Source of the DNA: Burkholderia lata
Lineage (GTDB): Bacteria; Pseudomonadota; Gammaproteobacteria; Burkholderiales; Burkholderiaceae
Direction of reading: 5' to 3'
NCBI RefSeq assembly: GCF_000012945.1
Contig: NC_007509.1
Coordinates: 806,001-870,000, forward strand
DNA: 64,000 nucleotides
Shown: one piece after another, positions 1 to 64,000 of the stretch
How the letters are laid out: each line of letters starts with the position of its first letter
Position numbering within the stretch: position 1 is the stretch's first letter
Program-made: the position numbers and the translations under genes
Notes under the pieces: model-generated
Told to the model about the DNA's origin: nothing
Seen by the model: only the letters and a program-made list of their open reading frames with translations
Database searches by the model: none

Positions 1-64
1 CACGACGCAGGCGCGTGCGGTCGAACTGGCCGCCGAGTTTTACTGGGCCGGCCTGCTCGGATGA
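1..64 (+). CDS. 3' end of a gene cut by the window edge
   Basis: An open frame enters from the left edge and ends at a TGA at 62-64, giving only about 20 C-terminal residues (ending EFYWAGLLG). The frame is seen directly; the fragment is too short to identify a family. It is read as the end of a rightward gene because the codons are GC-rich in third position like the neighbours. Confidence 0.4.
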   Translation, partial: TTQARAVELAAEFYWAGLLG

Positions 65-280
65 CCGGCTCGTTCGAACCTTCATGACACCGGAGACCTG
101 GGGCGGACGAGCAGAATCCGCACCCCGGTCCGCAGAAGGCCACGCGGCAATGGGCAAAAGACGAGGGCCGTACTCGGCAGCGCGGCAGCGCGACACCGCC
201 GCCCGGGACGGCGGCATTTTCATGGGCAGCGCGCTACCCGTCGGCTTATGGGTCGCCCGCAAAACTGCGGACACGCACCG

Positions 281-790
281 TCACACGCGACGCCCCAACA
301 ACTGCCCTGGCCAGCCGTCCACGTCGAAGGTTGAAATTCGCTCATATCCGCAGGACTCGTAGAAGCGCACCAATGCGCCAGTCCCGCCGCCATAGCAATC
401 CACCCGCAGGCGCTCCACCCCTGCAGCCCGGGCGCGTTCATCCGCGAAGGCCATCAGGCGCCGGCCGACACCCCGCGCCCGCGCATCGCGCGACGCAACC
501 AGCACGCGGACATAGATTTCCGGCTCGGTCGCGGGCGGCACGTAGGGCATGGACTCGCCGAGGATCAATGCGCCCAGGACGCGGCCCTCCTGATCCTCTG
601 CGACCCACGCGTCGGGCAACGCACAGGCTTCGGCCACGAGCGCAACCCGCTTGGGTTGCGTCGACCACGGCTCGCGGCCCCATTGCCCGTCGTTACCGAT
701 GGAAACGAACCACGCAATCACGTCATCGAAGATCCCCAGCACGGCCGGCGCATCGAGCGCGCTGGCACGACGAATCACCCGTTCATCCAT
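281..790 (-). CDS. GNAT family N-acetyltransferase
   Basis: A 169-residue single-domain protein of the Gcn5-related N-acetyltransferase fold, expected to move an acetyl group from acetyl-CoA to an amine in the cytoplasm; the substrate cannot be read from sequence. The acetyl-CoA-binding loop is the stretch RDARARGVGRRLM (R-x-x-G-x-G/A type), and the C-terminal FYESCGYE motif is typical of the last strands of the fold. The start MDERVIRR is chosen because a GGAG lies six bases upstream; a longer frame exists upstream but reads like non-coding sequence. It stands alone, divergent from the AAA ATPase gene to its right. Confidence 0.85.
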   Translation of the reverse strand: MDERVIRRASALDAPAVLGIFDDVIAWFVSIGNDGQWGREPWSTQPKRVALVAEACALPDAWVAEDQEGRVLGALILGESMPYVPPATEPEIYVRVLVASRDARARGVGRRLMAFADERARAAGVERLRVDCYGGGTGALVRFYESCGYERISTFDVDGWPGQLLGRRV

Positions 791-1305
791 TCCTGTCTCC
801 GCCACGTTCAACACTCCTTCGCCGGATTCGACGACCGGCGCGCAATGGGATGGTGCGTCGAGCCCCCCAGGGACGTGCGATGGAAGCCCGGCGATCAAGC
901 CTGCTACGGTACTGAACTTCGCCCCGGTTGATCAAGGCATGACGGCCGTCGAGTCGACATGACCGGTTGTCTTCCTGAAAATCGAGGAAGATCAGCGCCA
1001 GGCGGGCTGTCAATCGCGCTTCGCATGCAAGGGCGCGGCCGACCCACACCAACGACCCGCAACTTCGCCGGTGGATCGGTACGGCACAAGCAGTTCAGTG
1101 CCGTGACGAGGGGGCCGAACAACCCTGCCGCAACGCATGACCGACAACACTCACCCGATCCGGCGGGCCGACGCGACGCCTGCGCCGCACCGAACCGCAG
1201 CGATTCGATTCCCGCGCGAATGCCCTCCTTCACGACAAAAAAACCTACAATCGACGCGATGCATCGCAGGCATGAAGCGCCAGCCGCCCACTCTCGCTCG
1301 CCACC
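791..1305. other. Intergenic region between divergent genes
   Basis: About 515 bases between the GNAT gene (leftward) and the AAA ATPase gene (rightward). Frames here lack family features. A TACAAT hexamer at 1246-1251 could be a -10 box for the ATPase gene, but no good -35 partner is visible. Nothing else recognised. Confidence 0.4.
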
Positions 1306-2508
1306 ATGAACGCACCCGCTGATTCCACTCCCTCCGCCCCGTCGGTACTCGGCGTCTATCGTCAACTGGCGGACCCGTCCGCCGGGCAATGGATCGTCAG
1401 CCGCTCCGAACGCGCGCACATGTACCGCATCCAGCATCACCGGGCTGACGGCAGCACGTCGGTCGATACGGTCGTCGATGCGGACAACCTCGACGCGAAG
1501 CTGCGCAAGTGGATCCAGGAAGGCTTCGTCCGGCGCGACGCAGGCGACCGTGCGGCGCCCGCTCATCGCAGCGCGTTCATGCAGGCGCTACGGAGCGCAC
1601 ATGCGTCGCGACCGGCGGCAGCCGGCGATGCGGCGCAGCTCGCGCACGTGGGCGGCGTGCCGATGCCGCGCGGCCCGGGCGGGCCGCTCGTGCCGCCGCT
1701 GAACCCGGCCTACCTGTTCACCGCGCGCGCGACGAACGTGCTGGAAGACATCGTCGAGAACCGGCGCATCCTGCTGATCGGCCACACCGGCACCGGCAAG
1801 ACGAGCCTCATCGAGCAGGCCGCCGCGCTGGCCGGCCATGGCGTGCTGCGCTCGAACATGAACGGGCAGACGACGGTCGGCGATTTCGTCGGGTTCTGGA
1901 CCGTCAAGGGCGGCGAGACGATCTGGGTCGACGGCGTGCTGCCGACCGCGATGCGCGAAGGGCTGTGGCTCATCGTCGACGAGATCGACTTCGCGGAACC
2001 GGCGATCCTTGCGGTGCTGACCGCCGTGCTCGAACCGGCCGGCCGCCTGTTGCTGAAGGAGAAAGGCAACGAGATCGTCGTCCCCCACCCGTCGTTCCGG
2101 CTGTTCGCGACGGCCAATGCGGTGGGCGCGATGGGGCAGTTCCGCCATCTGTACCAGGGCGCCAACGTGATGAACGAGGCGTTTCTCGACCGCTGGCGCG
2201 TGTACCGCCTCGACTATCTGCCGCCGCCCGACGAGGCGCGCGTGCTGCAGCGCATGTTCGGCGCGGCCATGACCGCCGCGATGGCCGACACGCTCGCGGC
2301 GATCGCGGCCGACTGCCGCGCCGCGTTCGTCCGCGAGGATCTTGCCAGCGCGTTCTCGACGCGGCGCCTGATCGACTGGGCCGAGCTGATGCTGCGCACC
2401 GGCGACCCCGAATCGGCCGCCGGCCCGACGATCTATGCGAAGGTCAGCACGGAAGACGCCGACCTGATCCGCAGCATCATTCGCCACTACATCGACATCG
2501 AGGCCTGA
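1306..2508 (+). CDS. MoxR/CobS-type AAA+ ATPase
   Basis: A 400-residue cytoplasmic AAA+ ATPase. Residues 1-130 are a poorly conserved N-terminal region; the ATPase domain follows, with a Walker A GHTGTGKT at 159-166 and a Walker B ending LWLIVDEIDF near 219-228, then a sensor-1 type stretch (RLFATANA) and the arginine-rich FLDRWRVYRL segment. This arrangement is that of the MoxR and CobS group, which act with von Willebrand A (VWA) proteins to remodel or metallate a partner. The next gene, four bases downstream, encodes exactly such a VWA protein, so the two almost certainly form a complex. No CobN-like magnesium or cobalt chelatase subunit is nearby, so a role in cobalamin synthesis is not supported; the client is unknown. 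Confidence 0.85.
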   Translation: MNAPADSTPSAPSVLGVYRQLADPSAGQWIVSRSERAHMYRIQHHRADGSTSVDTVVDADNLDAKLRKWIQEGFVRRDAGDRAAPAHRSAFMQALRSAHASRPAAAGDAAQLAHVGGVPMPRGPGGPLVPPLNPAYLFTARATNVLEDIVENRRILLIGHTGTGKTSLIEQAAALAGHGVLRSNMNGQTTVGDFVGFWTVKGGETIWVDGVLPTAMREGLWLIVDEIDFAEPAILAVLTAVLEPAGRLLLKEKGNEIVVPHPSFRLFATANAVGAMGQFRHLYQGANVMNEAFLDRWRVYRLDYLPPPDEARVLQRMFGAAMTAAMADTLAAIAADCRAAFVREDLASAFSTRRLIDWAELMLRTGDPESAAGPTIYAKVSTEDADLIRSIIRHYIDIEA

Positions 2509-2512
2509 CACG

Positions 2513-4216
2513 ATGGACCGGGACGACGACGCGCGCTCGCTCCACCTGACCCGGCTGGCCCGCACGCTCGCGCAACGGCACGGCATCGAGGTGCGGTTCG
2601 CTCGCCATGCGCCGGTCGCGCAGCGCGACCGGCTGGTGCTGCCCGACACGCTGCTCGCCGGCGACGTCGACGACGACGCGATCACCGGCCTCGTCGACCT
2701 CTACGCGGCGCGCGAGCGCTTCGGTGCGATCGATGACATCGCCGCACTGGCGTCGCCCGCGGTGCGGGCCATCGCGCAGGCGATCGACGACCGCCGCGCG
2801 GCCGGCCGCCTCGCTGCGATCTATCCCGGCGCCATGACGTTCCTGCTGCGGATGCGCGCGGTGACGGCCGCCGACACGCTCCTCCGATGGCCGCGAATGG
2901 CATGGCGCGACAGGCTGGTATGGCGCGTCGAACGCGCGCTGTGGGACGAAGCGCCGTCCGCCATCGAGCACGTGCCGTCGCTCGACGCGACGCTTGCCGC
3001 ATCGGACGATCTCGTCGACGCAGCGCGCGCCGCGACATCGACCGCCGACAGCATCCGCGCCGCGCAGCGGATCGTCGAACGCGTGCGTGCGCTGGCGTCG
3101 GCCGGTGCGAACAACATGATGTTCACGGCCGACCCGGGCAGCACGCTCGACAGCGCCAGCATCGCCGCCGAGTTCGACCAGGACGGACAGGGCGCCCCGG
3201 ACGACTCACGTGCACCGGTTTCCGCCGAATCGGGTGCCGGTGCGATCGCCGACACGGCATCGTCGGCCGAAGCGCCGACGCCGGGCGATGCGATGCCCGG
3301 CACGATCCGCCTGTCTGCGGACAACCGGCCGCTGCTGTCGGTCCCGCTGACCACCGCGTTCGACACGGTGACGGACTTCACCGGCAACGGCGAACCGGCG
3401 CACTGGCACCGCCTGCGAAGCGCGGCCCGCGCGCAGACCGAGCCGCTCAAGCTGAAACTCGAACGCGCATTGAAAGTGGACGAGCAGACGCGCTGGAAAC
3501 GCGAACAGGAACGCGGCGAGCTCGACCGGATGTCGCTCGCGCGCCTCGTCACCTCGCCCGGCTATCGCACGCCATTCCGCGTCCGGCGTGCCGCCCCCGG
3601 GCGCGATGCGGCCGTCAGCCTGCTGATCGATTGCAGCGGGTCGATGGCCGGCAAGAAGATCGAACTCGCCAGGCTGTGCGCGGCGGCGCTGTGCGATGCG
3701 CTGACGCAGCTCGGTTTCGCGTGCGAAGTGCTCGGCTACAGCTCCGTCGAGGACGCCGCGATGCGCGCGCACTACCAGCGCTGGATCGACGCCGGCCGCG
3801 AGACGTTCGGCTACAACCGGTTCGTCGAACGGCTCGACCTGCGCGTCTACAAGCGCTTCGATTCCGACAACCCGAGCGGCCTCGCGTGCATCGAATGCGG
3901 CCACGAGAATCCTGACGGCGAGGCGTTGAGCTGGGCCGCCGGGCGGCTGCTGGCGAAGCGGGCCCGGCGGCGAATCCTGATGGTGCTGTCGGACGGCTAT
4001 CCGGCGACCGGCGACGGCAACCCGGCGATCCTGCGCACCGACCTGCGTGCACGCGTCGAGGCGCTGCGCGAGCGGCGCGTCGAACTGATCGGCGTCGGGA
4101 TACTCGACGATTCGGTCGAAACGTTCTATCCGGTCAGCAGCGTGGTCGAGCATCTGCACGAGCTGCCGGGCGCGGCGTTCAGCGTCCTGGGCGATACGCT
4201 GCTGGATCGGCGCTAG
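2513..4216 (+). CDS. CobT-like von Willebrand A domain protein
   Basis: A 567-residue protein whose C-terminal third is a VWA domain of the CobT type. The metal-ion-dependent adhesion site DCSGSM lies at residues 373-378 within SLLIDCSGSM, and a later MVLSDGYP stretch supplies the fourth MIDAS element. The middle (about 200-340) is low-complexity and acidic, as in CobT. An insertion containing CIECGHENPDGEAL is typical of CobT-like VWA proteins. Coding starts four bases after the AAA ATPase stop, so the pair is co-transcribed and probably translationally coupled. Known partners of this class form an AAA/VWA motor; the substrate here is not identified because no chelatase large subunit is adjacent. 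Confidence 0.83.
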   Translation: MDRDDDARSLHLTRLARTLAQRHGIEVRFARHAPVAQRDRLVLPDTLLAGDVDDDAITGLVDLYAARERFGAIDDIAALASPAVRAIAQAIDDRRAAGRLAAIYPGAMTFLLRMRAVTAADTLLRWPRMAWRDRLVWRVERALWDEAPSAIEHVPSLDATLAASDDLVDAARAATSTADSIRAAQRIVERVRALASAGANNMMFTADPGSTLDSASIAAEFDQDGQGAPDDSRAPVSAESGAGAIADTASSAEAPTPGDAMPGTIRLSADNRPLLSVPLTTAFDTVTDFTGNGEPAHWHRLRSAARAQTEPLKLKLERALKVDEQTRWKREQERGELDRMSLARLVTSPGYRTPFRVRRAAPGRDAAVSLLIDCSGSMAGKKIELARLCAAALCDALTQLGFACEVLGYSSVEDAAMRAHYQRWIDAGRETFGYNRFVERLDLRVYKRFDSDNPSGLACIECGHENPDGEALSWAAGRLLAKRARRRILMVLSDGYPATGDGNPAILRTDLRARVEALRERRVELIGVGILDDSVETFYPVSSVVEHLHELPGAAFSVLGDTLLDRR

Positions 4217-4472
4217 GCGCGCGCGCGACGGGGTCGAAGCAGGTTTCGATTCGCACGGGCGTCACATCGGACGGTGAATATCGTCGATGGCAGAGTCGAA
4301 TCGCCGCCGTTGCGCAGGCCCCTGCATTCCATTGTGTTCGATCGGCCGACGGGTTCCGATGCGCACGCGCCGGCAGCACGAACCTTGCTCCGCGGCCCAC
4401 TTCGATTTTCCATTCGACGGCGGATTCGGCCGAATCTTCCTGCCGCGGCCGGCCGCCGGCAAGAGACTGCAT

Positions 4473-5564
4473 ATGCCCAGGAAAAAAACCAGCCTCTGGT
4501 TGCGGCATCTCGAGCTGCTCTCCGTCGCAACCGGCACGCGCCCGACGAAGCGCACGAACAAGCCGCGAGCGGCCGCCAAACGGGCGAGCAAGCCCGCCGT
4601 CATCGCCCGTACTGCCAGACGCACGGGCACGGTGCCGCCCGCCCGCGCACGGACGGACAAGGCGCCCGGCACGTGGCTCCGGTCGTTTCATTCCGCCGGC
4701 CCGAGTGCCGGCCGCTACGTGAACCACCTCGCCTACGCGCTGTATCTTCCCGCCGCGCCGGCGACGACGGCCGGCATGCCGGCCGTCGTCATGCTGCACG
4801 GCTGCAAGCAACATGCCGAATCGTTTGCCGCGGGCACGCGCATGTGCCGTCTCGCGGAGCGGTCGGGGTTTGCCGTGCTGTTTCCCGAGCAGGCCGCGAC
4901 GGCCCATGCGCACCGTTGCTGGCACTGGCATGGCGACGCGACGCAGTCCGAAGCCGCGGCCGTTGCATCGCTGGTCGACGCAGTCGTGCGACAGCACGGC
5001 TTCGACCGCGACCGGATCTACCTGGCCGGCATGTCCGCCGGTGCCGGGCTCGCCGCGACACTGGCCATACGGTATCCCGATCGCTTTGCGGCAGTCGGGC
5101 TGCACTCCGGTCCGGCCATCGCCCCGCCGTCGTCGACGTTGGCGGCGATGAGCCTGATGCGCCGAGGCCTGCGCGACGACCCGATACGCGCGGTCGACGC
5201 CTGCGCCGATGTCGCGTCCTATCCCGGCATGCCGGCACTCGTCATGCACGGCGCACTCGATACGGTCGTGACCGACCGGAACGCGACGCAGCTCGGCATC
5301 GCGTTCGCGCGGCTCAACCGGCTCGTCGACGAACACGGCGCGATCCGCGTCGGCGAGCAACGCATCCATGCGCGCGACGATGCCGACACCATCGACTATC
5401 TGAAGGCCGGGCGTCTCGTCGTCCGGGTCTGCATCGTCCGCCGGCTGCCGCATGCATGGAGCGGCGGCGACCCGCGCGAGCCGTTTCATTCCGCCACGGG
5501 GCCGGACGCCAGCGCGATGTTCTGGCATTTCTTTCGTCGCCAACGCCGCAAGCGACTGCAATGA
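4473..5564 (+). CDS. PHB depolymerase family esterase
   Basis: A 363-residue alpha/beta-hydrolase of the polyhydroxybutyrate depolymerase/feruloyl esterase type. The oxyanion-region motif MLHGCKQ and the lipase box GMSAGA (Ser188) are clear; VMHGALDTVV carries the probable catalytic Asp and RLPHAWSGGD the His. A basic N-terminal 45-residue stretch rich in Lys, Arg and Ala precedes the domain and does not look like a signal peptide, so an intracellular enzyme acting on polyhydroxyalkanoate or an ester is likely; some family members are secreted. The start MPRKK is preferred because upstream in-frame residues look non-coding, although the upstream GAGA is a weak ribosome-binding site. It converges on the histidine kinase gene. 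Confidence 0.82.
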   Translation: MPRKKTSLWLRHLELLSVATGTRPTKRTNKPRAAAKRASKPAVIARTARRTGTVPPARARTDKAPGTWLRSFHSAGPSAGRYVNHLAYALYLPAAPATTAGMPAVVMLHGCKQHAESFAAGTRMCRLAERSGFAVLFPEQAATAHAHRCWHWHGDATQSEAAAVASLVDAVVRQHGFDRDRIYLAGMSAGAGLAATLAIRYPDRFAAVGLHSGPAIAPPSSTLAAMSLMRRGLRDDPIRAVDACADVASYPGMPALVMHGALDTVVTDRNATQLGIAFARLNRLVDEHGAIRVGEQRIHARDDADTIDYLKAGRLVVRVCIVRRLPHAWSGGDPREPFHSATGPDASAMFWHFFRRQRRKRLQ

Positions 5565-5610
5565 CGTGCGAAAACCGCGCCGGCCTGTGGCGCACGACGC
5601 TGTCACGCGA

Positions 5611-7380
5611 TCACGCTCGTTGCGCCAGCTCGGCCTCGTTCGCGCGATCGCCGGCCCGCCGGATCGGTATCCGGACGCAGAACGTCGTGCCGCGCCCCGG
5701 CTCGCTCGTCACGTCGATGGTGCCGCGATGGCGCTTGACGATGCCGTGCGATACCGACAAGCCCAGCCCCGTGCCCTGCCCGACCGGCTTCGTCGTGAAG
5801 AACGGATCGAAGATCCGCCGGACGACGTCGGGCGTCATGCCTGTCCCGGTGTCGCTGATCGCGATCGACACCTGCTCGCCATCGCTCGACGTGCGAATCG
5901 TGATCACGCCGCGCTCGGGAATCGCGTGCGCCGCGTTCACTAGCAGGTTCATGAAGACCTGGTTCAACTGCGACGGCAGGCATTCGACCTGCGGCACGTC
6001 ACCGTAATCGCGCACGATCTCGGCCTTGTACTTGAGTTCGTTGTGGACGACGTTGAGCGTGCTTTCCAGGCCCGCGCGGAGATCGACCACGCTCCACTCG
6101 TCGCTGGCCGGACGCGAGAAATCGCGCAGGTCCTGCACGATGCGCCGCACGCGCAACGCACCGTCGATCGATTCGTCGATCAGCGTCTCGATCTCGCCGC
6201 GCACGTAGTCCAGGTCCGCCGCGCGGCCCATCGCCGCCAGCGCGTCGCGCGCAGCCGGGTCGAGCTGCGGCAGCGCGGCTTCATGCGCGGCGATCACGTC
6301 GAGCAGACTGCGCACCCACGTCTTCAACGTATTGAGGTTCGCACTGACGAAGCCGATCGGATTGTTGATTTCGTGCGCGACACCGGCCGCGAGCTGGCCG
6401 ATCGACGCGAGCTTTTCCGACTGCAGCAGCTGCACATGGGTTTCCTCGAGCGCATGCAGCAGCCGCCGCTGCTCCTCCTTCTCCTGTTCGAGCCGCGCCT
6501 GCGCGACCTTGCGTTCGTCGATCTCGGTCGCCATGTTCTCGCGCGTGCGCTGCAGCATCGCGGTCGTCTGTTCGTAGCGGTGCAACGCGCGTTCCAGTTC
6601 GACAGTACGCAAGCGCACGAGCCGCTCGAGCGTATCGGTCATCCCGCGCAGGAAGGTTGTGCGCGCATCGAAACGGCTCAGCAACAGCGTGACGACCAGG
6701 GTCGCCGTCGTAAACAGCGTGACCGTCGTCGCGAGCCACGGCGTGTCGACCCCGTTCGCGGCCCCGCACCGCGCGTCCGCCGCAAAGTGCGCGGCCGCCA
6801 TCGCCGTGTAATGCATACCGGTAATGCCGATGCCCATGACGAAGGCCGCGCCGATCCGCTGAGCGGTCGCATGGCGCGCCTGCTGCGCGCGCAGTGCCTG
6901 CGCGATCCACAACGCGGCAGTCGACGCGATCACCGCAATGCCGATCGACGCGGCGAACAGCGCGGCATCGTAGCGAATGCCGGGCTGCATGCGCATCGCG
7001 GCCATCCCCGCGTAATGCATGCCGGCGATCCCGCCGCCCATCAGCGCGCCACCCACGAGCAGCCGCCGCCAGCCGAGCCGCGCGCGCGTGACGACCGTCA
7101 GTGCGAAGTACGACACGAGTACCGCAATCGCCAGCGACGCGCCTGTATCCGGCAATGCGTAGCCGAGCGGAATCGGCAGCGAAAACGCGAGCATGCCGAC
7201 GAAATGCATCGACCAGATGCCGGTACCCATCGCCACCGCGCCGCCGCCCAGCCACGCACGCTTGAGTTTCAGGTTGTCGAGCAGCGAAATGAAGGCGGCC
7301 AGGTCGAGCGTCGTATAGGAGGCCAGCGTCGCGATCGCGAGCGACAGCAGGACGAGCGGGAGATTGTAGGTGCCGTACAT
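5611..7380 (-). CDS. MHYT-domain sensor histidine kinase
   Basis: A 589-residue inner-membrane sensor kinase. Residues 1-235 form a seven-helix MHYT domain with the three diagnostic repeats SMHFVG (58-62), GMHYAG (120-125) and GMHYTA (189-194); the family is proposed to bind copper and sense oxygen, CO or NO. A coiled-coil stretch (about 245-325) leads to the dimerisation/phosphoacceptor box LAAGVAHEINNP with His336, followed by an HATPase domain with DTGTGM and TGLGLSVSHGI. There is no receiver domain in the protein. The start MYGTY is where the first transmembrane helix begins; upstream codons belong to another frame. It lies 80 bases downstream of the response-regulator gene and is probably in the same operon, making a two-component pair. 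Confidence 0.9.
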   Translation of the reverse strand: MYGTYNLPLVLLSLAIATLASYTTLDLAAFISLLDNLKLKRAWLGGGAVAMGTGIWSMHFVGMLAFSLPIPLGYALPDTGASLAIAVLVSYFALTVVTRARLGWRRLLVGGALMGGGIAGMHYAGMAAMRMQPGIRYDAALFAASIGIAVIASTAALWIAQALRAQQARHATAQRIGAAFVMGIGITGMHYTAMAAAHFAADARCGAANGVDTPWLATTVTLFTTATLVVTLLLSRFDARTTFLRGMTDTLERLVRLRTVELERALHRYEQTTAMLQRTRENMATEIDERKVAQARLEQEKEEQRRLLHALEETHVQLLQSEKLASIGQLAAGVAHEINNPIGFVSANLNTLKTWVRSLLDVIAAHEAALPQLDPAARDALAAMGRAADLDYVRGEIETLIDESIDGALRVRRIVQDLRDFSRPASDEWSVVDLRAGLESTLNVVHNELKYKAEIVRDYGDVPQVECLPSQLNQVFMNLLVNAAHAIPERGVITIRTSSDGEQVSIAISDTGTGMTPDVVRRIFDPFFTTKPVGQGTGLGLSVSHGIVKRHRGTIDVTSEPGRGTTFCVRIPIRRAGDRANEAELAQRA

Positions 7381-7460
7381 GATCGAGCGCCCGAATCGAG
7401 GTGAGTGCGTTGCCGCGGCGCGCAGTCGTGCACCGCGGCCTTCAGGCCGCGCGTCCGGGC

Positions 7461-8882
7461 TCAGGCCGGCGCCGCGCCCGCATTCGGTGCGCTCGACGCC
7501 GCTTTCGCCGCTGCCTGGCCGGCCAGCACGAGGATGTCGAACGACGTCCCCTCGCGCGTCTCGAAGCGGCGCACGAGCTCGATCTGGTGCGCCGACATCA
7601 CGCTGCCCTTGGTCATCAGCAGCACGCCGCGATGCGTGCGCAGATCGTCGGCCAGTTGCATCCCTTCGCGCAGCTGCGCGGACTTGATCTCCGCGACGGA
7701 CGCCGCGATGCCGAGGCTCGCCGGGTCCCGCATCAGTTCGATCAGGCCGTCGACGATCTTCGGGTCGTAACGCACGCCGGCCTGTGAGCGCATCGCGTCG
7801 AGCGCCTGCTCGACCGCATGCGGCACGCCGATGTCGCCGTTGCGCAGCCCTTCGAAATCGCGCGCGACCGCCAGGATTCGCGAGCCGAGCGGGATCGAGT
7901 CGCCCGCCAGGCCGTCGGGCGTGCCGCGTCCGTTGAAGCGCTCGTACTGGTGCAGCACGATCGATGCGACCTTGTGCAGTTGCGCGACCGGCGTCAGCAC
8001 CATCTGCGCGCGCAGCGGATGCTGCAGGAACAGGCCGTGCTCTTCCGCCGTCATCTTCGTGAGCGGCTTGTGCAGCAATTCGTCCGGCAGCGACAACTTG
8101 CCGATGCCGTGCAGCAGCCCCGCGAAATAGACGTCCTGCGCATGCAGCTCGCTCATTCCGGAGGCCAGCGCGAGCCGCCGCGCAATCTCGCCGACCCGCA
8201 TCGCATGCCCACTGGCGGACCCGCAGCGCAACTCGATCATGCTCGCGCAAACCTGGACCATCGCGGTGAAGCTGCTTTTCAGGTCGCGTTGCGCGGCTTC
8301 GAGGAACATCACGGTCTGGCCGAGCTCCTCCGTGCGCGCCCGAACCTGCGTTTCGAGTTCCGTGTTGAAACGGCGCAGCGTTTCGTTCTGCGCTTCCGTC
8401 AGCGCGGCCAGCCGGGCTGCTTCACGCCGCAGGCGCCGCTGCTCCAGCGCCTGTTCGATGGTCAGCAGCAGGTCGTGATCGTCCCACGGCTTGTTCAGGT
8501 AGCGATAGACGCCGCCGTCGTTGACGGCCTGCACGACCGACGCGATTTCCGCATAGCCGGTCAGCAGGATGCGCATCGTGTCCGGATAGAGCGACCGTGC
8601 GCGGGCCAGGAACTCCGCGCCGCTCATGCCCGGCATCCGCATGTCGGACACGATCAGGTCGACTTCCGTCGACGCCAGGACCTCGAGGGCCGCCTCGCCG
8701 CTTTCCGCGGTCAGGATCTCGTAGCCGGCGGGCCGGAACACGCGCCTGAGCGCCGACAGCACGCTCGGCTCGTCGTCGACCAGCAGGATCGACGGTACGC
8801 CACCCGCATCGTCGGATGTCGCTGCCGCCCCGGTCGTTTCAGGCGATACCGCATTCAGTCCGTTTGTTGCAGATGTGGTCAT
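7461..8882 (-). CDS. Response regulator with degenerate HD-GYP output domain
   Basis: A 473-residue RpfG-like protein: receiver domain (about 30-145; DDE acid pocket at 36-38, phosphoacceptor Asp80 in SDMRMPG, conserved Lys131), a coiled coil (about 145-205), then an HD-GYP-type domain (about 205-400). Active HD-GYP proteins hydrolyse cyclic di-GMP. Here the signature HD is His258-Gly259 (LLHGIGKL) and the GYP loop reads HQYERFNGRGTPDG at 311-324, so the metal-binding Asp and the Tyr are missing and catalysis is doubtful. The start MTTSA has GAGG five bases upstream. It precedes the MHYT kinase gene, which probably phosphorylates it. An AT-rich promoter-like stretch lies just upstream at 8895-8915. 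Confidence 0.88.
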   Translation of the reverse strand: MTTSATNGLNAVSPETTGAAATSDDAGGVPSILLVDDEPSVLSALRRVFRPAGYEILTAESGEAALEVLASTEVDLIVSDMRMPGMSGAEFLARARSLYPDTMRILLTGYAEIASVVQAVNDGGVYRYLNKPWDDHDLLLTIEQALEQRRLRREAARLAALTEAQNETLRRFNTELETQVRARTEELGQTVMFLEAAQRDLKSSFTAMVQVCASMIELRCGSASGHAMRVGEIARRLALASGMSELHAQDVYFAGLLHGIGKLSLPDELLHKPLTKMTAEEHGLFLQHPLRAQMVLTPVAQLHKVASIVLHQYERFNGRGTPDGLAGDSIPLGSRILAVARDFEGLRNGDIGVPHAVEQALDAMRSQAGVRYDPKIVDGLIELMRDPASLGIAASVAEIKSAQLREGMQLADDLRTHRGVLLMTKGSVMSAHQIELVRRFETREGTSFDILVLAGQAAAKAASSAPNAGAAPA

Positions 8883-8993
8883 GATGGCCTCGGATCATGA
8901 ATTTATATTCTCTCTGCATCATCGGCATGCGCCGCGTATTCCGTATCCGGGAAAACGCTGATGCGCTCGCCCGGATCGCACCGCGGATGCGAT

Positions 8994-9443
8994 CTACACC
9001 GTCGCCGCACCCGGTGCGCGCACGTAGTAGATGTCCCACTCGGCTTCATCGGCCTGCACGAAGCCGTGCCGGGCATAGAAGCGGTTCGAATCGCTGCCGC
9101 GCAGCGCGCCGACGCGAACGGGCATGCGCTGCGCGTCTGCATCGGCAAAGACCTGGTGCAGCACGGCTGCGCCGATCCCCTTTCCCTGATGCTCGGGCAG
9201 GATGTACAGATGGTCGAGCAACCAGTGATCTTCCTGCGGCCGGACCACGAAGAAGCCCGCGTTCACGCCGTCGACTTCGATCAAGCGACATAGCGCCGGG
9301 TCGAACGACGCGAGAAACCGGTCGCGCGCACGCTGCGGATCGAAGCGGCCGATGCGCTCGAGGCTGTCGCGCATCGCGGCGATGCGAATCGCAACCAGCG
9401 CTTCGGCATCGGATCCGGTGGCGGGGGAAAAGGTCAGGTTCAT
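8994..9443 (-). CDS. GNAT family N-acetyltransferase
   Basis: A 149-residue single-domain GNAT acetyltransferase. The acetyl-CoA pyrophosphate loop is EHQGKGIGAAVLHQ (Q-x-x-G-x-G/A), preceded by the strand LDHLYILP and followed by FYARHGFV. The start MNLTFSP gives the usual family length; the ribosome-binding site is weak (upstream CAACC only). Substrate unknown. Located between the signalling operon and the TPR-like gene, same strand, 98 bases from the latter, so it may be transcribed with it. Confidence 0.82.
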   Translation of the reverse strand: MNLTFSPATGSDAEALVAIRIAAMRDSLERIGRFDPQRARDRFLASFDPALCRLIEVDGVNAGFFVVRPQEDHWLLDHLYILPEHQGKGIGAAVLHQVFADADAQRMPVRVGALRGSDSNRFYARHGFVQADEAEWDIYYVRAPGAATV

Positions 9444-9541
9444 GGGCAGGTTGTGCACTTGCGGATGAACGCCCGGCATCCCGGCGCGGACGTCGAAACT
9501 CAGTCGCGACGCCGACCGGCGGGCGGCACGAACAACGCGCG

Positions 9542-9979
9542 TCAGGGCGTCTCGATGCCTTCTGCCCGCGTGGCCAGGAATCGCAGGTACTTGCCGTCCT
9601 CGTCCTCGAACAGTTCGGGCCCGCCCCCCATGTACGCACGCATCAGCTCGTCGGCCGCGCGGTCGAGATCGCCCAGTTCGAACTGGCACTGACCGAGCCG
9701 CAGGTGCAGGAACGGGTTGCCGATCGCGTTCGGGAAATGCATCGACTGGGCGAGATTGTCGCGTCCGGCCGCGTAATCCTCTTGATGGAAATTCACGTCG
9801 CCGATGGCGGCCATCAGCCAGGTTCCGGCTTCCCAATTGGTCTTGGGTTCGGGAAGCAGGTCGAATCCCGCCCAGAATTTCGCCAGCGCGCCTTCGTAGT
9901 CGCCGTCTTCCATCAATGCATCGCCCGCGTCGCTCAGCGCGCCGATCCGTTCGTACAGCGCGTTGTCCAGTTCTGCCAT
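9542..9979 (-). CDS. TPR-like protein of unknown function
   Basis: A 145-residue, mostly helical, acidic protein beginning MAELDNALYERIG. Segments such as ALMEDGDYEGALAKFWAGFDLLP and LHLRLGQCQFELGDLDRAADELMRAY have the spacing and small/aromatic pattern of tetratricopeptide repeats, which mediate protein contacts. No enzyme motif or signal peptide is visible, so it is cytoplasmic. The start was chosen for the AGGGA seven bases upstream; the longer frame has no such site. Similar small proteins occur near toxin-immunity genes in other Burkholderia, but nothing here supports that role. Confidence 0.7.
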   Translation of the reverse strand: MAELDNALYERIGALSDAGDALMEDGDYEGALAKFWAGFDLLPEPKTNWEAGTWLMAAIGDVNFHQEDYAAGRDNLAQSMHFPNAIGNPFLHLRLGQCQFELGDLDRAADELMRAYMGGGPELFEDEDGKYLRFLATRAEGIETP

Positions 9980-10284
9980 GTCGAGTCCCTGTTCCGGAGT
10001 TGATGTCGGCCCGGTGTGGCCGGTGGTTGCGATGCAATCGCGGTGATTGTGTGCGGTTTTGCTGCCCGGGTCGGTCATCCGGACGGCATTCATCCAGCAT
10101 ACTCGAGCTGTATGACGCGTGCGCCTCGACTTTCGGCGCACCTCCGTGTGCCCGGGCGCACCGCTTGTCGCATTACACTATCTGCCGCAACGCTACGCGT
10201 CCCGACAATCCGTGTTGCCGGGCCTGCTGCTTTCCGTAATCTGGGCCGTGCTCGCCCGGCAAATTTTCGTTTGACTACCGATCC

Positions 10285-10908
10285 ATGCTCCGCTTCGACA
10301 ATCTCGGCAAGCGCTACGACAAGCGCGTCATCTTCCAGGGACTCAACTACGCATCCGGTGCCGGATGCGTGGCGCTATACGACGAAACCGGCAGTGGCAA
10401 ATCGACGTTGCTCGCGATTCTCGCCGGCACGCTCGACGCGGACGAAGGCGAGGTGTGGATCGGCGGCCATTCGCTGCGCACCGCGCCGCACGATGCGAAA
10501 TCCGCGCTCGCGTACGTGCCCGACGATTGCCTGGCGTATCCGCTCCAGACCGGTCGCGAGTTTCTGGAGCTCGTGGCGGCCGCCAGGCATACCGTCGTCG
10601 ACACCCGCACGCTCGAGCTGGCCGATCGATTCGGGCTTGCACCGCATCTGGAGAAGCGCTTCGAGCAGATGTCGTTCGGCACGCGCAAGAAACTGTTCCT
10701 GACGGCGACAGCGCTCGGCACGCCCGCCGTCGTGATCGCCGACGAACCTGACAGCGGGCTCGATGCCGCGTCGCGTGCAGTGCTGATCGATCTGTTCAAG
10801 ACGTTGGCTGCAGACCGTGTCGTCATCTTTTCGAGTCACGATCCGGCACTGGCGAGCGCCTGCGACGCAAGGATCACCACTTTTGCGGACCTTGGATTCG
10901 CTGGATAG
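10285..10908 (+). CDS. Orphan ABC transporter ATP-binding protein
   Basis: A 207-residue ABC ATPase with all core motifs in order: a Walker A reading DETGSGKST at 33-41, Q-loop region, signature MSFGTRKK (a variant of LSGGQ), Walker B VVIADEPDSGLD and the switch His in FSSHD. The first Gly of the P-loop consensus is Asp33, which is unusual. Its short length and the SFGTRKK signature resemble ATPases of export-type systems. No permease gene is adjacent on either side, so the transported substrate and even a transport role are unknown. It could energise a permease encoded elsewhere. Confidence 0.75.
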   Translation: MLRFDNLGKRYDKRVIFQGLNYASGAGCVALYDETGSGKSTLLAILAGTLDADEGEVWIGGHSLRTAPHDAKSALAYVPDDCLAYPLQTGREFLELVAAARHTVVDTRTLELADRFGLAPHLEKRFEQMSFGTRKKLFLTATALGTPAVVIADEPDSGLDAASRAVLIDLFKTLAADRVVIFSSHDPALASACDARITTFADLGFAG

Positions 10909-11364
10909 ACGGTGTCGTTGCCGGCGCAGTCACTGAAAGGCCGGTGTCGCTGGGGGATGGAGGGAGGAAACGCACCGGTGCCATTCGAGCGGCAGGTGCG
11001 GTATTGGCGGCCGGCAAGGCCCCCGAGTCTGTTGCGGGTTCGTGCGGACAATCACGACCGCGCCTTACGGCAGGAAAGCGGCCGGCCCAAGGCATTCGGC
11101 AACCGGAGAAGCTTCTGCGATCGTCACGCCAACGATGCAGCAGCGACCCGCTCCAACGGCATCATTCACGTTGATCGTTGATCTACGCACCAACAATCGA
11201 TCACCGCCCTTTTCCGGAAAGAAGTGCGAAACGGACCATCCCGCTTCGCACTTCCGTGACCTTCCCGATGCGCATGTCCGGCGTGCCAGGTCCCGATCAG
11301 CCGACTCTCCAACACCCTGGCCGGCTATCGTTCGACCCGTGCACACGCCCGGGCATGCTCACCG
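10909..11364. other. Intergenic region between convergent genes
   Basis: About 455 bases between the ends of the ABC ATPase gene and pntB. No frame here shows family features. The only structure seen is the inverted repeat at 11221-11254, listed separately. Confidence 0.4.
11221..11254 (-). terminator. Inverted repeat downstream of pntB
   Basis: Perfect 10-bp arms (GAAGTGCGAA at 11221-11230 and TTCGCACTTC at 11245-11254) around a 14-base loop. Read on the minus strand, after pntB, the hairpin is followed by TTTCC. The short T stretch makes it a possible rather than certain terminator of the pntAB transcript. Confidence 0.45.
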
Positions 11365-12777
11365 TCAGGCCTTCAACGCCCCAAAGACCTCATCCAGCAT
11401 CTTCTTCGCATCGCCGAACAGCATCCGGTTGTTGTCCTTGTAGAACAGCGGATTGTCGACACCCGCATAGCCGGACGCCATGCTGCGCTTCATCACGATC
11501 GAGGTCTTCGCCTTCCACACCTCGAGCACCGGCATGCCGGCGATCGGGCTGCCCGGATCTTCCTGCGCTGCCGGGTTCACGATGTCGTTCGCGCCGATCA
11601 CCATCGACACGTCGGCTTCGGGGAAGTCGCCGTTGATCTCGTCCATCTCCATCACGATGTCGTAAGGCACCTTCGCCTCGGCGAGCAGCACGTTCATGTG
11701 CCCCGGCATGCGCCCGGCCACCGGGTGGATCGCGAAACGCACGTCGACGCCCTTCTCGCGCAGCACCTTCGTGAGTTCATGCACGGTGTGCTGCGCTTGC
11801 GCGACGGCCATCCCGTACCCCGGCACGATGATCACGCTCTTCGCATCGCGCAGCAGCTCGGCCGTCTCCAGCGCGCTCACCGCCACCACTTCGCCGGCCG
11901 GCTGTGCACTGCCGCCCGCCGCCGCCGGCGTCCCGCTGCCGGTGCCGAACCCGCCGGCAATCACGCTGATGAAGTTGCGGTTCATCGCGCGGCACATGAT
12001 GTACGACAGGATCGCACCCGACGAGCCCACCAGTGCGCCGATCACGATCAGCAGGTCGTTGCCGAGCATGAAGCCCGTGGCCGCCGCCGCCCACCCCGAG
12101 TAGCTGTTGAGCATCGACACCACGACGGGCATGTCCGCGCCGCCGATCGCCATCACCATGTGCACGCCGAACAGCAGCGACACCACCGTCATCACGATCA
12201 GCGGCGTCATGCCTTCCTGGATCGTCTCCGCATGCAGGAACGCGCGGCCGAACACGATCACCACCACCAGCGCGGCCAGGTTCAGCCAGTGCCGTGCCGG
12301 CAGCAGCAGCGGCTTGCCGCCGATCTTACCGGAGAGCTTGCCGAATGCGATCACCGAGCCCGCGAAGGTCACCGCACCGATCAGGATGCCGACGTAAATT
12401 TCCACTTCGTGGATCGCATGCTCGGCACCCGTGAACTGCACCGACGTATCGATGTAGCTCGCGAAGCCCACCAGGCACGCGGCCAGGCCGACCAGGCTGT
12501 GCATCAGCGCAACCAGCTCGGGCATCTGCGTCATCTGCACTTTCTTCGCGGCGTAGAGGCCAACCGCGCCGCCGACGACCAGTGCCGCCACGATGTACGG
12601 AATACCCTCGACCGACACGCGCGGACCGAGCACGGTCGCGAGCACGGCGATCAGCATGCCGATCATGCCGAGCAGGTTGCCGCGCCGGGCGGTCTCGGGG
12701 TTGGCCAGCCCGCCGAGGCTGAGGATGAAGAGAATCGCCGCGCCGATATAGGAGACGGTAGTCAGATTGGAAGTCAT
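11365..12777 (-). CDS. pntB: NAD(P) transhydrogenase subunit beta
   Basis: A 470-residue membrane protein, about the same length as E. coli PntB. The N-terminal 265 residues carry multiple transmembrane helices of the proton channel (domain II); an Ala/Gly/Pro linker ([17 protein letters not shown]) joins them to the NADP(H)-binding domain III with the family motif [13 protein letters not shown] and the later [12 protein letters not shown]. With PntA it transfers hydride from NADH to NADP+ driven by the proton gradient, supplying NADPH. It starts 13 bases after the pntA stop, so the genes form an operon. Confidence 0.97.
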
Positions 12778-12790
12778 TGTGGTCGTCTCC

Positions 12791-14383
12791 TTACTTGCGG
12801 AACATCGCCAGCATGCGGCGCGTCACCGCGAAGCCGCCGAACATGTTGACGGCCGTGAGCGTCAGCGCGCCCACCGCCAGGCCCAGGATCAGCCCCGAAG
12901 GACGGCCCTCGGCCGCGGCGTCGCCCAACGGCGGCGCGACCTGCACCAGCGCGCCGATCGCGATGATCGACGAGATCGCGTTGGTCACGCTCATCAGCGG
13001 CGTATGCAGCGACGGCGTGACGTTCCAGATCACCATGTAGCCGATGAAGCAAGCCAGCACGAACACCGTGAAGTGCGCGAGGAACGTGGCCGGCGCGAAC
13101 TGGCCGACCAGCAGGAACGCCAGTGCGCCGACGGCGAACACGATCGCGAGCGACTTCGCCGACATCGGCGCGCCGCTGCCATGGCCGTGGCCCTTCGACG
13201 CGGCGGCCGCGACCGGCGCTGCCGCAGGCTTCGCTGCGACGACCGGCTGCTGGATCGGCGGCGGCGGCCACGTGACGTTGCCTTCCTTGATGACCGTGAG
13301 GCCACGGATCGCGTCGTCGTTGAAGTCGACGTTGATCGTGCCGTCCTTGGTCTTGCACAGCTCCTCGACCACGCGCAGCAGGTTGGTCGCATAAAGTGTC
13401 GACGACTGCCGTGCCAGGCGCGACGCGAGATCCGTGTAGCCGACGATGGTCACGCCATGACGCACGACGGCCTCGCCCGGCACCGTCAGTTCGCAGTTGC
13501 CGCCTTGCTCGCCGGCCATGTCGACGATCACGCTGCCCGGCTTCATCGACTGCACCATCTCGGCCGTGATCAGCTTCGGCGCCGGTTTGCCCGGAATCAG
13601 CGCGGTGGTGATGATGATGTCCGCTTCCTTGGCCTGCTGCGCGTACATCGCGCGCTGCGCCTGCTGGAAGCCTTCGCTCATCACCTTCGCGTAACCGCCG
13701 CCGCCCGAGCCTTCTTCCTCGTAGTCGACCTTGACGAATTCGCCGCCCAGCGACTTGACCTGGTCGGCCACTTCCGCGCGCGTGTCGTTGGCGCGCACAA
13801 TCGCGCCCAGGCCTGCGGCCGTACCGATCGCGGCGAGGCCGGCCACACCCGCGCCGGCGATGAACACCTTGGCCGGCGGCACCTTGCCTGCGGCCGTGAT
13901 CTGCCCGTTGAAGTAGCGGCCGAACGCATGGGCCGCCTCGATGACGGCGCGGTAGCCGCTCACGCCGGCCATCGACGTGAGGGCATCCATCTTCTGCGCG
14001 CGCGACAGCGTGCGCGGCAGCGAATCGATCGCCAGCACCGTGGCGCGCTTCGCGGCCAGCTGCTGCATCAGTTCAGGATTCTGGGCCGGCCAGACGAAGC
14101 CGATCAGCGTGCCGCCCTCGCGCATCAGCGCGACTTCCTCGCTGCTCGGCGGGCGCACCTTGAGGACGATATCGCTGCGGCCCCATAGATCGGCGGCCGT
14201 CGGCACGACTTCGGCGCCTGCCGTGCGGTAGTCGTCATCGCTGAAGTTCGCGCCGGTGCCGGCGCCGCTTTGCACGGCCACCGAAAACCCGAGCTTGATC
14301 AGCTTTTCGACGACGTCGGGAACGGTCGCTACGCGCCGCTCCTCGTGGGCCGTCTCCAGAGGGACCCCAATCTGTAATGTCAT
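12791..14383 (-). CDS. pntA: NAD(P) transhydrogenase subunit alpha (fused form)
   Basis: A 530-residue protein in the fused arrangement of E. coli PntA: NAD(H)-binding domain I (residues 1-380, with the dinucleotide-binding GAGVAG at 177-182 and the mobile-loop [13 protein letters not shown]), a Pro/Ala linker (about 385-420, including PPPPIQQP), and membrane helices from about 425 on. The linker contains a short His/Gly stretch (GHGHGSG). It is the cytoplasmic NADH site of the proton-translocating transhydrogenase, first gene of pntAB. Many alpha-proteobacteria split this subunit in two; here it is one chain. Confidence 0.97.
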
Positions 14384-14669
14384 ATCCTGAACTGTCAGTA
14401 GTGGCCGTCGCGAGGAGTTACGGCCTGCGTTTCAAGTCACCCAACTCAATCCATCCGTGTACGACTTTGCTTCGCGCGCAGCTTGGCACTGCCGCGCGGA
14501 TTGCACAAACGGTCCATCCTCTAATTGATCGGCTTGTCAGAGCAAACCGGTCATGCTCTTGCCTGATTATCCTGACGAATATCCGGCGTCTGTTCCGATC
14601 GGATTAGACCTGCGAAGCATATCCCGTGCCAGCGTATTGCCAAAATTTATATTTTGAATCGACACGCAT
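14384..14669. promoter_or_regulatory. Upstream region of pntAB
   Basis: About 285 bases between the pntA start and the end of the next leftward gene. It is less GC-rich than its surroundings and must hold the pntAB promoter; no single -10/-35 pair stands out clearly enough to assign. Confidence 0.35.
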
Positions 14670-15224
14670 TCAATCCATGAATTCCCTGTCTGGACACGAT
14701 GGGCCGGCAGCCTCCCGTTCTTTCACCGAAGCCGCGCCGCGCGCCGTCTGGACCCGTGCCAACCGTCGCTCCATCTTCACGATCTCGAGCTCGACCGGGC
14801 TTCGTCCATGCGAAAAGCGACCGTGCCCGACGACCTCGAACCCGTGTCGCTCATAGAAAGGCCGGGCGTTCGTCGTGGCCTCGAGATACGCGCGCGCGTG
14901 GCCGCCGTTCGCGATCTCCGAGACGGCATGTTCGAGCAGCCTGGCGCCGACACCGCTCCCCGCCGCATTGCCACGGACGAACAGCTTGGTGACCTCGTCG
15001 CCCGCGGTCTCGACGAAGCCGCATATTCCGCCGTCGTCGGCAACCCAGATCGCGCCATCCGTTACAGCGGCCAGGTACATCGATGGATCCCGCCCGTCCA
15101 GCCAGCCCTCGATCTGTTGCTGCGTGTAATGGCCGGCGCAAAGATTGACGACCGAGTCGCGGTGTACCGCGTAGATGTCTCCGACGTCTTTTGCGACGGC
15201 GGCCCGAATCACCGGGGAATTCAT
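14670..15224 (-). CDS. GNAT family N-acetyltransferase
   Basis: A 184-residue GNAT acetyltransferase. The core has VTKLFVRGNAAGSGVGARLL (acetyl-CoA loop G-S-G-V-G-A) and ARPFYERHGFEVVG near the C-terminal strands. About 30 residues after the fold (from RLARVQTARG) form a polar tail with no recognised motif. The start MNSPVIRAA is preceded by AGGGAG eight bases upstream. Substrate unknown; single gene. Confidence 0.83.
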   Translation of the reverse strand: MNSPVIRAAVAKDVGDIYAVHRDSVVNLCAGHYTQQQIEGWLDGRDPSMYLAAVTDGAIWVADDGGICGFVETAGDEVTKLFVRGNAAGSGVGARLLEHAVSEIANGGHARAYLEATTNARPFYERHGFEVVGHGRFSHGRSPVELEIVKMERRLARVQTARGAASVKEREAAGPSCPDREFMD

Positions 15225-15487
15225 TCGATTGGCTCCCTGAGGCATGTAGTTCGAGTCTTGCAAGACAGCTGATTTTTCAAGGCCATGACAGCGTGACCTG
15301 ACAGCGGAATCGGTTTCATCGCGCATCCTCCGCGCGCCGGCACGATGCGATTTGTCGCGCCGCGACGACACACGCGGCGTCGCAGGGATCTTTCGCGCAA
15401 CCGAGTTTAAACGAGGATGTGGGGTATTCCTGTTTAACCCCGCAACTGTCATCCGGGCTCGGCGTCGATACGGGCATGTACGCCGCG

Positions 15488-16291
15488 CTAGATCAGCTCG
15501 GCCACGTGCACGATGACGAGCGCGGCCGGAACGAGCACCGCCTGCGCGCACAACGTGCCGAGCACGCGCGCACCCGCGAGCGTCGTGATGGCGCGCCGAA
15601 AACTGTTCTCCGATATCCGCCCTTCGATGACGTCGTCGGTCATGACGGAAACCTGCGGGTCGATGACGACCGCCAGCACGACGGTCGCGAAACCGTTGAT
15701 GACGGACGACAAGTTCGCGCATGTCACTCTCAGGTCGGGCTTCAGATAGCCCGCATACAGCGACGCGAATACGCCGACCGTCCAGATCGCCATGGCAGCG
15801 ACGTTCAACGCGATGACGCCCCACGACACGCCGGTGTTCGCGGTCAGTTGCGTGACGTTCTGGCTCGAAGGCAGCCGTGCGCCGACGCGGAGAAAGTTGA
15901 TACCCGCACGACTGCACGCGTGCAGCAGCAGGCGGGGAATCGAGCGGTTCGCCTGAAAGTGTTCAACGGCGCGACTGAAGTAACGCTGGAACGTCGGGAT
16001 CAGGAATGTCCCGACGATGGTCGCCACGGTGGCGGACAGCAGGAACCACCGGAAGTCGGTCAGCAACCCGCTCCCCATCCGGTGCGCGATGTCCATTTCA
16101 ACGCGTTTCGCGATGAACGGCCCCTGAAAGGAATTGGCCGTTCGGGACACGAGCGCGATGATCCCGAACAACGAAAACGACAACGCGATGCGACGCGTGC
16201 GCACGCCGGCGATACGCACGGCATAAGCCAGTGTCGCGATCACATGGATGACGAAGGTGAGCCCGCAAATGATCCAAAGCTGACTGTCCAT
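15488..16291 (-). CDS. Amj-like (DUF2837) membrane protein, possible lipid II flippase
   Basis: A 267-residue polytopic inner-membrane protein with about six hydrophobic segments. The N-terminal stretch AYAVRIAGVRTRRIALSFSL followed by IALVSRTANSFQGP matches, from memory of the family, the conserved region of Amj (YdaH), the Bacillus protein that can replace MurJ in flipping lipid II. In Bacillus, amj is induced by envelope stress. The start MDSQLW gives a short N-terminal tail before the first helix. It stands alone, convergent with nothing obvious. Assignment rests on motif recognition; an uncharacterised DUF2837 protein with another lipid substrate is the alternative. Confidence 0.65.
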   Translation of the reverse strand: MDSQLWIICGLTFVIHVIATLAYAVRIAGVRTRRIALSFSLFGIIALVSRTANSFQGPFIAKRVEMDIAHRMGSGLLTDFRWFLLSATVATIVGTFLIPTFQRYFSRAVEHFQANRSIPRLLLHACSRAGINFLRVGARLPSSQNVTQLTANTGVSWGVIALNVAAMAIWTVGVFASLYAGYLKPDLRVTCANLSSVINGFATVVLAVVIDPQVSVMTDDVIEGRISENSFRRAITTLAGARVLGTLCAQAVLVPAALVIVHVAELI

Positions 16292-16401
16292 GCTGATGCC
16301 GCGTGAGTGACGGGTGCCCGAGTGTACCCGAGCGTGGCCCGCGCCCGGCGCATCGGCCTGGCAAGGCCGCGTTCGCAGGAGAAACGGTTTGTCGATGAGC
16401 G

Positions 16402-17307
16402 TCAGGCGCTGCCGTGCGGCGCCAATCCGCGGGCTTCATTCAGCATCCATGTCGCGAAGGCCTGCAACGGCCCCTCGGCCAGTTCGATGGGTTCGGGCAG
16501 GACGAGACAGAAGTTTTTCGTCACCGCCTTGCCGGCCGGCCACGGGGCGACCAACCGGCCCTGCTCGAGCTCCGCGTCGATGTACAGGCGCGGCACCAGC
16601 GCGACACCCAGGCCGGCCAGCGCCGCTTCGATCAGCATCGAATGCAGATCGTAGCGCGCGCCCACCGCCGAATTGGTCAGCACGATGCCGGACTCCTGCG
16701 CATAAGCCTGCCATGCGTCCGGGTTCTGTCGCCGGTGAAGTCGCGGCAGCGCATCCAGCGACGGATTCGCCCCGGCGCCCGCGAGCAGCGCCGGACTGCA
16801 GATGGGCACCAGCACCTCCTCCAGCAGCGGATGCAGATGCATCCCCTCCCATGCCGGGTGCTCGAAATGAATGGCTGCGTCGAAGCCGCTCCCCGCCAGC
16901 AGGAACGGCTCCATCCGCTCGGCGATATGCACCGTGATGTTCGGATGCCGGTCCTGAAAGTGTTTCAGCCGGGGGATCAGCCAGCGGGTGGCAAAGGTTG
17001 GAATGGCGGCGATATCGATGCTTGCGCCTTCGATCGGCTGCCCCATCAGGTACAGGCTGTCCCGTTCGAGCCGATCCAGGATCTCGCGAACCTGCACCGC
17101 GTATCGCGCACCGTTCGGCGCAAGCCGCACCCGATTGCCGATCCGCTCGAACAGCGTGACGCCCAGGAACGCCTCCAGCCGGCCGATCTGACGGCTGACG
17201 GCGCCCTCCGTCCGCGCCAGTTCCTCGGCGGCGCGGGCAAAGCTGCCGTGCCGGGCCGCGGCTTCAAACGCCTGGAGTGCGGAATTGCTTGGGATCTTGC
17301 GGGACAT
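16402..17307 (-). CDS. LysR family transcriptional regulator (GcvA-like)
   Basis: A 301-residue LysR-type regulator: winged helix-turn-helix at residues 5-65 (ALQAFEAAARHGSFARAAEELARTEGAVSRQIGRLE in order), linker helix and a periplasmic-binding-protein-like effector domain from about 90. The TEGAVSRQ turn and the ATRWLIPRL segment are typical of the GcvA/AmpR subgroup. The start MSRKIPSN is chosen as the usual N-terminus; longer in-frame sequence upstream lacks features. It is divergent from the operon starting at 17473, which it probably controls, and an inverted repeat suited to LysR binding lies between them at 17373-17394. Confidence 0.9.
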   Translation of the reverse strand: MSRKIPSNSALQAFEAAARHGSFARAAEELARTEGAVSRQIGRLEAFLGVTLFERIGNRVRLAPNGARYAVQVREILDRLERDSLYLMGQPIEGASIDIAAIPTFATRWLIPRLKHFQDRHPNITVHIAERMEPFLLAGSGFDAAIHFEHPAWEGMHLHPLLEEVLVPICSPALLAGAGANPSLDALPRLHRRQNPDAWQAYAQESGIVLTNSAVGARYDLHSMLIEAALAGLGVALVPRLYIDAELEQGRLVAPWPAGKAVTKNFCLVLPEPIELAEGPLQAFATWMLNEARGLAPHGSA

Positions 17308-17372
17308 GGGCGTCTCGTTGGTCGGGGTGTGTTTGCCATCAGCTTGATCAAATGTCACTGAAGGCTGACTTT

Positions 17373-17394
17373 ATTTCGTTTTATCGCGCGAAAT
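17373..17394. promoter_or_regulatory. Candidate LysR operator
   Basis: Inverted repeat ATTTCG (17373-17378), ten bases, CGAAAT (17389-17394). It sits 66 bases before the LysR start codon and 78 before the divergent operon, the usual place for a LysR recognition site with T-N11-A character. Confidence 0.5.
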
Positions 17395-17472
17395 GGCGAG
17401 CTTAGCATTACGTTACTGCACTGAGCATCGCAATTCCCGGATGGATGTGCATCCTGCCCAAAGGACAATCCA

Positions 17473-18015
17473 ATGATCTACACCGTGGAATGCAGCTTCG
17501 CCGACCTCGACAGCGAAGCCGAATGGAACGACTTCTACAGCCTTGAAAAGCTGCCCGCCCTGATCTCGGTGACGGGGTTTCACACGTCGCAGCGATTCAA
17601 GGCGATCACGGGCGGTTGCCCGGTCTATCTGGCGATCCACACGATCGACGGCCTCGATGTCCTCACCGGCGACGAATATCGCCGGAAAGGCGGCGGCAAT
17701 TTCGCGAAGTGGCAGCAACACATCACCGACTGGCATCGGAATCTCTACAGCGATATCGGCTTTGCGCCGGCGGTAAAGGAAGGTGAACACCTCGCCCTGA
17801 GTGCCGGCGGGCCGGATTCGCTGATTCGGTTGGGCCTCGAACCGCTGGCCATGCAGGCCGTCGCGCTGGAGAAGTTTCCGGAGCGCCGCTGGCTCGCCGT
17901 CGTGCCGCGGAACAGCGCGCGGCTGGTCGAGGCGCTCCCGGAAGGCATACACCTGTACGCGCCGATGACCGAGCAACTGACAAGCACACGCTCCCTTTCG
18001 GCTACACAGGAGTAG
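17473..18015 (+). CDS. Conserved hypothetical protein, possible dimeric alpha-beta barrel
   Basis: A 180-residue soluble protein with no signal peptide. The N-terminal half (YTVECSFADLDSEAEWNDFYSLEKLPALISVTGF in order) has the strand-helix pattern of ferredoxin-like dimeric alpha-beta barrel proteins, where small substrates bind between the strands and helices; this is inference from pattern only. AAGGA lies seven bases upstream of the ATG. It is the first gene of a three-gene operon with a tautomerase-like and a metallo-beta-lactamase-fold protein, and is divergent from a LysR regulator, suggesting a small catabolic or detoxification unit. Confidence 0.6.
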   Translation: MIYTVECSFADLDSEAEWNDFYSLEKLPALISVTGFHTSQRFKAITGGCPVYLAIHTIDGLDVLTGDEYRRKGGGNFAKWQQHITDWHRNLYSDIGFAPAVKEGEHLALSAGGPDSLIRLGLEPLAMQAVALEKFPERRWLAVVPRNSARLVEALPEGIHLYAPMTEQLTSTRSLSATQE

Positions 18016-18021
18016 ACCGCG

Positions 18022-18348
18022 ATGCCGAATGTCACTTTCTCGATCGATGCAACGCGGATGCCGGCTGATGAAAGCCTTGCCGGGCTGTCGCGCGATTGCG
18101 TCGAGCTCTGTACGCATGTGCTCGAGGCCGAGCTCAAGAACGTCCACGTCATTTTTCTGCCGGTTCGGCATGGGCATGGTCATCCCGTCTTCGCGGACAT
18201 CCGGTATCGCGCCGGGACGGCTCGCACACCGGCGGTCATGGAACGGTTCATGGAAGCGCTGGATCAGGCGATCGTTCACCGCACGGGCCTGACGGCGCGC
18301 ATTCGGTGTTTTGGTTACACCGCGTCGAACATTCACGCTCGCAATTAG
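18022..18348 (+). CDS. Tautomerase/MIF superfamily-like protein
   Basis: A 108-residue protein starting MPNVTFSID. After Met removal Pro1 would be N-terminal, as in 4-oxalocrotonate tautomerase and CHMI enzymes, where it is the general base. The strand-helix-strand pattern and size (about 110) fit one CHMI-like subunit. Function on a keto-enol substrate is inferred. It begins six bases after the preceding stop with AGGAG upstream, and is followed 18 bases later by the metallo-hydrolase gene, so the three are co-expressed. Confidence 0.6.
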   Translation: MPNVTFSIDATRMPADESLAGLSRDCVELCTHVLEAELKNVHVIFLPVRHGHGHPVFADIRYRAGTARTPAVMERFMEALDQAIVHRTGLTARIRCFGYTASNIHARN

Positions 18349-18366
18349 CCGTTTCGGAGAAACACG

Positions 18367-19218
18367 ATGTCCACTCTTCCCTTTCCTGTTCAGCAAGTCG
18401 GGGATGTCACGATTACCGCCATCAGCGACGGATATCTCACTGCCAGTCTCGACTTCCTGTCGAATATCGATTCGGATGACGCATCAAAAATTCAGCGGGA
18501 TGCTGGACAAAAGGAGCCGGCGGCGGTGCATATCAATTGCTACGTCGTACGCGGAGCCGGCCGCACCGTGCTCATTGATGGCGGGGCTGGCGGGTTCAAA
18601 CAATGGGGTGGCCAACTCCGGACGAACCTGGTGCTGGCCGGTATCGAACCCGTTGCGATCGACACCATCCTGCTGACCCACGCGCATCCCGATCACGTTG
18701 GAGGGCTGGTCGATGGTGCGGGACAGGTGGCGTTTCCGAATGCGGAACTGGTTGTGCATCAGCGAGAGGTCAGGTTCTGGCAGGACGACGGAAATCTCAG
18801 TCGTGCCAGCGAGCGGGCTCGCGGCAACTTTGCGAAGGCGCGTCAGGTGTTCGATGCCTATGGCGACAGGCTTCGCATGTTCGCAGACGCAGACGGACAC
18901 GTGCTCCCCGGTATCAGCGCGCTGCCGCTGCCGGGACACACCGATGGACATACCGGATATGTCATTGAAGCCCGCGATCGAGGACTGCTTGTGTGGGGGG
19001 ACGTGGTGCATTTCCCGCATATCCAGATTCAGCGGCCGGACGTGTCGATTGCATTCGATCACGACGCGTCGCTGGCGGTTGCTACGCGGGCACGCCTGCT
19101 CGATCAGGTCAGCTCGGAGGGGCTGTTGATCGCCGGCATGCATCTGGGGGAACTCGGGTTCGCTCGCATCAAGCGGACGAGCGGCGGGTACGGGTTGCTT
19201 TACGAGAACGAAGGCTGA
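18367..19218 (+). CDS. MBL-fold metallo-hydrolase
   Basis: A 283-residue metallo-beta-lactamase-fold hydrolase without a signal peptide. The zinc motif HAHPDH is at residues 105-110 (LLTHAHPDHVGG), a further ligand His in LPLPGHTDGHTG, and the bridging Asp in LLVWGDVVHFP. The fold and length match the group that includes N-acyl-homoserine lactonases and organophosphate hydrolases, so a lactone or ester substrate is likely but not proven. CGGAG seven bases upstream supports the start. Last gene of the LysR-divergent operon. Confidence 0.82.
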   Translation: MSTLPFPVQQVGDVTITAISDGYLTASLDFLSNIDSDDASKIQRDAGQKEPAAVHINCYVVRGAGRTVLIDGGAGGFKQWGGQLRTNLVLAGIEPVAIDTILLTHAHPDHVGGLVDGAGQVAFPNAELVVHQREVRFWQDDGNLSRASERARGNFAKARQVFDAYGDRLRMFADADGHVLPGISALPLPGHTDGHTGYVIEARDRGLLVWGDVVHFPHIQIQRPDVSIAFDHDASLAVATRARLLDQVSSEGLLIAGMHLGELGFARIKRTSGGYGLLYENEG

Positions 19219-19434
19219 AGCCGCACGTGTACGGCCATGCAATGCCACCACCCAACACCGGGATGCATGAGTCGTTCGCTTAATCTGATTGGCGTTTTTT
19301 GAGGGTTATACGACCTTTGCGCCATACGCTTCGCGTTCCATACTTCGCGTGGAAGATCGAGTTGAGAAACGTAAAAACGCGATTGCGTTTTGAGCTTTCG
19401 GCCCGGTCAATCACGACGTAGAAAGGAGCAGAAG

Positions 19435-20181
19435 ATGAGGCTTAAAAGCAAGTCAGCGTTAATCACTGGTGGCACCAGCGGCATCGGTCTTGCCACCGCG
19501 AAGCGGTTCATTGCGGAAGGCGCCCGCGTAGCCGTGACCGGTCGCGACGATGCCGTATTCGAGCGCGTGAAGGCCGAGCTCGGCGAGCATGCGCTAGTTC
19601 TCCGGGGCGACGTCCGTTCGATCACGGACATGCGAGCGATTGCCGCCGAGGTCAAGGAGAAGTTCGGCGGTCTGGATGTCGTGTTCGCGAACGCCGGCTG
19701 GGCGTTCCCGTCCGCCGTCAACGACATCGACGACGCACTCTATGACGAGATCATGGACATCAACGTCAAGGGCGTGGTGTTCACGCTGCAAGCGGTGCTG
19801 CCGGACTTGCGAGAAGGCGCCTCGTTCATTCTCAATACCTCGTTCGTCGCGCAGACCGGCAAGCATGGCATCTCGTTGACTGCAGCCGCAAAGGCCGCCG
19901 TACGATCGCTTGCCCGCAGTTGGTCGCACGAGTTTCTCGACCGGAAAATCCGCTTCAACGCGATCGCACCCGGCGCGATCGACACGCCGCTGCTCACCAG
20001 GTGGGGTATGCCCGACGAATGGGTTCGCGACCGCAAGGCCGAGTTCGCCGAAGCCATTCCGGTGGGCCGCATGGGCAAGGCCGAGGACATCGCCAACGCC
20101 GCGCTCTATCTCGCCAGCGACGAATCCTCGTACGTCATCGGCACCGAACTGGTCGTCGATGGCGGCGCCTCGCAGCTTTAA
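19435..20181 (+). CDS. SDR family oxidoreductase lacking the catalytic Tyr
   Basis: A 248-residue classical short-chain dehydrogenase fold. The cofactor motif TGGTSGIG is at 11-18, NAG at 86-88, the active-site Ser region at NTSF (Ser136) and the family C-terminal VIGTELVVDGG is present. Thirteen residues after the Ser, where the catalytic Tyr of YxxxK should be, there is Thr149, while Lys153 is kept (TAAAK). Arg27 in VTGRDD suggests NADP(H). AGGAG lies seven bases before the ATG; the start at a MRLKSK N-terminus is standard. It may be catalytically altered or use a different base. It precedes the exported DJ-1 family gene. Confidence 0.87.
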   Translation: MRLKSKSALITGGTSGIGLATAKRFIAEGARVAVTGRDDAVFERVKAELGEHALVLRGDVRSITDMRAIAAEVKEKFGGLDVVFANAGWAFPSAVNDIDDALYDEIMDINVKGVVFTLQAVLPDLREGASFILNTSFVAQTGKHGISLTAAAKAAVRSLARSWSHEFLDRKIRFNAIAPGAIDTPLLTRWGMPDEWVRDRKAEFAEAIPVGRMGKAEDIANAALYLASDESSYVIGTELVVDGGASQL

Positions 20182-20333
20182 GCCAGCGGCACCCGAACCC
20201 AGAGCCCGTGTGTCATCGCGGCTCATCCACCCATCTGATCCCACGTCCGCCACGCCTTGAGTCGCGGCGGTTATTCCATCCGGCCCAGCCTGGTTGCGCT
20301 CGCAGCGGGGCCGACGTACAAGGAGAATTGATC

Positions 20334-21188
20334 TTGACCGACAGTAGCGAAAACAATGCTTCAGGACAGCCACTCACCAGAGCCGGTCGTTCGCGCCGCG
20401 ATGTGCTCAAGTTTGGCAGCATCGCCACGCTCGGCGCCGTCCTCGGTGGCGGAGCCCTGCTTGGGCAGGCCACCCCTGCGCTTGCCCAGACAGGCAGCGA
20501 CGGAGCACTTGCCCCGAACGACCCGCTCAATATCCTGATCGTCAATTACGACGGCGGGACGCTGCTCGACTTCGCCGGCCCCAGCGAGATCTTCCATCGG
20601 CTACCGAATACGAACGTTCGCTACGCGAGCCTCAACGGCGGCAACGTGACGCTCGAATTCGGCGTCGTGTACGGCAAGACCGAGCGGCTGGCCGATATCG
20701 ACAAGACAGACGTGCTCCTGGTCCCCGGCGGGTCCGATCTGTCCGCGCCGATGCAACCCGCGTATCAAGCGCAGATCCGGCGCCTGGCAGAGAGCGCGAA
20801 GCACGTGACGTCGGTCTGCAACGGATCGCTCGTGCTCGCCGCAACGGGCGTTCTCAAGGGCAAGCGAAGCGCCTGCCATTGGGCCTTCGTCAACAAGCTG
20901 GCCGAATATGGCGCGATTCCCGTGCCCGATCGCTTCGTCGAAGACGACAACGGCCGGTTCATGAGCGGCGGCGGCGTGACGGCGGGCATCGACTTCGCGC
21001 TGCGCGTGGCGGCGAAACTGCGCGGTCGGGAAGCCGCCGAATTCACGCAGCTCGTGATCGAATATGATCCCGCGCCGCCGTTCCACTCGGGCCATCCGAG
21101 AGATGCGCGGCCGGAAGTCGTCGCGATGGTCGACAAGGAACTGCCCGGTGCATCCAGGGGGCTCGCGCGCATACCAGGCGTTCGTTGA
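20334..21188 (+). CDS. Tat-exported DJ-1/PfpI family protein
   Basis: A 284-residue protein starting at TTG, supported by AGGAG at 20321-20325 eight bases upstream. The N-terminus carries a twin-arginine signal (SRRDVLK around residues 20-26, then a hydrophobic stretch ending ATPALAQ), so it is folded in the cytoplasm and exported to the periplasm. The mature part is a DJ-1/PfpI (isonitrile hydratase-like) domain: the LLDFAGPSEIF entry, nucleophile elbow SVCNGS with Cys162 and a following His182 in ACHWAF. Members are cytosolic isonitrile hydratases, chaperones or amidases; periplasmic export is uncommon. It follows the SDR gene by 152 bases and may share regulation with the nearby GlxA-type gene. 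Confidence 0.83.
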   Translation: MTDSSENNASGQPLTRAGRSRRDVLKFGSIATLGAVLGGGALLGQATPALAQTGSDGALAPNDPLNILIVNYDGGTLLDFAGPSEIFHRLPNTNVRYASLNGGNVTLEFGVVYGKTERLADIDKTDVLLVPGGSDLSAPMQPAYQAQIRRLAESAKHVTSVCNGSLVLAATGVLKGKRSACHWAFVNKLAEYGAIPVPDRFVEDDNGRFMSGGGVTAGIDFALRVAAKLRGREAAEFTQLVIEYDPAPPFHSGHPRDARPEVVAMVDKELPGASRGLARIPGVR

Positions 21189-21312
21189 AACGCTGGCAGG
21201 CAATGTGACCAGCCCATCTGCAGACTGCGAGGAATACCGCAACCCACATTGCCTGCTTCATCCTTCTATTTTCGCAGTCCTCTCCATTCAAGCCATGATC
21301 GGACATCACTCG

Positions 21313-21795
21313 ATGCAACAGACTCGCATTTTCACAGCTGCTCTTGCGGCCTGCGCGACCTTTTTCGCGTTTGCAGCGCCGGCCACTGCCGCCAGTTCGC
21401 AACGCCCGCCCGAAGCGGCCATCAAGGCCGAGAATGCACGATGGGCGGATGCCTTTGCGCGAGGGGATTACGAGGCGATCGGCCGCCTCTACACCCACGA
21501 CGGTACGCTGTTGCCGCCCGGAGGCGACAAGATAACGGGGAGCAACGCGATCGTCGGGTACTTCACCAAGGGGTATGCCGGATCGAAACCCGCCACCGTA
21601 TCGTTCAGCAACTACGAGTTCTACGGTAACGACCGGATCGTGACGGAGGTATCGGATGCGGAGATCCATGACCACGATAGCAAGCTCAAATACCGCGGCA
21701 AGCAGATTCTCGTCTTTCTGAAAGAGGGCGGCGCCTGGAAGTTGCATCGCGACATGTGGAACGATTACGGTCCGCTGACGACGGATGGCCATTGA
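21313..21795 (+). CDS. Secreted SnoaL/NTF2-like (YybH-type) protein
   Basis: A 160-residue protein with an N-terminal signal peptide (MQQTRIFTAAL... cleaved near ATAA) and a cone-shaped NTF2-like domain: IKAENARWADAFARGDYEAIGRLYTHDGTLLPPGG in sequence order is the classic entry of the SnoaL/DUF4440 family, and LVFLKEGGAWKLHRDMWN the typical final strands. Such domains bind or isomerise small ligands; the ligand is unknown. An in-frame ATG six codons earlier (21295) is an alternative start. It lies just after the exported DJ-1 gene, so two periplasmic proteins are next to each other. Confidence 0.78.
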   Translation: MQQTRIFTAALAACATFFAFAAPATAASSQRPPEAAIKAENARWADAFARGDYEAIGRLYTHDGTLLPPGGDKITGSNAIVGYFTKGYAGSKPATVSFSNYEFYGNDRIVTEVSDAEIHDHDSKLKYRGKQILVFLKEGGAWKLHRDMWNDYGPLTTDGH

Positions 21796-21888
21796 GCATC
21801 TGGCAAAACGAATAGTGACCTGCCCACCGCGTCGCTAGTCCGTCAGAAGGACGTTGGCACGGCAGCGCGCTGATCGGCCGGCGGTCGA

Positions 21889-22836
21889 TCAGCGCGCGCC
21901 ATTCGATCGACTCTCGCGTCGAATCGCTTGCGGCGGATGCCCGTGCAGTTTGATGAAGGCCCGCCGCATCCGTTCCGGATCGGTGAACCCGACAGCCAGC
22001 GCAATCTGTTCGATCGGTTCGCTGCCTCCCTGCAGGCGCAGCCGCGCCGCTTCGACGCGCAAGCGCTCCACCGCCTTGGCAGGTGTTTCACCGGTTTCCC
22101 GGCGAAATGCGCGCCCGAACTGTCGCAAGCTCAAACTTGCGGCCTCGGCGAGCCGTTCGACCGGCAACGCTTCGGCCAGATGTTCCCTCGCAAAATTCAG
22201 CGCGATGCGGATGCGATCCGATTCCGGCTCCATCTGCGACATGGCCGAGAATTGGGACTGACCGCCTGGCCGACGATACGGAACAACCAGGAGCCTGGAG
22301 ACCGTGCGTGCAACATCCGCGCCCATATCTCTTTCAATCATGCCGAGCGCCAGGTCGATTCCGGATGCGATGCCCGCCGACGTCCAGATGTGGCCCTCCT
22401 CGATATAGATACTGTCGCCCTCGACCCGGGTGCGCGGGAAGCGCGACTGCAATTGAGCCGCGTATCGCCAGTGCGTCGTCGCTCTCAAGCCGTCAAGCAG
22501 GCCGGTTTCCGCAAGCAGAAACGCCCCCGTACACACGCTGGCCACCCGCGAAGCCCGCGTGCCCAGCTTCCTGGCGGCGGCGATGTTCTCCGGTGTCTGC
22601 ATCGGGTCGACATCGCCGCCCACGAACACGACGGTATCGAACGTGCGCCTTCCGATCGGCTTCGTTTCGATCGACAGGCCCGTATTGCCCGTAACCGCGC
22701 CGCCGGACTGCGAGACGACATGGAGATCATAGGGTGTGTGGCCCGCCGCCGTGGCAACCTGGTTGAAGGCCGACAGCGGCCCGCCCAGATCAAGCGCATC
22801 GTAGCCACGGCAAACGAAGAATCCGATTCGATGCAT
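21889..22836 (-). CDS. GlxA family transcriptional regulator (DJ-1 domain + AraC HTH)
   Basis: A 315-residue regulator of two parts: an N-terminal DJ-1/PfpI-like effector domain (1-190; DALDLGGPLSAF, SVCTGAFLLAETG with Cys102) and a C-terminal AraC/XylS double helix-turn-helix (about 215-310, SLRQFGRAFRRETGETPAKAVERLR and the second PERMRRAFIKLHG). GlxA-type proteins control amine, quaternary ammonium and related catabolic genes. Convergent with the SnoaL-like gene and close to the Tat-exported DJ-1 gene, which it may regulate; that link is inference. Confidence 0.92.
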   Translation of the reverse strand: MHRIGFFVCRGYDALDLGGPLSAFNQVATAAGHTPYDLHVVSQSGGAVTGNTGLSIETKPIGRRTFDTVVFVGGDVDPMQTPENIAAARKLGTRASRVASVCTGAFLLAETGLLDGLRATTHWRYAAQLQSRFPRTRVEGDSIYIEEGHIWTSAGIASGIDLALGMIERDMGADVARTVSRLLVVPYRRPGGQSQFSAMSQMEPESDRIRIALNFAREHLAEALPVERLAEAASLSLRQFGRAFRRETGETPAKAVERLRVEAARLRLQGGSEPIEQIALAVGFTDPERMRRAFIKLHGHPPQAIRRESRSNGAR

Positions 22837-23094
22837 GACGAAGTCGTTGACTGAAAACCCCGGAAAGTCGCATTTTAAATAAAACCCTCAAATAGCGCCA
22901 TTCAGCCTGAAATGAGGGAAAAACGTCGTTGACGTCGTGATCGCTTGTCCGTATGTCCGCTTGGACTCGCAGTCGGCAGAGCAACTTTTTCAGCAGCATC
23001 TGCGCCCTCCCTGCCGAGGAATCGAATCATGCGCTACGCTGCGAGCGACACCAACCCGTTCCCCGCGCAACTTTCCCTCTGAGCGGCCCCAAAC

Positions 23095-23706
23095 ATGCAC
23101 GGTACAGAATTGAAGGTGGCCTCGCTGCCACATCGGTTTCTCGAAGCATCACTGGCTTTGCTCAATTCGGCGTTCGAGCAAGACCCTACGCTCGGCTGGT
23201 GCCTGTTCGCCGGAAGCCCGGGATTCGACGAGCGGCGGGCAAACTATCTCGAGTGCTACCTGAAGTATCACTACGATGCCCGCATGCCGGCATTGGGCGC
23301 GTGGCGCAATAACGACCTTGTGGCGGTCAGCTACTTCGCACCAGCCTCCAGCAGCGAATCGCCCCGCATGCTTGCGGAGCTGGGGCGCGGCATCGCGATC
23401 GGTTGCGGCGCGTCATCATTGAGCAGGATCGATTTGCTTCGCGACACTCCGCCCGCGAATTCACCGGACACGGATTTCAGCCGGATCGAATTCATCGGTG
23501 TCTCCCCGGTTCGGCAAGGCGAAGGAATCGGATCGGTGCTTCTCGGTGCGACGTTGTCACATCTTCGGGACATCGATCCGTCGGCGAAAATATCGCTGGA
23601 AACGGCTGAGCCGCGCAATATCCCGTTCTATGCGCGCCACGGGTTTTCCGTCAAGGAGCGGATGGAATATGCCGGACTGACGCAATACAGATTGCAGACC
23701 ATCTAA
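23095..23706 (+). CDS. GNAT family N-acetyltransferase
   Basis: A 203-residue GNAT acetyltransferase of the larger type. The acetyl-CoA loop is SPVRQGEGIGSVLL and the terminal strands hold ETAEPRNIPFYARHGFSV. Two extra helices (about 20-60, LNSAFEQDPTLGWCLF) match the family that includes many antibiotic-biosynthesis-associated acetyltransferases, but the substrate cannot be assigned. It converges on the truncated araC gene, 41 bases away. Confidence 0.83.
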   Translation: MHGTELKVASLPHRFLEASLALLNSAFEQDPTLGWCLFAGSPGFDERRANYLECYLKYHYDARMPALGAWRNNDLVAVSYFAPASSSESPRMLAELGRGIAIGCGASSLSRIDLLRDTPPANSPDTDFSRIEFIGVSPVRQGEGIGSVLLGATLSHLRDIDPSAKISLETAEPRNIPFYARHGFSVKERMEYAGLTQYRLQTI

Positions 23707-23747
23707 CCGCTGACATCGGCCCGGCCTGAATCGGAGTCACTCCCACC

Positions 23748-24347
23748 CTACTCCGCATTCACCTTTCGCCACTGCATCGGCGACATCTCGTACCGTCCGC
23801 GAAACGCCCGACTGAACGCCGCTTCCGACGTATATCCGACACGACCGGCAATATCCGAAATCGGCGCGCGGCTGTACCGCAACAACTCCGCCGCCCGATC
23901 GAGGCGCCAGGTCGTGAGATAGCTCAACGGTGCCTGCCCCACGACACGCTGGAACCGGTCCGCGAAAGCCGACCGCGACAGATTCGACAACTCGGCGAGA
24001 TCACTCACGCTCCACGCGCGTCCGGGATCGGCATGAATCGCTGACATCGCCGGGTTGATCCGGCTATCGATCGCACCGGACAGCCACCCGTGCCCTGCCG
24101 CGCCCGCCGTCGCCCAGGTGCGCAGCAACTGGACGAAGATGACATCCAGCAATCGGGAGATCATCGCGGCGGCGCCCGCGCGCGGGCTCAACGCCTCGTC
24201 GAGGATGAAATGGCAGCTCAGCTCCAGCCACTCGAACGGCCGTTCCCGCAACCCTTTCAGCACCAGCACCGGCGGCAGCACGGACAGCAACCGTTGCGAC
24301 AGCCGATCAGCCGCCCCCCAACAATCAGTTGCCTGCGCCGAGACCAT
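23748..24347 (-). pseudogene. 5'-truncated AraC family regulator
   Basis: Up to 199 codons remain of an AraC/XylS regulator with an N-terminal cupin_6 domain. The C-terminal double helix-turn-helix is intact (WSVSDLAELSNLSRSAFADRFQRVVG and ISDIAGRVGYTSEAAFSRAFRGRY in order), and residues from about 10 match the middle of the cupin_6 domain (LLSVLPPVLVLKG). A normal member has about 100 more residues before this. The frame instead runs straight into the C-terminus of the GH56-like gene on the same strand (overlap 24325-24347), so the 5' half was lost when that locus was joined. A truncated protein could still be made from the ATG at 24347, but would lack its effector domain. Confidence 0.75.
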
Positions 24348-25212
24348 CCAGCAACGTCTGCGTCACGCCGACCCATTCACCGGCTCCGCCGTTGCTGCTG
24401 TTGTATTCGACCGCGGGGTTCTGCCCGCCCCAGATCACGAACCCGCTCACCGTCGTGCCCCTGATGTCGTTCAGCAGGTATTGCCACTGGCTGCCCGGCA
24501 CGAGCACGGTGTTCCGGTCGTAGTACTGCGGCCACAGATACGGGAACACCGGATGCGTTCCCGTGCTGCTCAATGCATCCGCCTGTGCGGCCGATGCGAT
24601 GTTGCGATTGAGCTGCGTCGCCCAGTCCACGCCCGTCCACGAATCGGTGCCGTTCGCGCGAATGTATGCGCTCGGGAAATGCGCGGTACGCCCGCCATCG
24701 AGGTCCATCAGTTCGGCCACGCCCCGATACGCGGCATTCGGGTCGGTGCTGCTGATGTGCGCGGTGTTGACGAGCCCGTACCAGCCGAGCACGCGATTGG
24801 GCCGCACTTCGCGCGCCCATGCCTGCAGCTGCTTGAGTATGGCCAGGTGATTCGCGACCGTCGCGCTGCTGCCGGTCAGGTACAACTCCTCGCAATCGAG
24901 CACGAGATAGCCCGGTGCGTCGGCGGGCGTCGGATCGTACGTGTTGATCAGGTTGACCCACACGCTGCGGGACGGCAGCACGGCGCGACCGCTCGCGTCG
25001 ACCGTGATCGGCTTGCAGTACCGCGCCGGGATGAAATTGATTTTGACGGCGCCGTGGCCGATCGACACGTCGGTATAAGCCGTGTTGTCCAGCACGGTGA
25101 ACGGTCCGGCGGCCATCGCCCCGGGTGCGGCAATGCACGCGCCCAGGGCCAGCAGCGCGACGGGAAGGCCGATCCGCGCGGCGGCCCGGCGAACGAATCC
25201 GTTTTTCTTCAT
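24325..25212 (-). CDS. Secreted hyaluronidase-fold (GH56-like) protein
   Basis: A 295-residue exported protein. The N-terminal signal (MKKNGFVRRAAARIGLPVAL... ending AMAA) contains LGAC, so lipoprotein processing is an alternative to signal peptidase I. The rest reads as a TIM-barrel related to glycoside hydrolase family 56: VWVNL, then LVLDCEE (Asp106-x-Glu108, aligned with the catalytic DxE of hyaluronidases), VLGWYGLVN, TAHFPSAYI, PVFPYLWPQY and GFVIWGGQN, all in the order seen in bee-venom and mammalian enzymes. This is recognition by eye; overall identity is probably low. The start MKKNG has GAGG eight bases upstream. Last gene of the leftward PTS-porin unit; it may cut an amino-sugar polymer outside the cell. 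Confidence 0.65.
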   Translation of the reverse strand: MKKNGFVRRAAARIGLPVALLALGACIAAPGAMAAGPFTVLDNTAYTDVSIGHGAVKINFIPARYCKPITVDASGRAVLPSRSVWVNLINTYDPTPADAPGYLVLDCEELYLTGSSATVANHLAILKQLQAWAREVRPNRVLGWYGLVNTAHISSTDPNAAYRGVAELMDLDGGRTAHFPSAYIRANGTDSWTGVDWATQLNRNIASAAQADALSSTGTHPVFPYLWPQYYDRNTVLVPGSQWQYLLNDIRGTTVSGFVIWGGQNPAVEYNSSNGGAGEWVGVTQTLLDGLGAGN

Positions 25213-25283
25213 GGTCATTACCTCGATCGTTGGATACAGGAAATCCGGCCCGGCATCCGTACCGGGCCGCTCGACGCCGCTCG

Positions 25284-26402
25284 TCAGAACAGCGTCTCCA
25301 CGCCGGCATACAGGCCGCTCTGGCCTTGCCCCGGCGGCGGATTGGTGCCCCAGCCGGCGCCGCCCGGCCCACGCCCCGGGTTCTGCGGATTCACGCCGAA
25401 ATTCCCCTGCGCGCTGTTGAATACGTGGGCCGCCATGCTGTAGAGGAAGGTGCGTTTCGACAGGTTGTACATGCAACCCACTCCGAGCATGGTCGTGCGC
25501 GCCGCACCGTCGTGATCGTCGGTCCATCGCCCCGGCCCGACGCGCATCGTGTAGACGGCACCATGCACGTGCAGCGCGGGATTGACGTCGTACGAGAGCC
25601 CTGCCCACCAGAGGTCGGCGCTATCCGACAGGCCCGCCGGCGTATCCGGCGCCGAATAGTGCGTGTAGGCGGCCTGGACCTGGAACGGGCCGTAGCGGTT
25701 GCGGATGCCGACGAACGCTTCACGCGAATAGCGGAACAGGTTGTCTTCCTTGCCCTGCGCGTTGCGAATCTCGTCCCACAGCACGCGCACCTGGAAATCG
25801 CCGTTCGTATAGGCGGCCGCGAAGCCATCCGCCCGCCCGGCCTTGCCGGCATTGTTCGGGTCGCCGGAATTGAAATTGACCGAACTGTTGCCGAGGTTCA
25901 GCTCCGCCTCGAACGAGAACCCGTGCAGGTCGGGAGACAGGTAGCGAATCCCGTTCGACAGCCGCGACCCGTTGCGATACGCGACGAACGACTGCGCGCC
26001 GAAGTTCTCTTCGAGCAGCGGATCGAATTCCCACACGTAGTTGTTGACCATCGGCCCCTGGCCGAAGCGGATCGTGCCGAGCCGATCGTTCTTCAGCGCC
26101 ACCCACGCGGCGCGCTGGAACATCAGCCCGGCCACGAGCGAGCCGGTCGGCGTGAACGCCGATTCGAGCAGGAACATCGCGTGATTGCCGTTCCCGAGAT
26201 CCTCCGTTCCCTTGAAACCCAGGATGTTGACGCCCCAGTCGCTGCCCTCCGCCCATCTCGCGCCCGCGCCGCCGCTCGCCTTCTGCACGTTCGACGTGTA
26301 CTGCACGTCCCCGCCCAGCCGACCCCATACGAGCACGCTCGACTGTGCATGCGCGAACGCGGCCCACGACAGCGCCACGCCCAACAGAATCCCGCGTTTC
26401 AT
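25284..26402 (-). CDS. Gram-negative porin
   Basis: A 372-residue outer-membrane general porin of the Burkholderiales type: signal peptide MKRGILLGVALSWAAFAHA, the opening QSSVLVWGRLGGDVQYTSN, alternating beta-strand pattern with a FLLESAF-FGQG stretch and a C-terminal Phe (GVETLF), the assembly signal for the BAM complex. Such trimers admit sugars and other small solutes. It lies between the PTS gene (70 bases upstream) and the GH56-like gene (71 bases downstream), so it probably feeds the periplasm with the sugar used by the PTS. A Pro/Gly-rich extension (GRGPGGAGWGTNPPPGQGQ) near the C-terminus is unusual for the family. Confidence 0.93.
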   Translation of the reverse strand: MKRGILLGVALSWAAFAHAQSSVLVWGRLGGDVQYTSNVQKASGGAGARWAEGSDWGVNILGFKGTEDLGNGNHAMFLLESAFTPTGSLVAGLMFQRAAWVALKNDRLGTIRFGQGPMVNNYVWEFDPLLEENFGAQSFVAYRNGSRLSNGIRYLSPDLHGFSFEAELNLGNSSVNFNSGDPNNAGKAGRADGFAAAYTNGDFQVRVLWDEIRNAQGKEDNLFRYSREAFVGIRNRYGPFQVQAAYTHYSAPDTPAGLSDSADLWWAGLSYDVNPALHVHGAVYTMRVGPGRWTDDHDGAARTTMLGVGCMYNLSKRTFLYSMAAHVFNSAQGNFGVNPQNPGRGPGGAGWGTNPPPGQGQSGLYAGVETLF

Positions 26403-26472
26403 GATTTAGTTATCCGAATTTATAAGAACAGCATGCCCGGGCGCACCCCGTCGCCCGGCGGTCGATACCCCG

Positions 26473-28014
26473 TTACAGCGCGGCTGCGACCGCGGGCTGG
26501 CGCTCCGTGCCGTCCACGCCGCTCGTGCCGTCGGCGCGCCGCTGCGCGTCGCTCAGGCCGAAGAACCAGGTCAGCACGAAGCCGCTCGAATATGCGACCG
26601 CTACCGCCGCGCAGTAGGTCGCGACGCTCGCCACGAGCCCCATCGGCCCCGTGACGAGCGGGATCAACATCAGGTTGGCCGGGCCGATCGTCGTCGCGCC
26701 CACGTCGTGCCCGTGCGCGGCGCAATAGCCGAGCACGAGCGCACCCATCCCGCCGCCCAGCGATGCCGTGATCAGCGGGCGGCCGAGCGGCAGCGTAACG
26801 CCGTACAGCAGCGGCTCGCTCACGCCGAGCATGCAGGTCGGCAACGTATTCCGGATCGTCTGCTTCAGGCGCGGGTCCCGCGTGCGGAAATACAGCGCGA
26901 ACGCGGCGCCCGCCTGCCCGCATCCGGACATCGCGAGAATCGGGAACAGCGCGGTGTAGCCGTACTGCGCGATCAGTTGCGCGTGGATCGGAATCAGCGC
27001 CTGATGCAGGCCGAACATCAACAGGCCCACGAACGACGCAGCCAGCACGAACGCGGCCGGCATGCCGCCCGCGCGCAGCAAGGTCGCGGTCAGGCTGCCG
27101 ACCGCCTGCGTCAGCAACTCCGCGACCGGCATGATGATGAACAGCGTTGCGATGCCCGCGAGCCCCAGCGCGACGGTCGGCGCGAGCAATGTCTGGGCGG
27201 CCGATGCGATACGCGCACGCACGCTGCGCTCGATGCCGGCCGTCAAGGCGCCGGCCAGCAGCGCGCCCATCAATCCGCCCTGCCCGGGCTTCAGCGCGAT
27301 TTCGCCGATGATCGGCAGCGCGAATGCGGGCAGCTTCGCGATCGCGGGCAGGATCAGGATGCCCGCGGTCGCACCGCCGAGGCATGGCGTGCCGCCAAAC
27401 TCGGCGGCCGCGTTCATGCCGACCTGGATGACGAGGAACGCGAAAAACGCCGAACCGACGATCGATGCGACCGTCGCGGCGAACGTCAGCGTGCCGGCTC
27501 CTCCGGCAGGCGCCTGCGCCACCCAGACCTTCAACAGCCCGGCGATCGCGTTGAGCAGGCCCGCGCCGATCAGCGCAGGGATGAGTGGCGTGAAGATGCT
27601 CGCGATGCGCCGCAGGAACCGGTGCGCAGCCGTGTTCCTGCGGGCGGGGCGAGCGGCCGGCTCGCGCGTGCCGGTGGCCGGCGCGGCCGCGGCGGTCACG
27701 GCGGCCGGGCGGCCGACATCGGCCGATACGGCCTCGGCTTGCGCCAGGTGCTCGGCCAGCACGGCGGCAAAGGCGGCTGACGCCTGCGCGACCGCCCCCG
27801 GGCCGATCACGATCTGCAGGGGCTCGCCGGGCACGACGCCCAGCACCGCCGGCAATGCCTTCAGCGCGGCAACGTCGGCCCGGTCGGGATCGACGAGCAC
27901 CAGGCGCAGGCGTGTCATGCAATGAAAATGACGGCGGACGTTCGACGCCCCGCCGATCGCCCCGAGTATTGCGCGAGCCAGCGCGTCGAATCGCGCGCTC
28001 TCATCCGAAGTCAT
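26473..28014 (-). CDS. PTS transporter subunit IIBC, MurP-like
   Basis: A 513-residue inner-membrane phosphotransferase component of the glucose superfamily. The N-terminal IIB domain has the phosphorylated Cys32 (HCMTRLRL), followed by an Ala/Pro linker and a IIC domain with about ten helices and the family stretches FTPLIPALIGAGLL, FGLHQALIPIHAQ, FPILAMSGCGQAGAA and GVSEPLLYGVTLPL. These match E. coli MurP, and as in MurP there is no IIA domain, so the phosphate must come from a IIA encoded elsewhere. With murQ divergently adjacent, the expected substrate is N-acetylmuramic acid (imported as the 6-phosphate). AGGAG is six bases before the ATG. Confidence 0.85.
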   Translation of the reverse strand: MTSDESARFDALARAILGAIGGASNVRRHFHCMTRLRLVLVDPDRADVAALKALPAVLGVVPGEPLQIVIGPGAVAQASAAFAAVLAEHLAQAEAVSADVGRPAAVTAAAAPATGTREPAARPARRNTAAHRFLRRIASIFTPLIPALIGAGLLNAIAGLLKVWVAQAPAGGAGTLTFAATVASIVGSAFFAFLVIQVGMNAAAEFGGTPCLGGATAGILILPAIAKLPAFALPIIGEIALKPGQGGLMGALLAGALTAGIERSVRARIASAAQTLLAPTVALGLAGIATLFIIMPVAELLTQAVGSLTATLLRAGGMPAAFVLAASFVGLLMFGLHQALIPIHAQLIAQYGYTALFPILAMSGCGQAGAAFALYFRTRDPRLKQTIRNTLPTCMLGVSEPLLYGVTLPLGRPLITASLGGGMGALVLGYCAAHGHDVGATTIGPANLMLIPLVTGPMGLVASVATYCAAVAVAYSSGFVLTWFFGLSDAQRRADGTSGVDGTERQPAVAAAL

Positions 28015-28330
28015 GCCTTGCTCCTACAGATCGGTCCGTTGAATCACGCCTGCCCGCCGCTCAGGGCGGCTCGCACAGGTTCCATGCGAAAGGTATGGAT
28101 TCGCAATAATTGGACCGTACCAAATATCAAGAAACTCGCAAAATCGTTCTTCTGATATCGATATTCCGTGCTTGGAGAATTCTCATGAAACCCGCGTGTT
28201 CACGGGGCCTTACCGGTTGATTCTCAGCTCGTCGTCCGGCTCGCGGAGCGATCACAACCGCCAGACCTGTTTCAAAATATATCCGTACCAATTATCATGA
28301 GACGAACTTCTTCCGGGAGAGCGCACGGCC
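28015..28330. promoter_or_regulatory. Divergent control region with two operator-like repeats
   Basis: Between the PTS gene (leftward) and murQ (rightward). The sequence CCGTACCAA followed by (A/T)TAT occurs twice, at 28115-28127 and 28283-28296; the first is part of TTGG-N6-CCAA at 28110-28123. TTGG...CCAA sites resemble those of HutC/NagR-type GntR repressors, and such a regulator is encoded at 29233. One copy near each promoter suggests joint repression of both halves of the locus. Confidence 0.6.
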
Positions 28331-29236
28331 ATGCATCTGGAGCACCTTGTCACCGAGCAGCCCAACGGGCAAAGCGCGAATCTCGACGCGCTCGGTATCC
28401 CCGACGCCCTGGCGCTGATGAACCGCGAGGACGCCGGCATCGCAGCGCGCGTCGCGCACGCGCTGCCCGCGATCGCTTCCGGCGTGACGGTGATTGCCGA
28501 CGCACTGCGCGCGGGCGGGCGGCTGATCTACATCGGCGCCGGCAACAGCGGCCGCATCGGTTATCTCGATGCGCTCGAATGCCAGCCCACGTTCGGCACG
28601 CAGCCGGGCGAGATCATCGGCATCGTCGCGGGCGGGTTCGCGGGCATCACGGAATCGGTCGAGGATTCGGACACGCTTGGCCGCCAGGATCTCGACGCGG
28701 CCGGGCTCGCGCGCGGCGACGTGGTCGTCGGGCTTACCGCGAGCGGTCGCACGCCATACGTGCTCGGCGCGCTGCGTCATGCGCGCGACACCGGATGCCG
28801 GACCATCGCCGTCGCGTGCAACGTGGGCAGCGAGGCGGCCGCGCTCGCGGACGTGGCGATCGAGGTCGACTGCGGCCCCGAGGTGCTGACAGGCTCGACG
28901 CGGCTGAAGGCCGGCACTGCGCAGAAAATGATCTGCAACATGCTGTCGACGATTTCGATGGTGGCGCTCGGCAAGACGTACGGCAACCTGATGGTCGACG
29001 TCCAGGTTCATAATCACAAGCTTCGCCGGCGGGCGATCGGCATCGTGTCGCAAGCGGCCGGCGTGCCCACCGACGTGGCGGAGCGCGCGCTCGAACAGGC
29101 GGGCGACCGGCCTCGCATCGCGATCCTCATGCTCTGCGCGGGTGTCGACCGAGCCGGCGCAGAGCGGCTGGCCGATGCCGCTGGCGGCTCGATCCGCAAG
29201 GCGCTCGCGACACTTGCACCCTCTACGCGTGCATGA
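28331..29236 (+). CDS. murQ: N-acetylmuramic acid 6-phosphate etherase
   Basis: A 301-residue SIS-domain enzyme that splits the D-lactyl ether of MurNAc 6-phosphate to give GlcNAc 6-phosphate and D-lactate. Diagnostic motifs: LVTEQPNG at the start, IYIGAGNSGRIG (phosphosugar-binding SIS loop), DALECQPTFG with the first catalytic Glu, ESVEDSD with the second, GLTASGRTPYVLGAL and STRLKAGTAQKM. Length is normal for the family. Its stop overlaps the start of the GntR gene by four bases. It belongs to the cell-wall sugar salvage step downstream of MurP-type import; nagA/nagB functions must lie elsewhere. Confidence 0.95.
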   Translation: MHLEHLVTEQPNGQSANLDALGIPDALALMNREDAGIAARVAHALPAIASGVTVIADALRAGGRLIYIGAGNSGRIGYLDALECQPTFGTQPGEIIGIVAGGFAGITESVEDSDTLGRQDLDAAGLARGDVVVGLTASGRTPYVLGALRHARDTGCRTIAVACNVGSEAAALADVAIEVDCGPEVLTGSTRLKAGTAQKMICNMLSTISMVALGKTYGNLMVDVQVHNHKLRRRAIGIVSQAAGVPTDVAERALEQAGDRPRIAILMLCAGVDRAGAERLADAAGGSIRKALATLAPSTRA

Positions 29237-30093
29237 CGCCCTCACAAACCGCAACGACCCGTATGAAACCTTCAAATCCGATGCCGCGCGGCCGGCCCCG
29301 TGTCCGCCCGGCCGGCCTGACCGACTTGTTCGACGCCACCCGGGCGGCGGAACTCCGCGCGCCGGGTGGCGACGGCGAATCGTCGATCTCGATGCGCCTC
29401 GCCCGCCTGCTGCGCGAGGCGATCGTCGAGGGCCGGCTGAAGACCGGAGAAAGCCTGCCGCCCGAACGCGAACTCGCCGAACACTTCCAGGTATCGCGGG
29501 ACACCGTGCGGCGCGCGATCGACCGACTCACGCGGCAAGGTCTGATCGAATCCCGGCGAGGCGCGGGCACGTTCGTCGCCGCCAGGGTCGAGCAGCAGCT
29601 CGCGCGGATCACCAGCTTCTCGGACGACATGCTGCGGCGCGGGCTCACGCCCGGGTCGCAGTGGATCAGGAGAACACTCGACCGCCCGACGCCCGACGAA
29701 CTGCTCGCGCTCGGCCTCGCGCCGGACGCGCAGGTGTTGCGCCTCGAACGCGTCAGAACGGCGGACGCGGTGCCGATGGCCATCGAGCGCGCGACACTGC
29801 CGGCCGCACTGCTCGACTACAACGTCGATTTCGGCGAGTCGCTCTATCGCGCACTGCAGGACGCCAACGTCCAGCCCGGACGAGCGATCCAGCGCCTGCG
29901 GGCCGAGCTGGCGTCGGCCCGCGATGCCGAGCTGCTTGGCATCGGCACGGGCGATCCCGTGCTTTCCATCGAGCGCCGCTCGTTTTCGAGCGAAGGCTCT
30001 CCGCTCGAACTGACACGCTCGCTGTATCGCGGCGATCGCTACGACTATGTCGCGGTGCTCGAGCAACCGGCAGGCGGTGCCACAACGGCATGA
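29233..30093 (+). CDS. GntR family regulator (HutC/NagR type, UTRA domain)
   Basis: A 286-residue repressor-type regulator: winged helix at about 50-118 (GESLPPERELAEHFQVSRDTVRRAIDRL in order, GAGTFVA wing) and a UTRA effector domain (about 130-275, ARITSFSDDMLRRGL, LRLERVRTADAVPMAIERATLP) which in relatives binds phosphorylated sugars such as GlcNAc-6-P. A basic 25-residue N-terminal extension (RGRPRVRP) precedes it. ATGA overlap with murQ indicates coupling. It most likely represses the divergent PTS-porin-GH56 and murQ-gntR units through the repeated sites at 28115 and 28283. Confidence 0.9.
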   Translation: MTPSQTATTRMKPSNPMPRGRPRVRPAGLTDLFDATRAAELRAPGGDGESSISMRLARLLREAIVEGRLKTGESLPPERELAEHFQVSRDTVRRAIDRLTRQGLIESRRGAGTFVAARVEQQLARITSFSDDMLRRGLTPGSQWIRRTLDRPTPDELLALGLAPDAQVLRLERVRTADAVPMAIERATLPAALLDYNVDFGESLYRALQDANVQPGRAIQRLRAELASARDAELLGIGTGDPVLSIERRSFSSEGSPLELTRSLYRGDRYDYVAVLEQPAGGATTA

Positions 30094-30138
30094 AGCAGAT
30101 TCGACGCACGCCAGGCTGATCGGCCGGCGTGCACCGGC

Positions 30139-30687
30139 TTACGCTGCCTTGGCAAGCTCCGCGTCGATGGCGGCGACCAGCTTCGGGTCGTCCGCGGTCG
30201 TATCGGGCGAGAAACGCGCGACCACTTCGCCCGTGCGGCTCACGAGAAACTTCTCGAAGTTCCACAGCACCTCGGGCGCCGGATTCGGTTGAATACCGTA
30301 GCCTTCGAGGCGCGTACGGAACGGGCCGTCACCGGTCGCCTGCGGCTGCGCCTGGGTGAGCGAGCGATAGAGCGGATGCTTGTCGTCGCCGATCACGGAG
30401 ATTTTCGAGAACAACGGAAACTTCACTCCGAAGGTGCCGGTGCAGAAAGACTGGATTTCCGCATCGGTGCCCGGCTCCTGGCCTTTGAAGTTGTTGGCGG
30501 GAAACGCCAGCACTTCGAGGCCTTCGGCGCGCTTGCCTTCGTAGAGCGCTTCAAGACCTTCGTATTGCGGCGTCAGCCCGCATTTGGACGCCACGTTCAC
30601 CACCAGCAGCACTTTGCCCTCGTAGGGCCGCAGGGTTGTTTGCGCACCGTCGATCGCGTTGACAGGAATATCGTAAATCGTGCTCAT
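30139..30687 (-). CDS. Glutathione peroxidase
   Basis: A 182-residue thioredoxin-fold peroxidase that reduces hydrogen and organic peroxides. The active-site Cys36 sits in NVASKCGLT, the Gln in FPANNFKGQEPG and the Trp in VLWNFEKFLV, completing the catalytic triad; it is a Cys (not Sec) enzyme like BtuE. Length is typical. The start MSTIYDIP has AAGGA upstream. Convergent with the GntR gene; no operon partner. Confidence 0.96.
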   Translation of the reverse strand: MSTIYDIPVNAIDGAQTTLRPYEGKVLLVVNVASKCGLTPQYEGLEALYEGKRAEGLEVLAFPANNFKGQEPGTDAEIQSFCTGTFGVKFPLFSKISVIGDDKHPLYRSLTQAQPQATGDGPFRTRLEGYGIQPNPAPEVLWNFEKFLVSRTGEVVARFSPDTTADDPKLVAAIDAELAKAA

Positions 30688-30999
30688 GTCTGCATCCTTC
30701 AATGGATTGAATTGATTGGCGAACCGCTGGAGTCGCGGTGTATCGCGTTCGTTGGAAAACCTTGCGCGTCGTCGGCAATGGCGCGTGCTCGACGCGCGTG
30801 ATCTGCCCGTAGCAGAGCCCTATCCTACTGCGATCGGTCAAGTTCTTGCTTGCAGGCGCGGGGAGCAGGGGCAGACTGGCGGCCTCGAAAGACGCCAGAC
30901 TTCGATACAACGCCTGAGCGCTTGCATAAGCAGCGCCTTGTTGCTGGGGCATGCCATATGCGGATGCGGATGCGGTGCTTGGCGATATCCGAACTGCGG
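30688..30999. other. Intergenic region
   Basis: About 310 bases upstream of the glutathione peroxidase gene and downstream of the EthD gene. No coding signature or strong hairpin recognised. Confidence 0.35.
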
Positions 31000-31326
31000 T
31001 CAGACTTCCGAACGCTCCACGACCACCTCGCTGATTTGAAGCACGGGTTGTATATCCGTGTAATTGGTGATGTCGGCCATGATCTCCTGCGCGTGCGGGT
31101 CGCGCGCTGCCTCGAAAGCTTCGACAGATGTGCAGACGAAGTCGCACTTGGCCACGTAAACAGGATCAGCACCCGGCGCACCGCCTGCGATGCCCTTGTC
31201 CACCGTGTAGTACAGACATGCAGCGCCGAGCCGCTGTTTCACCATTGGCATGTGCCTCTCGCGGTAGTAGGCATGATCGAATCGCGCGCCTGCGGCGTAC
31301 GGGTACATGACACTGACTTTGATCAT
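31000..31326 (-). CDS. EthD family protein
   Basis: A 108-residue ferredoxin-like dimeric alpha-beta barrel protein of the EthD type. The signature is KVSVMYPYAAGARFDHAYYRERHMPMV near the N-terminus, with His in YRERHMP, and the C-terminal half repeats the strand-helix pattern. EthD was found in ethyl tert-butyl ether degradation; most members have unknown small-molecule roles. AGGAG lies six bases before the ATG. Single gene. Confidence 0.88.
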   Translation of the reverse strand: MIKVSVMYPYAAGARFDHAYYRERHMPMVKQRLGAACLYYTVDKGIAGGAPGADPVYVAKCDFVCTSVEAFEAARDPHAQEIMADITNYTDIQPVLQISEVVVERSEV

Positions 31327-31590
31327 CGGGTTCTCCTGTTTGTTGCTGCACGGTAATCGATGCACCGCCGCCCGCGAGACGACATCGAGGTCGCCGATAT
31401 AGGGCGCGGCGAAGGCTTCTTGCAGAATCGGAGTAATCGTCCTGCTGATTGTAAGCACCGGTGAACCCGTCTTGCCGGTTTGATGGCACTGGGTGTCGAA
31501 CGATACGGGAGCAGTTCGGCGATGTCGGACGCTTTGTGAATCGGCAGTCGGGTGAGGACGCCTTTCAAACGGGATATCACTCGACAGTGC

Positions 31591-31884
31591 TCAGTTGTGT
31601 CGGGACGCGAAACCTGCGGCGGCCTCACGGATGCGCAGAGACTGCGACGTGGCGGCCAGTTGACGCAGCGTGTCGAGTAACGAAATGCCGCCAACTTCTT
31701 GTATGCCTGCATTTAGCAGTCGGCCAACCATGCAGACACCGAACTCGCTGGGCTGTCGTGCGAGGGACCGAAGAAGCGCCTGCTCATAATTCGGCAGCGC
31801 TTCTTGGTTCGCCGAGTGAACCAGCCTGTCTCCGATATCCGTCAACCTGATAGTGCTGTCTTCATCCAGCGCTGCGCTAATCAT
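31591..31884 (-). CDS. Small hypothetical protein downstream of LprI-like gene
   Basis: A 97-residue open frame on the same strand as the LprI-like gene and overlapping its stop by eight bases (ATG at 31884). The product (MISAALDEDSTIRLTD...) is soluble, without signal peptide or recognised domain. Supported only by the overlap and by amino-acid composition that is less Arg-rich than shadow frames; the ribosome-binding site (GTGAG) is weak. Confidence 0.4.
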   Translation of the reverse strand: MISAALDEDSTIRLTDIGDRLVHSANQEALPNYEQALLRSLARQPSEFGVCMVGRLLNAGIQEVGGISLLDTLRQLAATSQSLRIREAAAGFASRHN

Positions 31885-32323
31885 GGCTCACTTGCTTCAG
31901 CCAAGCGTTCAATTCACGCGTACGATCACGTGTTCTGTCAATTTCGCAAGTCAGTAGATCAAGATTGCGATCTGCGCCTGCCTCGTTTATCAGATACCAA
32001 GCGGTACACTCGTTGTCGAGAAAGCGGACCCATTGCCGCTGCGCCTCGACAAATTTCACCTTGAGTGCCGGATAGTTGACGTACTCGTCACGTGGCCGAG
32101 ACATCGACGTCAAAACCTTTTGGTAAGTGCGGTTCAGCTCGTCGTCTGCTTGCTGAAATTCATCCTGGCTACGCTGCAGCAAGCACTCGGGCGCCACGCT
32201 ATCAGGTGTGCAACTCCGCGCTTGCGCAGCGGTGAACCACGAAAATGTCAGTGCCATGGCGACGCCGAGCGCTGCGCGACGGTGGCTGAACGCCGATGCA
32301 CGAATCTGCACGCTTGCTCCCAT
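31877..32323 (-). CDS. Secreted LprI-like (DUF1311) protein
   Basis: A 148-residue protein with a signal peptide (cleavage near AAQA) and an LprI-type domain: CTPDSVAPECLLQRSQDEFQQADDELNRTYQKVLTSM in order, then VKFVEAQRQWVRFLDNEC and a final CEIDRTRDRTREL. The four Cys positions fit two disulphides in the periplasm. The family name comes from a mycobacterial lysozyme inhibitor; many proteobacterial members have unknown roles. Start MGASV chosen because GGGA lies eight bases upstream; an in-frame ATG five codons earlier exists. Confidence 0.8.
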   Translation of the reverse strand: MGASVQIRASAFSHRRAALGVAMALTFSWFTAAQARSCTPDSVAPECLLQRSQDEFQQADDELNRTYQKVLTSMSRPRDEYVNYPALKVKFVEAQRQWVRFLDNECTAWYLINEAGADRNLDLLTCEIDRTRDRTRELNAWLKQVSHD

Positions 32324-32659
32324 TCCTGTTTTTCCCATTCATGTGCCAATCGGAGTAATTCTGGCAGCGATCTCGATCGACAGCGCCGACCGAAGCACAT
32401 ATCGTTGACTTGCTTTAAACAAGCGCGACCAACTTTGGAAAAGCCGATTGTCACCGAACGACACGGCCAAGTCGAGTGACTGAAAATGGCCGTCGGCTGC
32501 CCCATCCAGGCAAGCCAGGGCACCTTCGATCGTTGATTTTTTCAGGTTGATTGCGGAAATCCATGGACATCAGACGCAATCGGAGAAGGCTTACTGCAGA
32601 AGCCTGGACTAGACCACACAGACACCATCAGGTCGTCTGACGTCAGTAGCAGATGAAAA
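32324..32659. other. Intergenic region
   Basis: About 335 bases between the LprI-like gene start and the end of a GNAT gene, both leftward. It is AT-richer than the average of the window. No gene or clear hairpin seen. Confidence 0.35.
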
Positions 32660-33124
32660 TCAGCGCTCGATCTGGCGCTGCATGAGATAGAACCTCATGT
32701 CGTCGCGCCCCTGCATTGAAATCGGTTTCGGATCGCGATTAAAGCCGAGCATTTCGTAGAATGGGTAGGCCGATTCGCGCGCCGTGCACCAGAGCAACAT
32801 TCCACGCTGTTCGCGGACATGGCGAATGGATAGATTGACCAGAAGACGTCCGAATCCCAGCCCCCGTACCGATGGATGCACGGCCATGCCGCGAAGGCGC
32901 CACGCATCAGTGTTCAATACACCGGATTGTCCTTCTTTACACACTGACGCCACTGCAACAATGCCGTCATTATCACGAACGGCAAAGTGCATTGTCGTTG
33001 GGGCGAGGTCTCCATTTAGAGCGCTCCCCTCCTCATCTCCGGCCATCAAGATTGCGGCCCTGAGGGGATAGGTTTCTTCCGCACGAACGGCGCAGATGGT
33101 AAAGCGCACATCTTGTGAAGTCAT
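32660..33124 (-). CDS. GNAT family N-acetyltransferase
   Basis: A 154-residue GNAT protein. LRGMAVHPSVRGLGFGRLLV contains the acetyl-CoA loop (R-G-L-G-F-G), and YPFYEMLGFNRDP the terminal strands. It resembles YjcF/ElaA-like acetyltransferases of unknown substrate. No operon partner. The start is the first ATG of the frame and no strong Shine-Dalgarno precedes it. Confidence 0.82.
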   Translation of the reverse strand: MTSQDVRFTICAVRAEETYPLRAAILMAGDEEGSALNGDLAPTTMHFAVRDNDGIVAVASVCKEGQSGVLNTDAWRLRGMAVHPSVRGLGFGRLLVNLSIRHVREQRGMLLWCTARESAYPFYEMLGFNRDPKPISMQGRDDMRFYLMQRQIER

Positions 33125-33260
33125 CTAATTATCAGCTCTCTTCGTAACGCAGATTTTCTTCCGGTTCTCTTTCAGCATACCCACTCGCAAAATTAGCAGT
33201 TGCCGGGCGTTACCAGTAAGGGTAATTTCCTATCTGTCATTTCTTTTCCAATCATACGCT

Positions 33261-33276
33261 AACTGCGATCACAGAT
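33261..33276. repeat. 16-bp direct repeat, left copy
   Basis: AACTGCGATCACAGAT, identical to the copy at 35743-35758. This copy ends over the start codon of the GntR gene (ATG at 33275). The core CTGCGATCACAG is nearly palindromic. Confidence 0.8.
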
Positions 33277-33937
33277 GACGTCGAAAGTCTCGACAGATGC
33301 AGAGCTTGCCTACGACGAGATCCGATCGAGGATCTTTGACGGCCGTCTTGCGCCCGGGCAGAAAGTATCCCATCGAGGCCTGTCGGACGAACTCGGCTTC
33401 GGCCAAATGCCCGTGCGCAGCGCATTGCATTTGCTCGAGTCCGAAGGGCTGGTCGTCGTGATCGAAAAGAGCGGGACCTATGTCGCATCGCCGACGACGA
33501 GTGATCTCCGCGAAATTTTTGAAATGCGGCTGGCCCTCGAGAGTACAGCTGCGTTTCTTGCTGCCCGATCGGGAGTCACGGCAGACCTTCGCGAGGCGGC
33601 ACAGAAAATGCAGGTGCTGATCGACCAGGACGTCGCGGACATCATGCTCGAGCAACGTATCGGTTGGGTATTTCATCAAGCATTGTTTGCCGCCGCACGG
33701 AACGTGCGAATCTCATCGGCGTATGGTCTATTGCGGGCCCAAACCCTGGCGCTTAACGAACTCCCGCGTAGCGACGCTGAAACCGTTCGGCGCGGCACGA
33801 TCGAGCACCTGCACATCTTTCACGCAATCGAAGCAAACGACGGCGAGCTTGCGCGTCAGCACATGTGGAATCACATCGTTGACGGCACACCCGCTCGGAT
33901 AAAACTACTAAAGGCGCGGCATGAACACGAAAAATAA
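33275..33937 (+). CDS. GntR family regulator (FadR/FCD type)
   Basis: A 220-residue regulator: winged helix at about 8-70 (AYDEIRSRIFDGRLAPGQKVS, MPVRSALHLLESEGLV) and an all-helical FCD ligand domain from about 80 (LREIFEMRLALESTAAFLAA; later His in RGTIEHLHIFHAIEANDGELARQHM, the metal-site region). FCD proteins usually bind carboxylates. It overlaps the downstream dicarboxylate symporter gene by 17 bases and probably controls it. No Shine-Dalgarno is visible: the sequence right before the ATG is the direct repeat. Confidence 0.88.
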   Translation: MTSKVSTDAELAYDEIRSRIFDGRLAPGQKVSHRGLSDELGFGQMPVRSALHLLESEGLVVVIEKSGTYVASPTTSDLREIFEMRLALESTAAFLAARSGVTADLREAAQKMQVLIDQDVADIMLEQRIGWVFHQALFAAARNVRISSAYGLLRAQTLALNELPRSDAETVRRGTIEHLHIFHAIEANDGELARQHMWNHIVDGTPARIKLLKARHEHEK

Positions 33938-35162
33938 GGGGCTTTCCCTTCCGATGCAAATGCTTGGCGGGCTTGTCCTGGGCGTCGCTTGCGGCGTGTT
34001 TGCGCCTGGCTTTGCCCCGAAGCTAAGCTTTTTGAGCGCAATGTTCGGCCACGCGATCAAGATGGTCGTCATGCCGTTGATCTTCCTGTCGGTCACGGTC
34101 GGTGTCTTTCGTGCGGGCCGGCTTCGCGAGCGGCTTGGAAAAGTCGCACTGTCCAGTATCGCCTTCTTCGTTTTGATGACTGGCCTGGCTGCATCGCTCG
34201 GCCTGCTGCTCAACTTTGCATTTCGACCGGGTCTCGGTGCGAGCGTCGCTCACACTGGATCGATGCCCACGGCACTCGCATCCAGCATCGACTGGACGAA
34301 ATTTCTCGTTGATTTGATCCCCGCAAACATCGTCGCTGCGCTCGCTGCAGGGAATTCTCTCCCGGTACTCGTGTTCGGCGTAATTTTCGGTGCAGCATTG
34401 TCGGCTGCACCGGAGCGTGCCGAGCCCGCGATTGCCGTTTTCGAGGCGCTGCTGTCGGGACTGTTCAAGATGACCCAGTGGGTGATCGCATGGTCGCCGC
34501 TCGCGATCTTCGCCGCGATCGCGCAGCTGTTGTCAGCCAAGGGCTTTGCCGGCGTGCACTCGCTTATCGAACTTCTGGGCGTGGCCTATCTCGGCATGGC
34601 GATTCTGGCGGTTGTACTCACCATCGTCATTCGCGTCGCCGGTCAGTCGCCTCTCGCCGTTCTCAGGAAGGTGAAGGAACCACTGATCCTTGGGTTCACG
34701 ACGCGTTCGTCCGAAATTACCTACCCGCTGCACCTGAAGAAGCTGGTTGAATTCGGCGTTCCCCACGGCGTGGCGTCCACGATCTTGCCTCTGGCCTATA
34801 TTTTCAATCGCGACGGCGCTGTCCTCTACACGGCTCTCGCGGTCGGCTATCTGGCCGATGCCTATCATCTTGCCTGGTCGTGGCCGCTGGCGATTACGAT
34901 TTTGATTTTGACGATCATCACCATCGACGGAGCAGCCAATGTGCCCTCCGGGGCGATCGTAGCCATCACCATCGTTCTGACGTCGATCGGATTGCCGGCC
35001 GACGCGGTGCTGCTGCTGTTGGGTGTTGACGCCTTTTTCGACATGGGGAGAACCGCGCTCAACGTCTACGGGAGCACCGCGGCAGCTGCTGTTGCGGTGA
35101 AACTTTCCGGTACGGACGACAGTATCGCCGCAGAAACCGTGACTCGTCAGGCAAGCGTGTAA
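33921..35162 (+). CDS. Dicarboxylate/amino acid:cation symporter
   Basis: A 413-residue inner-membrane protein of the DctA/GltP (DAACS) family, with eight helices and the hairpin-loop motifs: KMVVMPLIFLSVTVGV, then the substrate region FTTRSSEITYPL in place of the usual serine-rich loop, and FNRDGAVLYTALAV and DGAANVPSGAIVAI in the transport core. It imports C4-dicarboxylates or acidic amino acids with Na+ or H+; which substrate is not clear because the serine-rich loop differs. It overlaps the GntR regulator gene, forming a two-gene unit. Confidence 0.9.
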   Translation: MNTKNKGLSLPMQMLGGLVLGVACGVFAPGFAPKLSFLSAMFGHAIKMVVMPLIFLSVTVGVFRAGRLRERLGKVALSSIAFFVLMTGLAASLGLLLNFAFRPGLGASVAHTGSMPTALASSIDWTKFLVDLIPANIVAALAAGNSLPVLVFGVIFGAALSAAPERAEPAIAVFEALLSGLFKMTQWVIAWSPLAIFAAIAQLLSAKGFAGVHSLIELLGVAYLGMAILAVVLTIVIRVAGQSPLAVLRKVKEPLILGFTTRSSEITYPLHLKKLVEFGVPHGVASTILPLAYIFNRDGAVLYTALAVGYLADAYHLAWSWPLAITILILTIITIDGAANVPSGAIVAITIVLTSIGLPADAVLLLLGVDAFFDMGRTALNVYGSTAAAAVAVKLSGTDDSIAAETVTRQASV

Positions 35163-35338
35163 GTGCTTCGGAAGCTTCGGGCGGAGGGCGTTTCAATGTG
35201 TTGCGCCCGCCCATTGCAACGCGCTGGGGCACATCCACTCGAGCATCCAGGTAAGGCTCGGAAAACAGGATTGGATGAACGTTCGCTCTTATTCATCTTC
35301 AGTTGGTAGAGCGGCGTATCTTTTGCAGGGGAAACAGT

Positions 35339-35743
35339 ATGGTTGGTTCAGAATCTGCAGAGTTTTTTATGCTGCGCTTGGGCACGCCGCATCCGACGTG
35401 GGCGTTGACCGATGACAGCAACATCATTGGCATTGGCGATTGTGACGGGGTGATGAGTGCCCTGTTCGAGCTCGATCGCAACCAAATCGCACGAATTAGA
35501 GGATTGGGGCAATCGGTGGAAAGAATCCGGTGTATTTGCGACCGCGCTGGCCGCGAGCTGAACTTTTATCTCCATGGCAGGCAGATGTCTCGAGGCGTGT
35601 GGGCCGGGGTCGCGTCGGCCGATCCTGACTATCTGCCGACTGACGCGATGATCGCAACCTGGAAAGTACCGAAGAAGCCCCACGATGCCTTCAAGTTTCC
35701 GAGCGTGAGTACCCGTATGGTCGCATCCGCTTGCCCAGCCTAA
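35339..35743 (+). CDS. Hypothetical protein
   Basis: A 134-residue soluble protein (MVGSESAEFFMLRLG...) with no recognised domain, signal or membrane segment. AGGGGA six bases before the ATG supports translation. Its stop codon abuts the right copy of the 16-bp direct repeat, so it lies inside the bracketed segment. Confidence 0.55.
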   Translation: MVGSESAEFFMLRLGTPHPTWALTDDSNIIGIGDCDGVMSALFELDRNQIARIRGLGQSVERIRCICDRAGRELNFYLHGRQMSRGVWAGVASADPDYLPTDAMIATWKVPKKPHDAFKFPSVSTRMVASACPA

Positions 35744-35758
35744 ACTGCGATCACAGAT
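35743..35758. repeat. 16-bp direct repeat, right copy
   Basis: AACTGCGATCACAGAT, identical to 33261-33276, overlapping the end of the hypothetical gene. The two copies bracket the GntR, symporter and hypothetical genes (about 2.5 kb). Confidence 0.8.
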
Positions 35759-36126
35759 TATTGCGCAAGCTCGAGACGGAAAGGCCCCGATTTTCGGGAC
35801 CGTTCGTTTGACACGACCGTCTGGCCGCACGCGCACGCCGTTCAGTGCCTACGGTTCTGGCACACTCAACCTCGGATCGCCAGGACCATTTTGCTGGCCA
35901 GTTCACCGGCCAGCGCTTTTCATTCGTGGGTATGTGATCGTTGAGCGACGCCCTTTCATCGCGAGGCTCAATCACGAGGCTATGCGAAAGCCCGCAAAAA
36001 CATCCCGCCAACAATGCCGCGGTACCAGCGCCGCACGTGACAAGACGCAACACGTGAAGCACGCCAAGCCCTACGCCCGCGCGTTCTGAGACCGATAACG
36101 CCGTCCGGTCAACCTCACTACGACGC
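35759..36126. other. Intergenic region
   Basis: About 370 bases to the right of the direct repeat with no supported gene. Nothing else recognised. Confidence 0.35.
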
Positions 36127-36441
36127 TCACCGCATCGCCGCCCAGGCCCCCTGCTCGCCCCGGGCACTCCCCGTTCGAACAAAATCCGAAACATTCAGCG
36201 ACACCGTATCGGCCTTCGCCTTTGAGCGCATCTTCCGTGCGACTGCCAGGATCGGTGCCAAGTGCTCATAAAAGCATTCGAGCTGCCGCGCATCCGATGC
36301 CAATCGCTCAAGATCGCACGCCTTTTCGAGAATCAATCGAGCAATATGAAAACGCTGAAGTCCGCGGCCGACTCGGATCTGAAACACGACGCCATCGCTG
36401 CTATGCGGCACCCCCGCCCACACAAGCGAACTGCAATCCAT
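36127..36441 (-). CDS. Small hypothetical protein, DUF1488-like
   Basis: A 104-residue protein. The pattern GVVFQIRVGRGLQRFHI followed by helices and a basic KMRSKAKADTVSLNVSDF end resembles the Burkholderia DUF1488 group in layout (regulatory-looking strand-helix, then F-E-x-x-R type helix), but the match is by impression only. GGAGG lies four bases before the ATG, which supports the gene. Confidence 0.55.
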   Translation of the reverse strand: MDCSSLVWAGVPHSSDGVVFQIRVGRGLQRFHIARLILEKACDLERLASDARQLECFYEHLAPILAVARKMRSKAKADTVSLNVSDFVRTGSARGEQGAWAAMR

Positions 36442-36643
36442 AAAGCCTCCGGAAAATCCTAATCGTCACATCAATATGCCAGCCATCTCCGGCGTTGCAT
36501 ATTTGTATTTCAAAATTGTGGCGATTCATACATTGGCATTTTCGCGAGATTCGAATATTGCGCCGCAGCAAAAGTATCCGTAGACTGGGTTCGCGAATCC
36601 AATGCAGCTGCCCTGCAGTCGCCCCATGACGGGAGAGCACGCC

Positions 36644-36859
36644 ATGACGACTTCTTCACCAGCACTGAGCCAAGCACCCCCAGCCCTCCATGTGTTCCAG
36701 CAAGATGGTGGTTGGCACTGGGGCATCACCGTTCCCCGCTCCGCGGGATCCGGCTTCAAACTGATCGCCTTCAGTCACCACATCTTTTCCAATGAAGACA
36801 CGGCCCAACGCGACGGCGATCGAGCGTTGGCCACCATCGTCGCAAGTGACGTGCATTGA
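36644..36859 (+). CDS. Small hypothetical protein
   Basis: A 71-residue protein (MTTSSPALSQAPPAL...) with a central GGWHWGITVPR stretch and no known domain. GGGAG eight bases before the ATG supports translation. Divergent from the preceding small gene. Confidence 0.5.
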   Translation: MTTSSPALSQAPPALHVFQQDGGWHWGITVPRSAGSGFKLIAFSHHIFSNEDTAQRDGDRALATIVASDVH

Positions 36860-37270
36860 ACGTGGCGGATCGAGCAATTGCATCGTCCTTGAGTTTTCAC
36901 AGCCACCTGCAATACTCCTATCACCCTTCGACGCGAGACCAGTACCGCGCACGATGACGGACTCCGCCACTTGTCTGACCGACCCGATCGTCAATGACGA
37001 CCCAAGCCGGCCGCTCTCTGCCTGCGGCCCCGGTGGGGGTACGTTTCAATCAAGCTTCCGGCGGACGTCATGCGAGAAAAATGCGGCACAGAGACGGCTG
37101 CCCCCACGCCATGGCTCACCGTGTTTGAAAGCAATCGAGAGACAGTCACTGCCGCAGTCAATCGACAGACGTTTCCGAAAGACGACCGGCAAATCCCACT
37201 CGACCCGTCAGACTTCTAGACCGAGGCCCGCTTGCGGGCCGGCATGCCGATAGCAGACAGGAGGCGTTAC
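36860..37270. other. Intergenic region upstream of pstS
   Basis: About 410 bases. A pair of CAGTCA repeats (37143 and 37155, 12 bases apart) recalls a Pho box, where 11-base spacing is expected, so it is only a weak candidate for PhoB control of pstS. No gene seen. Confidence 0.3.
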
Positions 37271-38296
37271 ATGAACATCCGGATCTTGATTCCCTGCACC
37301 CTGGTTCTTGTTGCCCTCAGTGCTCACGCTGCGGATATCACCGGCGCGGGCAGCACATTTGCCGCACCGATCTACGCAAAGTGGGCCGATGCGTACAAGA
37401 AGTCGGGCGGTGGCAAGGTCAACTATCAAGGTATCGGCTCGTCGGGCGGCTTGAAGCAAATCAACGCGAAGACCGTCGATTTTGCCGGTTCGGACGCTCC
37501 GCTGAAGGATGACGAGCTCGCGAAGGCAGGCCTGTTCCAGTTCCCGACGGTGGTCGGTGGCGTGGTGCCCGTCGTCAACGTGCCGGGCGTGAAGGCCGGC
37601 GAACTGACACTGTCGGGCCCGGTGCTCGGCGACATCTACCTCGGCAAGATCACGAAGTGGAACGACCCCGCCATCACCGCACTGAACCCGAAGGTCAAGC
37701 TGTCGGATACGGACATCGCTGTAGTTCGCCGCGCCGACGGTTCGGGCACGAGCTTCATCTGGACGAACTACCTGTCGAAGGTGAACGGCACATGGAAGTC
37801 GAAGGTCGGCGAAGGCACGACGGTCAACTGGCCGACGGGCACCGGCGGCAAGGGCAATGACGGCGTTGCAGCGTTCGTGCAGCGCCTGCCGGGCGCGATC
37901 GGCTACGTCGAATGGGCATACGCGAAGAAGAACAACATGGTCTACACCGCGCTGAAAAACTCGACGGGCACGGTGGTCGAGCCGAAGACGGAAACGTTCA
38001 AGGCCGCTGCGGCAGGTGCGAACTGGTCGAAGTCGTTCTACCAGATCCTGACGGACGAGCCGGGCAAAGACGCGTGGCCGGTCGTCGGCGCGACGTTCGT
38101 GCTGCTGCACGCAACGCAAGAGAAACCGGCACAAGGTGCAGAAACGCTCAAGTTCTTCGACTGGGCATTTCACAACGGCAATCAGGCCGCCTCGGATCTG
38201 GACTACATCTCGCTTCCCGATTCCGTGGTGGCCGAAATTCGCAAGCAATGGAAAGCGAAGGTCAAGGATGCCTCCGGTAAGCCGGTTGCAAACTGA
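37271..38296 (+). CDS. pstS: Phosphate ABC transporter substrate-binding protein PstS
   Basis: A 341-residue periplasmic phosphate-binding protein: signal peptide [20 protein letters not shown], then [16 protein letters not shown] (first phosphate loop), [36 protein letters not shown] and YVEWAYA, all diagnostic. Length is typical. AGGAGG six bases before the ATG. The pstCAB, phoU and phoB genes are not beside it, so it is an extra or relocated copy serving a transporter encoded elsewhere. Confidence 0.95.
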
Positions 38297-38535
38297 ATGC
38301 TCCGGATGGGACACGCAATCGCCTGCCTTCGCCTCGCAGCGAAGGAGGACGTCCCTTCGATGACCTGCCAGAAGGTCCGTCATGACCGACGATCGACGCG
38401 CACCGTGATGGCGAGCGTGCTTGATTTGAATGTCGGACGGACGCACTGCCGATCACGTTGCAATCAGCGGACAATTTGAACCATGAGCGAAGATGTGCTT
38501 CACCTGGCCGACGCGCTCCTGAAAGGCTGACACCC

Positions 38536-38910
38536 ATGCCTTGCGAAGCCTGCACGAACATGCGCCTGATGTCCGATCCTGTCGCACATCGCGGACTGGT
38601 GGAATTGCACAAGCCAACGAAATTGCGGCCGCTAGGTCGACCGGCAATTGTCGTGCGGCAGTATCGCTGCCGTCTTTGCAAGACGAACTGGCTGGTGGAG
38701 TCCGATCCGTTGCAAACCGGGGGCACCGAATGGCTCTGTCTGAATGAGTCATCGAACATTCTCGCCCCCGCTTCCACACAGCAACCAAACGACGTGGCAA
38801 CCGAGCGCCCCGGGGAAGCCGGGGTCGGGAACCCATCGTTACTGCTGAACCCGGCTCACGGCGATGGCGGCAGCGCCATCTTTTTTTGCGCTACGACAGG
38901 TAAGGCGTGA
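38536..38910 (+). CDS. Hypothetical Cys-pair protein
   Basis: A 124-residue frame starting MPCEACTNMRLMSDP with a C-x2-C pair (CEAC) and a second pair (CRLC), which could bind zinc. A possible AAAGG lies nine bases upstream. The last seven codons overlap the end of the DJ-1 gene on the other strand, so the true gene may be shorter. No domain recognised. Confidence 0.45.
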   Translation: MPCEACTNMRLMSDPVAHRGLVELHKPTKLRPLGRPAIVVRQYRCRLCKTNWLVESDPLQTGGTEWLCLNESSNILAPASTQQPNDVATERPGEAGVGNPSLLLNPAHGDGGSAIFFCATTGKA

Positions 38911-39490
38911 TGTTCGTCAGCGCCCGAGCAACGTACTCGTCCTTCTCCCCGACCGGCGCCACGTAGTGCAGTGCGCTCCGTGCGGCTTCCTCGCCCTCCA
39001 GGCGCGCAATGATCCATGCGGCCAGATACTGCGAAGCAAAGCAGCCACCTGCGGTTGCGACATTGCCTTGAGCGAAGAATGGCTGATTGAGGACTTCGAC
39101 GCCCGCCTCGACGACCCAGGGTTTGGTTGTGAGGTCCGTGCAGGCCGGAACGTTGTCGAGAAGGCCAAGCTTTGCCAGAACCAGCGTGCCCGAACACTGC
39201 GCGCCAATCAGTTGCCGGGCCGGATCGAGATTCAACTGCTCCATCAGCGTCGCGTCGTTGACGACATCCCGGGTTCGAATACCGCTCCCGACGATGACGG
39301 CATCCGCCGTGCATGCGTCCGCCAACGTCGACTGCGCCTGCACGGTCACACCATTCATCGACGTGACGAAATGCTCCGGGCATGAAAGCGTTACCCGCCA
39401 GTCGGGCTTCTTGATACGGTTGAGTACGCCCAGTGCGATGAGCGAGTCGAGTTCGTTGAAGCCCTGGAAGGTCAGAATAGCGATGTGCAT
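38891..39490 (-). CDS. DJ-1/PfpI family protein
   Basis: A 199-residue cytoplasmic DJ-1/PfpI protein. The N-terminal HIAILTFQGFNELDSLIALGVL and the nucleophile elbow GAQCSGTLVLAKLG (Cys99) define the family; ATAGGCFASQYLAAWI is the usual following helix. Function could be glutaminase-like, chaperone or isonitrile hydratase-like. It is the third DJ-1-fold product in the window. Divergent from the threonyl leader ORF. Confidence 0.85.
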   Translation of the reverse strand: MHIAILTFQGFNELDSLIALGVLNRIKKPDWRVTLSCPEHFVTSMNGVTVQAQSTLADACTADAVIVGSGIRTRDVVNDATLMEQLNLDPARQLIGAQCSGTLVLAKLGLLDNVPACTDLTTKPWVVEAGVEVLNQPFFAQGNVATAGGCFASQYLAAWIIARLEGEEAARSALHYVAPVGEKDEYVARALTNITPYLS

Positions 39491-39779
39491 GGGGTGCCCT
39501 GGCTGAGGTCTGTCGATGCATATTGCCAGATCGGCGTGATGAACGGATTTACGTTGGCGAAAGCGATCTGACAAAGCCCCGCCGGGAAAGCGATGCGCGG
39601 GTCTACGCGCGCTCTTTGGGGAAGTAACCCCGACGAAGCATTCGACACATAGGGACCCGGTCATTCCCTCACATCACGAAGCAGCTCAATCGCCAGCACG
39701 GCCCGCTGCGACGACCACTCGCATGCATTTGATGATGCCATCGTCGAGCTGAAGCGCAGAGCGAGCGACGTCGACACAA

Positions 39780-39807
39780 TTGACGCAACCGGTTCACTTG
39801 ATTTATC
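39780..39807 (+). promoter_or_regulatory. Candidate promoter for the Thr leader
   Basis: TTGACG at 39780-39785 as -35 and TTTATC at 39802-39807 as a weak -10, 16 bases apart. If used, transcription would begin within a few bases of the leader ATG (39816), so the leader would be nearly leaderless. Confidence 0.35.
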
Positions 39808-39815
39808 GTGGCTCC

Positions 39816-39902
39816 ATGCAACGCAAACCGATTTCCCTCTCGAGCATCACCACCACGACGACCACCGGTAACGGCGGGTCGTCTGGAGGGTGCGCGCAGT
39901 AG
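39816..39902 (+). CDS. Threonine-rich leader peptide for thrS paralogue
   Basis: A 28-codon ORF too short for normal gene calling: MQRKPISLSSI, then six consecutive Thr codons (39849-39866, four ACC and two ACG) and GNGGSSGGCAQ, stop TAG. Six Thr in a row next to a Gly-Asn-Gly tail closely recalls the thr operon leader peptide of enterobacteria, where ribosome stalling at Thr codons when charged tRNA-Thr is scarce prevents terminator formation. Here the downstream gene encodes a threonyl-tRNA synthetase, the natural target for such control. The hairpin at 39922-39956 follows 20 bases after the stop. The leader ORF is seen in sequence; its role is inference. Confidence 0.8.
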   Translation: MQRKPISLSSITTTTTTGNGGSSGGCAQ

Positions 39903-39936
39903 TTTCGGCAGTTGCATACCACCAAGGGCCCCGCCG
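39872..39936 (+). promoter_or_regulatory. Candidate antiterminator pairing
   Basis: CGGCGGG at 39872-39878, just after the Thr codons, is exactly complementary to CCCGCCG at 39930-39936, which spans the left arm and loop of the downstream hairpin. Pairing would break the terminator, as expected when a ribosome waits on the Thr codons. Confidence 0.55.
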
Positions 39937-39963
39937 GCAACGGACGGGGCTCTTGGCGTTTAC
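39922..39963 (+). terminator. Attenuator hairpin before thrS paralogue
   Basis: Arms CCAAGGGCCCCG (39922-39933) and CGGGGCTCTTGG (39945-39956) pair over 12 bases with one G-U, loop of 11, followed by CGTTT. The tail of U is short, but position (between leader and gene) fits an attenuator. Confidence 0.7.
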
Positions 39964-40005
39964 GGCGCTCCGTGTGTTACCAGCACGCATCTAAACGGAG
40001 TCATC

Positions 40006-41241
40006 GTGAACGACATCGATCATCGCATTCTCGGAAACAAACTCGGCCTGTTCCATCAGCAACAGGAAGGTCCAGGTATGGTTTTCTGGCATCCACGCGG
40101 CTGGGCGCTGTACCGCGTGCTGGAAGATTACGTGCGAATGCGAATGCGTCGCGCGGGTTTTCGCGAGATCCGCACGCCACAACTACTGGCGCGCTCGCTG
40201 TGGGAACGCAGTGGACATTGGGACAAGTTCGGCTCGCAAATGTATGCGCTCCCCGATCGATCGCCGATCGAGCCATCAGCCGATGTCGATCACGACGATG
40301 CGCTGGCGCTTTGTCTGAAACCGATGAGTTGTCCATGTCATGTGCAGGTTTTCAATCAGGGGCTTCGTTCATATCGTGAGTTGCCGATTCGCTATAGCGA
40401 GTTCGGTGCGTGTCACCGCGACGAACCATCCGGATCGCTGGAAGGACTCAAGCGCACACGTGCGTTCGTGCAGGACGATGCACATGTGTTCTGCACGAAA
40501 TCGCAAATCGAAAATGAAGTAGCGCGCTTTTGCAACTTGCTGAGGGCTGTCTATGCAGACCTCGGGTTTTCGTCCGTCACGGTCGCGCTGGCAACGCGGC
40601 CGATGCAAAGGGCGGGCGAGGAAGCCGTCTGGGATCAAGCCGAAGCATCGCTTGCGGCCGCTGCCCGGGCAGCCGGCCTGGAATTCGAACTGTCCGAGGG
40701 CGAAGGTGCCTTTTATGGACCCAAGCTCGAATTCAAGCTGGCCGACCGTCGTGGCCGGGAATGGCAATGCGGGACGATTCAACTGGACTTCGTGCTCCCC
40801 GGACGGCTGAACGCGCATTTCATCAACGCGGAAAACGTACAAGAGACGCCTGTCATGCTGCATCACGCCGTACTTGGCAGCATGGAGCGTTTCATCGCAA
40901 TCCTGCTGGAACACTACGAGGGGTGGTTGCCTGTATGGCTCGCGCCTGAACAGATTGTCGTGGCGAGTATCAGTGATGCACACGCACCGTACGCAATGCG
41001 GGTGGTACAGATGCTTGATGACGCGGGGCTGCGCGTCGTTGCCGATTGCCGCGCCGAGCGACTGGAGCGAAAAATCATTGACGCCCGCAAATTGCAGATT
41101 CCGTTCTTGATTGCCGTAGGGGCACGCGATGAACGGAATGGAACGGTCAGTATCCGAAATCGCAACGGCGATCAGGTGACGTTGCCGCTTGATGAGGCAA
41201 TCACGGTTTTATCGTGCGAGGCCAAGGCACCGTCGCCATAA
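40006..41241 (+). CDS. Threonyl-tRNA synthetase paralogue lacking TGS and editing domains
   Basis: A 411-residue class II synthetase that matches E. coli ThrRS only from its catalytic domain on (about residue 242), followed by the anticodon-binding domain; the N-terminal TGS and editing domains are absent. Zinc ligands are kept: Cys109 (LKPMSCP), His160 (QDDAH) and His286 (VMLHH), as are motif 2 (CHRDE) and motif 3 (GSMERF). One visible change is MSCPCH where E. coli has MNCPGH. GTG start at 40006 with CGGAG five bases before. Being a second, editing-free copy, it could give tolerance to an inhibitor of the main ThrRS or act under special conditions. It is preceded by a Thr leader and attenuator, so expression should rise when charged tRNA-Thr is low. 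Confidence 0.88.
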   Translation: MNDIDHRILGNKLGLFHQQQEGPGMVFWHPRGWALYRVLEDYVRMRMRRAGFREIRTPQLLARSLWERSGHWDKFGSQMYALPDRSPIEPSADVDHDDALALCLKPMSCPCHVQVFNQGLRSYRELPIRYSEFGACHRDEPSGSLEGLKRTRAFVQDDAHVFCTKSQIENEVARFCNLLRAVYADLGFSSVTVALATRPMQRAGEEAVWDQAEASLAAAARAAGLEFELSEGEGAFYGPKLEFKLADRRGREWQCGTIQLDFVLPGRLNAHFINAENVQETPVMLHHAVLGSMERFIAILLEHYEGWLPVWLAPEQIVVASISDAHAPYAMRVVQMLDDAGLRVVADCRAERLERKIIDARKLQIPFLIAVGARDERNGTVSIRNRNGDQVTLPLDEAITVLSCEAKAPSP

Positions 41242-41372
41242 TTGCGCAAAGCCACGTCGCGATCGACGCTCGCCCCCTTTCGGAATCGCTCGTTGATTAA
41301 CGATCTTGATGTTGAAGTAGCGTGACCGAAACGGGGCGAGGTCCTCATGAATTCACGATAGAGGATCGCAGC

Positions 41373-41800
41373 ATGCCGTCTGGATACGTGCGTGCCTTCG
41401 AGGTTCACGCTGCCCGGGAGAATACGATTCCCGTTTTGGCGACGATCCCGCACAGCAGCACCCACGTTCCTCCCGATATTGCCCCTTGGGAAATGGACAA
41501 AATCACCAGTCACGCCAAGCACGTACGACGGGGAACCGGTGTATATGCTCGAGCCCGCTGCAGCGGAGGCAGCCGTCAGGATCGGCTGCATTCATCGGCC
41601 GTTTCACCAGAGGCTCGAGACAGAAATCGATGCGACGGTCGCAAACTTTGGTCATGCCCTGCGCCTGACCTGCACGCGTTCATGGGGCCGACGACTTTCG
41701 ATGTTGGCCTTGGGAACTGCGGCCACACCACCACGTCTCCACAAACGTTCCAGGCGTTCGCTCAGAACGTAAAGCGGGTGTGGAATCGCAGGATACTGGC
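41373..41800 (+). pseudogene. Remnant of an N-formylglutamate amidohydrolase gene
   Basis: Pieces of this family occur in order but in different frames. Frame one begins MPSGYVRAFEVHAAREN and runs through PVLATIPHSSTHVPPDIAPW; then an apparent deletion; then frame two gives TYDGEPVYMLEPAAAEAAVR and LETEIDATVANFGHALRL; then frame one again gives PTTFDVGLGNCGHTTTSPQT. The part that should hold the zinc-site SRYVVDLNR segment is missing. The end is indistinct. The ATG has GAGGA upstream, showing it was once a gene. Family recognised from the PHSSTHVPPDI and TYDGEPVY type motifs. Confidence 0.6.
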
Positions 41801-41892
41801 GGCAGGCGGCACCAGGAGGCACCGAACCAGTCCGTGCCTATCGCCAGTCAGACGTCGCCGCGCTGCTGCGAACCACACCCGTCACATACGCC

Positions 41893-43617
41893 TTAAAGCC
41901 CAAGCGCCTGTTCCAGTTGCCGCATTTCTTTCCGCCACTGTTCCTGCAGTTGCGGCTTTTGATGTTTCGGTTTGCGTGCGAGCTCTGCCGTCAGCAATGT
42001 CTCCAACTGACACCACCGTTGCCACTGTGCGTCGGCGTCGCTGCTGGTGGATTGAACGCCGCTGTGGTTCCGTGCGGTCGGAATCTGCTCGGGTGCAGCG
42101 GGCTCACGAGAGGTGAACAAATTTCGATACGCACTTTCAGCATCCGGAAATTCCTGCAAGCGCCCGTCATGGATTGCCCAGAAGCGATTGCAGCTGCGCT
42201 CGATCAATTCGCGGTCGTGCGAAACCAGAATGAAACCGCCATCGAACGCCGCCAGCGCGGCGGCAAGTTCACTCTTGCCTTCCATATCCAGGTGATTGGT
42301 CGGCTCGTCAAGCCACAACAGGTGGTAGCTCGCCATGGACAGCGCGAGAAAGAGCAGACGAGCCCGCTCGCCGCCGCTCAGCGTGGCTACGGTCTGACCA
42401 TGACGTACATACGCAAACCCGGCAGAAATCAACGCCTGCCGTCGCTCTTTGTCGCCGACCGGCGCAAATTTATACAGCGCGTCAGACAAAGTGGCGTCGT
42501 CGGCCAGTTGATGCAACGACTGATCGTAGTAGGCGATGCGCGCCGCCGGATGATAACGCCAACCCATGCGCGCTTCTCCCTGCTGCAGATCGCTCCAGCA
42601 CTGGCGCAACAACGAGGATTTGCCCGTGCCGTTGCTGCCCAGAAGGGCGACCTTGTCACCTGGCCGCAACCACAAATCGTGAACCTCAAACAGGATCGGC
42701 TCTTCTGCCTGGGCGCGTACATGCAGCCCTTCGAAGGCCATCAGACGGTCGGCCGCCAATGGTCTTCCTTGTAGCTTCAAGCGCCACGGGCTGCCACGAC
42801 TGACAAAGGTCTGGTCTTCCTTGAGTTTTTCGACACGCCTTTGCATGGACTTGGCTTGGCGCGACAGTTTCTCGTTGTCGTGCTCGCGCCCCCAGATGGC
42901 CAGACGTTTGCTGCTGGCGGCCAGCCGGTCTATCTCGCTTTGCTCGCCTGCACGACGCGCTTGTGCCGTTGCGTCGGCCTCGGCCAACGCGACCAGGGCC
43001 CGGCTGCACGGCATGTCGAAACCGTACAAGCGCTGATCGCGCAGAATCCAGCTTTTGTCGCTGAGGCTGTCCAGAAGTCGCGCGTCGTGCGACACGAGGA
43101 TGAAGCCGCCCTGCCAGCGGCGCAGGAAATTTTCCAGCCACAATAACGAGGGGAGATCCAGATGGTTGCTTGGTTCATCAAGCAACAGCAGATTCGGCTG
43201 CGTCAGTACCGCACGTCCCAGCAGCAAACGCGTGTGCTGCCCGCCGCTCAGGTCGGAAACGGGTATGTCCGCCGCAGTGGCCAGTTCCAGATCGTCCAGG
43301 AGACTGTCTACCCGCCAATGCTCGGCTCGTTGCTCGCCGACGCTCTCCAGCAACGCCTCTCGCGTCGTCAGGTCGGCAAGTCTTGGCGGGAGATGCTGCT
43401 CGACGTGTTGCAGGCGGCACATTGCCGCATATTGCACGCTACCGACACTGGGTTCGCGGCTGCCCGCCAATACATCAAGCAGACTGCTCTTGCCGCAGCC
43501 GTTGTGGCCGATCAGGCCGATGCGGTCGCCAAGTTTTACGGTAAAGGAAAGGTCCTGGAATAGCGGGCCATGGCCGGTTTCCAGATTCAAGGAAAGCGCG
43601 GAAATCAGGGTTGTCAT
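41893..43617 (-). CDS. ABC-F family ATPase
   Basis: A 574-residue soluble protein with two ABC ATPase domains and no membrane part. Domain one: Walker A GHNGCGKS at 37-44, signature LSGGQHTRLLLGRA, Walker B LLLLDEPSNHLD. Domain two: Walker A GSNGTGKSS, signature LSGGERARLLF, Walker B LLWLDEPTNHLD. A basic linker (about 225-310) joins them, and a polar C-terminal tail ends QLEQALGL. ABC-F proteins act on the ribosome, either as housekeeping factors or as protection against antibiotics at the peptidyl-transferase centre. The start MTTLISALS is chosen as the normal N-terminus. A leader ORF with a strong Shine-Dalgarno lies upstream, as in several antibiotic-resistance ABC-F genes, suggesting inducible expression. 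Confidence 0.88.
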   Translation of the reverse strand: MTTLISALSLNLETGHGPLFQDLSFTVKLGDRIGLIGHNGCGKSSLLDVLAGSREPSVGSVQYAAMCRLQHVEQHLPPRLADLTTREALLESVGEQRAEHWRVDSLLDDLELATAADIPVSDLSGGQHTRLLLGRAVLTQPNLLLLDEPSNHLDLPSLLWLENFLRRWQGGFILVSHDARLLDSLSDKSWILRDQRLYGFDMPCSRALVALAEADATAQARRAGEQSEIDRLAASSKRLAIWGREHDNEKLSRQAKSMQRRVEKLKEDQTFVSRGSPWRLKLQGRPLAADRLMAFEGLHVRAQAEEPILFEVHDLWLRPGDKVALLGSNGTGKSSLLRQCWSDLQQGEARMGWRYHPAARIAYYDQSLHQLADDATLSDALYKFAPVGDKERRQALISAGFAYVRHGQTVATLSGGERARLLFLALSMASYHLLWLDEPTNHLDMEGKSELAAALAAFDGGFILVSHDRELIERSCNRFWAIHDGRLQEFPDAESAYRNLFTSREPAAPEQIPTARNHSGVQSTSSDADAQWQRWCQLETLLTAELARKPKHQKPQLQEQWRKEMRQLEQALGL

Positions 43618-43637
43618 GCTCTTGCTCTCGTTTTTTC

Positions 43638-43699
43638 GGGACGTGTTTGTCCCTGTCAACAGGAGCGCTGGCGACAACTTTGGAGTCGAGAAAGGACTC
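43638..43699 (-). promoter_or_regulatory. Two hairpins between leader and ABC-F gene
   Basis: Read on the minus strand: GAGTC/GACTC (43695-43699 with 43683-43687) and GGGAC/GTCCC (43649-43653 with 43638-43642). The second lies about 20 bases before the ABC-F start codon. Neither is followed by a U-run, so control of translation rather than termination is more likely. A CTTCTCCTT stretch between leader and first hairpin is complementary to the Shine-Dalgarno of the leader. Confidence 0.45.
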
Positions 43700-43727
43700 G
43701 GAAGGAGAAGGCTTTGCTCTGACCGGG

Positions 43728-43814
43728 TTATCGCAGCGCGATGGAACTCAGGCGAGAGCAGGCGAATGTGCTGAACCAATGTGCCAACATCAGTGGGCGC
43801 ATAAGCAAAACCAT
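43728..43814 (-). CDS. Leader peptide ORF upstream of ABC-F gene
   Basis: A 28-codon ORF starting ATG at 43814 and ending TAA at 43728 (MVLLMRPLMLAHWFSTF then ACSRLSSIALR). It is preceded by AAGGAGGTAAAT, the strongest Shine-Dalgarno seen in the window, at 43815-43826. The peptide is hydrophobic and short, and the ABC-F gene begins 110 bases after its stop. This order (strong leader, hairpins, resistance-type gene) is the layout of drug-inducible attenuation. Confidence 0.65.
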   Translation of the reverse strand: MVLLMRPLMLAHWFSTFACSRLSSIALR

Positions 43815-43826
43815 ATTTACCTCCTT

Positions 43827-44203
43827 TTTAAAAAAGAGTTGGATGTAGCGGCGGAGTTTATCTCGGCTCACGCCGGTTATACAAGCCGCTGGAGTGACGG
43901 CTCGCAGCTTCTTCCAGGAAAGATCACTGAATGCCTTGTAGCAACTCGCTATTGAGCGGCTAATGTCTGTTTTGAAGAGCGTGTTTTGAGTGACTGCTGC
44001 TGACCCGCTGCTGTCCGATGCCGCCGAACGGTTGCACCTCGATGGCAAGTGTCAGAGCACAACGGCCACACGTTCCGACGCTCCGGAAGTTTGTCCTCCC
44101 TTACCGAATCGGCTGCAGCAACTGGGGGGCCGGCGCACCACGCGATTGACCTGACGCCAGCCCCGCACCCGGCACAACCTGAGCCCCCAACGGCAAGCAA
44201 TGA
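43827..44203. other. Upstream region of the ABC-F leader
   Basis: About 375 bases between the leader and the next leftward gene. A TATAAC hexamer on the minus strand (43876-43881) could be the -10 of the leader transcript, but a -35 is not evident. No other gene supported. Confidence 0.35.
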
Positions 44204-44587
44204 TCAGAGATCGCCGCGTACTTCCCCGGTTCCCAGCGCAATCCGCTGCCGATTGACTTCCGCCCAAAGCTCATCACTGTCGTCTTCGCGCAGCACGACC
44301 ATCCAGTCCAGTTGATCGTCAGTCACGTCGAAGTATTCGAGGATTTCCCGGCGAGCCGCGTCGATGAACTGCGCGTATTCCGGGGTTGCCTGGGCCCGCG
44401 CGTGCAAGGCGTCGTATTCGGCATCGTCCGCGCCGCCGCCGTGCTCGTCGATATAGTGCGAGATCCACTGGTCTCGTTCGCGGTCGTAGTCGGCCTCGGC
44501 GCGCATCGCCTGCAAAGCCGTGTAGAAATCCAGTTGGGCAAACGCGGCGATCGCCGTCGTTGTCGCCTCGTCGAAGGTAGTCATCAT
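44204..44587 (-). CDS. Hypothetical acidic protein
   Basis: A 127-residue acidic protein (MMTTFDEATTTAIAAFAQ...) with helical stretches and HYIDEHGGGADDAEYDAL in the middle; no signal, membrane or known domain. Start chosen for GAGAG upstream of the double ATG; the next ATG is equally possible. It may be a small regulatory or immunity-like protein, but nothing shows this. Confidence 0.55.
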   Translation of the reverse strand: MMTTFDEATTTAIAAFAQLDFYTALQAMRAEADYDRERDQWISHYIDEHGGGADDAEYDALHARAQATPEYAQFIDAARREILEYFDVTDDQLDWMVVLREDDSDELWAEVNRQRIALGTGEVRGDL

Positions 44588-45041
44588 TCCATCTCTCATG
44601 TCAGTCATGGCACATCATCGCATGGGCCGCACCCGGGCAGGTGCCGCGAATCCGGCCGGCACAACACGCCGCCTGGCGCCGATGATTGATCGGAGCAAAA
44701 GGCATCACGATCGTGAGATTCACGCCTTCCGGTGCGCAACTCATCGCGGACGCCTGCGCAACCGGGCACTGCAAGCACCGCAATGAAAACACCCAAGCGC
44801 GGCTGATCGCAGAACAAGCTTCGAGCGTATCGCCGCAAGCGTCACGCCGGCACTTGAGCGCCACCGCGGGCGCCGGCCGTGAATGGCGCATGATGGCCGA
44901 ACCGAACGCCGTCGGATACCTCCGTGGTGGTCCGTCACCGGCTCAAAACGATCCTGAACGGACTGCCGGCATTCCCGACTACGGCCTATCAGCCTGGTGT
45001 TTTGCCGACTGCAGGTAACTACAGTCGGCCCTGGATACAAG
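44588..45041. other. Intergenic region
   Basis: About 455 bases between two leftward genes. Frames here are Arg/Pro-rich and repetitive in other frames, as in non-coding GC-rich DNA. Nothing supported. Confidence 0.35.
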
Positions 45042-45515
45042 CTATACAGAGCCAACGCACTTGGTCATCGGCACGCACGCCAATTCCAGTCCGCTCGACG
45101 TTCGGTACGTCGAAATCGATGTCCCCGACCAGCCACAAGAGCGATAAAACGGCGCAGCGTTCAGCGTAGCATCGAGACGCATCGAGGCAAGCCCATGATC
45201 GCGAGCCAATGCTTCGAGTGACGCCAGCATGCTGCGTCCAACACCGCGCCCCATGTGAGACGGCCGGACGAAGATGGCATCCACTTGCCCGTTTGCGACG
45301 GTAAGCATGCCAGTGCCCACGACCAACCCGTCATCGACGGCTACGTAAAAGTCGCGCTCGACGATGCGGGCCCACTTGTCGGTCGGCAATCCAGCCACCC
45401 AGGCTGACAAGGACGCTTCTGGGTAATATTCAGCACACGCAACCCGTACCGAAGCTTTGCGGATTTCCCACGTATCGAGTACATCGCCGCCATTCGCTTT
45501 TCGTATTGTCAGCAT
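45042..45515 (-). CDS. GNAT family N-acetyltransferase
   Basis: A 157-residue GNAT protein: VDAIFVRPSHMGRGVGRSMLASL holds the acetyl-CoA loop and NAAPFYRSCGWSG the terminal strands. Resembles the PhnO/YjaB-like group of unknown substrate. Stands alone. Confidence 0.82.
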   Translation of the reverse strand: MLTIRKANGGDVLDTWEIRKASVRVACAEYYPEASLSAWVAGLPTDKWARIVERDFYVAVDDGLVVGTGMLTVANGQVDAIFVRPSHMGRGVGRSMLASLEALARDHGLASMRLDATLNAAPFYRSCGWSGTSISTYRTSSGLELACVPMTKCVGSV

Positions 45516-46027
45516 GCCGCGCTCCCGGGCGTGATCTGCCAGATCAAGGCGTCGACAAGGCGCAAAAGATTAACAACACATGATTTTTCGTGCATGCAAT
45601 CACTCCGATTTGTGCCAATGCAAACGGAGCGATTGAAACGACACGGCCCCGTCATGAGTGGCGGGGCCGCTGAGGAATTCTACGTACGATGTATGAACGT
45701 CACGATTCCCACGACTCGCCACCAGCGGTCATGGCGCACATCATAAATTTTCGCGCGTCGTAGTTCATGACCGAAAGATTGCCGTTCGGTAACGTGGCTG
45801 TCAAGAACGATTGGGATATCGTTACCGATTCAGGTAATCGGCGTGAGCGGCTCAACCGAAAAGTCTATATGCCCGAGCACATAACGTGGCAATTCAGTCG
45901 CAGGTCTCAGCGGTGTGATTGCGCTCATACCGTTCGGTGCGCGCCCAGGACGTCGGATCGTTGAAAACGCGCACATGCCATAATTCGCCGATTCCTGAGC
46001 TACCGGACGCATCGTGTCATACGCGAA
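45516..46027. other. Intergenic region with a perfect hairpin
   Basis: About 510 bases without a supported gene. It holds the inverted repeat CGGCCCCG (45644-45651) and CGGGGCCG (45662-45669), listed separately. Confidence 0.35.
45644..45669. terminator. GC-rich hairpin
   Basis: Perfect 8-bp arms with a 10-base loop. There is no T-run on either side, so termination is uncertain; it may be a relic or a structured RNA element. Confidence 0.35.
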
Positions 46028-46447
46028 ATGATTTTGATCAGATCACTTGCCGCCTACCTGTTGCTGGCTGGATGTCTTGCTACAGCACACGCCGAGACGT
46101 ATCCACCAGAAGTATCGAGAAACATCGACAAGCTTCAGTCCAAATGTGCCCGCAAGTCCAACGATCCCAAGGCACCAGCTTGCATCGAATACAAGGCCAC
46201 GTTGGCCCGCACCATTCCGTCTGCCGTCCAGGCACTGATGCATCAGGAAGAAGTGGCCAATGACAAATGCCGGAACGGCCCGGCACCGAAATTATTGCCT
46301 GACGGGCAATATGCTCCGGGAAGCGCCTGCGCACAACGCGAACAGTTGATGAAGACCATTCACCAGCACAACTGGTGCTGGGGTCATACGGACATGGATA
46401 GCTACCTTCCGGGTTGGGTGATCTGTCATCCCGGTGAATGGCAGTAA
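46028..46447 (+). CDS. Hypothetical secreted protein or lipoprotein
   Basis: A 139-residue protein with an N-terminal signal. LLLAGC is a good lipobox (Cys16), so it is likely a lipoprotein; cleavage at AHA is the alternative. The mature part has five more Cys and a C-terminal stretch HNWCWGHTDMDSYLPGWVICHPG that looks like a compact disulphide-bonded tail. No family recognised. Weak ribosome-binding site. Confidence 0.55.
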   Translation: MILIRSLAAYLLLAGCLATAHAETYPPEVSRNIDKLQSKCARKSNDPKAPACIEYKATLARTIPSAVQALMHQEEVANDKCRNGPAPKLLPDGQYAPGSACAQREQLMKTIHQHNWCWGHTDMDSYLPGWVICHPGEWQ

Positions 46448-46781
46448 GGCCGCACCAAGAACAGGACGGGATTTCCGCAAGGCTGTTGAGGCGGATTGCA
46501 GGTCCAGATCCTGCTCTTCGCCGGCGATGCCCGCGCCCGTTGTTGCCGCAGCAAACAGTCGAACCGGTTTCCCGGCAATCCGTCCAGCCGCTCGATCTAC
46601 CTTGGCCGCGCTAACCCTGGCCGCCGCCCCGGCATCCGCAGCGGGCTCTTGTCCACGCGGACCTTCCCGAACCTCCACTTTCAACTGCAGATTCAACCCG
46701 TCGACGCAACACCCTCGAGTCTGCCTACGGCCCCCGAACCGCCAGCCGTGCTCACTGGCTGGCGTGACACATTGCCACGAA
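46448..46781. other. Intergenic region
   Basis: About 335 bases between the lipoprotein-like gene and the end of rhlE, which converge. No gene or clear terminator seen. Confidence 0.35.
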
Positions 46782-48227
46782 TCAGGACGGACGTTTCCCT
46801 CGCCCACCAGCGGGTTTGCCAGCCGGCTTGCGCGCTCCCGCCGCTGGCTTGGCGGCAGATTTACCACGCGGCTTCTGCACGCTGAACGGACTGCCAATGG
46901 TGTAGTCCGGTCCGTTACCAGCCGGTTTCGCGTGCACCGCCGCAGGCTTCCGCTTGTTTTCGCCATTCTGCGGACGCGGCTTTTTACCCGGCACCGGCAT
47001 GGCACCCGCCACAGCGGGCGGCACCTTCGGCTTCTTGGGCTTTTTGGGTTTCTTGATGATCTCGCCCGTCGCGCTGGTTTCCGGCACGCGGTGTTCGGCC
47101 TCGAAACCCGGCTCTTCTTCACGGCGCAGCGTTTGCTTGATCAGCGCTTCGATCGCGGCCAGTTGCGGCGCTTCGTCCGCACACACCAGGGACACCGCCA
47201 CACCGCTGGCGCCCGCGCGGCCGGTACGGCCAATACGGTGCACATAGTCTTGCGCCACGATCGGCAGGTCCACGTTGATCACCAGCGGCAAGTCGTCGAT
47301 ATCCAGCCCGCGCGCCGCCACATCGGTGGCCACCAGCATCTGTACTTCGCCCGTCTTGAAGCGCTCCAGCGCACGCAGGCGCGCCGGTTGCGGCTTATCG
47401 CCATGAATGGTGTCGACCGCATAGCCGGCTTCGTCCAGCATGGCCGCCAGGTAATCCACGCCGTTGCGCGTCTTGACGAATACCAGCGCATGCTCCCACT
47501 TGTTCTCGGCCACGAGGTGCATGAAAAGGTCGGGCTTGTTCCGCTTGTCCACCGTCACCACCCACTGCTTGATCTTGCTGGCCGTGGCATTGGGCGGGCT
47601 GACGCTGATGTTGACCGGGCCGCGCAGAATGGTCGCCGCCATCGCGCGGATATCGTCTGAAAACGTGGCCGAGAACAGCAAGGTCTGGCGCTGCGCGGGC
47701 AGCGCGGCGAAGACGGCGTTGAGCTCGCGCGCAAAACCGAGATCCAGCATGCGGTCGGCCTCGTCCAGCACCAGCGTCTGCACCTGATCGAACTGCACCG
47801 CATTCTGGCGGTTGAGATCCAGCAAACGGCCCGGCGTGGCCACGAGCACATCCACGCCCTTGCGCAGCTTCATCATCTGCGGATTGATACTCACGCCCCC
47901 GTAAGCGGCCAGAAATCGCAAATCGAGGCCCTTGCCGTACGCGATGAAGCTTTGCAGCACCTGTTCAGCCAGTTCACGCGTAGGCACCAGCACCAGAACA
48001 CGTGCGCGGTTGCTGGACACCGCGGGGCCATGTTGCACCAGCCGCTGCAACAGCGGCAGCGCAAAACCCGCCGTCTTGCCCGTGCCGGTCTGGGCACCCG
48101 CCATCACGTCCTTGCCGCCGAGCACGGCAGGAATCGCCTTGGCCTGCACCGGCGTAGGGGCCTGGTAATTGAGGTCCTGCAGGTTACGCAGCAAGGGATC
48201 GATCAGGCCAAGCGAGGCAAAAGACAT
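46782..48227 (-). CDS. rhlE: DEAD-box ATP-dependent RNA helicase RhlE
   Basis: A 481-residue DEAD-box helicase: Q motif (YQAPTPVQ), motif I AQTGTGKT at 45-52, PTRELA, DEAD at 154-157, SAT, and the second RecA domain with VATDVAARGLD and HRIGRTGR. The C-terminal tail (about 395-481) is basic and rich in Lys/Pro/Ala (KKPKKPKKPK and PRGKSAAKPAAGARKPAG), the RNA-binding extension usual in RhlE of Burkholderiales. It acts in ribosome assembly, RNA decay and cold adaptation. Start MSFASLG is the family's normal N-terminus; the longer frame upstream is not typical. Confidence 0.95.
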   Translation of the reverse strand: MSFASLGLIDPLLRNLQDLNYQAPTPVQAKAIPAVLGGKDVMAGAQTGTGKTAGFALPLLQRLVQHGPAVSSNRARVLVLVPTRELAEQVLQSFIAYGKGLDLRFLAAYGGVSINPQMMKLRKGVDVLVATPGRLLDLNRQNAVQFDQVQTLVLDEADRMLDLGFARELNAVFAALPAQRQTLLFSATFSDDIRAMAATILRGPVNISVSPPNATASKIKQWVVTVDKRNKPDLFMHLVAENKWEHALVFVKTRNGVDYLAAMLDEAGYAVDTIHGDKPQPARLRALERFKTGEVQMLVATDVAARGLDIDDLPLVINVDLPIVAQDYVHRIGRTGRAGASGVAVSLVCADEAPQLAAIEALIKQTLRREEEPGFEAEHRVPETSATGEIIKKPKKPKKPKVPPAVAGAMPVPGKKPRPQNGENKRKPAAVHAKPAGNGPDYTIGSPFSVQKPRGKSAAKPAAGARKPAGKPAGGRGKRPS

Positions 48228-48417
48228 GGACGTATTCCGGACTAAAACCGCAATTCTAGCGGTTGCCGGGCGATTCAAGGCCCACTGGTCCTGGCGGGAA
48301 GGTGCCGACGGGGCATGAGGCGGTCAATCGGAAGCAGCCGCCGGCGAAAAGCAAGCGAGTACGGCCCCTTTTTCCGCGCCCAAGCCCTGCTCGTCGCCAC
48401 GCAGCCCCTTTACCTGT

Positions 48418-48431
48418 CTATAACTTCATAG
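48418..48431 (+). promoter_or_regulatory. Candidate MerR operator
   Basis: CTATAACTTCATAG, with CTAT/ATAG arms, lies 35 bases before the MerR-methyltransferase start codon, in an AT-rich island (48415-48437). MerR proteins bind such inverted repeats in the spacer of their own promoter. Confidence 0.45.
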
Positions 48432-48465
48432 TTTATGGTTCGGGCAACAAGGTGAGGAAAGGCAC

Positions 48466-49641
48466 ATGTATCGCATCTCCGAGTTGGCGACGAAGGCAGG
48501 CCTGAGCCGCTCGACGCTGCTCTACTACGAAAAAATGGGGTTGATCTCGTCGACGCGGCAGGCCAACGGCTATCGCACTTACACGGATCAGGATCTCCAG
48601 CAGCTGAAGCTGTTGCAGCAGCTTCAGGCGGGCGGGTTGACCCTGAAGGAATGCCAGGCGTGTCTCGAAACGCGCATCGATCGATCGCTGCTGCTCGAAC
48701 GCCTGCAGTCCCTGGAGCAGGAGATTGCCGAGAAGCAGCAATCCCGGGATCTGCTCGCCGCGATGCTCGGGATGGGGTCGATGCGCGGGTGGCACGAGGC
48801 GCTGGAACGCCACGCTCCAGGTGCGCACCTGGCCTGGCTGCTCAAGCAGGGCTTCAACGAAAAACAGGCGCTGCGCCTGAAGTGGCTGTCGAAGGACATG
48901 AATGCGCACGAGCAATACATGGCCGATTTCGAGCGGATTTTCGACGGCCTGGATCGCCTGGGGCCGGGGTCGGCGCAAGACAGCCTGCAAGCCCTCCAGT
49001 CGCTACCCACCGTGCCGCACACGCTGCTGGAGGTGGGTTGCGGAAGGGGTGTCACCACTGCGCTGCTGGCCGAACACACGCCCGCACGGGTTACCGCGCT
49101 GGACAACGACGAGTACAACCTGGCCTGTTCACGGCAGACCCTCGCAGCGAAAGCACTGCAGGACCGGGTGCGACTGCTTTGCGCCAGCATGACCGAGCTG
49201 CCGTTTTCCGGGCAGCCATTCGATGCGATCTGGGCGGAGGGATGTGCGTACATCATCGGCTTCGACAACGCGCTGAAGTGCTGGAGGCCGTTCATCCGGC
49301 CTGCAGGGTTTCTGGTAATCAGCGACCTGGTATGGCTGACGGACGAACCCCATCGGGAAGCGTCGGCGTTCTGGCGTCACGGCTACGCCGACATGAAGAC
49401 GGTGGGCGATCGCCTCTCCGCGATCGGCAAGCTGGGATATCGCGTACTCGACAGCTTTCCGCTTGGCCAGCAGGCGTGGGACAACTATCTGACACCTTTG
49501 CGCGAACGGGTGGCCGAATTGCCGCCGGAGGCGTTCTCCTCGAACGCGCTTGCGGATCTCCAGCAAGAGCTGGATATCCATCGGCAGCACCTTGGCGAAT
49601 ACGGCTACCAATTTTTCGTCCTGCAGAAATCAGGCGAATAG
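48466..49641 (+). CDS. MerR-type HTH fused to SAM-dependent methyltransferase
   Basis: A 391-residue fusion. Residues 1-110 are a MerR winged helix with dimerisation helix (YRISELATKAGLSRSTLLYYEKMGLI, NGYRTYTDQDLQQL in order, then a coiled-coil LLERLQSLEQEIAEK). From about 180 there is a class I methyltransferase: LLEVGCGRGVTTALL (SAM motif I), VTALDNDEYNLACSR (motif II), FDAIWAEGCAYIIGF and PAGFLVISDLVW. Between them lies a helical region (110-180). GAGGAAAGG precedes the ATG. The regulator probably senses SAM status or a methyl-accepting compound, or the enzyme part may methylate the inducing drug. Neighbour: a GNAT gene 52 bases downstream, same strand, likely co-transcribed. Confidence 0.83.
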   Translation: MYRISELATKAGLSRSTLLYYEKMGLISSTRQANGYRTYTDQDLQQLKLLQQLQAGGLTLKECQACLETRIDRSLLLERLQSLEQEIAEKQQSRDLLAAMLGMGSMRGWHEALERHAPGAHLAWLLKQGFNEKQALRLKWLSKDMNAHEQYMADFERIFDGLDRLGPGSAQDSLQALQSLPTVPHTLLEVGCGRGVTTALLAEHTPARVTALDNDEYNLACSRQTLAAKALQDRVRLLCASMTELPFSGQPFDAIWAEGCAYIIGFDNALKCWRPFIRPAGFLVISDLVWLTDEPHREASAFWRHGYADMKTVGDRLSAIGKLGYRVLDSFPLGQQAWDNYLTPLRERVAELPPEAFSSNALADLQQELDIHRQHLGEYGYQFFVLQKSGE

Positions 49642-49693
49642 AACCGACCTGAATTCAATCTTTTAGTAGAACTCGATTTTAGAAAACATCATC

Positions 49694-50200
49694 ATGAACT
49701 TGACCATTCGCAACGAACGCATCGAAGACATCGACACCATTACGCAACTGACCACCGCAGCATTCGAACACGAAGAGCATTCAAGTCACACCGAGCAATT
49801 CATCGTCAATGCGCTGCGCCACAGCGAGCAGCTCACCATCTCCCTGGTCGCGATCGAAGACGGCAGGATCGTCGGCCACGTCACCGTCTCCCCGGTTCAT
49901 GTTTCGTCCGGCGCGGCAGGCTGGTTCGGGCTCGGGCCGATCTCGGTATGGCCCGACCGACAAGGCCAGGGCATTGGCTCCGTGTTGATGAAAGCCGCGC
50001 TGAGCGAGTTGCAACGCATCGGCGGGACGGGTTGCGTCGTGCTGGGGGACCCCGGTTATTACGGGCGCTTCGGTTTCAAGGCTTACCCAGGCCTGGAACT
50101 GCCCGGCGTTCCCCACGCGTATTTCCAGGCGCAGGCATTTGCCGGTGACGTGCCGCTCGGCACCGTGCAGTATCACGCCGCGTTTGAAGCCGTCGAATAA
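49694..50200 (+). CDS. GNAT family N-acetyltransferase (YhbS-like)
   Basis: A 168-residue GNAT protein of the YhbS group: VGHVTVSPVHVS, GLGPISVWPDRQGQGIGSVLM (acetyl-CoA loop) and VVLGDPGYYGRFGFKAYPGL, which is diagnostic for YhbS. Substrate unknown. It follows the MerR-methyltransferase gene closely, so both may be induced together. Confidence 0.9.
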   Translation: MNLTIRNERIEDIDTITQLTTAAFEHEEHSSHTEQFIVNALRHSEQLTISLVAIEDGRIVGHVTVSPVHVSSGAAGWFGLGPISVWPDRQGQGIGSVLMKAALSELQRIGGTGCVVLGDPGYYGRFGFKAYPGLELPGVPHAYFQAQAFAGDVPLGTVQYHAAFEAVE

Positions 50201-50212
50201 GCGGCTTCCCCC

Positions 50213-50243
50213 GGCGCAGGCAGGCCGCCTGCGCCGCTTTCTT
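50213..50243 (+). terminator. Rho-independent terminator after GNAT gene
   Basis: Arms GGCGCAGGC (50213-50221) and GCCTGCGCC (50227-50235), loop of five, then GCTTTCTT. It ends the MerR-methyltransferase/GNAT transcript. Confidence 0.75.
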
Positions 50244-50397
50244 CCGCCCTGCCCGACGATCACCGACGATACAGCGCAGTGCAACGACCATCGGCCGGAG
50301 CGGCTTCGCGATTCATGTCGGCCAGGTGATAAGCTCGATGCCGACGATCAGCCGCGCATCGACGCGCCCCGAACCCCACGACCGCCACGAGCCTGCC

Positions 50398-51132
50398 ATG
50401 CCCCTCGCCCCTTCCGTCCTCTCCGCGTTCACGCCGACCGGCAAGCTGCGCGCGTCGATCAACCTCGGCAACCCGATCCTCGCGAACCGCGACCCGGCAA
50501 CCGGCGAACCGTTCGGCGTGTCGATCGACCTCGCGCGCGCGTTCGCCGAACGCCTGTCGGCCGAGCTGGAGCTCGTGGTGTTCGACGCCGCCGGCAAATC
50601 GGTGCAGGCACTGACCGACGAGCGCGCCGATTTCGGCTTCTTCGCGGTCGATCCGCTGCGCGGCGAAACGGTCGCGTTCACGGCGCCGTACGTGCTGATC
50701 GAGGGGTTCTATCTGGTGCGCGACGCGTCGCCGATCCGCACCAACGCGGACGTCGACCAGCCGGGCAACCGCGTGACCGTGGGCAAAGGCAGCGCCTACG
50801 ACCTGTTCCTCACGCGCGAACTGAAGGCCGCGCAGATCGTGCGTGCGCCGACGTCTCAAGCCGTCGTGCAGACCTTCATCGAACAGCAACTGGAAGTCGC
50901 GGCGGGCGTGAAGCAGCAACTCGAGAGCGACGCGGCGAAAACGCCCGGCCTGCGCCTGCTCAACGAGCGGTTCATGGTGATCCGGCAGGCAATGGGTGTG
51001 CCGAAGAGCCGCGGCGAAGCGGCCGCGGCGGCGCTGAATGCGTTTGTCGAGGAAATGAAGGCATCGGGCTTCGTCGCGGATTCGCTGCGGCGGCATGGCA
51101 TCACCGGCGCATCCGTCGCGCCGCAAGCGTGA
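50398..51132 (+). CDS. Solute-binding protein family 3 without signal peptide
   Basis: A 244-residue amino-acid-binding-protein fold (SBP_bac_3): LRASINLGNPILA, FGVSIDLARAFAERL, DFGFFAVDPLRGETVAFTAPYVLIEGFYLV and VTVGKGSAYDLFLTREL in order. Periplasmic members carry a signal peptide, but this one begins MPLAPSVLSAFTPTG with none, and no upstream in-frame start provides one. It may therefore be a cytoplasmic binding protein or enzyme. No ABC permease is adjacent. Weak ribosome-binding site. Convergent with a LysR gene. Confidence 0.78.
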   Translation: MPLAPSVLSAFTPTGKLRASINLGNPILANRDPATGEPFGVSIDLARAFAERLSAELELVVFDAAGKSVQALTDERADFGFFAVDPLRGETVAFTAPYVLIEGFYLVRDASPIRTNADVDQPGNRVTVGKGSAYDLFLTRELKAAQIVRAPTSQAVVQTFIEQQLEVAAGVKQQLESDAAKTPGLRLLNERFMVIRQAMGVPKSRGEAAAAALNAFVEEMKASGFVADSLRRHGITGASVAPQA

Positions 51133-51165
51133 TGGCACGGGGCGTAACGCAGCGATCCAGGACTG

Positions 51166-52131
51166 CTAGCGCCCCGCTTTCCCGCCGGCCGTATTCGCGC
51201 GGCCGCCTCGGGCGCGGGACGCGACGATCGCTTCCCGCTTTTCCACCAGAAAGTCGATCAGCGCCCTGATCTTCATCGGCATCTGCGCACGGGTCGGCGC
51301 ATACACGTAGAAGCCGGCGAACGGTTTGCACCACGGTTGCAACACCCGCACCAGTGCGCCGGAATCCAGATGCGGCTGCACGGCAATGTCGATGTGCTGG
51401 ATCAGCCCGACACCCTGCAACGCCGCGCGGATCATCCCGTCGTCGTCGTTGGTGGTGATGCTGCCCAGCGGCTCCACCGTGAAGCCGTGCCCTGACGCAT
51501 CCGGCGACGCAAACTCCCACGGATGAATGGCCCCGCTGACCTGCCGGAATCGCAGGCAATTGTGCCGGACCAGATCGGCCGGCGTCGCGGGCTCGCCGTG
51601 ACGCTTGAAATAGGCCGGCGTGCCGACGACCGCCATTTCCAGCGACGGCGTAATTGGCACGGCCACCATATGCGGCGCGAGGCTCTCGCCGATCCGGATG
51701 CCGACATCGCACCCGTCGGCCACGATGTTGGCCAAGCCGTCGTCCATTACCAGCTCGAGGCCGAGCCCCGGAAAGCGGGTGCTGAACTCTTCCAGGTGCG
51801 GCTCGATCAGCGTCTTGGCGGCGACGCGCGACGTGTTCATGCGAATCAACCCGGTCGGCGCGTCGCGCGCCTCGTGCAACGCGTCGACGGTCCGCTCGAC
51901 GGCAACCAGCGCCGGATACCACACGTCGTAGAGCCGCTGCCCTTCCTCGGTCAGCGACATGTCGCGGGTCGTCCGGTACAGCAGCTTGACGTTCAGCCGG
52001 CGCTCGAGCGCCTTGACGTTCTGGGACAGGTTCGCGCGGGAAACGCCCATCTCGGCGGCCGCCTTCGTGAAGCTCCGATGATGGGCGACGTGGGCAAACC
52101 ACGCGAGAGACGGAAGCAATGAAGGGTCCAT
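51166..52131 (-). CDS. LysR family transcriptional regulator
   Basis: A 321-residue LysR-type regulator: winged helix at 5-65 (LAWFAHVAHHRSFTKAAAEMGVSRANLSQNVKALE in order), effector domain from about 90. Segments such as GLIRMNTSRVAAKTLIEPHLEEF and VADGCDVGIRIGE are typical of the subgroup that controls divergent oxidoreductase or hydrolase genes. It is divergent from the alpha/beta hydrolase gene 152 bases away, probably its target. Confidence 0.92.
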   Translation of the reverse strand: MDPSLLPSLAWFAHVAHHRSFTKAAAEMGVSRANLSQNVKALERRLNVKLLYRTTRDMSLTEEGQRLYDVWYPALVAVERTVDALHEARDAPTGLIRMNTSRVAAKTLIEPHLEEFSTRFPGLGLELVMDDGLANIVADGCDVGIRIGESLAPHMVAVPITPSLEMAVVGTPAYFKRHGEPATPADLVRHNCLRFRQVSGAIHPWEFASPDASGHGFTVEPLGSITTNDDDGMIRAALQGVGLIQHIDIAVQPHLDSGALVRVLQPWCKPFAGFYVYAPTRAQMPMKIRALIDFLVEKREAIVASRARGGRANTAGGKAGR

Positions 52132-52283
52132 GCCAATGCCATTGTCAATTTTGGAATACCACTGTAGTCCGGATTGCGATCTTTCGTAAATCCAATCGCC
52201 TCTCTATATTCGAGTCATTGCCCCGGTTGCCCAAGCGTCACCCGGCCCGGCGAACCTCGAATCTCCCCCTGAATGGAGCTGTC

Positions 52284-53204
52284 ATGAAAAGTGTGAAGAT
52301 CAAGAATCTGTACTGGGACATTGCCGCCAACGTCTACTTCCCGCCGAATTTCGATGAAGGCAAGCAGTATCCCGCCATCATCAGCGCTCATCCGATCGGC
52401 AGCTGCAAGGAACAGACGTCCGGGAACGTGTACGGCGAGGCGCTGGCCAAGGAAGGCTTCTTGGTCGTCGCATTCGACGCCAGCTTCCAGGGCGACAGCG
52501 GCGGCGAGCCGCGCTACATCGAGGATCCGACGTTGCGGGTCGAGGATTTCCGCGTTGTCTGCGACTACCTCGTGACGCTCCCGTACGTCGACGAAGCGCG
52601 CATCGGCGTGCTCGGCATCTGCGGTGGCGGCGGCTATTCGATCAATGCGGCGATGACCGAACGCCGCATCAAGGCGGTGGCCACCGTGACGGGCGCCAAC
52701 TACGGCCGCCTGATGCGCGAAGGGTTCAGCAACTACGACCCGATCGCCGCCCTCGAGGCGATGGCCAAGCAACGGACGGCCGAAGCGCGCGGTGCCGCGC
52801 TGCGCGTGGACGACCTGCTGCCGCCGTCGCCCGAAGCGGCCCGGGAAGCCGGCCTCACGGAAGTGGACGTGTACGGTGCGACCGAATACTACCGCTCGGA
52901 TCGCGGCCGCGCGCCGAACGGCGTCAACCGCTCGCTGTTCTCGCACCAGGCCGCCGCCGTGGGCTGGGATGCGTTCCATCTGTGTGAAACGCTGCTCACC
53001 CAACCGCTGATGGTGGTGGTGGGCGATCAGGTCGGTGCGTTCGGCGCCTATCGCGACGGGTGCGAAATCATCGGCCGCGCAGCATCGAAGCAGAAGGAAC
53101 TGGTGGTGATCGCAGGCTGGTCGCACTACGACCTGTACGACAAGCCGGAGCCGGTCGGCAAGGCGCTGGCCAAGCTGATCCCCTTCTACAAGGAACACCT
53201 GTAA
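52284..53204 (+). CDS. Alpha/beta hydrolase with Cys nucleophile
   Basis: A 306-residue alpha/beta hydrolase of the YcjY/dienelactone-hydrolase type. The nucleophile elbow reads GICGG at 111-115, so the nucleophile is Cys113 rather than Ser, as in dienelactone hydrolase; the oxyanion-side HPIG stretch and the C-terminal His in GWSHYDLYD are present. TGGAG lies five bases before the ATG. It is followed by a clear terminator, so it is transcribed mainly alone, divergent from the LysR gene. Substrate unknown; lactones or halogenated esters are possible. Confidence 0.83.
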
Positions 53205-53241
53205 TTCCCGTTGCCGGGATCCCACCGGCACGCTCTTGCGC

Positions 53242-53272
53242 CGAGGAGCCCGTCCCGGGTTCCTCGTTTTTT
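53242..53272 (+). terminator. Rho-independent terminator after hydrolase gene
   Basis: Arms of 11 bases (53242-53252 and 53256-53266, one G-U pair), loop of three, followed by six T (53267-53272). One of the best intrinsic terminators in the window. Confidence 0.88.
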
Positions 53273-53292
53273 CGGAATCCGGAACAAACACC

Positions 53293-53928
53293 ATGACCAA
53301 CGTATTGATCCTCGGCGCCAGCGGGCAGATTGCCCGCTGGGCCGTTCAGATGCTGGGCGAGCATCAGAACGTCAGACAAACCCTGCTCGTGCGCGATCCC
53401 GCGAAGCTGGCCGGCAACGAGCCCGCCAACGCGAGCGTGGTGATCGGCGACGTCCTGGACAAGAAGCTGCTGCCGCGGATCATGGACGGGCAGGACATCG
53501 TCTACGCCAACCTGGCCGGTGACGTCGACGTGCAGACGGAGCATGTGCTTGCCGCCATGAAGGCCGCGAACGTCAAGCGGCTGATCTTCGTCAACTCGCT
53601 CGGCATCTACGACGAGGTACCCGGCAAGTTCGGCGACTGGAACCGCCGTGAAATCGGTCAGTACCTGCCACCGTATCGCCGGTCCGCCGACCTGATCGAG
53701 GCATCCGATACGGACTACACCCTCCTCCGCGCCGCGTGGCTCCAGGACAAGGATGAGGTCAGCTACGAGATCACCCGTCGCGACGAGCCGTTCAAGGGCA
53801 CCGAGGTGTCGCGCAAAAGCGTCGCCGCGCTGGTCACCGAGCTGGTCGCGCATCCGGACAGGCTGGTGCGTGCCAACGTCGGCGTCAACAAGCCAGGGAC
53901 CGACGGCGATCAACCGGCTTTCGTCTGA
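53293..53928 (+). CDS. NAD(P)-binding protein (NmrA/SDR-a type)
   Basis: A 211-residue atypical short-chain dehydrogenase with a Rossmann start [14 protein letters not shown] and an extended-type [13 protein letters not shown] stretch; it lacks the usual long C-terminal domain. Such proteins bind NAD(P)H and often act as redox sensors or reductases. It lies just past the terminator of the hydrolase gene on the same strand, so read-through or its own promoter drives it. Convergent with a LysR gene. Confidence 0.85.
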
Positions 53929-53945
53929 TCTTCCAGCGTGGCCAT

Positions 53946-53975
53946 GCCGGGCGGCGGCCAGCATCCGCCGCCGGC
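53946..53975. terminator. Bidirectional hairpin between convergent genes
   Basis: GCCGGGCGGCGG (53946-53957) pairs with CCGCCGCCGGC (53965-53975) with one bulge, between the NAD(P)-binding gene and the LysR gene that converge on it. No T-run is present. Confidence 0.5.
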
Positions 53976-53983
53976 TTCGCCAA

Positions 53984-54901
53984 TCAGTCGCGCGGCCGGT
54001 CGAGCAGTTGCTTGACCAGCGCGCGCACGATCGGATTCTGTTCGCGACCGCGCGCCGTCGCGATATGAATGTGTCGCACCGCCCAGGGTTCGGCCAGCTC
54101 CAGCACGGCAACCCGGCTGAACAGCTCGTGACTGACCAGGCATTCCGGCTGAATCGTGACACCCAGCCCGGCCTCGACGAGGCTGACCGCGACGCCCGCA
54201 CTCCGGACGCCATAGCGTGGCTTGAATTCCTCCCCCAGGCGCCGCGCGGCCGCCCGTATCACGCCGACCATCGCGGTGACGGTAATGACGTTTTCCGGCA
54301 GAAGATCCTTGAAGGTCACGCTCGCGCGTCCGCTCAGGTGATGCTCCTTGGGGACGACCGCGATCAGCCGGTCCTCGCGGTACGGCGTGATATCGACGCC
54401 GCCCAGGTCGATCTCGTGGGCAGCGGCAAATACGCCCACATCGGCTTCACCGCGGGCCACCGCGTGCACGATCTCGGCGTTCTCGAGCTCCTGGATCACG
54501 AGCTCGACCCGGGGATACTCGCGGCCGAACTCGCCGACTTCACGCGCGATGAACGGCACGATGATCGAGCGTGCCGACGCGACAGTCAGCTCGCCCTGCA
54601 TGCCCTCGGTAAAGGAGGCGATCTCGGATCGCATGTCGTCGAGATCGTCGAACATCTTGCGGATATAGCGCAGCAGGACTTCGCCCGCCGGGCTCGGCGA
54701 CACGCCTTTCGGGCCGCGTTCGAGCAGCTTGACGCCGGCGATGTCCTCGAGATCCTGGATGCGTTTGGTCGCCGTCGACGCAGCGATATTCTCGCGGATC
54801 GCGGCCAGGCCGATCTGCTGCTCTTCAACCGCGGACACGAACAGTTTCAGCGTAAACAGATCGACCTGCCGAATCAGGTGCAATCGGTTGAATGTACTCA
54901 T
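53984..54901 (-). CDS. LysR family transcriptional regulator
   Basis: A 305-residue LysR regulator: winged helix near the N-terminus (VDLFTLKLFVSAVEEQQIGLAAIRENIAASTATKRIQDLE in order), effector domain from about 90 (ELTVASARSIIVPFIAREVGEF). It is clearly a paralogue of the regulator at 56912, with the same length and aligned blocks through the whole chain. GAGGAG precedes the ATG. It is likely to control the aromatic-acid transporter gene next to it. Effector unknown. Confidence 0.92.
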   Translation of the reverse strand: MSTFNRLHLIRQVDLFTLKLFVSAVEEQQIGLAAIRENIAASTATKRIQDLEDIAGVKLLERGPKGVSPSPAGEVLLRYIRKMFDDLDDMRSEIASFTEGMQGELTVASARSIIVPFIAREVGEFGREYPRVELVIQELENAEIVHAVARGEADVGVFAAAHEIDLGGVDITPYREDRLIAVVPKEHHLSGRASVTFKDLLPENVITVTAMVGVIRAAARRLGEEFKPRYGVRSAGVAVSLVEAGLGVTIQPECLVSHELFSRVAVLELAEPWAVRHIHIATARGREQNPIVRALVKQLLDRPRD

Positions 54902-55203
54902 GTCTCCTCGCATGCACTTTTTCAAGACGTTGTCGGGCGTCATGTCGCACGGCGCGCGGGTTCGTTCCCGCTCCTCCCGCCACGGCAACGCGTCGAGCCA
55001 GTCCATCCCTGTGCAACAGCGATGCTGCGTGTCACAGGCGCACGACGCCGCCCTCCGCGATCGTACACCTGTGCCCTGCCGCGTGTTTTGCGAACACACG
55101 ATCTACCCAACCGCACGCCGCGCGCACCGCTGCCCGGTGCGCGTGGGCGGCCGATCCGCCGGCCTGCTCGACGCATCATCGTGCCGGCCCGTGCAACCGC
55201 AGG
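54902..55203. other. Intergenic region
   Basis: About 300 bases between the LysR start and the end of the MFS gene (both leftward). Inverted repeat CGCGCACCG (55121-55129)/CGGTGCGCG (55135-55143) lies just after the MFS stop and could be a terminator without a T-run. Nothing else seen. Confidence 0.4.
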
Positions 55204-56517
55204 TCACGCCTTGACATACGACGCGTCGATGCGAGCCGCCCTGGGAATCTGCGTCACCACGATGGCGGCAATGAGCGACGGAATCGCAAACACGTAGAAA
55301 TTCCATTGATGCCCGAGGCTCGACCCGACGACCCATCCGCCGATCATCGGCCCCAGCACCGAGCCGATCCGCCCCAGCCCCTGCGCCGTCCCGATGGCCG
55401 AGCCGCGACACGACGCCGGGAAATATGCGGCGATGAAGCCGTACCCGAGCGTGGTCGATCCGATCGACCCGAGGCCCGCGCCGAACACCGCCAGCATCAG
55501 CCACGCATAGCCGGGCTTCTGGCTCATGACCAGCAACGACAGCGCGCACACGAGGAACAGCGAAATGAGAATTTTCCGCGCGCCCACGCGATCGGCGAGC
55601 CATGCGCCGATCAGGTTGCCCGCAACGGCACCGAACTGCATGACCAGCAGAAAGTGCAGCGACGATCCCAGCGGATAGCCGGCCTTGCGCATCAGCGTGG
55701 GCAGCCAGACGTTCATGCCGTAGACGACGATCTGTCCGCAAAAGAACAGCACCGCAAACAGCAGCACCTTCGATCGCCAGTCGACCGACATCGCGAGCCG
55801 GAAGCCGCCCGCATGGCCCGACGCCGCATGAAGCTGCCGCTGGTGCGCGTGATCGGCCAGCACGCGATCGAAGTCGATCGAATAGCGGGCCGCCAGTTCG
55901 CGCGCTTCGTCGATCCGGTTGCGTTCGACGAGAAAACTGACCGATTCCGGCAGGAAGAAAACCATGACGGGCAGGATGATCAGGTACAGCGCGCCGGCGC
56001 CATAGAGCACTCGCCAGCCATGACTCTGCAGCAAGGCGATGGCCAGCAGCGCACAGACCACGCCGCCCACCGCATAGCCCGTGAGGGCAAGCGCGTTGTA
56101 GAGCTGCCGGCGATTTCGCGGCGCGTACTCGATCGTCAGCGCCACGGACGACGGCACCACGCTTCCGAGCCCGATGCCCGTGAGGAATCGGGCAATGCCC
56201 AGTTGCGTCGGCGAATGGGCCAGTGCGCAAAGCAGCGAGCCGATCGAGAACCACAGCACGCCGGCCATGATCAGCTTGCGCCGGCCGATCCGGTCGGACA
56301 GCGATCCGGCACCGAACAGGCCCAGCATCAGACCGGCCAGCGTCCAGCTTCCGATCATGCCGGCCCCGCCGGCACTCAAACCCCATCCGGGTTCTGCGAA
56401 GAGCGCCGATACCGTTGCGCCGTAGACGATGAGGTCGTAGCCGTCGACGGCAATCGTCATGAAACACAGTAGTACTACGAACAGGCTGCTGCGAGAGGGA
56501 ATGGATGAATCGTTCAC
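55204..56517 (-). CDS. MFS aromatic acid:H+ symporter (AAHS family)
   Basis: A 437-residue twelve-helix transporter of the major facilitator superfamily. The AAHS signature DGYDLIVYGATV in helix 1, the cytoplasmic loop GSLSDRIGRRKLIM between helices 2 and 3 and ADRVGARKIL between 8 and 9 are diagnostic; BenK, PcaK and related permeases bring in benzoate, 4-hydroxybenzoate or other aromatic acids. It is upstream of a LysR regulator on the same strand and in the same region as catabolic dehydrogenases. A palindrome is seen about 100 bases before the start. Confidence 0.9.
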   Translation of the reverse strand: MNDSSIPSRSSLFVVLLCFMTIAVDGYDLIVYGATVSALFAEPGWGLSAGGAGMIGSWTLAGLMLGLFGAGSLSDRIGRRKLIMAGVLWFSIGSLLCALAHSPTQLGIARFLTGIGLGSVVPSSVALTIEYAPRNRRQLYNALALTGYAVGGVVCALLAIALLQSHGWRVLYGAGALYLIILPVMVFFLPESVSFLVERNRIDEARELAARYSIDFDRVLADHAHQRQLHAASGHAGGFRLAMSVDWRSKVLLFAVLFFCGQIVVYGMNVWLPTLMRKAGYPLGSSLHFLLVMQFGAVAGNLIGAWLADRVGARKILISLFLVCALSLLVMSQKPGYAWLMLAVFGAGLGSIGSTTLGYGFIAAYFPASCRGSAIGTAQGLGRIGSVLGPMIGGWVVGSSLGHQWNFYVFAIPSLIAAIVVTQIPRAARIDASYVKA

Positions 56518-56911
56518 GTCGTCTCCTGGTTACTCGTGATCGCCCGTCGTCGAGCGGGATTTTTTATGTTCTCGCCCACTATAGGGAGGCGAAATTTTTC
56601 GACCAAGTGCCGGATTTCGAAACGACGTTTGACCAAATTCGAATCGCGCTTTGTGAGATCGGAACCGCGTGCTTACGAGGGGCGGAATGGGCTCGACACA
56701 TGTCGTCGAGCGTGCATTCGCATTTCGTCACGCGTGGGATTCTGCGGAATTCGTCGAGCGGAAAGTCATGGGGAGACGACCTCGATAAACCGGCTGTACC
56801 GACGCGCAAACGCATCGTCCGCCGAGGAGGCGGAGATGACGACGCGAAACGAAGCGACGCAGCCGGCCGCCCCGAGCGAATGTCGAGGCCGCGGCGTGAG
56901 TGAAAGCGTCG
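56518..56911. promoter_or_regulatory. Upstream region of MFS gene with palindrome
   Basis: About 395 bases before the MFS start codon. AAACGACGTTT at 56620-56630 is a perfect palindrome about an A, within TCGAAACGACGTTTGA, a candidate LysR-type operator. No gene supported in this stretch. Confidence 0.4.
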
Positions 56912-57829
56912 TTAGTGGTCGGTCAACTGCGCGACAAACGCCCTAGTCGCCGCTGTCAACGCATCGCCGCGCCGCGTACCGATGCACAGCCGGCGCAACG
57001 CCCACGGTTCGTCGAGCGCCACCAGCGTCACCTTGTTGACGTCCTCGGCCGGCAGCATGCTTTCGGGGTGAATCATCACGCCAAGGCCGGCCTTGACCAG
57101 GCTGCGCGCCGCCTCGATCGAGCTGACCCGGTACTTGACGCGCAGCTCGCGCCCGAGTGCGGATGCCGCATCGTGCAGTTGCGTCATCAGCAGGGTCGTC
57201 GGCGCGAGGCCGATGATGTTCTCGTCGACGAGATCCTGGGTCGTGACGCTCGCGCACGCGCCGAGGCGGTGGCCGTGCGGCACGACCGCAACCAGGCGAT
57301 CGGTCCGGAACTCGATGATGTCGAGCGCGTCGCGGTCGATATCGGCCGTGGCGTAGAACATTGCGACGTCGGCCTTGCCGGTCACGACCGAGCCTATCAC
57401 GTTCGCATTGGTGTCCTCTTGCAACTCGATCTCGACGAGCGGAAAGTCTCGCGTGAATTCGGCGATCTCCCGCGCGAGGAAATGGACGATGATCGTGCTC
57501 GTCGAACTGATGCGGATATGACCGCGCACGCCCTCGGTGAATTCGGCAACCTCGCGGCGCATCACGTCGAGATTCTCGAACAGCACGCGCAAGTGGCGCG
57601 CCAGCACTTCGCCGGCCGGGCTCGGCACCATGCCACCCGGCAACCGCTCGAACAGGTCGATGCCGGCAATCTCCTCGAGATCCTGGATGCGACGCGTCGC
57701 GGCCGACGGCGTGATGTTTTCTCGCACCGCCGCGCGACGCATCTGCTGCTCTTCGACGACCGTGAGAAACAGCCTCAGCGTGAACAGGTCGACGCGCCTC
57801 GTCAGATTGTGGAGACTGAGCCCCGTCAT
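56912..57829 (-). CDS. LysR family transcriptional regulator
   Basis: A 305-residue LysR regulator, paralogue of the one at 53984 (VDLFTLRLFLTVVEEQQMRRAAVRENITPSAATRRIQDLE in order at the N-terminus, matching block by block). Effector domain from about 90. AGGAG lies seven bases before the ATG. Next to a CoA-transferase gene on the same strand; probably controls that gene and the divergent dehydrogenase operon. Confidence 0.92.
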   Translation of the reverse strand: MTGLSLHNLTRRVDLFTLRLFLTVVEEQQMRRAAVRENITPSAATRRIQDLEEIAGIDLFERLPGGMVPSPAGEVLARHLRVLFENLDVMRREVAEFTEGVRGHIRISSTSTIIVHFLAREIAEFTRDFPLVEIELQEDTNANVIGSVVTGKADVAMFYATADIDRDALDIIEFRTDRLVAVVPHGHRLGACASVTTQDLVDENIIGLAPTTLLMTQLHDAASALGRELRVKYRVSSIEAARSLVKAGLGVMIHPESMLPAEDVNKVTLVALDEPWALRRLCIGTRRGDALTAATRAFVAQLTDH

Positions 57830-57994
57830 TTCCACTCTCCTGTCTTCGTGCCCGGCCGGATTGCAAGCATGCGCGATAGAGACTAAGCCGGGGGTCGGCA
57901 TGCGTCAATCGGGATCGAGGACGGGCCGGCCGTGACTGCCGCGGCGATGTCGCCCGCTTTGCGCAACGAGATCGCGCATCGCGGATCGGCCGGT

Positions 57995-59248
57995 TCAGAT
58001 CACGTTCATGTCCCGCAATGTCGTGATCGCGCGTTCATCCAGGCCCAGCCAGTCGTGCAGCACGTCCGCGTTGTGCTCGCCGAGAACCGGCGGCGTCTTC
58101 GCGTCCGGTTCGGGCACATCCGACATCTTGACCGGATTGCCCGCGACCTGAATGGAACCCCATGCCGGGTCGTCGAGCGTCATGAGCATCTTCCGGGCGG
58201 CAACGTGAGGGCATTCGAACAGGTCCGGCACGTCGTTCACGTTCGAGCACGGTACGCCACCCGCACGCAGCGCCGCCAGCGCCGCTTCGCGCGACCGGTC
58301 GCCGAGCCACGCATCGATCTCGACGTTCAGCACGTCGACATGCTGCTTGCGCAACATGCCGTCGGCGAATCGCGGATCGTCCTTCAGGCCGGGCCGGCCG
58401 ATCACGTCCGCAAACCGCTTCCAGATGTGTTCGCCCAGCACCGCGATCACGATATAGCCGTCTTTCGCGCGATAGGTGCCGAACGGCGCGGTAACGGCAT
58501 GCACGCCGGGCGGCGACGTGCGCTTCGTCGCCGAGTACATCGCGACCGAGATTTCGTTGAGGATCAACGATGCATCGACCATCGAGATGTCGATCTTCTT
58601 GCCCTTGCCCGTGGTATGCCGATGCAGGAGCGCCAGCACGATGCCGTAGAGCGCCAGGATCCCGCACTCGATATCGGCCAGCGAAAAGCCGAGATAGGTC
58701 GGACGATCGTCGCCGCGCTCGGGGCGGTACATCAGCCCGCTCATCGCCTGCCCGACGATATCGAACGCGGGGAAATCGCCGTACGGGCTCGGCAGGATGT
58801 CGTCGTGCCCGAAGCCGGAAATGGCGCCGTAGATCAGGCGTGGATTGATCCGGCTCAACGCCGCGTAGCCGAGCCCCAGCCGGTCCATCACGTTCGGCCG
58901 CAGGTTCTCGAGCACCACGTCGGCCCGCGCGGCGAGCTCGGTGAAGATGCGCCGTCCCTCCGGGTGCTTGAGATCGAGCGTGACGCTCTTCTTGTTCCGA
59001 TTGGTCCGCAGAAAGGCGAGCCCGCTGGGCCGGCCGTCGGCGCCCGGCCCGACCGGGTCCGTGCTCCGCGCATAATCGCCGCCGTCGCGCGCTTCGATCT
59101 TGACGACTTCCGCGCCGGCGTCCGCCAGCCACATCGAAGCAAACGGCGCCGCGATGAAGTTCTCGACCGTCAGCACGCGAATACCGGCCAGCGGTCGTCC
59201 CGCGCCGATCGTCGTTCCGGCGCGCGACTCATGAATCACCTCCTCCAT
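57995..59248 (-). CDS. CaiB/BaiF family CoA-transferase
   Basis: A 417-residue class III CoA-transferase (formyl-CoA/carnitine CoA-transferase family): LAGIRVLTVENFIAAPFASMWLADAGAEVVKIE at the N-terminus in order, FLRTNRNKKSVTLDL, the catalytic-Asp region SLADIECGILALYGI, and VTAPFGTYRAKDGYIVIA. Members move CoA between organic acids, activating a substrate for degradation. AAGGAG lies just before the ATG. First gene leftward from a divergent promoter region, with the SDR/alcohol dehydrogenase/aldehyde dehydrogenase operon on the other side. Confidence 0.94.
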   Translation of the reverse strand: MEEVIHESRAGTTIGAGRPLAGIRVLTVENFIAAPFASMWLADAGAEVVKIEARDGGDYARSTDPVGPGADGRPSGLAFLRTNRNKKSVTLDLKHPEGRRIFTELAARADVVLENLRPNVMDRLGLGYAALSRINPRLIYGAISGFGHDDILPSPYGDFPAFDIVGQAMSGLMYRPERGDDRPTYLGFSLADIECGILALYGIVLALLHRHTTGKGKKIDISMVDASLILNEISVAMYSATKRTSPPGVHAVTAPFGTYRAKDGYIVIAVLGEHIWKRFADVIGRPGLKDDPRFADGMLRKQHVDVLNVEIDAWLGDRSREAALAALRAGGVPCSNVNDVPDLFECPHVAARKMLMTLDDPAWGSIQVAGNPVKMSDVPEPDAKTPPVLGEHNADVLHDWLGLDERAITTLRDMNVI

Positions 59249-59701
59249 CTCCTCTCCTTTTTCATCGTCTCCTGATACCGCGGTTCGCATGCGACGTTGC
59301 GCGGGTGTCGTGGCGATTCCGTCACGGGCAGTACCGGCGCGATGCACACGTGGGCCACGGCTACGCATTCACCGCGGCACACCGACACCGCCAATGCTAG
59401 GGGCGCGGCTCGCGCCGTTCAATTGCCGATTCATGAAAGCGGGATTGCGGTCTTGCGAACGTCGACATCGGCCCGCACGCAGCCGGAACGCCCGGCCACG
59501 CGACCGTCACGCATCGATTCGAAAAACGTCAACCGGGCGTTCGAGAATCGGCACTCGAATTGATGATTCCGCGTCCCTACTATTGGTCAGGCAAACAGCC
59601 GGCGGACCGGTACGCGCAATCCGCACGATCGACACGGTCCCGCGTCAGGCCAGCAACGCGCATCCGAACTTTTTTCAACGAACTGAAGAAGGCATTTTTC
59701 G
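59249..59701. promoter_or_regulatory. Divergent control region with inverted repeat
   Basis: About 450 bases between the CoA-transferase and SDR genes. TTCGAG (59540-59545), eight bases, CTCGAA (59554-59559) is a perfect inverted repeat, suitable as an operator for the neighbouring LysR. No gene is supported here. Confidence 0.5.
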
Positions 59702-60502
59702 ATGAGCAGTCTTGAAGGGAAAGTAGCCATCGTCACCGGCGGCACCGGCGGGATCGGCAAAGGCATTGCATTGCAACTCGCCGCGCGGGGCGCCACGGTC
59801 GTCATCAGCGGGCGCAACGCGGCCAAGGCCGAGGGCGTCCTCGCCGAATTGCGGCAAGCTGGCGGCCAGGCGGATTTCCTGCCGGGCGACGTGCGGAACA
59901 AGGCCGACATGGACGCCCTGGCCGCGGAAACGGCCCGCCGCCACGGCGGCATCGACATCGTCGTCGCCAATGCGGGCGGCAACGACGACGAGGCGCGCTC
60001 GCCTGACGTGCGCGGCCCGTTCGCCAACATCGATCTCGCGCGTGTCGCGGCGGTGGTGGCGGAAAATACGGCCGCCAAACTCTTCCCGGTCCAGGCCGCG
60101 TTGCCCTACATGCGCCCCCGGGGTGGCGGCAGCGTGATCTTCGTGACGTCGGAAGGCGGCCGGGTGCCGACGCCCGGGCAGACCGCCGTGTCGACGTTTG
60201 CCGGCGGCCTGATCCGGGCAAGCAAGGTGATCGCGAAGGAACTGGCGCGAGACAGGATCCGGGTCAACTGCGTCTGCGTCACGGTGGTGCGCGACAGCCC
60301 GTCGTGGGAAGCCGTGTTCGGCGCCGACAGCAAGGTATCGGTGCAGCATCGCAAACAGTACGAGAAGATCGTCGACGGCTGCCCGCTCGGCGTGGCGGCC
60401 CCGCCCGACATCGGCCAGGTCGTCGCGTTCCTCGCATCGGACGAGTCGGCCTACCTGACCGGCGCCACGCTCAGTCCGACCGGTGGATTGACCATTCATT
60501 GA
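59702..60502 (+). CDS. SDR family protein lacking catalytic Tyr and Lys
   Basis: A 266-residue classical SDR fold: VTGGTGGIG at 11-19, NAG (90-92), FVTS with Ser150, and the C-terminal YLTGATLSPTGG. At the place of YxxxK, thirteen residues after the Ser, the sequence is V163-STF-A167 (within QTAVSTFAGG), so neither the Tyr nor the Lys is present. It may therefore bind NAD(P) without classical dehydrogenase activity. It is the first gene of an operon with an alcohol dehydrogenase (114 bases on) and an aldehyde dehydrogenase. Confidence 0.85.
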   Translation: MSSLEGKVAIVTGGTGGIGKGIALQLAARGATVVISGRNAAKAEGVLAELRQAGGQADFLPGDVRNKADMDALAAETARRHGGIDIVVANAGGNDDEARSPDVRGPFANIDLARVAAVVAENTAAKLFPVQAALPYMRPRGGGSVIFVTSEGGRVPTPGQTAVSTFAGGLIRASKVIAKELARDRIRVNCVCVTVVRDSPSWEAVFGADSKVSVQHRKQYEKIVDGCPLGVAAPPDIGQVVAFLASDESAYLTGATLSPTGGLTIH

Positions 60503-60616
60503 CCACGCCGCGCGTGGTGCCCCGGCTCAGCGAAACAGGATCGGCATCGTGCCGACTTGCACGGACGAGCTGAAACGCACACGCCGGCTCAAGAACAATA
60601 AACCGGAGGAACTTTC

Positions 60617-61672
60617 ATGCGCGGCATGGTCTTTCAAGGGCAGTGCAAGGTCGATGTGCTCGATTTCGACGATCCCGTGCCGGGATACGGCGAAGCCGTG
60701 ATCGAGATGAAGGCATCGGGCATGTGCGGGACCGACCTTCACTATTACCGCCACGGCATGGCGGAATCGCTGGGCATGCTCGGCCTGCGCGACCGGATGG
60801 AGTCCGCGCACGTGATCGGCGGCCACGAGCCATGCGGCGTCGTGGCCGCGCTGGGCCCCGGCGTCGATCCGAAATCATTCCGGGTCGGCGATCGCGTCAT
60901 GGTGTTTCACTACGCGGGTTGCAGTTGCTGCGACCCGTGCCGCACCGGCTGGACCCAGCTCTGCGATCACGGCGCGCGCATCTATGGCGTGCTGAGCCAC
61001 GGCGGGCACGCGAACTACATGAAGGTGCCGGTCTCGTCGCTGGTTCATCTGCCGCAGGAAGTGTCGTTCAAGGGCGGCGCGGCCATCGCGTGCGGCACCG
61101 GCACCGCGTACGGCGCGCTGCTGCGCCTCGATATCAGCGCGCGCGACACGCTGGCCGTCTACGGGCTCGGCCCGGTCGGCCTGTCGACCGCCCAGCTCGC
61201 CGCCGCGATGGGTGTCGAAGTGATCGGCGTCGACATCAACCCGCATCGCGTCGAACGCGCAAAGGCATTCGGCGTCGCGCACGGCATCGATGCCAGCCAG
61301 TGCGACCCGGTCGATACCATCCATCGGTTGACCGGCGGCCAGGGCGTGTCGTGCGCGGTCGAATGCGCCGGCGGTGAATTGCCGCGCGCGCAAGCGATTC
61401 GCAGCACGAAGGTGTGGGGCCGTGTGGTGCTCGTCGCCGTCGGCGGCAACGTGACCGTCGACGCAATGAAAGACCTGATCGGCAAGCAACGCACGCTGAT
61501 CGGCTCTTTCACCTTCTCCGAGCCGGGCATGAAGGAATGCGCGCACTTCATCGCCGATCACGGCGTCGAGGTCGACAGGCTGTTCACCGACGAATGGCGT
61601 CTCGAACAAGCCGGTGACGCCTACGCTCACTTCAATCGGCAAACGAGCGGCAAGGGCGTCATCGTATTTTGA
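60617..61672 (+). CDS. Zinc-dependent alcohol dehydrogenase
   Basis: A 351-residue medium-chain dehydrogenase. Catalytic zinc ligands: Cys37 (MCGTD), His70-Glu71 in GGHEPCG. Structural zinc: Cys102, 105, 108 and 116 in GCSCCDPCRTGWTQLC. Rossmann fold: VYGLGPVGLSTAQLAAAMG, with the acidic VIGVDIN favouring NAD+. It oxidises an alcohol to an aldehyde, which the next gene's product would oxidise to an acid. The intergap is short (65 bases), so both are in one operon. Confidence 0.93.
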   Translation: MRGMVFQGQCKVDVLDFDDPVPGYGEAVIEMKASGMCGTDLHYYRHGMAESLGMLGLRDRMESAHVIGGHEPCGVVAALGPGVDPKSFRVGDRVMVFHYAGCSCCDPCRTGWTQLCDHGARIYGVLSHGGHANYMKVPVSSLVHLPQEVSFKGGAAIACGTGTAYGALLRLDISARDTLAVYGLGPVGLSTAQLAAAMGVEVIGVDINPHRVERAKAFGVAHGIDASQCDPVDTIHRLTGGQGVSCAVECAGGELPRAQAIRSTKVWGRVVLVAVGGNVTVDAMKDLIGKQRTLIGSFTFSEPGMKECAHFIADHGVEVDRLFTDEWRLEQAGDAYAHFNRQTSGKGVIVF

Positions 61673-61737
61673 CGGCACGCATGACGATGCCGTCCGGAAT
61701 CTGGAAAGCGCCGTCCATGACGGCCATGGAGAATGAA

Positions 61738-63198
61738 ATGACCAACAGAACGATTGAACTCAAGCATCCTCGAGCGTTCTACATCGGCGGGCAGTGGGTC
61801 GCGCCGTCCACCCCGGACACGTTCGACGTGCTCGATTGCGCGACGGAAGAAGTCGTGGCGACCGTGGCGAAAGCCGCGTCGGCCGACATGCAGCGCGCGA
61901 TCGACGCAGCACGCGACGCGTTCGACAACGGCCCGTGGCCGCGCATGACGCCGCAGGAACGCGCGGGTTATCTGGAGAAATTCGCTGAACGCCTGGAAGC
62001 GCTCAATGACGAATTTGCCCGCATCTGGACGATCGAGACCGGGATCGTCTACAAGGTCGCGCAGCCGCGGATCGGCCTGTTCATCAGCGGCGCATTTCGC
62101 CAGTATGCGGCGATGGCCGCGACGTTCCCGTTCGTCGAGGAACAGCGATCGGTGACGGGCAATCTCGGCTATCGTGTCTACGAGCCCGTCGGCGTGGTCG
62201 GCGAGATCATCCCGTGGAACGGCCCCGCCGGCCTGATGGCGTACAAGACCGCGCCGGCGCTGCTCGCCGGCTGCACGCTGGTGATCAAGTCGTCGCCCGA
62301 GGCGCCCTGCTCGGCCTACCTGTTCGCCGAGATCTGCGACGAAATCGGCTTGCCGCCGGGTGTCGTCAATGTCGTGACGGCCGATCGCGACGTGTCCGAG
62401 GAACTGGTGCGCCATCCCGGCGTCGACAAGATCACGTTCACGGGATCGACGGGCGCCGGCCGCCGGATCGCGTCGATCGCCGGCGACCGGATCGCCCGCG
62501 TCACGCTCGAACTCGGCGGCAAGTCGCCCGCGGTCATCCTCGACGACTACGACATCGAAACCGCGGCGAACGTGCTGGGCCCGTCCTATTTCGGCTACAA
62601 CACCGGGCAAATCTGCCATAGCCTGACGCGCGTGATCGTGCCGCGGGCCAAACACGATGCGATGGTCGAAGCGTTGTCGGCCATCGCGAAGCAGATCGTG
62701 GTGGGCGATCCGTTCGCACCGGAGACGACTTCCGGCCCGCTCGCGAGCGCACGGCAGCGCGAGACGGTCGAACGATTCGTCGCCACGGGCATCGCGGAAG
62801 GCGCGACGCTGGCCACCGGCGGCAAGCGGCCGGCGGGACTGGCGCGCGGGTTCTTCTTCGAGCCGACGGTATTCGGCAACGTGGACAACCGTTCGACGAT
62901 CGCGCAGGACGAGATCTTCGGGCCGGTGCTGAGCGTCATTCCCGCCGACGACGAAGCGAGCGCGATCCGGATGGCAAACGATACGCCGTTCGGGCTGAAC
63001 GCCGCGGTCTTCACGAACGACCGCGCTCGCGCGTTGCACGTGGCGCGGCAGATCCGCTCGGGCACGGTCGGCCACAACGGCCCGCGCACCGATTTCTCGA
63101 TCGGGTTCGGCGGCTTCAAGCAGTCCGGCATCGGTCGCGAAGGCGGTGTCGAAGGGCTGACCGCGTTCATGGAATCGAAGACGATCGTGATGGCTTGA
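61738..63198 (+). CDS. Aldehyde dehydrogenase
   Basis: A 486-residue NAD(P)+-dependent aldehyde dehydrogenase. Asn161 in IIPWNGPAG, Glu258 in TLELGGKSP and catalytic Cys293 in NTGQICHS are all present, with EIFGPVLSVIP and FGGFKQSGIGREGG near the end. It oxidises an aldehyde to the acid after the alcohol dehydrogenase step; the acid could be activated by the CoA-transferase. Start MTNRTIELK has GGAG six bases upstream. Last gene of the operon, followed by a strong hairpin. Confidence 0.96.
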   Translation: MTNRTIELKHPRAFYIGGQWVAPSTPDTFDVLDCATEEVVATVAKAASADMQRAIDAARDAFDNGPWPRMTPQERAGYLEKFAERLEALNDEFARIWTIETGIVYKVAQPRIGLFISGAFRQYAAMAATFPFVEEQRSVTGNLGYRVYEPVGVVGEIIPWNGPAGLMAYKTAPALLAGCTLVIKSSPEAPCSAYLFAEICDEIGLPPGVVNVVTADRDVSEELVRHPGVDKITFTGSTGAGRRIASIAGDRIARVTLELGGKSPAVILDDYDIETAANVLGPSYFGYNTGQICHSLTRVIVPRAKHDAMVEALSAIAKQIVVGDPFAPETTSGPLASARQRETVERFVATGIAEGATLATGGKRPAGLARGFFFEPTVFGNVDNRSTIAQDEIFGPVLSVIPADDEASAIRMANDTPFGLNAAVFTNDRARALHVARQIRSGTVGHNGPRTDFSIGFGGFKQSGIGREGGVEGLTAFMESKTIVMA

Positions 63199-63244
63199 TG
63201 GTCTGGCGGCCAGGCGCTACACGCCGGGTCGAGTCGAGTCGAAA

Positions 63245-63269
63245 AAGCGCCGGCGTCGTGCCGGCGCTT
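63245..63269 (+). terminator. Terminator after aldehyde dehydrogenase gene
   Basis: Perfect 10-bp arms AAGCGCCGGC (63245-63254) and GCCGGCGCTT (63260-63269), loop of five, then CTCGTTGCG; preceded by A residues, so the pairing extends into an A/T stem. Ends the SDR-ADH-ALDH operon. Confidence 0.75.
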
Positions 63270-63501
63270 CTCGTTGCGTTGCGATCAACTGCGTCGACTC
63301 ACGCCTCGTTCGGCGGTACGAGAAGGTAAATACCGGCTGCCTCGATGGCACGCCTGTTCGGCAATCGCGTACATCGTCGTGGCCGCATCGCCGCGCATCG
63401 CATGCAAGCGCGCAGCGTGTCGCGACAGGATGTCCCCCGCATGCACGCCGGCATTCGCAGTCCGCTTCGGCGCGATTGCGGGGCGGACGTGCGCGGCCTG
63501 C
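63270..63501. other. Intergenic region
   Basis: About 230 bases between the terminator and the end of the leftward CoA-hydrolase gene. No gene seen. Confidence 0.35.
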
Positions 63502-64000
63502 TCATCCGCCTGCACGAAGCGCTTGTTCCAGCTGCTCGCGATGATCCGGATGTGCAACAGCGATCATTCTCGGAATGCGCTGCGCGAGCGACAGCCCGCG
63601 CAGATCGGCGATCCCGTACTCGGTGACGATCACGCATGCATCGCTTCGCGGTATCGTGACGGGCCCCGTCACGCGCGGCACGATGCGGCTGTGCCGGCCG
63701 GCAGTCGACGGCAACGCCACGACAGGCACACCGCCCCGGCTGGCCTGCGCCGCACGCAGGAAGTCCGCCACGCCGCCCACCGCGCCCACATACGTGCCGC
63801 CGATCGCCTCGGCGTTGATCTGCCCCGTCAGGTCGACCTCCACCGCCGAATTGATCGCGACGAATCGGTCGATCCGGCGCAGCACGTGCGGATTGTGCGT
63901 GTACTCGGTGCCGCGCAGCTCGAGCGCGGGGTTGCGGTGCGCAAAGCGGCGCACGCGCTCGGAGCCGATGATCACGCCACCGACGGTGATCCCCGCATCG
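63502..64000 (-). CDS. Acetyl-CoA hydrolase/transferase, C-terminal part (cut by window edge)
   Basis: At least 165 C-terminal residues of an acetyl-CoA hydrolase/4-hydroxybutyrate CoA-transferase family protein; the frame is open to the right edge (DAGITVGGVIIGSE...). Family hallmarks: RFVAINSAVEVDLTGQINAE (substrate region with the catalytic Glu region), GVADFLRAAQASRGGVPVVALPST and VTEYGIADLRGLSLAQRIPRMIAVAHPDHRE. The start lies outside the window. Convergent with the aldehyde dehydrogenase operon; in the same CoA-chemistry region as the CaiB/BaiF transferase. Confidence 0.9.
   Translation of the reverse strand, partial: DAGITVGGVIIGSERVRRFAHRNPALELRGTEYTHNPHVLRRIDRFVAINSAVEVDLTGQINAEAIGGTYVGAVGGVADFLRAAQASRGGVPVVALPSTAGRHSRIVPRVTGPVTIPRSDACVIVTEYGIADLRGLSLAQRIPRMIAVAHPDHREQLEQALRAGG

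Follow-up and report, generated by a model that had tools for sequence, protein, structure and literature searches.

A Thr-codon leader in front of a short ThrRS gene

The window, that is, the whole 64,000-nucleotide stretch of Burkholderia lata contig NC_007509.1 that was analysed, contains on its forward strand, as do all features described below, a 28-codon leader peptide ORF (39816-39902; product MQRKPISLSSITTTTTTGNGGSSGGCAQ followed by a stop codon) and a GTG-start gene for a second ThrRS of 411 aa (40006-41241), which is preceded by the SD sequence ACGGAG (39995-40000). Leader codons 12-17 (39849-39866) are six Thr codons that are proposed to be the regulatory codons. The initial annotation of this DNA had described the 28-codon ORF and its six consecutive Thr codons exactly to the base, and the GTG-start ThrRS-like gene that it proposed at 40006 is confirmed by a TIGR00418 (thrS) match of the window protein with 451 bits against a cut-off of 383.65.

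The protein consists of a catalytic core and an anticodon domain, and solved ThrRS cores match it over nearly its full length. The TGS and second additional (editing) domains, which are present in the full-length ThrRS of the same genome, were found neither in the window protein nor in four relatives, and these proteins do not have the canonical ThrRS architecture. The Zn ligands C334, H385 and H511 and the core catalytic residues R363, Q381, K465 and R520 are invariant in 56/56 short ThrRS; score, core, zinc ligands and anticodon domain all place the window protein among the TIGR00418 ThrRS. The short ThrRS form one side of a branch (56 short vs. 35 full-length proteins, SH-aLRT 100) in a tree built from 53 of the 63 short proteins, three proteins from a model search, and 35 of 36 full-length cores chosen out of 85. 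ObaO-type inhibitor resistance, for which the available text of PMC11252418 gives a Ser at the position of E. coli Gly463 as the resistance residue, was considered and rejected, as this marker Ser is absent and Gly occupies the position in all 56 short ThrRS. No evident zinc gene was found among the six window ORFs scanned around the ThrRS gene. On an Acetobacter plasmid, thrS adjoins folE, DUF1826 and a repressor.

Leaders were read at 63 distinct orthologous loci of Burkholderia, Paraburkholderia, Caballeronia, Acidocella, Inquilinus, Bradyrhizobium, an Azospirillaceae MAG, Myxococcus and Byssovorax, and the design spans Burkholderiaceae, Alphaproteobacteria and Myxococcota. In the contig scan for relatives, 80 of 575 relatives were listed. 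Sixty-five loci were first taken, from which L092 and L093, with a full-length ThrRS and without a leader, were dropped; L074, L076, L077 and L081 duplicate contigs already represented by other loci, and a match near a contig start (G598) and the plasmid matches were left out of the leader reading. Leader starts of L084, L089 and L090 were shifted to an upstream in-frame ATG, while L042, whose leader is frameshifted internally, was placed by eye.

Several cognate codons in a short leader ORF were found throughout: the leader is Thr-rich in 63/63 loci, with at least three Thr codons in each (3-13, median 7) and an uninterrupted run of at least three in 59/63. A GGCGGG segment inside Gly codons, beside the Thr codons and the hairpin described below, is likewise common to all 63 leaders. 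The peptide varies between clades outside the Thr run, the Gly-rich tail that is constrained by pairing, and a Cys/Arg-Ala-Arg-like end directly before the stop codon, which is common to the leader peptides of many clades. As a control, 85 other thrS loci (three called at <480 aa) were searched over 300 nt (16 nt in L117) counted back from the open frame's first ATG, and three of them had an ORF with at least three consecutive Thr codons; two of these Thr-run loci, when folded, showed a hairpin of another kind, and the third, L104, was outside that folding.

The RNA model R1 gave matches at E 0.01 or better in 78/398 genomes. Its weak matches were read at 28 loci and 20 regions (three regions repeat loci, and two were drawn from elsewhere in the analysis), and many matches below about 40 bits were unrelated hairpins or tRNA neighbours, so that the counts at E 0.01 are uninformative on distribution. 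With the same model, leaders of the Thr/Lys type were found ahead of asd in Bradyrhizobium-like genomes.

A scan of 39500-41500 yielded a single predicted promoter (39780-39809; -35 TTGACG at 39780-39785, -10 TATCGT at 39804-39809) with 9/12 matches, which is weak by itself, as shuffled sequence gives a mean of 0.7 promoter-like sites in such a scan. In 60/63 loci, TTGAC begins 35-39 nt ahead of the leader ATG. The predicted +1 lies at about the leader ATG, a conserved placement, rather than after 39902, the start that the initial annotation had named as incompatible with its model. None of five SD-like 5-mers tested occurs 16-4 nt before the leader ATG in any of the 63 loci. Given the fixed promoter distance and the absence of these SD sequences, the leader ORF is probably translated from a leaderless mRNA.

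Alternative pairings of the leader RNA

Segment 1 (39853-39863) lies within the Thr run and pairs with 39877-39886 in the fold. Segment 2 (39872-39889), in the codons of the Gly-Gly-Ser-Ser-Gly-Gly tail, is the 5' strand of a putative antiterminator, and segment 3 (39919-39935, with CCACCA at 39919-39924 and CCCGCC at 39930-39935) is both its 3' strand and the 5' arm of a putative terminator hairpin 3:4 (39922-39956). That hairpin has the 12 outer pairs, including one G-U (39927:39951), that had been noticed initially, and three further pairs (39934-39936 with 39941-39943) across a bulged A. It is stable against shuffling: the 68-nt piece containing it folds at -36.3 kcal/mol (z -3.9) and the 193-nt leader at -89.3 kcal/mol (z -5.0), with 0/200 shuffles equally stable in either case. 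The antiterminator that was proposed earlier, in which CGGCGGG (39872-39878) is complementary to 39930-39936 at all seven bases, is correct as far as it goes; it lacks a further helix, 39884-39889 with 39919-39924, that lengthens the pairing.

A hairpin of the form GCCCCGCC...CGGGGC is present in 63/63 loci, and GGCGGG and CCCGCC form 6/6 pairs (G-U allowed) in 59/63 loci, including one GGTGGG/CCCACC. Coevolution of the pairings was measured by a clade-swap test, in which duplex energies over 14 clades with hand-assigned labels were compared with 20000 permutations. Energies as low were reached by nine permutations for 1:2 and by none for 2:3 or 3:4, while five control pairings gave 10550, 17116, 5999, 11645 and 1761, none under 5%. 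Column counts from 44 of the 63 leaders agreed: 88.7% of cells were paired for 3:4 (shuffled mean 84.1%) and 89.0% for 2:3 (shuffled mean 83.4%), with 0/500 shuffles as high in both cases. Both of the mutually exclusive pairings, 2:3 and 3:4, are backed by coevolution, and because the core GGCGGG/CCCGCC hardly varies, most of this signal originates in the outer helices. Two results count against the pairings: five pairs of 2:3 were altered on both sides, a number matched by 75/500 shuffles, and in the outer helices 76.8% of cells are paired for 2:3 and 68.9% for 3:4. The initial annotation had let its attenuation reading depend on conservation of the Thr run and of the hairpin with compensatory changes in related loci; run and hairpin are kept, covarying pairs are present, and the reading is supported.

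Further downstream, CTCCGT (39968-39973) pairs with the SD of the ThrRS gene in a hairpin 5:6 (39968-40000). This pairing also coevolves (0/20000 permutations as low), with a mean z of only -1.5 against shuffled segment 5, and it is absent from the Bradyrhizobium loci. The initial annotation mentioned neither this hairpin nor the probable leaderless start, the missing editing domain and the wide occurrence of the leader. A pairing 4:5 within 39944-39973 (ACGGGGC, 39944-39950, with GCTCCGT, 39967-39973) would be exclusive with 5:6, and it is a possibility that segment 4 frees the SD in this way; the evidence for 4:5 is complementarity, as covariation was not seen in the refined clade-swap test (5462/20000; 723/20000 in a first, looser test).

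Ribosome stalling and competing explanations

We modelled folding during transcription with RNA made only up to segment 3 and a ribosome stalled in the leader, at 62 loci (L042 omitted). The geometry fits in 62/62 loci, each having one or more Thr codons at a sufficient upstream distance, and in this model stalling at the regulatory codons leaves segment 2 free, with 2:3 forming at a mean of 0.91. At the window locus, the modelled values were 0.93 with the stalled ribosome and 0.00 with the ribosome at the stop codon or the RNA free. Across loci, 2:3 was still formed in many with the ribosome at the stop codon (mean 0.40), and only 29/62 combined a stalled value >0.8 with a stop value <0.2. 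Equilibrium folding of the full-length leader, in which the terminator mostly wins despite the stalled ribosome (mean 3:4 0.89), was set aside as a test in favour of the fold up to segment 3, being ill-suited to a co-transcriptional switch; it implies that such a switch must be kinetic.

We consider it likely that a ribosome-mediated leader-peptide attenuator controls this backup, editing-less ThrRS. Transcription would begin close to the leader AUG, and translation of the leader would need no SD. With ample charged tRNA-Thr, the ribosome would pass the Thr codons, 1:2 would pair and 3:4 form, and most transcripts would stop near 39957. Under a shortage, caused by lack of Thr or by a block of the housekeeping ThrRS, the translating ribosome would stall in the Thr run and free segment 2, which would pair with segment 3 before segment 4 is made, and transcription would continue into the ThrRS gene. 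Hairpin 5:6, by covering the ThrRS SD, would act as an added translational brake.

The initial annotation had named the three-base U-tail as the weak point of this reading, and the objection holds for the clade of the window: the window locus has three T in the 8 nt after GGGGC, its hairpin is not accepted by the terminator scan, and three or fewer T follow the hairpin core in 4/4 loci of the window clade and in 14/16 of the Paraburkholderia group. At least five T in 8 nt are found in only 24/63 loci. Given this weak U-tract in the clade of the window, part of the control may be exerted on translation. These observations, together with the coevolution of 5:6, argue for mainly translational attenuation, in which the leader ribosome acts via 5:6 and perhaps also via Rho or decay of the mRNA, 3:4 being no more than a partial terminator in the window clade. 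We regard this as possible and clearly less probable than not, since the other Burkholderia clade (16 loci) has a canonical terminator, the hairpin being followed by 6-7 T in 8 nt, and since 3:4 and 2:3 coevolve. A combined transcriptional and translational mechanism fits both sets of observations.

It is quite improbable that the leader transcript or peptide acts mainly in trans, like rnTrpL/peTrpL of S. meliloti, with cis control secondary. A short leaderless transcript of the kind predicted here would resemble rnTrpL as described in PMC7298713, and the Cys/Arg-Ala-Arg-like peptide end is unexplained by cis pairing. The peptide otherwise differs between clades, however, and the conserved pairings match a cis switch. 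Even less probable is an autogenous translational operator, such as controls thrS of E. coli, with ThrRS binding a tRNA-like leader fold. ThrRS genes can be so controlled, but the Thr-codon ORF and the alternatives 1:2, 2:3 and 3:4 account for the conserved bases, and the N-terminal domains through which E. coli ThrRS engages its operator are missing from the short enzyme. The Thr run alone is neither rare nor enriched, as six-Thr-codon patterns occur at 14 separate places in the 8.68-Mb genome (36 overlapping matches, grouped by us) and a reversed control pattern has 41 matches. By our arithmetic, about 0.0002 such runs would be expected in 300 sense-strand nt ahead of any one gene. A chance or, given the frameshifted ortholog L042, vestigial element is nevertheless in practice refuted by the retention of the design in all 63 orthologous loci read.

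Related systems and implications

Returning to the leader-peptide attenuator, control of this kind is already known or proposed for the synthetase genes cysS, hisS paralogs, trpS and trpRS1. Streptomyces trpRS1, on which Vecchione and Sello worked in 2010, is reportedly an auxiliary, antibiotic-resistant TrpRS gene under ribosome-mediated attenuation; it is likewise a second synthetase gene, but concerns Trp and antibiotic resistance, whereas the ObaO-type residue is absent here. The second ThrRS gene of B. subtilis, thrZ, is also reported to be under antitermination (Putzer, 1992), as proposed here. A T-box, by contrast with the present leader, recognises the tRNA itself and involves no leader peptide. 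In the window and at six further loci, all Rfam families, that of the T-box among them, stayed below their gathering scores. Thr_leader (RF00506) of the enterobacterial thr operon, which shares the terminator/antiterminator logic and differs in the gene controlled, gave a weak match at 39838-39959 (17.5 bits, E 0.59, against a gathering score of 55).

According to the accessible text, ribosome-mediated attenuation was proposed for the motif uORFC-8-2 upstream of cysS in Rhodobacterales, which likewise has a regulatory-codon leader ORF and an intrinsic terminator immediately 5' of a synthetase gene; it differs in its Cys codons, its gene and its occurrence in a single alphaproteobacterial order, and that text does not mention an SD-hiding hairpin (PMC8632094). 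His leader peptides predicted upstream of two hisS paralogs in bacilli similarly place a cognate-codon run before duplicated synthetase genes, for His and in Firmicutes, as far as the excerpt shows (PMC2965389). Anabaena T2 is portrayed, in the section available, as a stress-induced duplicate ThrRS with poor proofreading that keeps an altered editing domain under Zur/zinc control (PMC4787780), unlike the present enzyme, in which the editing domain is absent and a Thr leader is the proposed control. The attenuator ORF trpL of S. meliloti, in the available portion of its description, is leaderless, as is probable here, but regulates a biosynthetic gene (PMC7298713). The same difference applies to SEP5, a translated sORF that contains six Thr codons and three Lys codons and is suggested, in the partial text, to be a leader peptide; it lies in the 5' UTR of a gene named aspartate dehydrogenase (PMC10117765).

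The cassette is most likely a transferable backup ThrRS inducible by starvation or inhibition, its termination, induction and role being predictions from sequence. A more far-reaching reading, which we offer tentatively and consider unlikely as a whole, is a self-contained, horizontally moving alarm cassette, in which a leader switch with two layers, transcriptional and SD-hiding, detects failing tRNA-Thr charging and induces a proofreading-less ThrRS, its leader chassis being reused elsewhere. If so, translation would be sustained during starvation or poisoning of the housekeeping enzyme, with Ser-charged tRNA-Thr possibly as the price or as the means, and the same chassis would switch on asd and an isochorismatase-domain hydrolase in other bacteria. 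On the attenuator reading itself, a charging sensor would be tied to an enzyme without an editing domain, so that the trade between survival and translation accuracy would be directly testable. A leader chassis common to unrelated genes would also serve as a search tool for more genes controlled by synthetase failure. Proteobacteria and Myxococcota would have a leader-peptide attenuator for ThrRS, in contrast to the translational operator of E. coli thrS.

Leader architecture and conservation

In the window, a leader peptide ORF (MQRKPISLSSITTTTTTGNGGSSGGCAQ, 39816-39902) with six Thr codons (39849-39866) is followed by a hairpin of 12 + 3 pairs (39922-39956) and by the gene for a short threonyl-tRNA synthetase (ThrRS), which starts with GTG at 40006 and is preceded by a Shine-Dalgarno sequence (SD) at 39995-40000. 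The initial annotation, which had proposed a Thr-codon leader and an attenuator here, placed the leader ORF, Thr codons, hairpin and gene start correctly. When folded, the 68-nt piece bearing the hairpin reached -36.3 kcal/mol (z -3.9) and the whole leader (193 nt) reached -89.3 kcal/mol (z -5.0); none of 200 shuffled sequences was as stable in either case.

We took 65 loci, of which L092 and L093 were dropped as full-length. All 63 remaining short-ThrRS loci had a Thr-codon leader upstream, the number of Thr codons ranging from 3 to 13 (median 7), so that the Thr run of the initial annotation is conserved at orthologous loci as a leader with at least three such codons (63/63). Sixty-two leaders were located by script and the 63rd (L042) by eye. 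Compared with L045, L042 has a 1-nt insertion in its Gly codons (L042 1320-1500), which shifts the frame without a stop before the ThrRS gene and reflects either an error in the assembly or a naturally mutated leader. As a control, 85 other thrS loci were scanned, and 3 of them (L104, L115 and L132) had any upstream ORF with a run of at least three Thr codons. L115 and L132 (full-length thrS of Burkholderiales MAGs) were folded; their upstream MTPRTTT... ORFs (L115 2136-2277, MTPRTTTTTFTGN; L132 2142-2274) are different and come with an unrelated hairpin, and may possibly belong to an independent attenuator of the housekeeping full-length thrS.

A TTGAC motif starts 35-39 nt 5' of the leader ATG in 60 of the 63 loci, and a hexamer matching TATAAT at 4-5 of 6 positions starts 11-16 nt 5' of it in 49. 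The predicted promoter in the window, TTGACG-18-TATCGT (ending at 39809), was the sole site in the 2 kb scanned; since shuffled sequence yields 0.7 sites on average in the same scan, the case for it rests on position and conservation. Five SD-like 5-mers were looked for before the leader ATG, and none was present at any of the 63 loci. A precedent for a leaderless leader ORF is S. meliloti trpL, as far as the available portions of the sources describe it (PMC7298713, PMC10117765). Directly before the leader stop, TGCGCGCGC-like DNA with Cys/Arg-Ala-Arg codons (window 39891-39902; columns 36-48 of the leader alignment A1) is common to many clades and is accounted for by neither pairing nor Thr codons; the related asd and DUF1127 leaders described below likewise finish in ...VR or ...VRA.

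Alternative pairings and the predicted switch

The leader RNA was divided into segments 1-6, with the pairings 1:2, 2:3 (antiterminator), 3:4 (terminator) and 5:6 (SD-hiding hairpin). Native segment duplex energies were compared with those of segments exchanged among 14 hand-made clades in 20000 permutations, of which 9 were as low for 1:2 and none for 2:3, 3:4 or 5:6; control pairings gave 10550, 17116, 5999, 11645 and 1761. The proposed antiterminator pairing with the left side of the hairpin therefore coevolves (2:3), and the hairpin pairing itself (3:4) is conserved with covariation. Across A1 (44 of 63 leaders), 88.7% of 3:4 cells were paired vs. a shuffled mean of 84.1%, and 89.0% of 2:3 cells vs. 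83.4%, values reached by 0 of 500 shuffles. Seven pairs in 3:4 had changed on both sides (reached by 2/500 shuffles) and five in 2:3 (75/500), so that 2:3 is weak by this measure. The six GGCGGG/CCCGCC pairs occur in 59 of 63 loci, in one of them (L094) as GGTGGG/CCCACC, where the change in segment 3 falls on a 3:4 pair that is lost there.

In the 5:6 hairpin, a CTCCGT-like element pairs with the SD of the ThrRS gene; this hairpin was not seen in the Bradyrhizobium loci. A possible alternative pairing exclusive with it, 4:5, was matched by 723 permutations in the first segment cut. With a tighter cut, the support for 5:6 stayed (0) and that for 4:5 was gone (5462; control 3623), which leaves 4:5 as a possible pairing at most. 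Against shuffled segment 5, mean z was -1.5 for 5:6 and -1.8 for 4:5.

With the RNA folded only up to segment 3, the mean 2:3 probability in 62 loci was 0.91 with a ribosome stalled at a Thr codon, 0.40 with it at the stop and 0.17 without a ribosome; the window locus gave 0.93, 0.00 and 0.00, respectively. In this folding model, 29 of 62 loci exceeded 0.8 when stalled and fell below 0.2 at the stop, and 49 exceeded 0.5 when stalled and fell below 0.2 when free. Because the terminator prevails in the full RNA at equilibrium, the modeled switch has to work kinetically, like known attenuators. At least five T lie within the 8 nt after GGGGC at 24 of the 63 loci. The count is 6-7 T throughout the other Burkholderia clade (16 loci) but 2-3 T in the four loci of the window clade, which bears out the weak U-tail that the initial annotation had conceded. 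Window-clade loci may terminate transcripts only in part and may depend more on SD hiding for their control.

The short ThrRS and its spread

With TIGR00418 thrS, the window product (411 aa) reaches 451 bits, above the cut-off of 383.65, yet it comprises only the catalytic core and the anticodon domain. Another contig of the same genome encodes a full-length ThrRS that has the TGS and editing domains and is 50% identical to the short enzyme over the core. The zinc ligands (C334, H385 and H511, E. coli numbering) as well as R363, Q381, K465 and R520 are kept in 56/56 short ThrRS; together with the domain content, this predicts that the enzyme should be active, zinc-requiring and without proofreading in cis. 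Ser replaces N333 in all 56 as a family mark, vs. Asn in 35/35 full-length ThrRS. The window enzyme also carries Ser for T307, Cys for G336, Val for S488, Asp for E600 and Ala for N575. The last, a position in the anticodon domain, is Ala or Pro in 49/56 short and Asn in 30/35 full-length enzymes. Ser at Gly463, given as the obafluorin-resistance marker in the available part of PMC11252418, is absent in 56/56 short ThrRS.

At E values of 1e-150 or better, a short ThrRS is present in 19 of the 65 genomes from the window's genus and in 44 of the 398 from its family, the latter count taking in the genus; among the matches listed, named genomes add Paraburkholderia, Acidocella, Inquilinus, Bradyrhizobium, an Azospirillaceae MAG, Myxococcus and Byssovorax. 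A quick-method tree of 91 cores separates the 56 short enzymes from the rest at a branch with an SH-aLRT of 100. The Acidocella enzyme groups with the Burkholderiaceae set holding the window's enzyme (support 99), while most other enzymes of the genus form a separate group (support 95), which suggests that leader and gene were moved together by horizontal transfer. As flanking ORFs vary among ten loci (by eye, crude ORF calling), the short ThrRS gene appears to be a single-gene unit. Directly 3' of the window gene lies an ORF without a Pfam match (41322-42116), which by eye appears to be what is left of a broken gene, perhaps one for an N-formylglutamate amidohydrolase. An ORF for a ribosome-protection-like ABC-F ATPase (41893-43779, minus strand; 356 bits, under the cut-off of 380) converges on the ThrRS gene; by eye, the Bradyrhizobium locus L085 likewise has an ABC-type ATPase ORF that converges on its own short ThrRS gene.

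Related leaders and known systems

No Rfam family reached its threshold in the window or in 6 further loci (RF00506 Thr_leader, 17.5 bits vs. 55). Our leader covariance model gave 103 bits at the window locus and at most 36 in the rest of that genome. Among 398 genomes of the phylum, all seven matches above 90 bits are short-ThrRS leaders; in the Bradyrhizobium order, 3 of 249 genomes had such a match. Another short-ThrRS leader, L177, scores 49.5 bits, so that the model overlooks distant ones.

Among the matches of 40-72 bits are Thr leaders in front of an isochorismatase-domain gene (genome family f55, at a guess Pseudomonas-like), Thr/Lys leaders before asd, and run-less leaders before DUF1127 and DUF2917 genes (f88 and Burkholderiaceae); one f49 isochorismatase case (L184) and several asd cases scored lower. 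Pfam was run on five downstream proteins (L184, isochorismatase; L195, asd; L193 and L176, DUF1127; L191a, DUF2917), and all others were assigned by eye. Thr-run leaders with a GGCGGG/GCCCCGCC-like hairpin precede isochorismatase-like hydrolases in f55 and f49 (L208-L210, L184, L219-L221, L223, L224, L226), with PF00857 confirmed for L184 only; one guess is that the hydrolase detoxifies a synthetase inhibitor. Thr/Lys-rich leaders such as MFTTTKRTTKTTTASGARGGVRA precede the aspartate-semialdehyde dehydrogenase gene in f88 (L195, L197, L198, L199, L202, L204; L199 in a differing frame), with a terminator in the style of the ThrRS leader. The translated Thr/Lys sORF SEP5 of S. meliloti, as it appears in the accessible text of PMC10117765, may be a relative of these. 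Further leader ORFs share this chassis but lack amino-acid runs; they end for example in WAVGGVVR or REALVR and precede DUF1127 or DUF2917 genes (L170-L172, L174-L176, L193, L194, L196; L191, L192, L200; L191 at G000:C3:798654-799474, DUF2917 by Pfam), and two leader-like ORFs (L178, L222) precede, by eye, GNAT acetyltransferase-like genes.

Leader peptides are already known or proposed to control other synthetase genes: reportedly Streptomyces trpRS1 and, going by the available parts of the sources, cysS (PMC8632094), the hisS paralogs of bacilli (PMC2965389) and Caulobacter trpS, which has a leader CDS (PMC4117421). Anabaena has a duplicate ThrRS, which the accessible text describes as poor in proofreading and stress-controlled (PMC4787780). 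None of the titles and abstract beginnings searched, a set with most subscription journals outside it, mentions a Thr leader ahead of a ThrRS gene.
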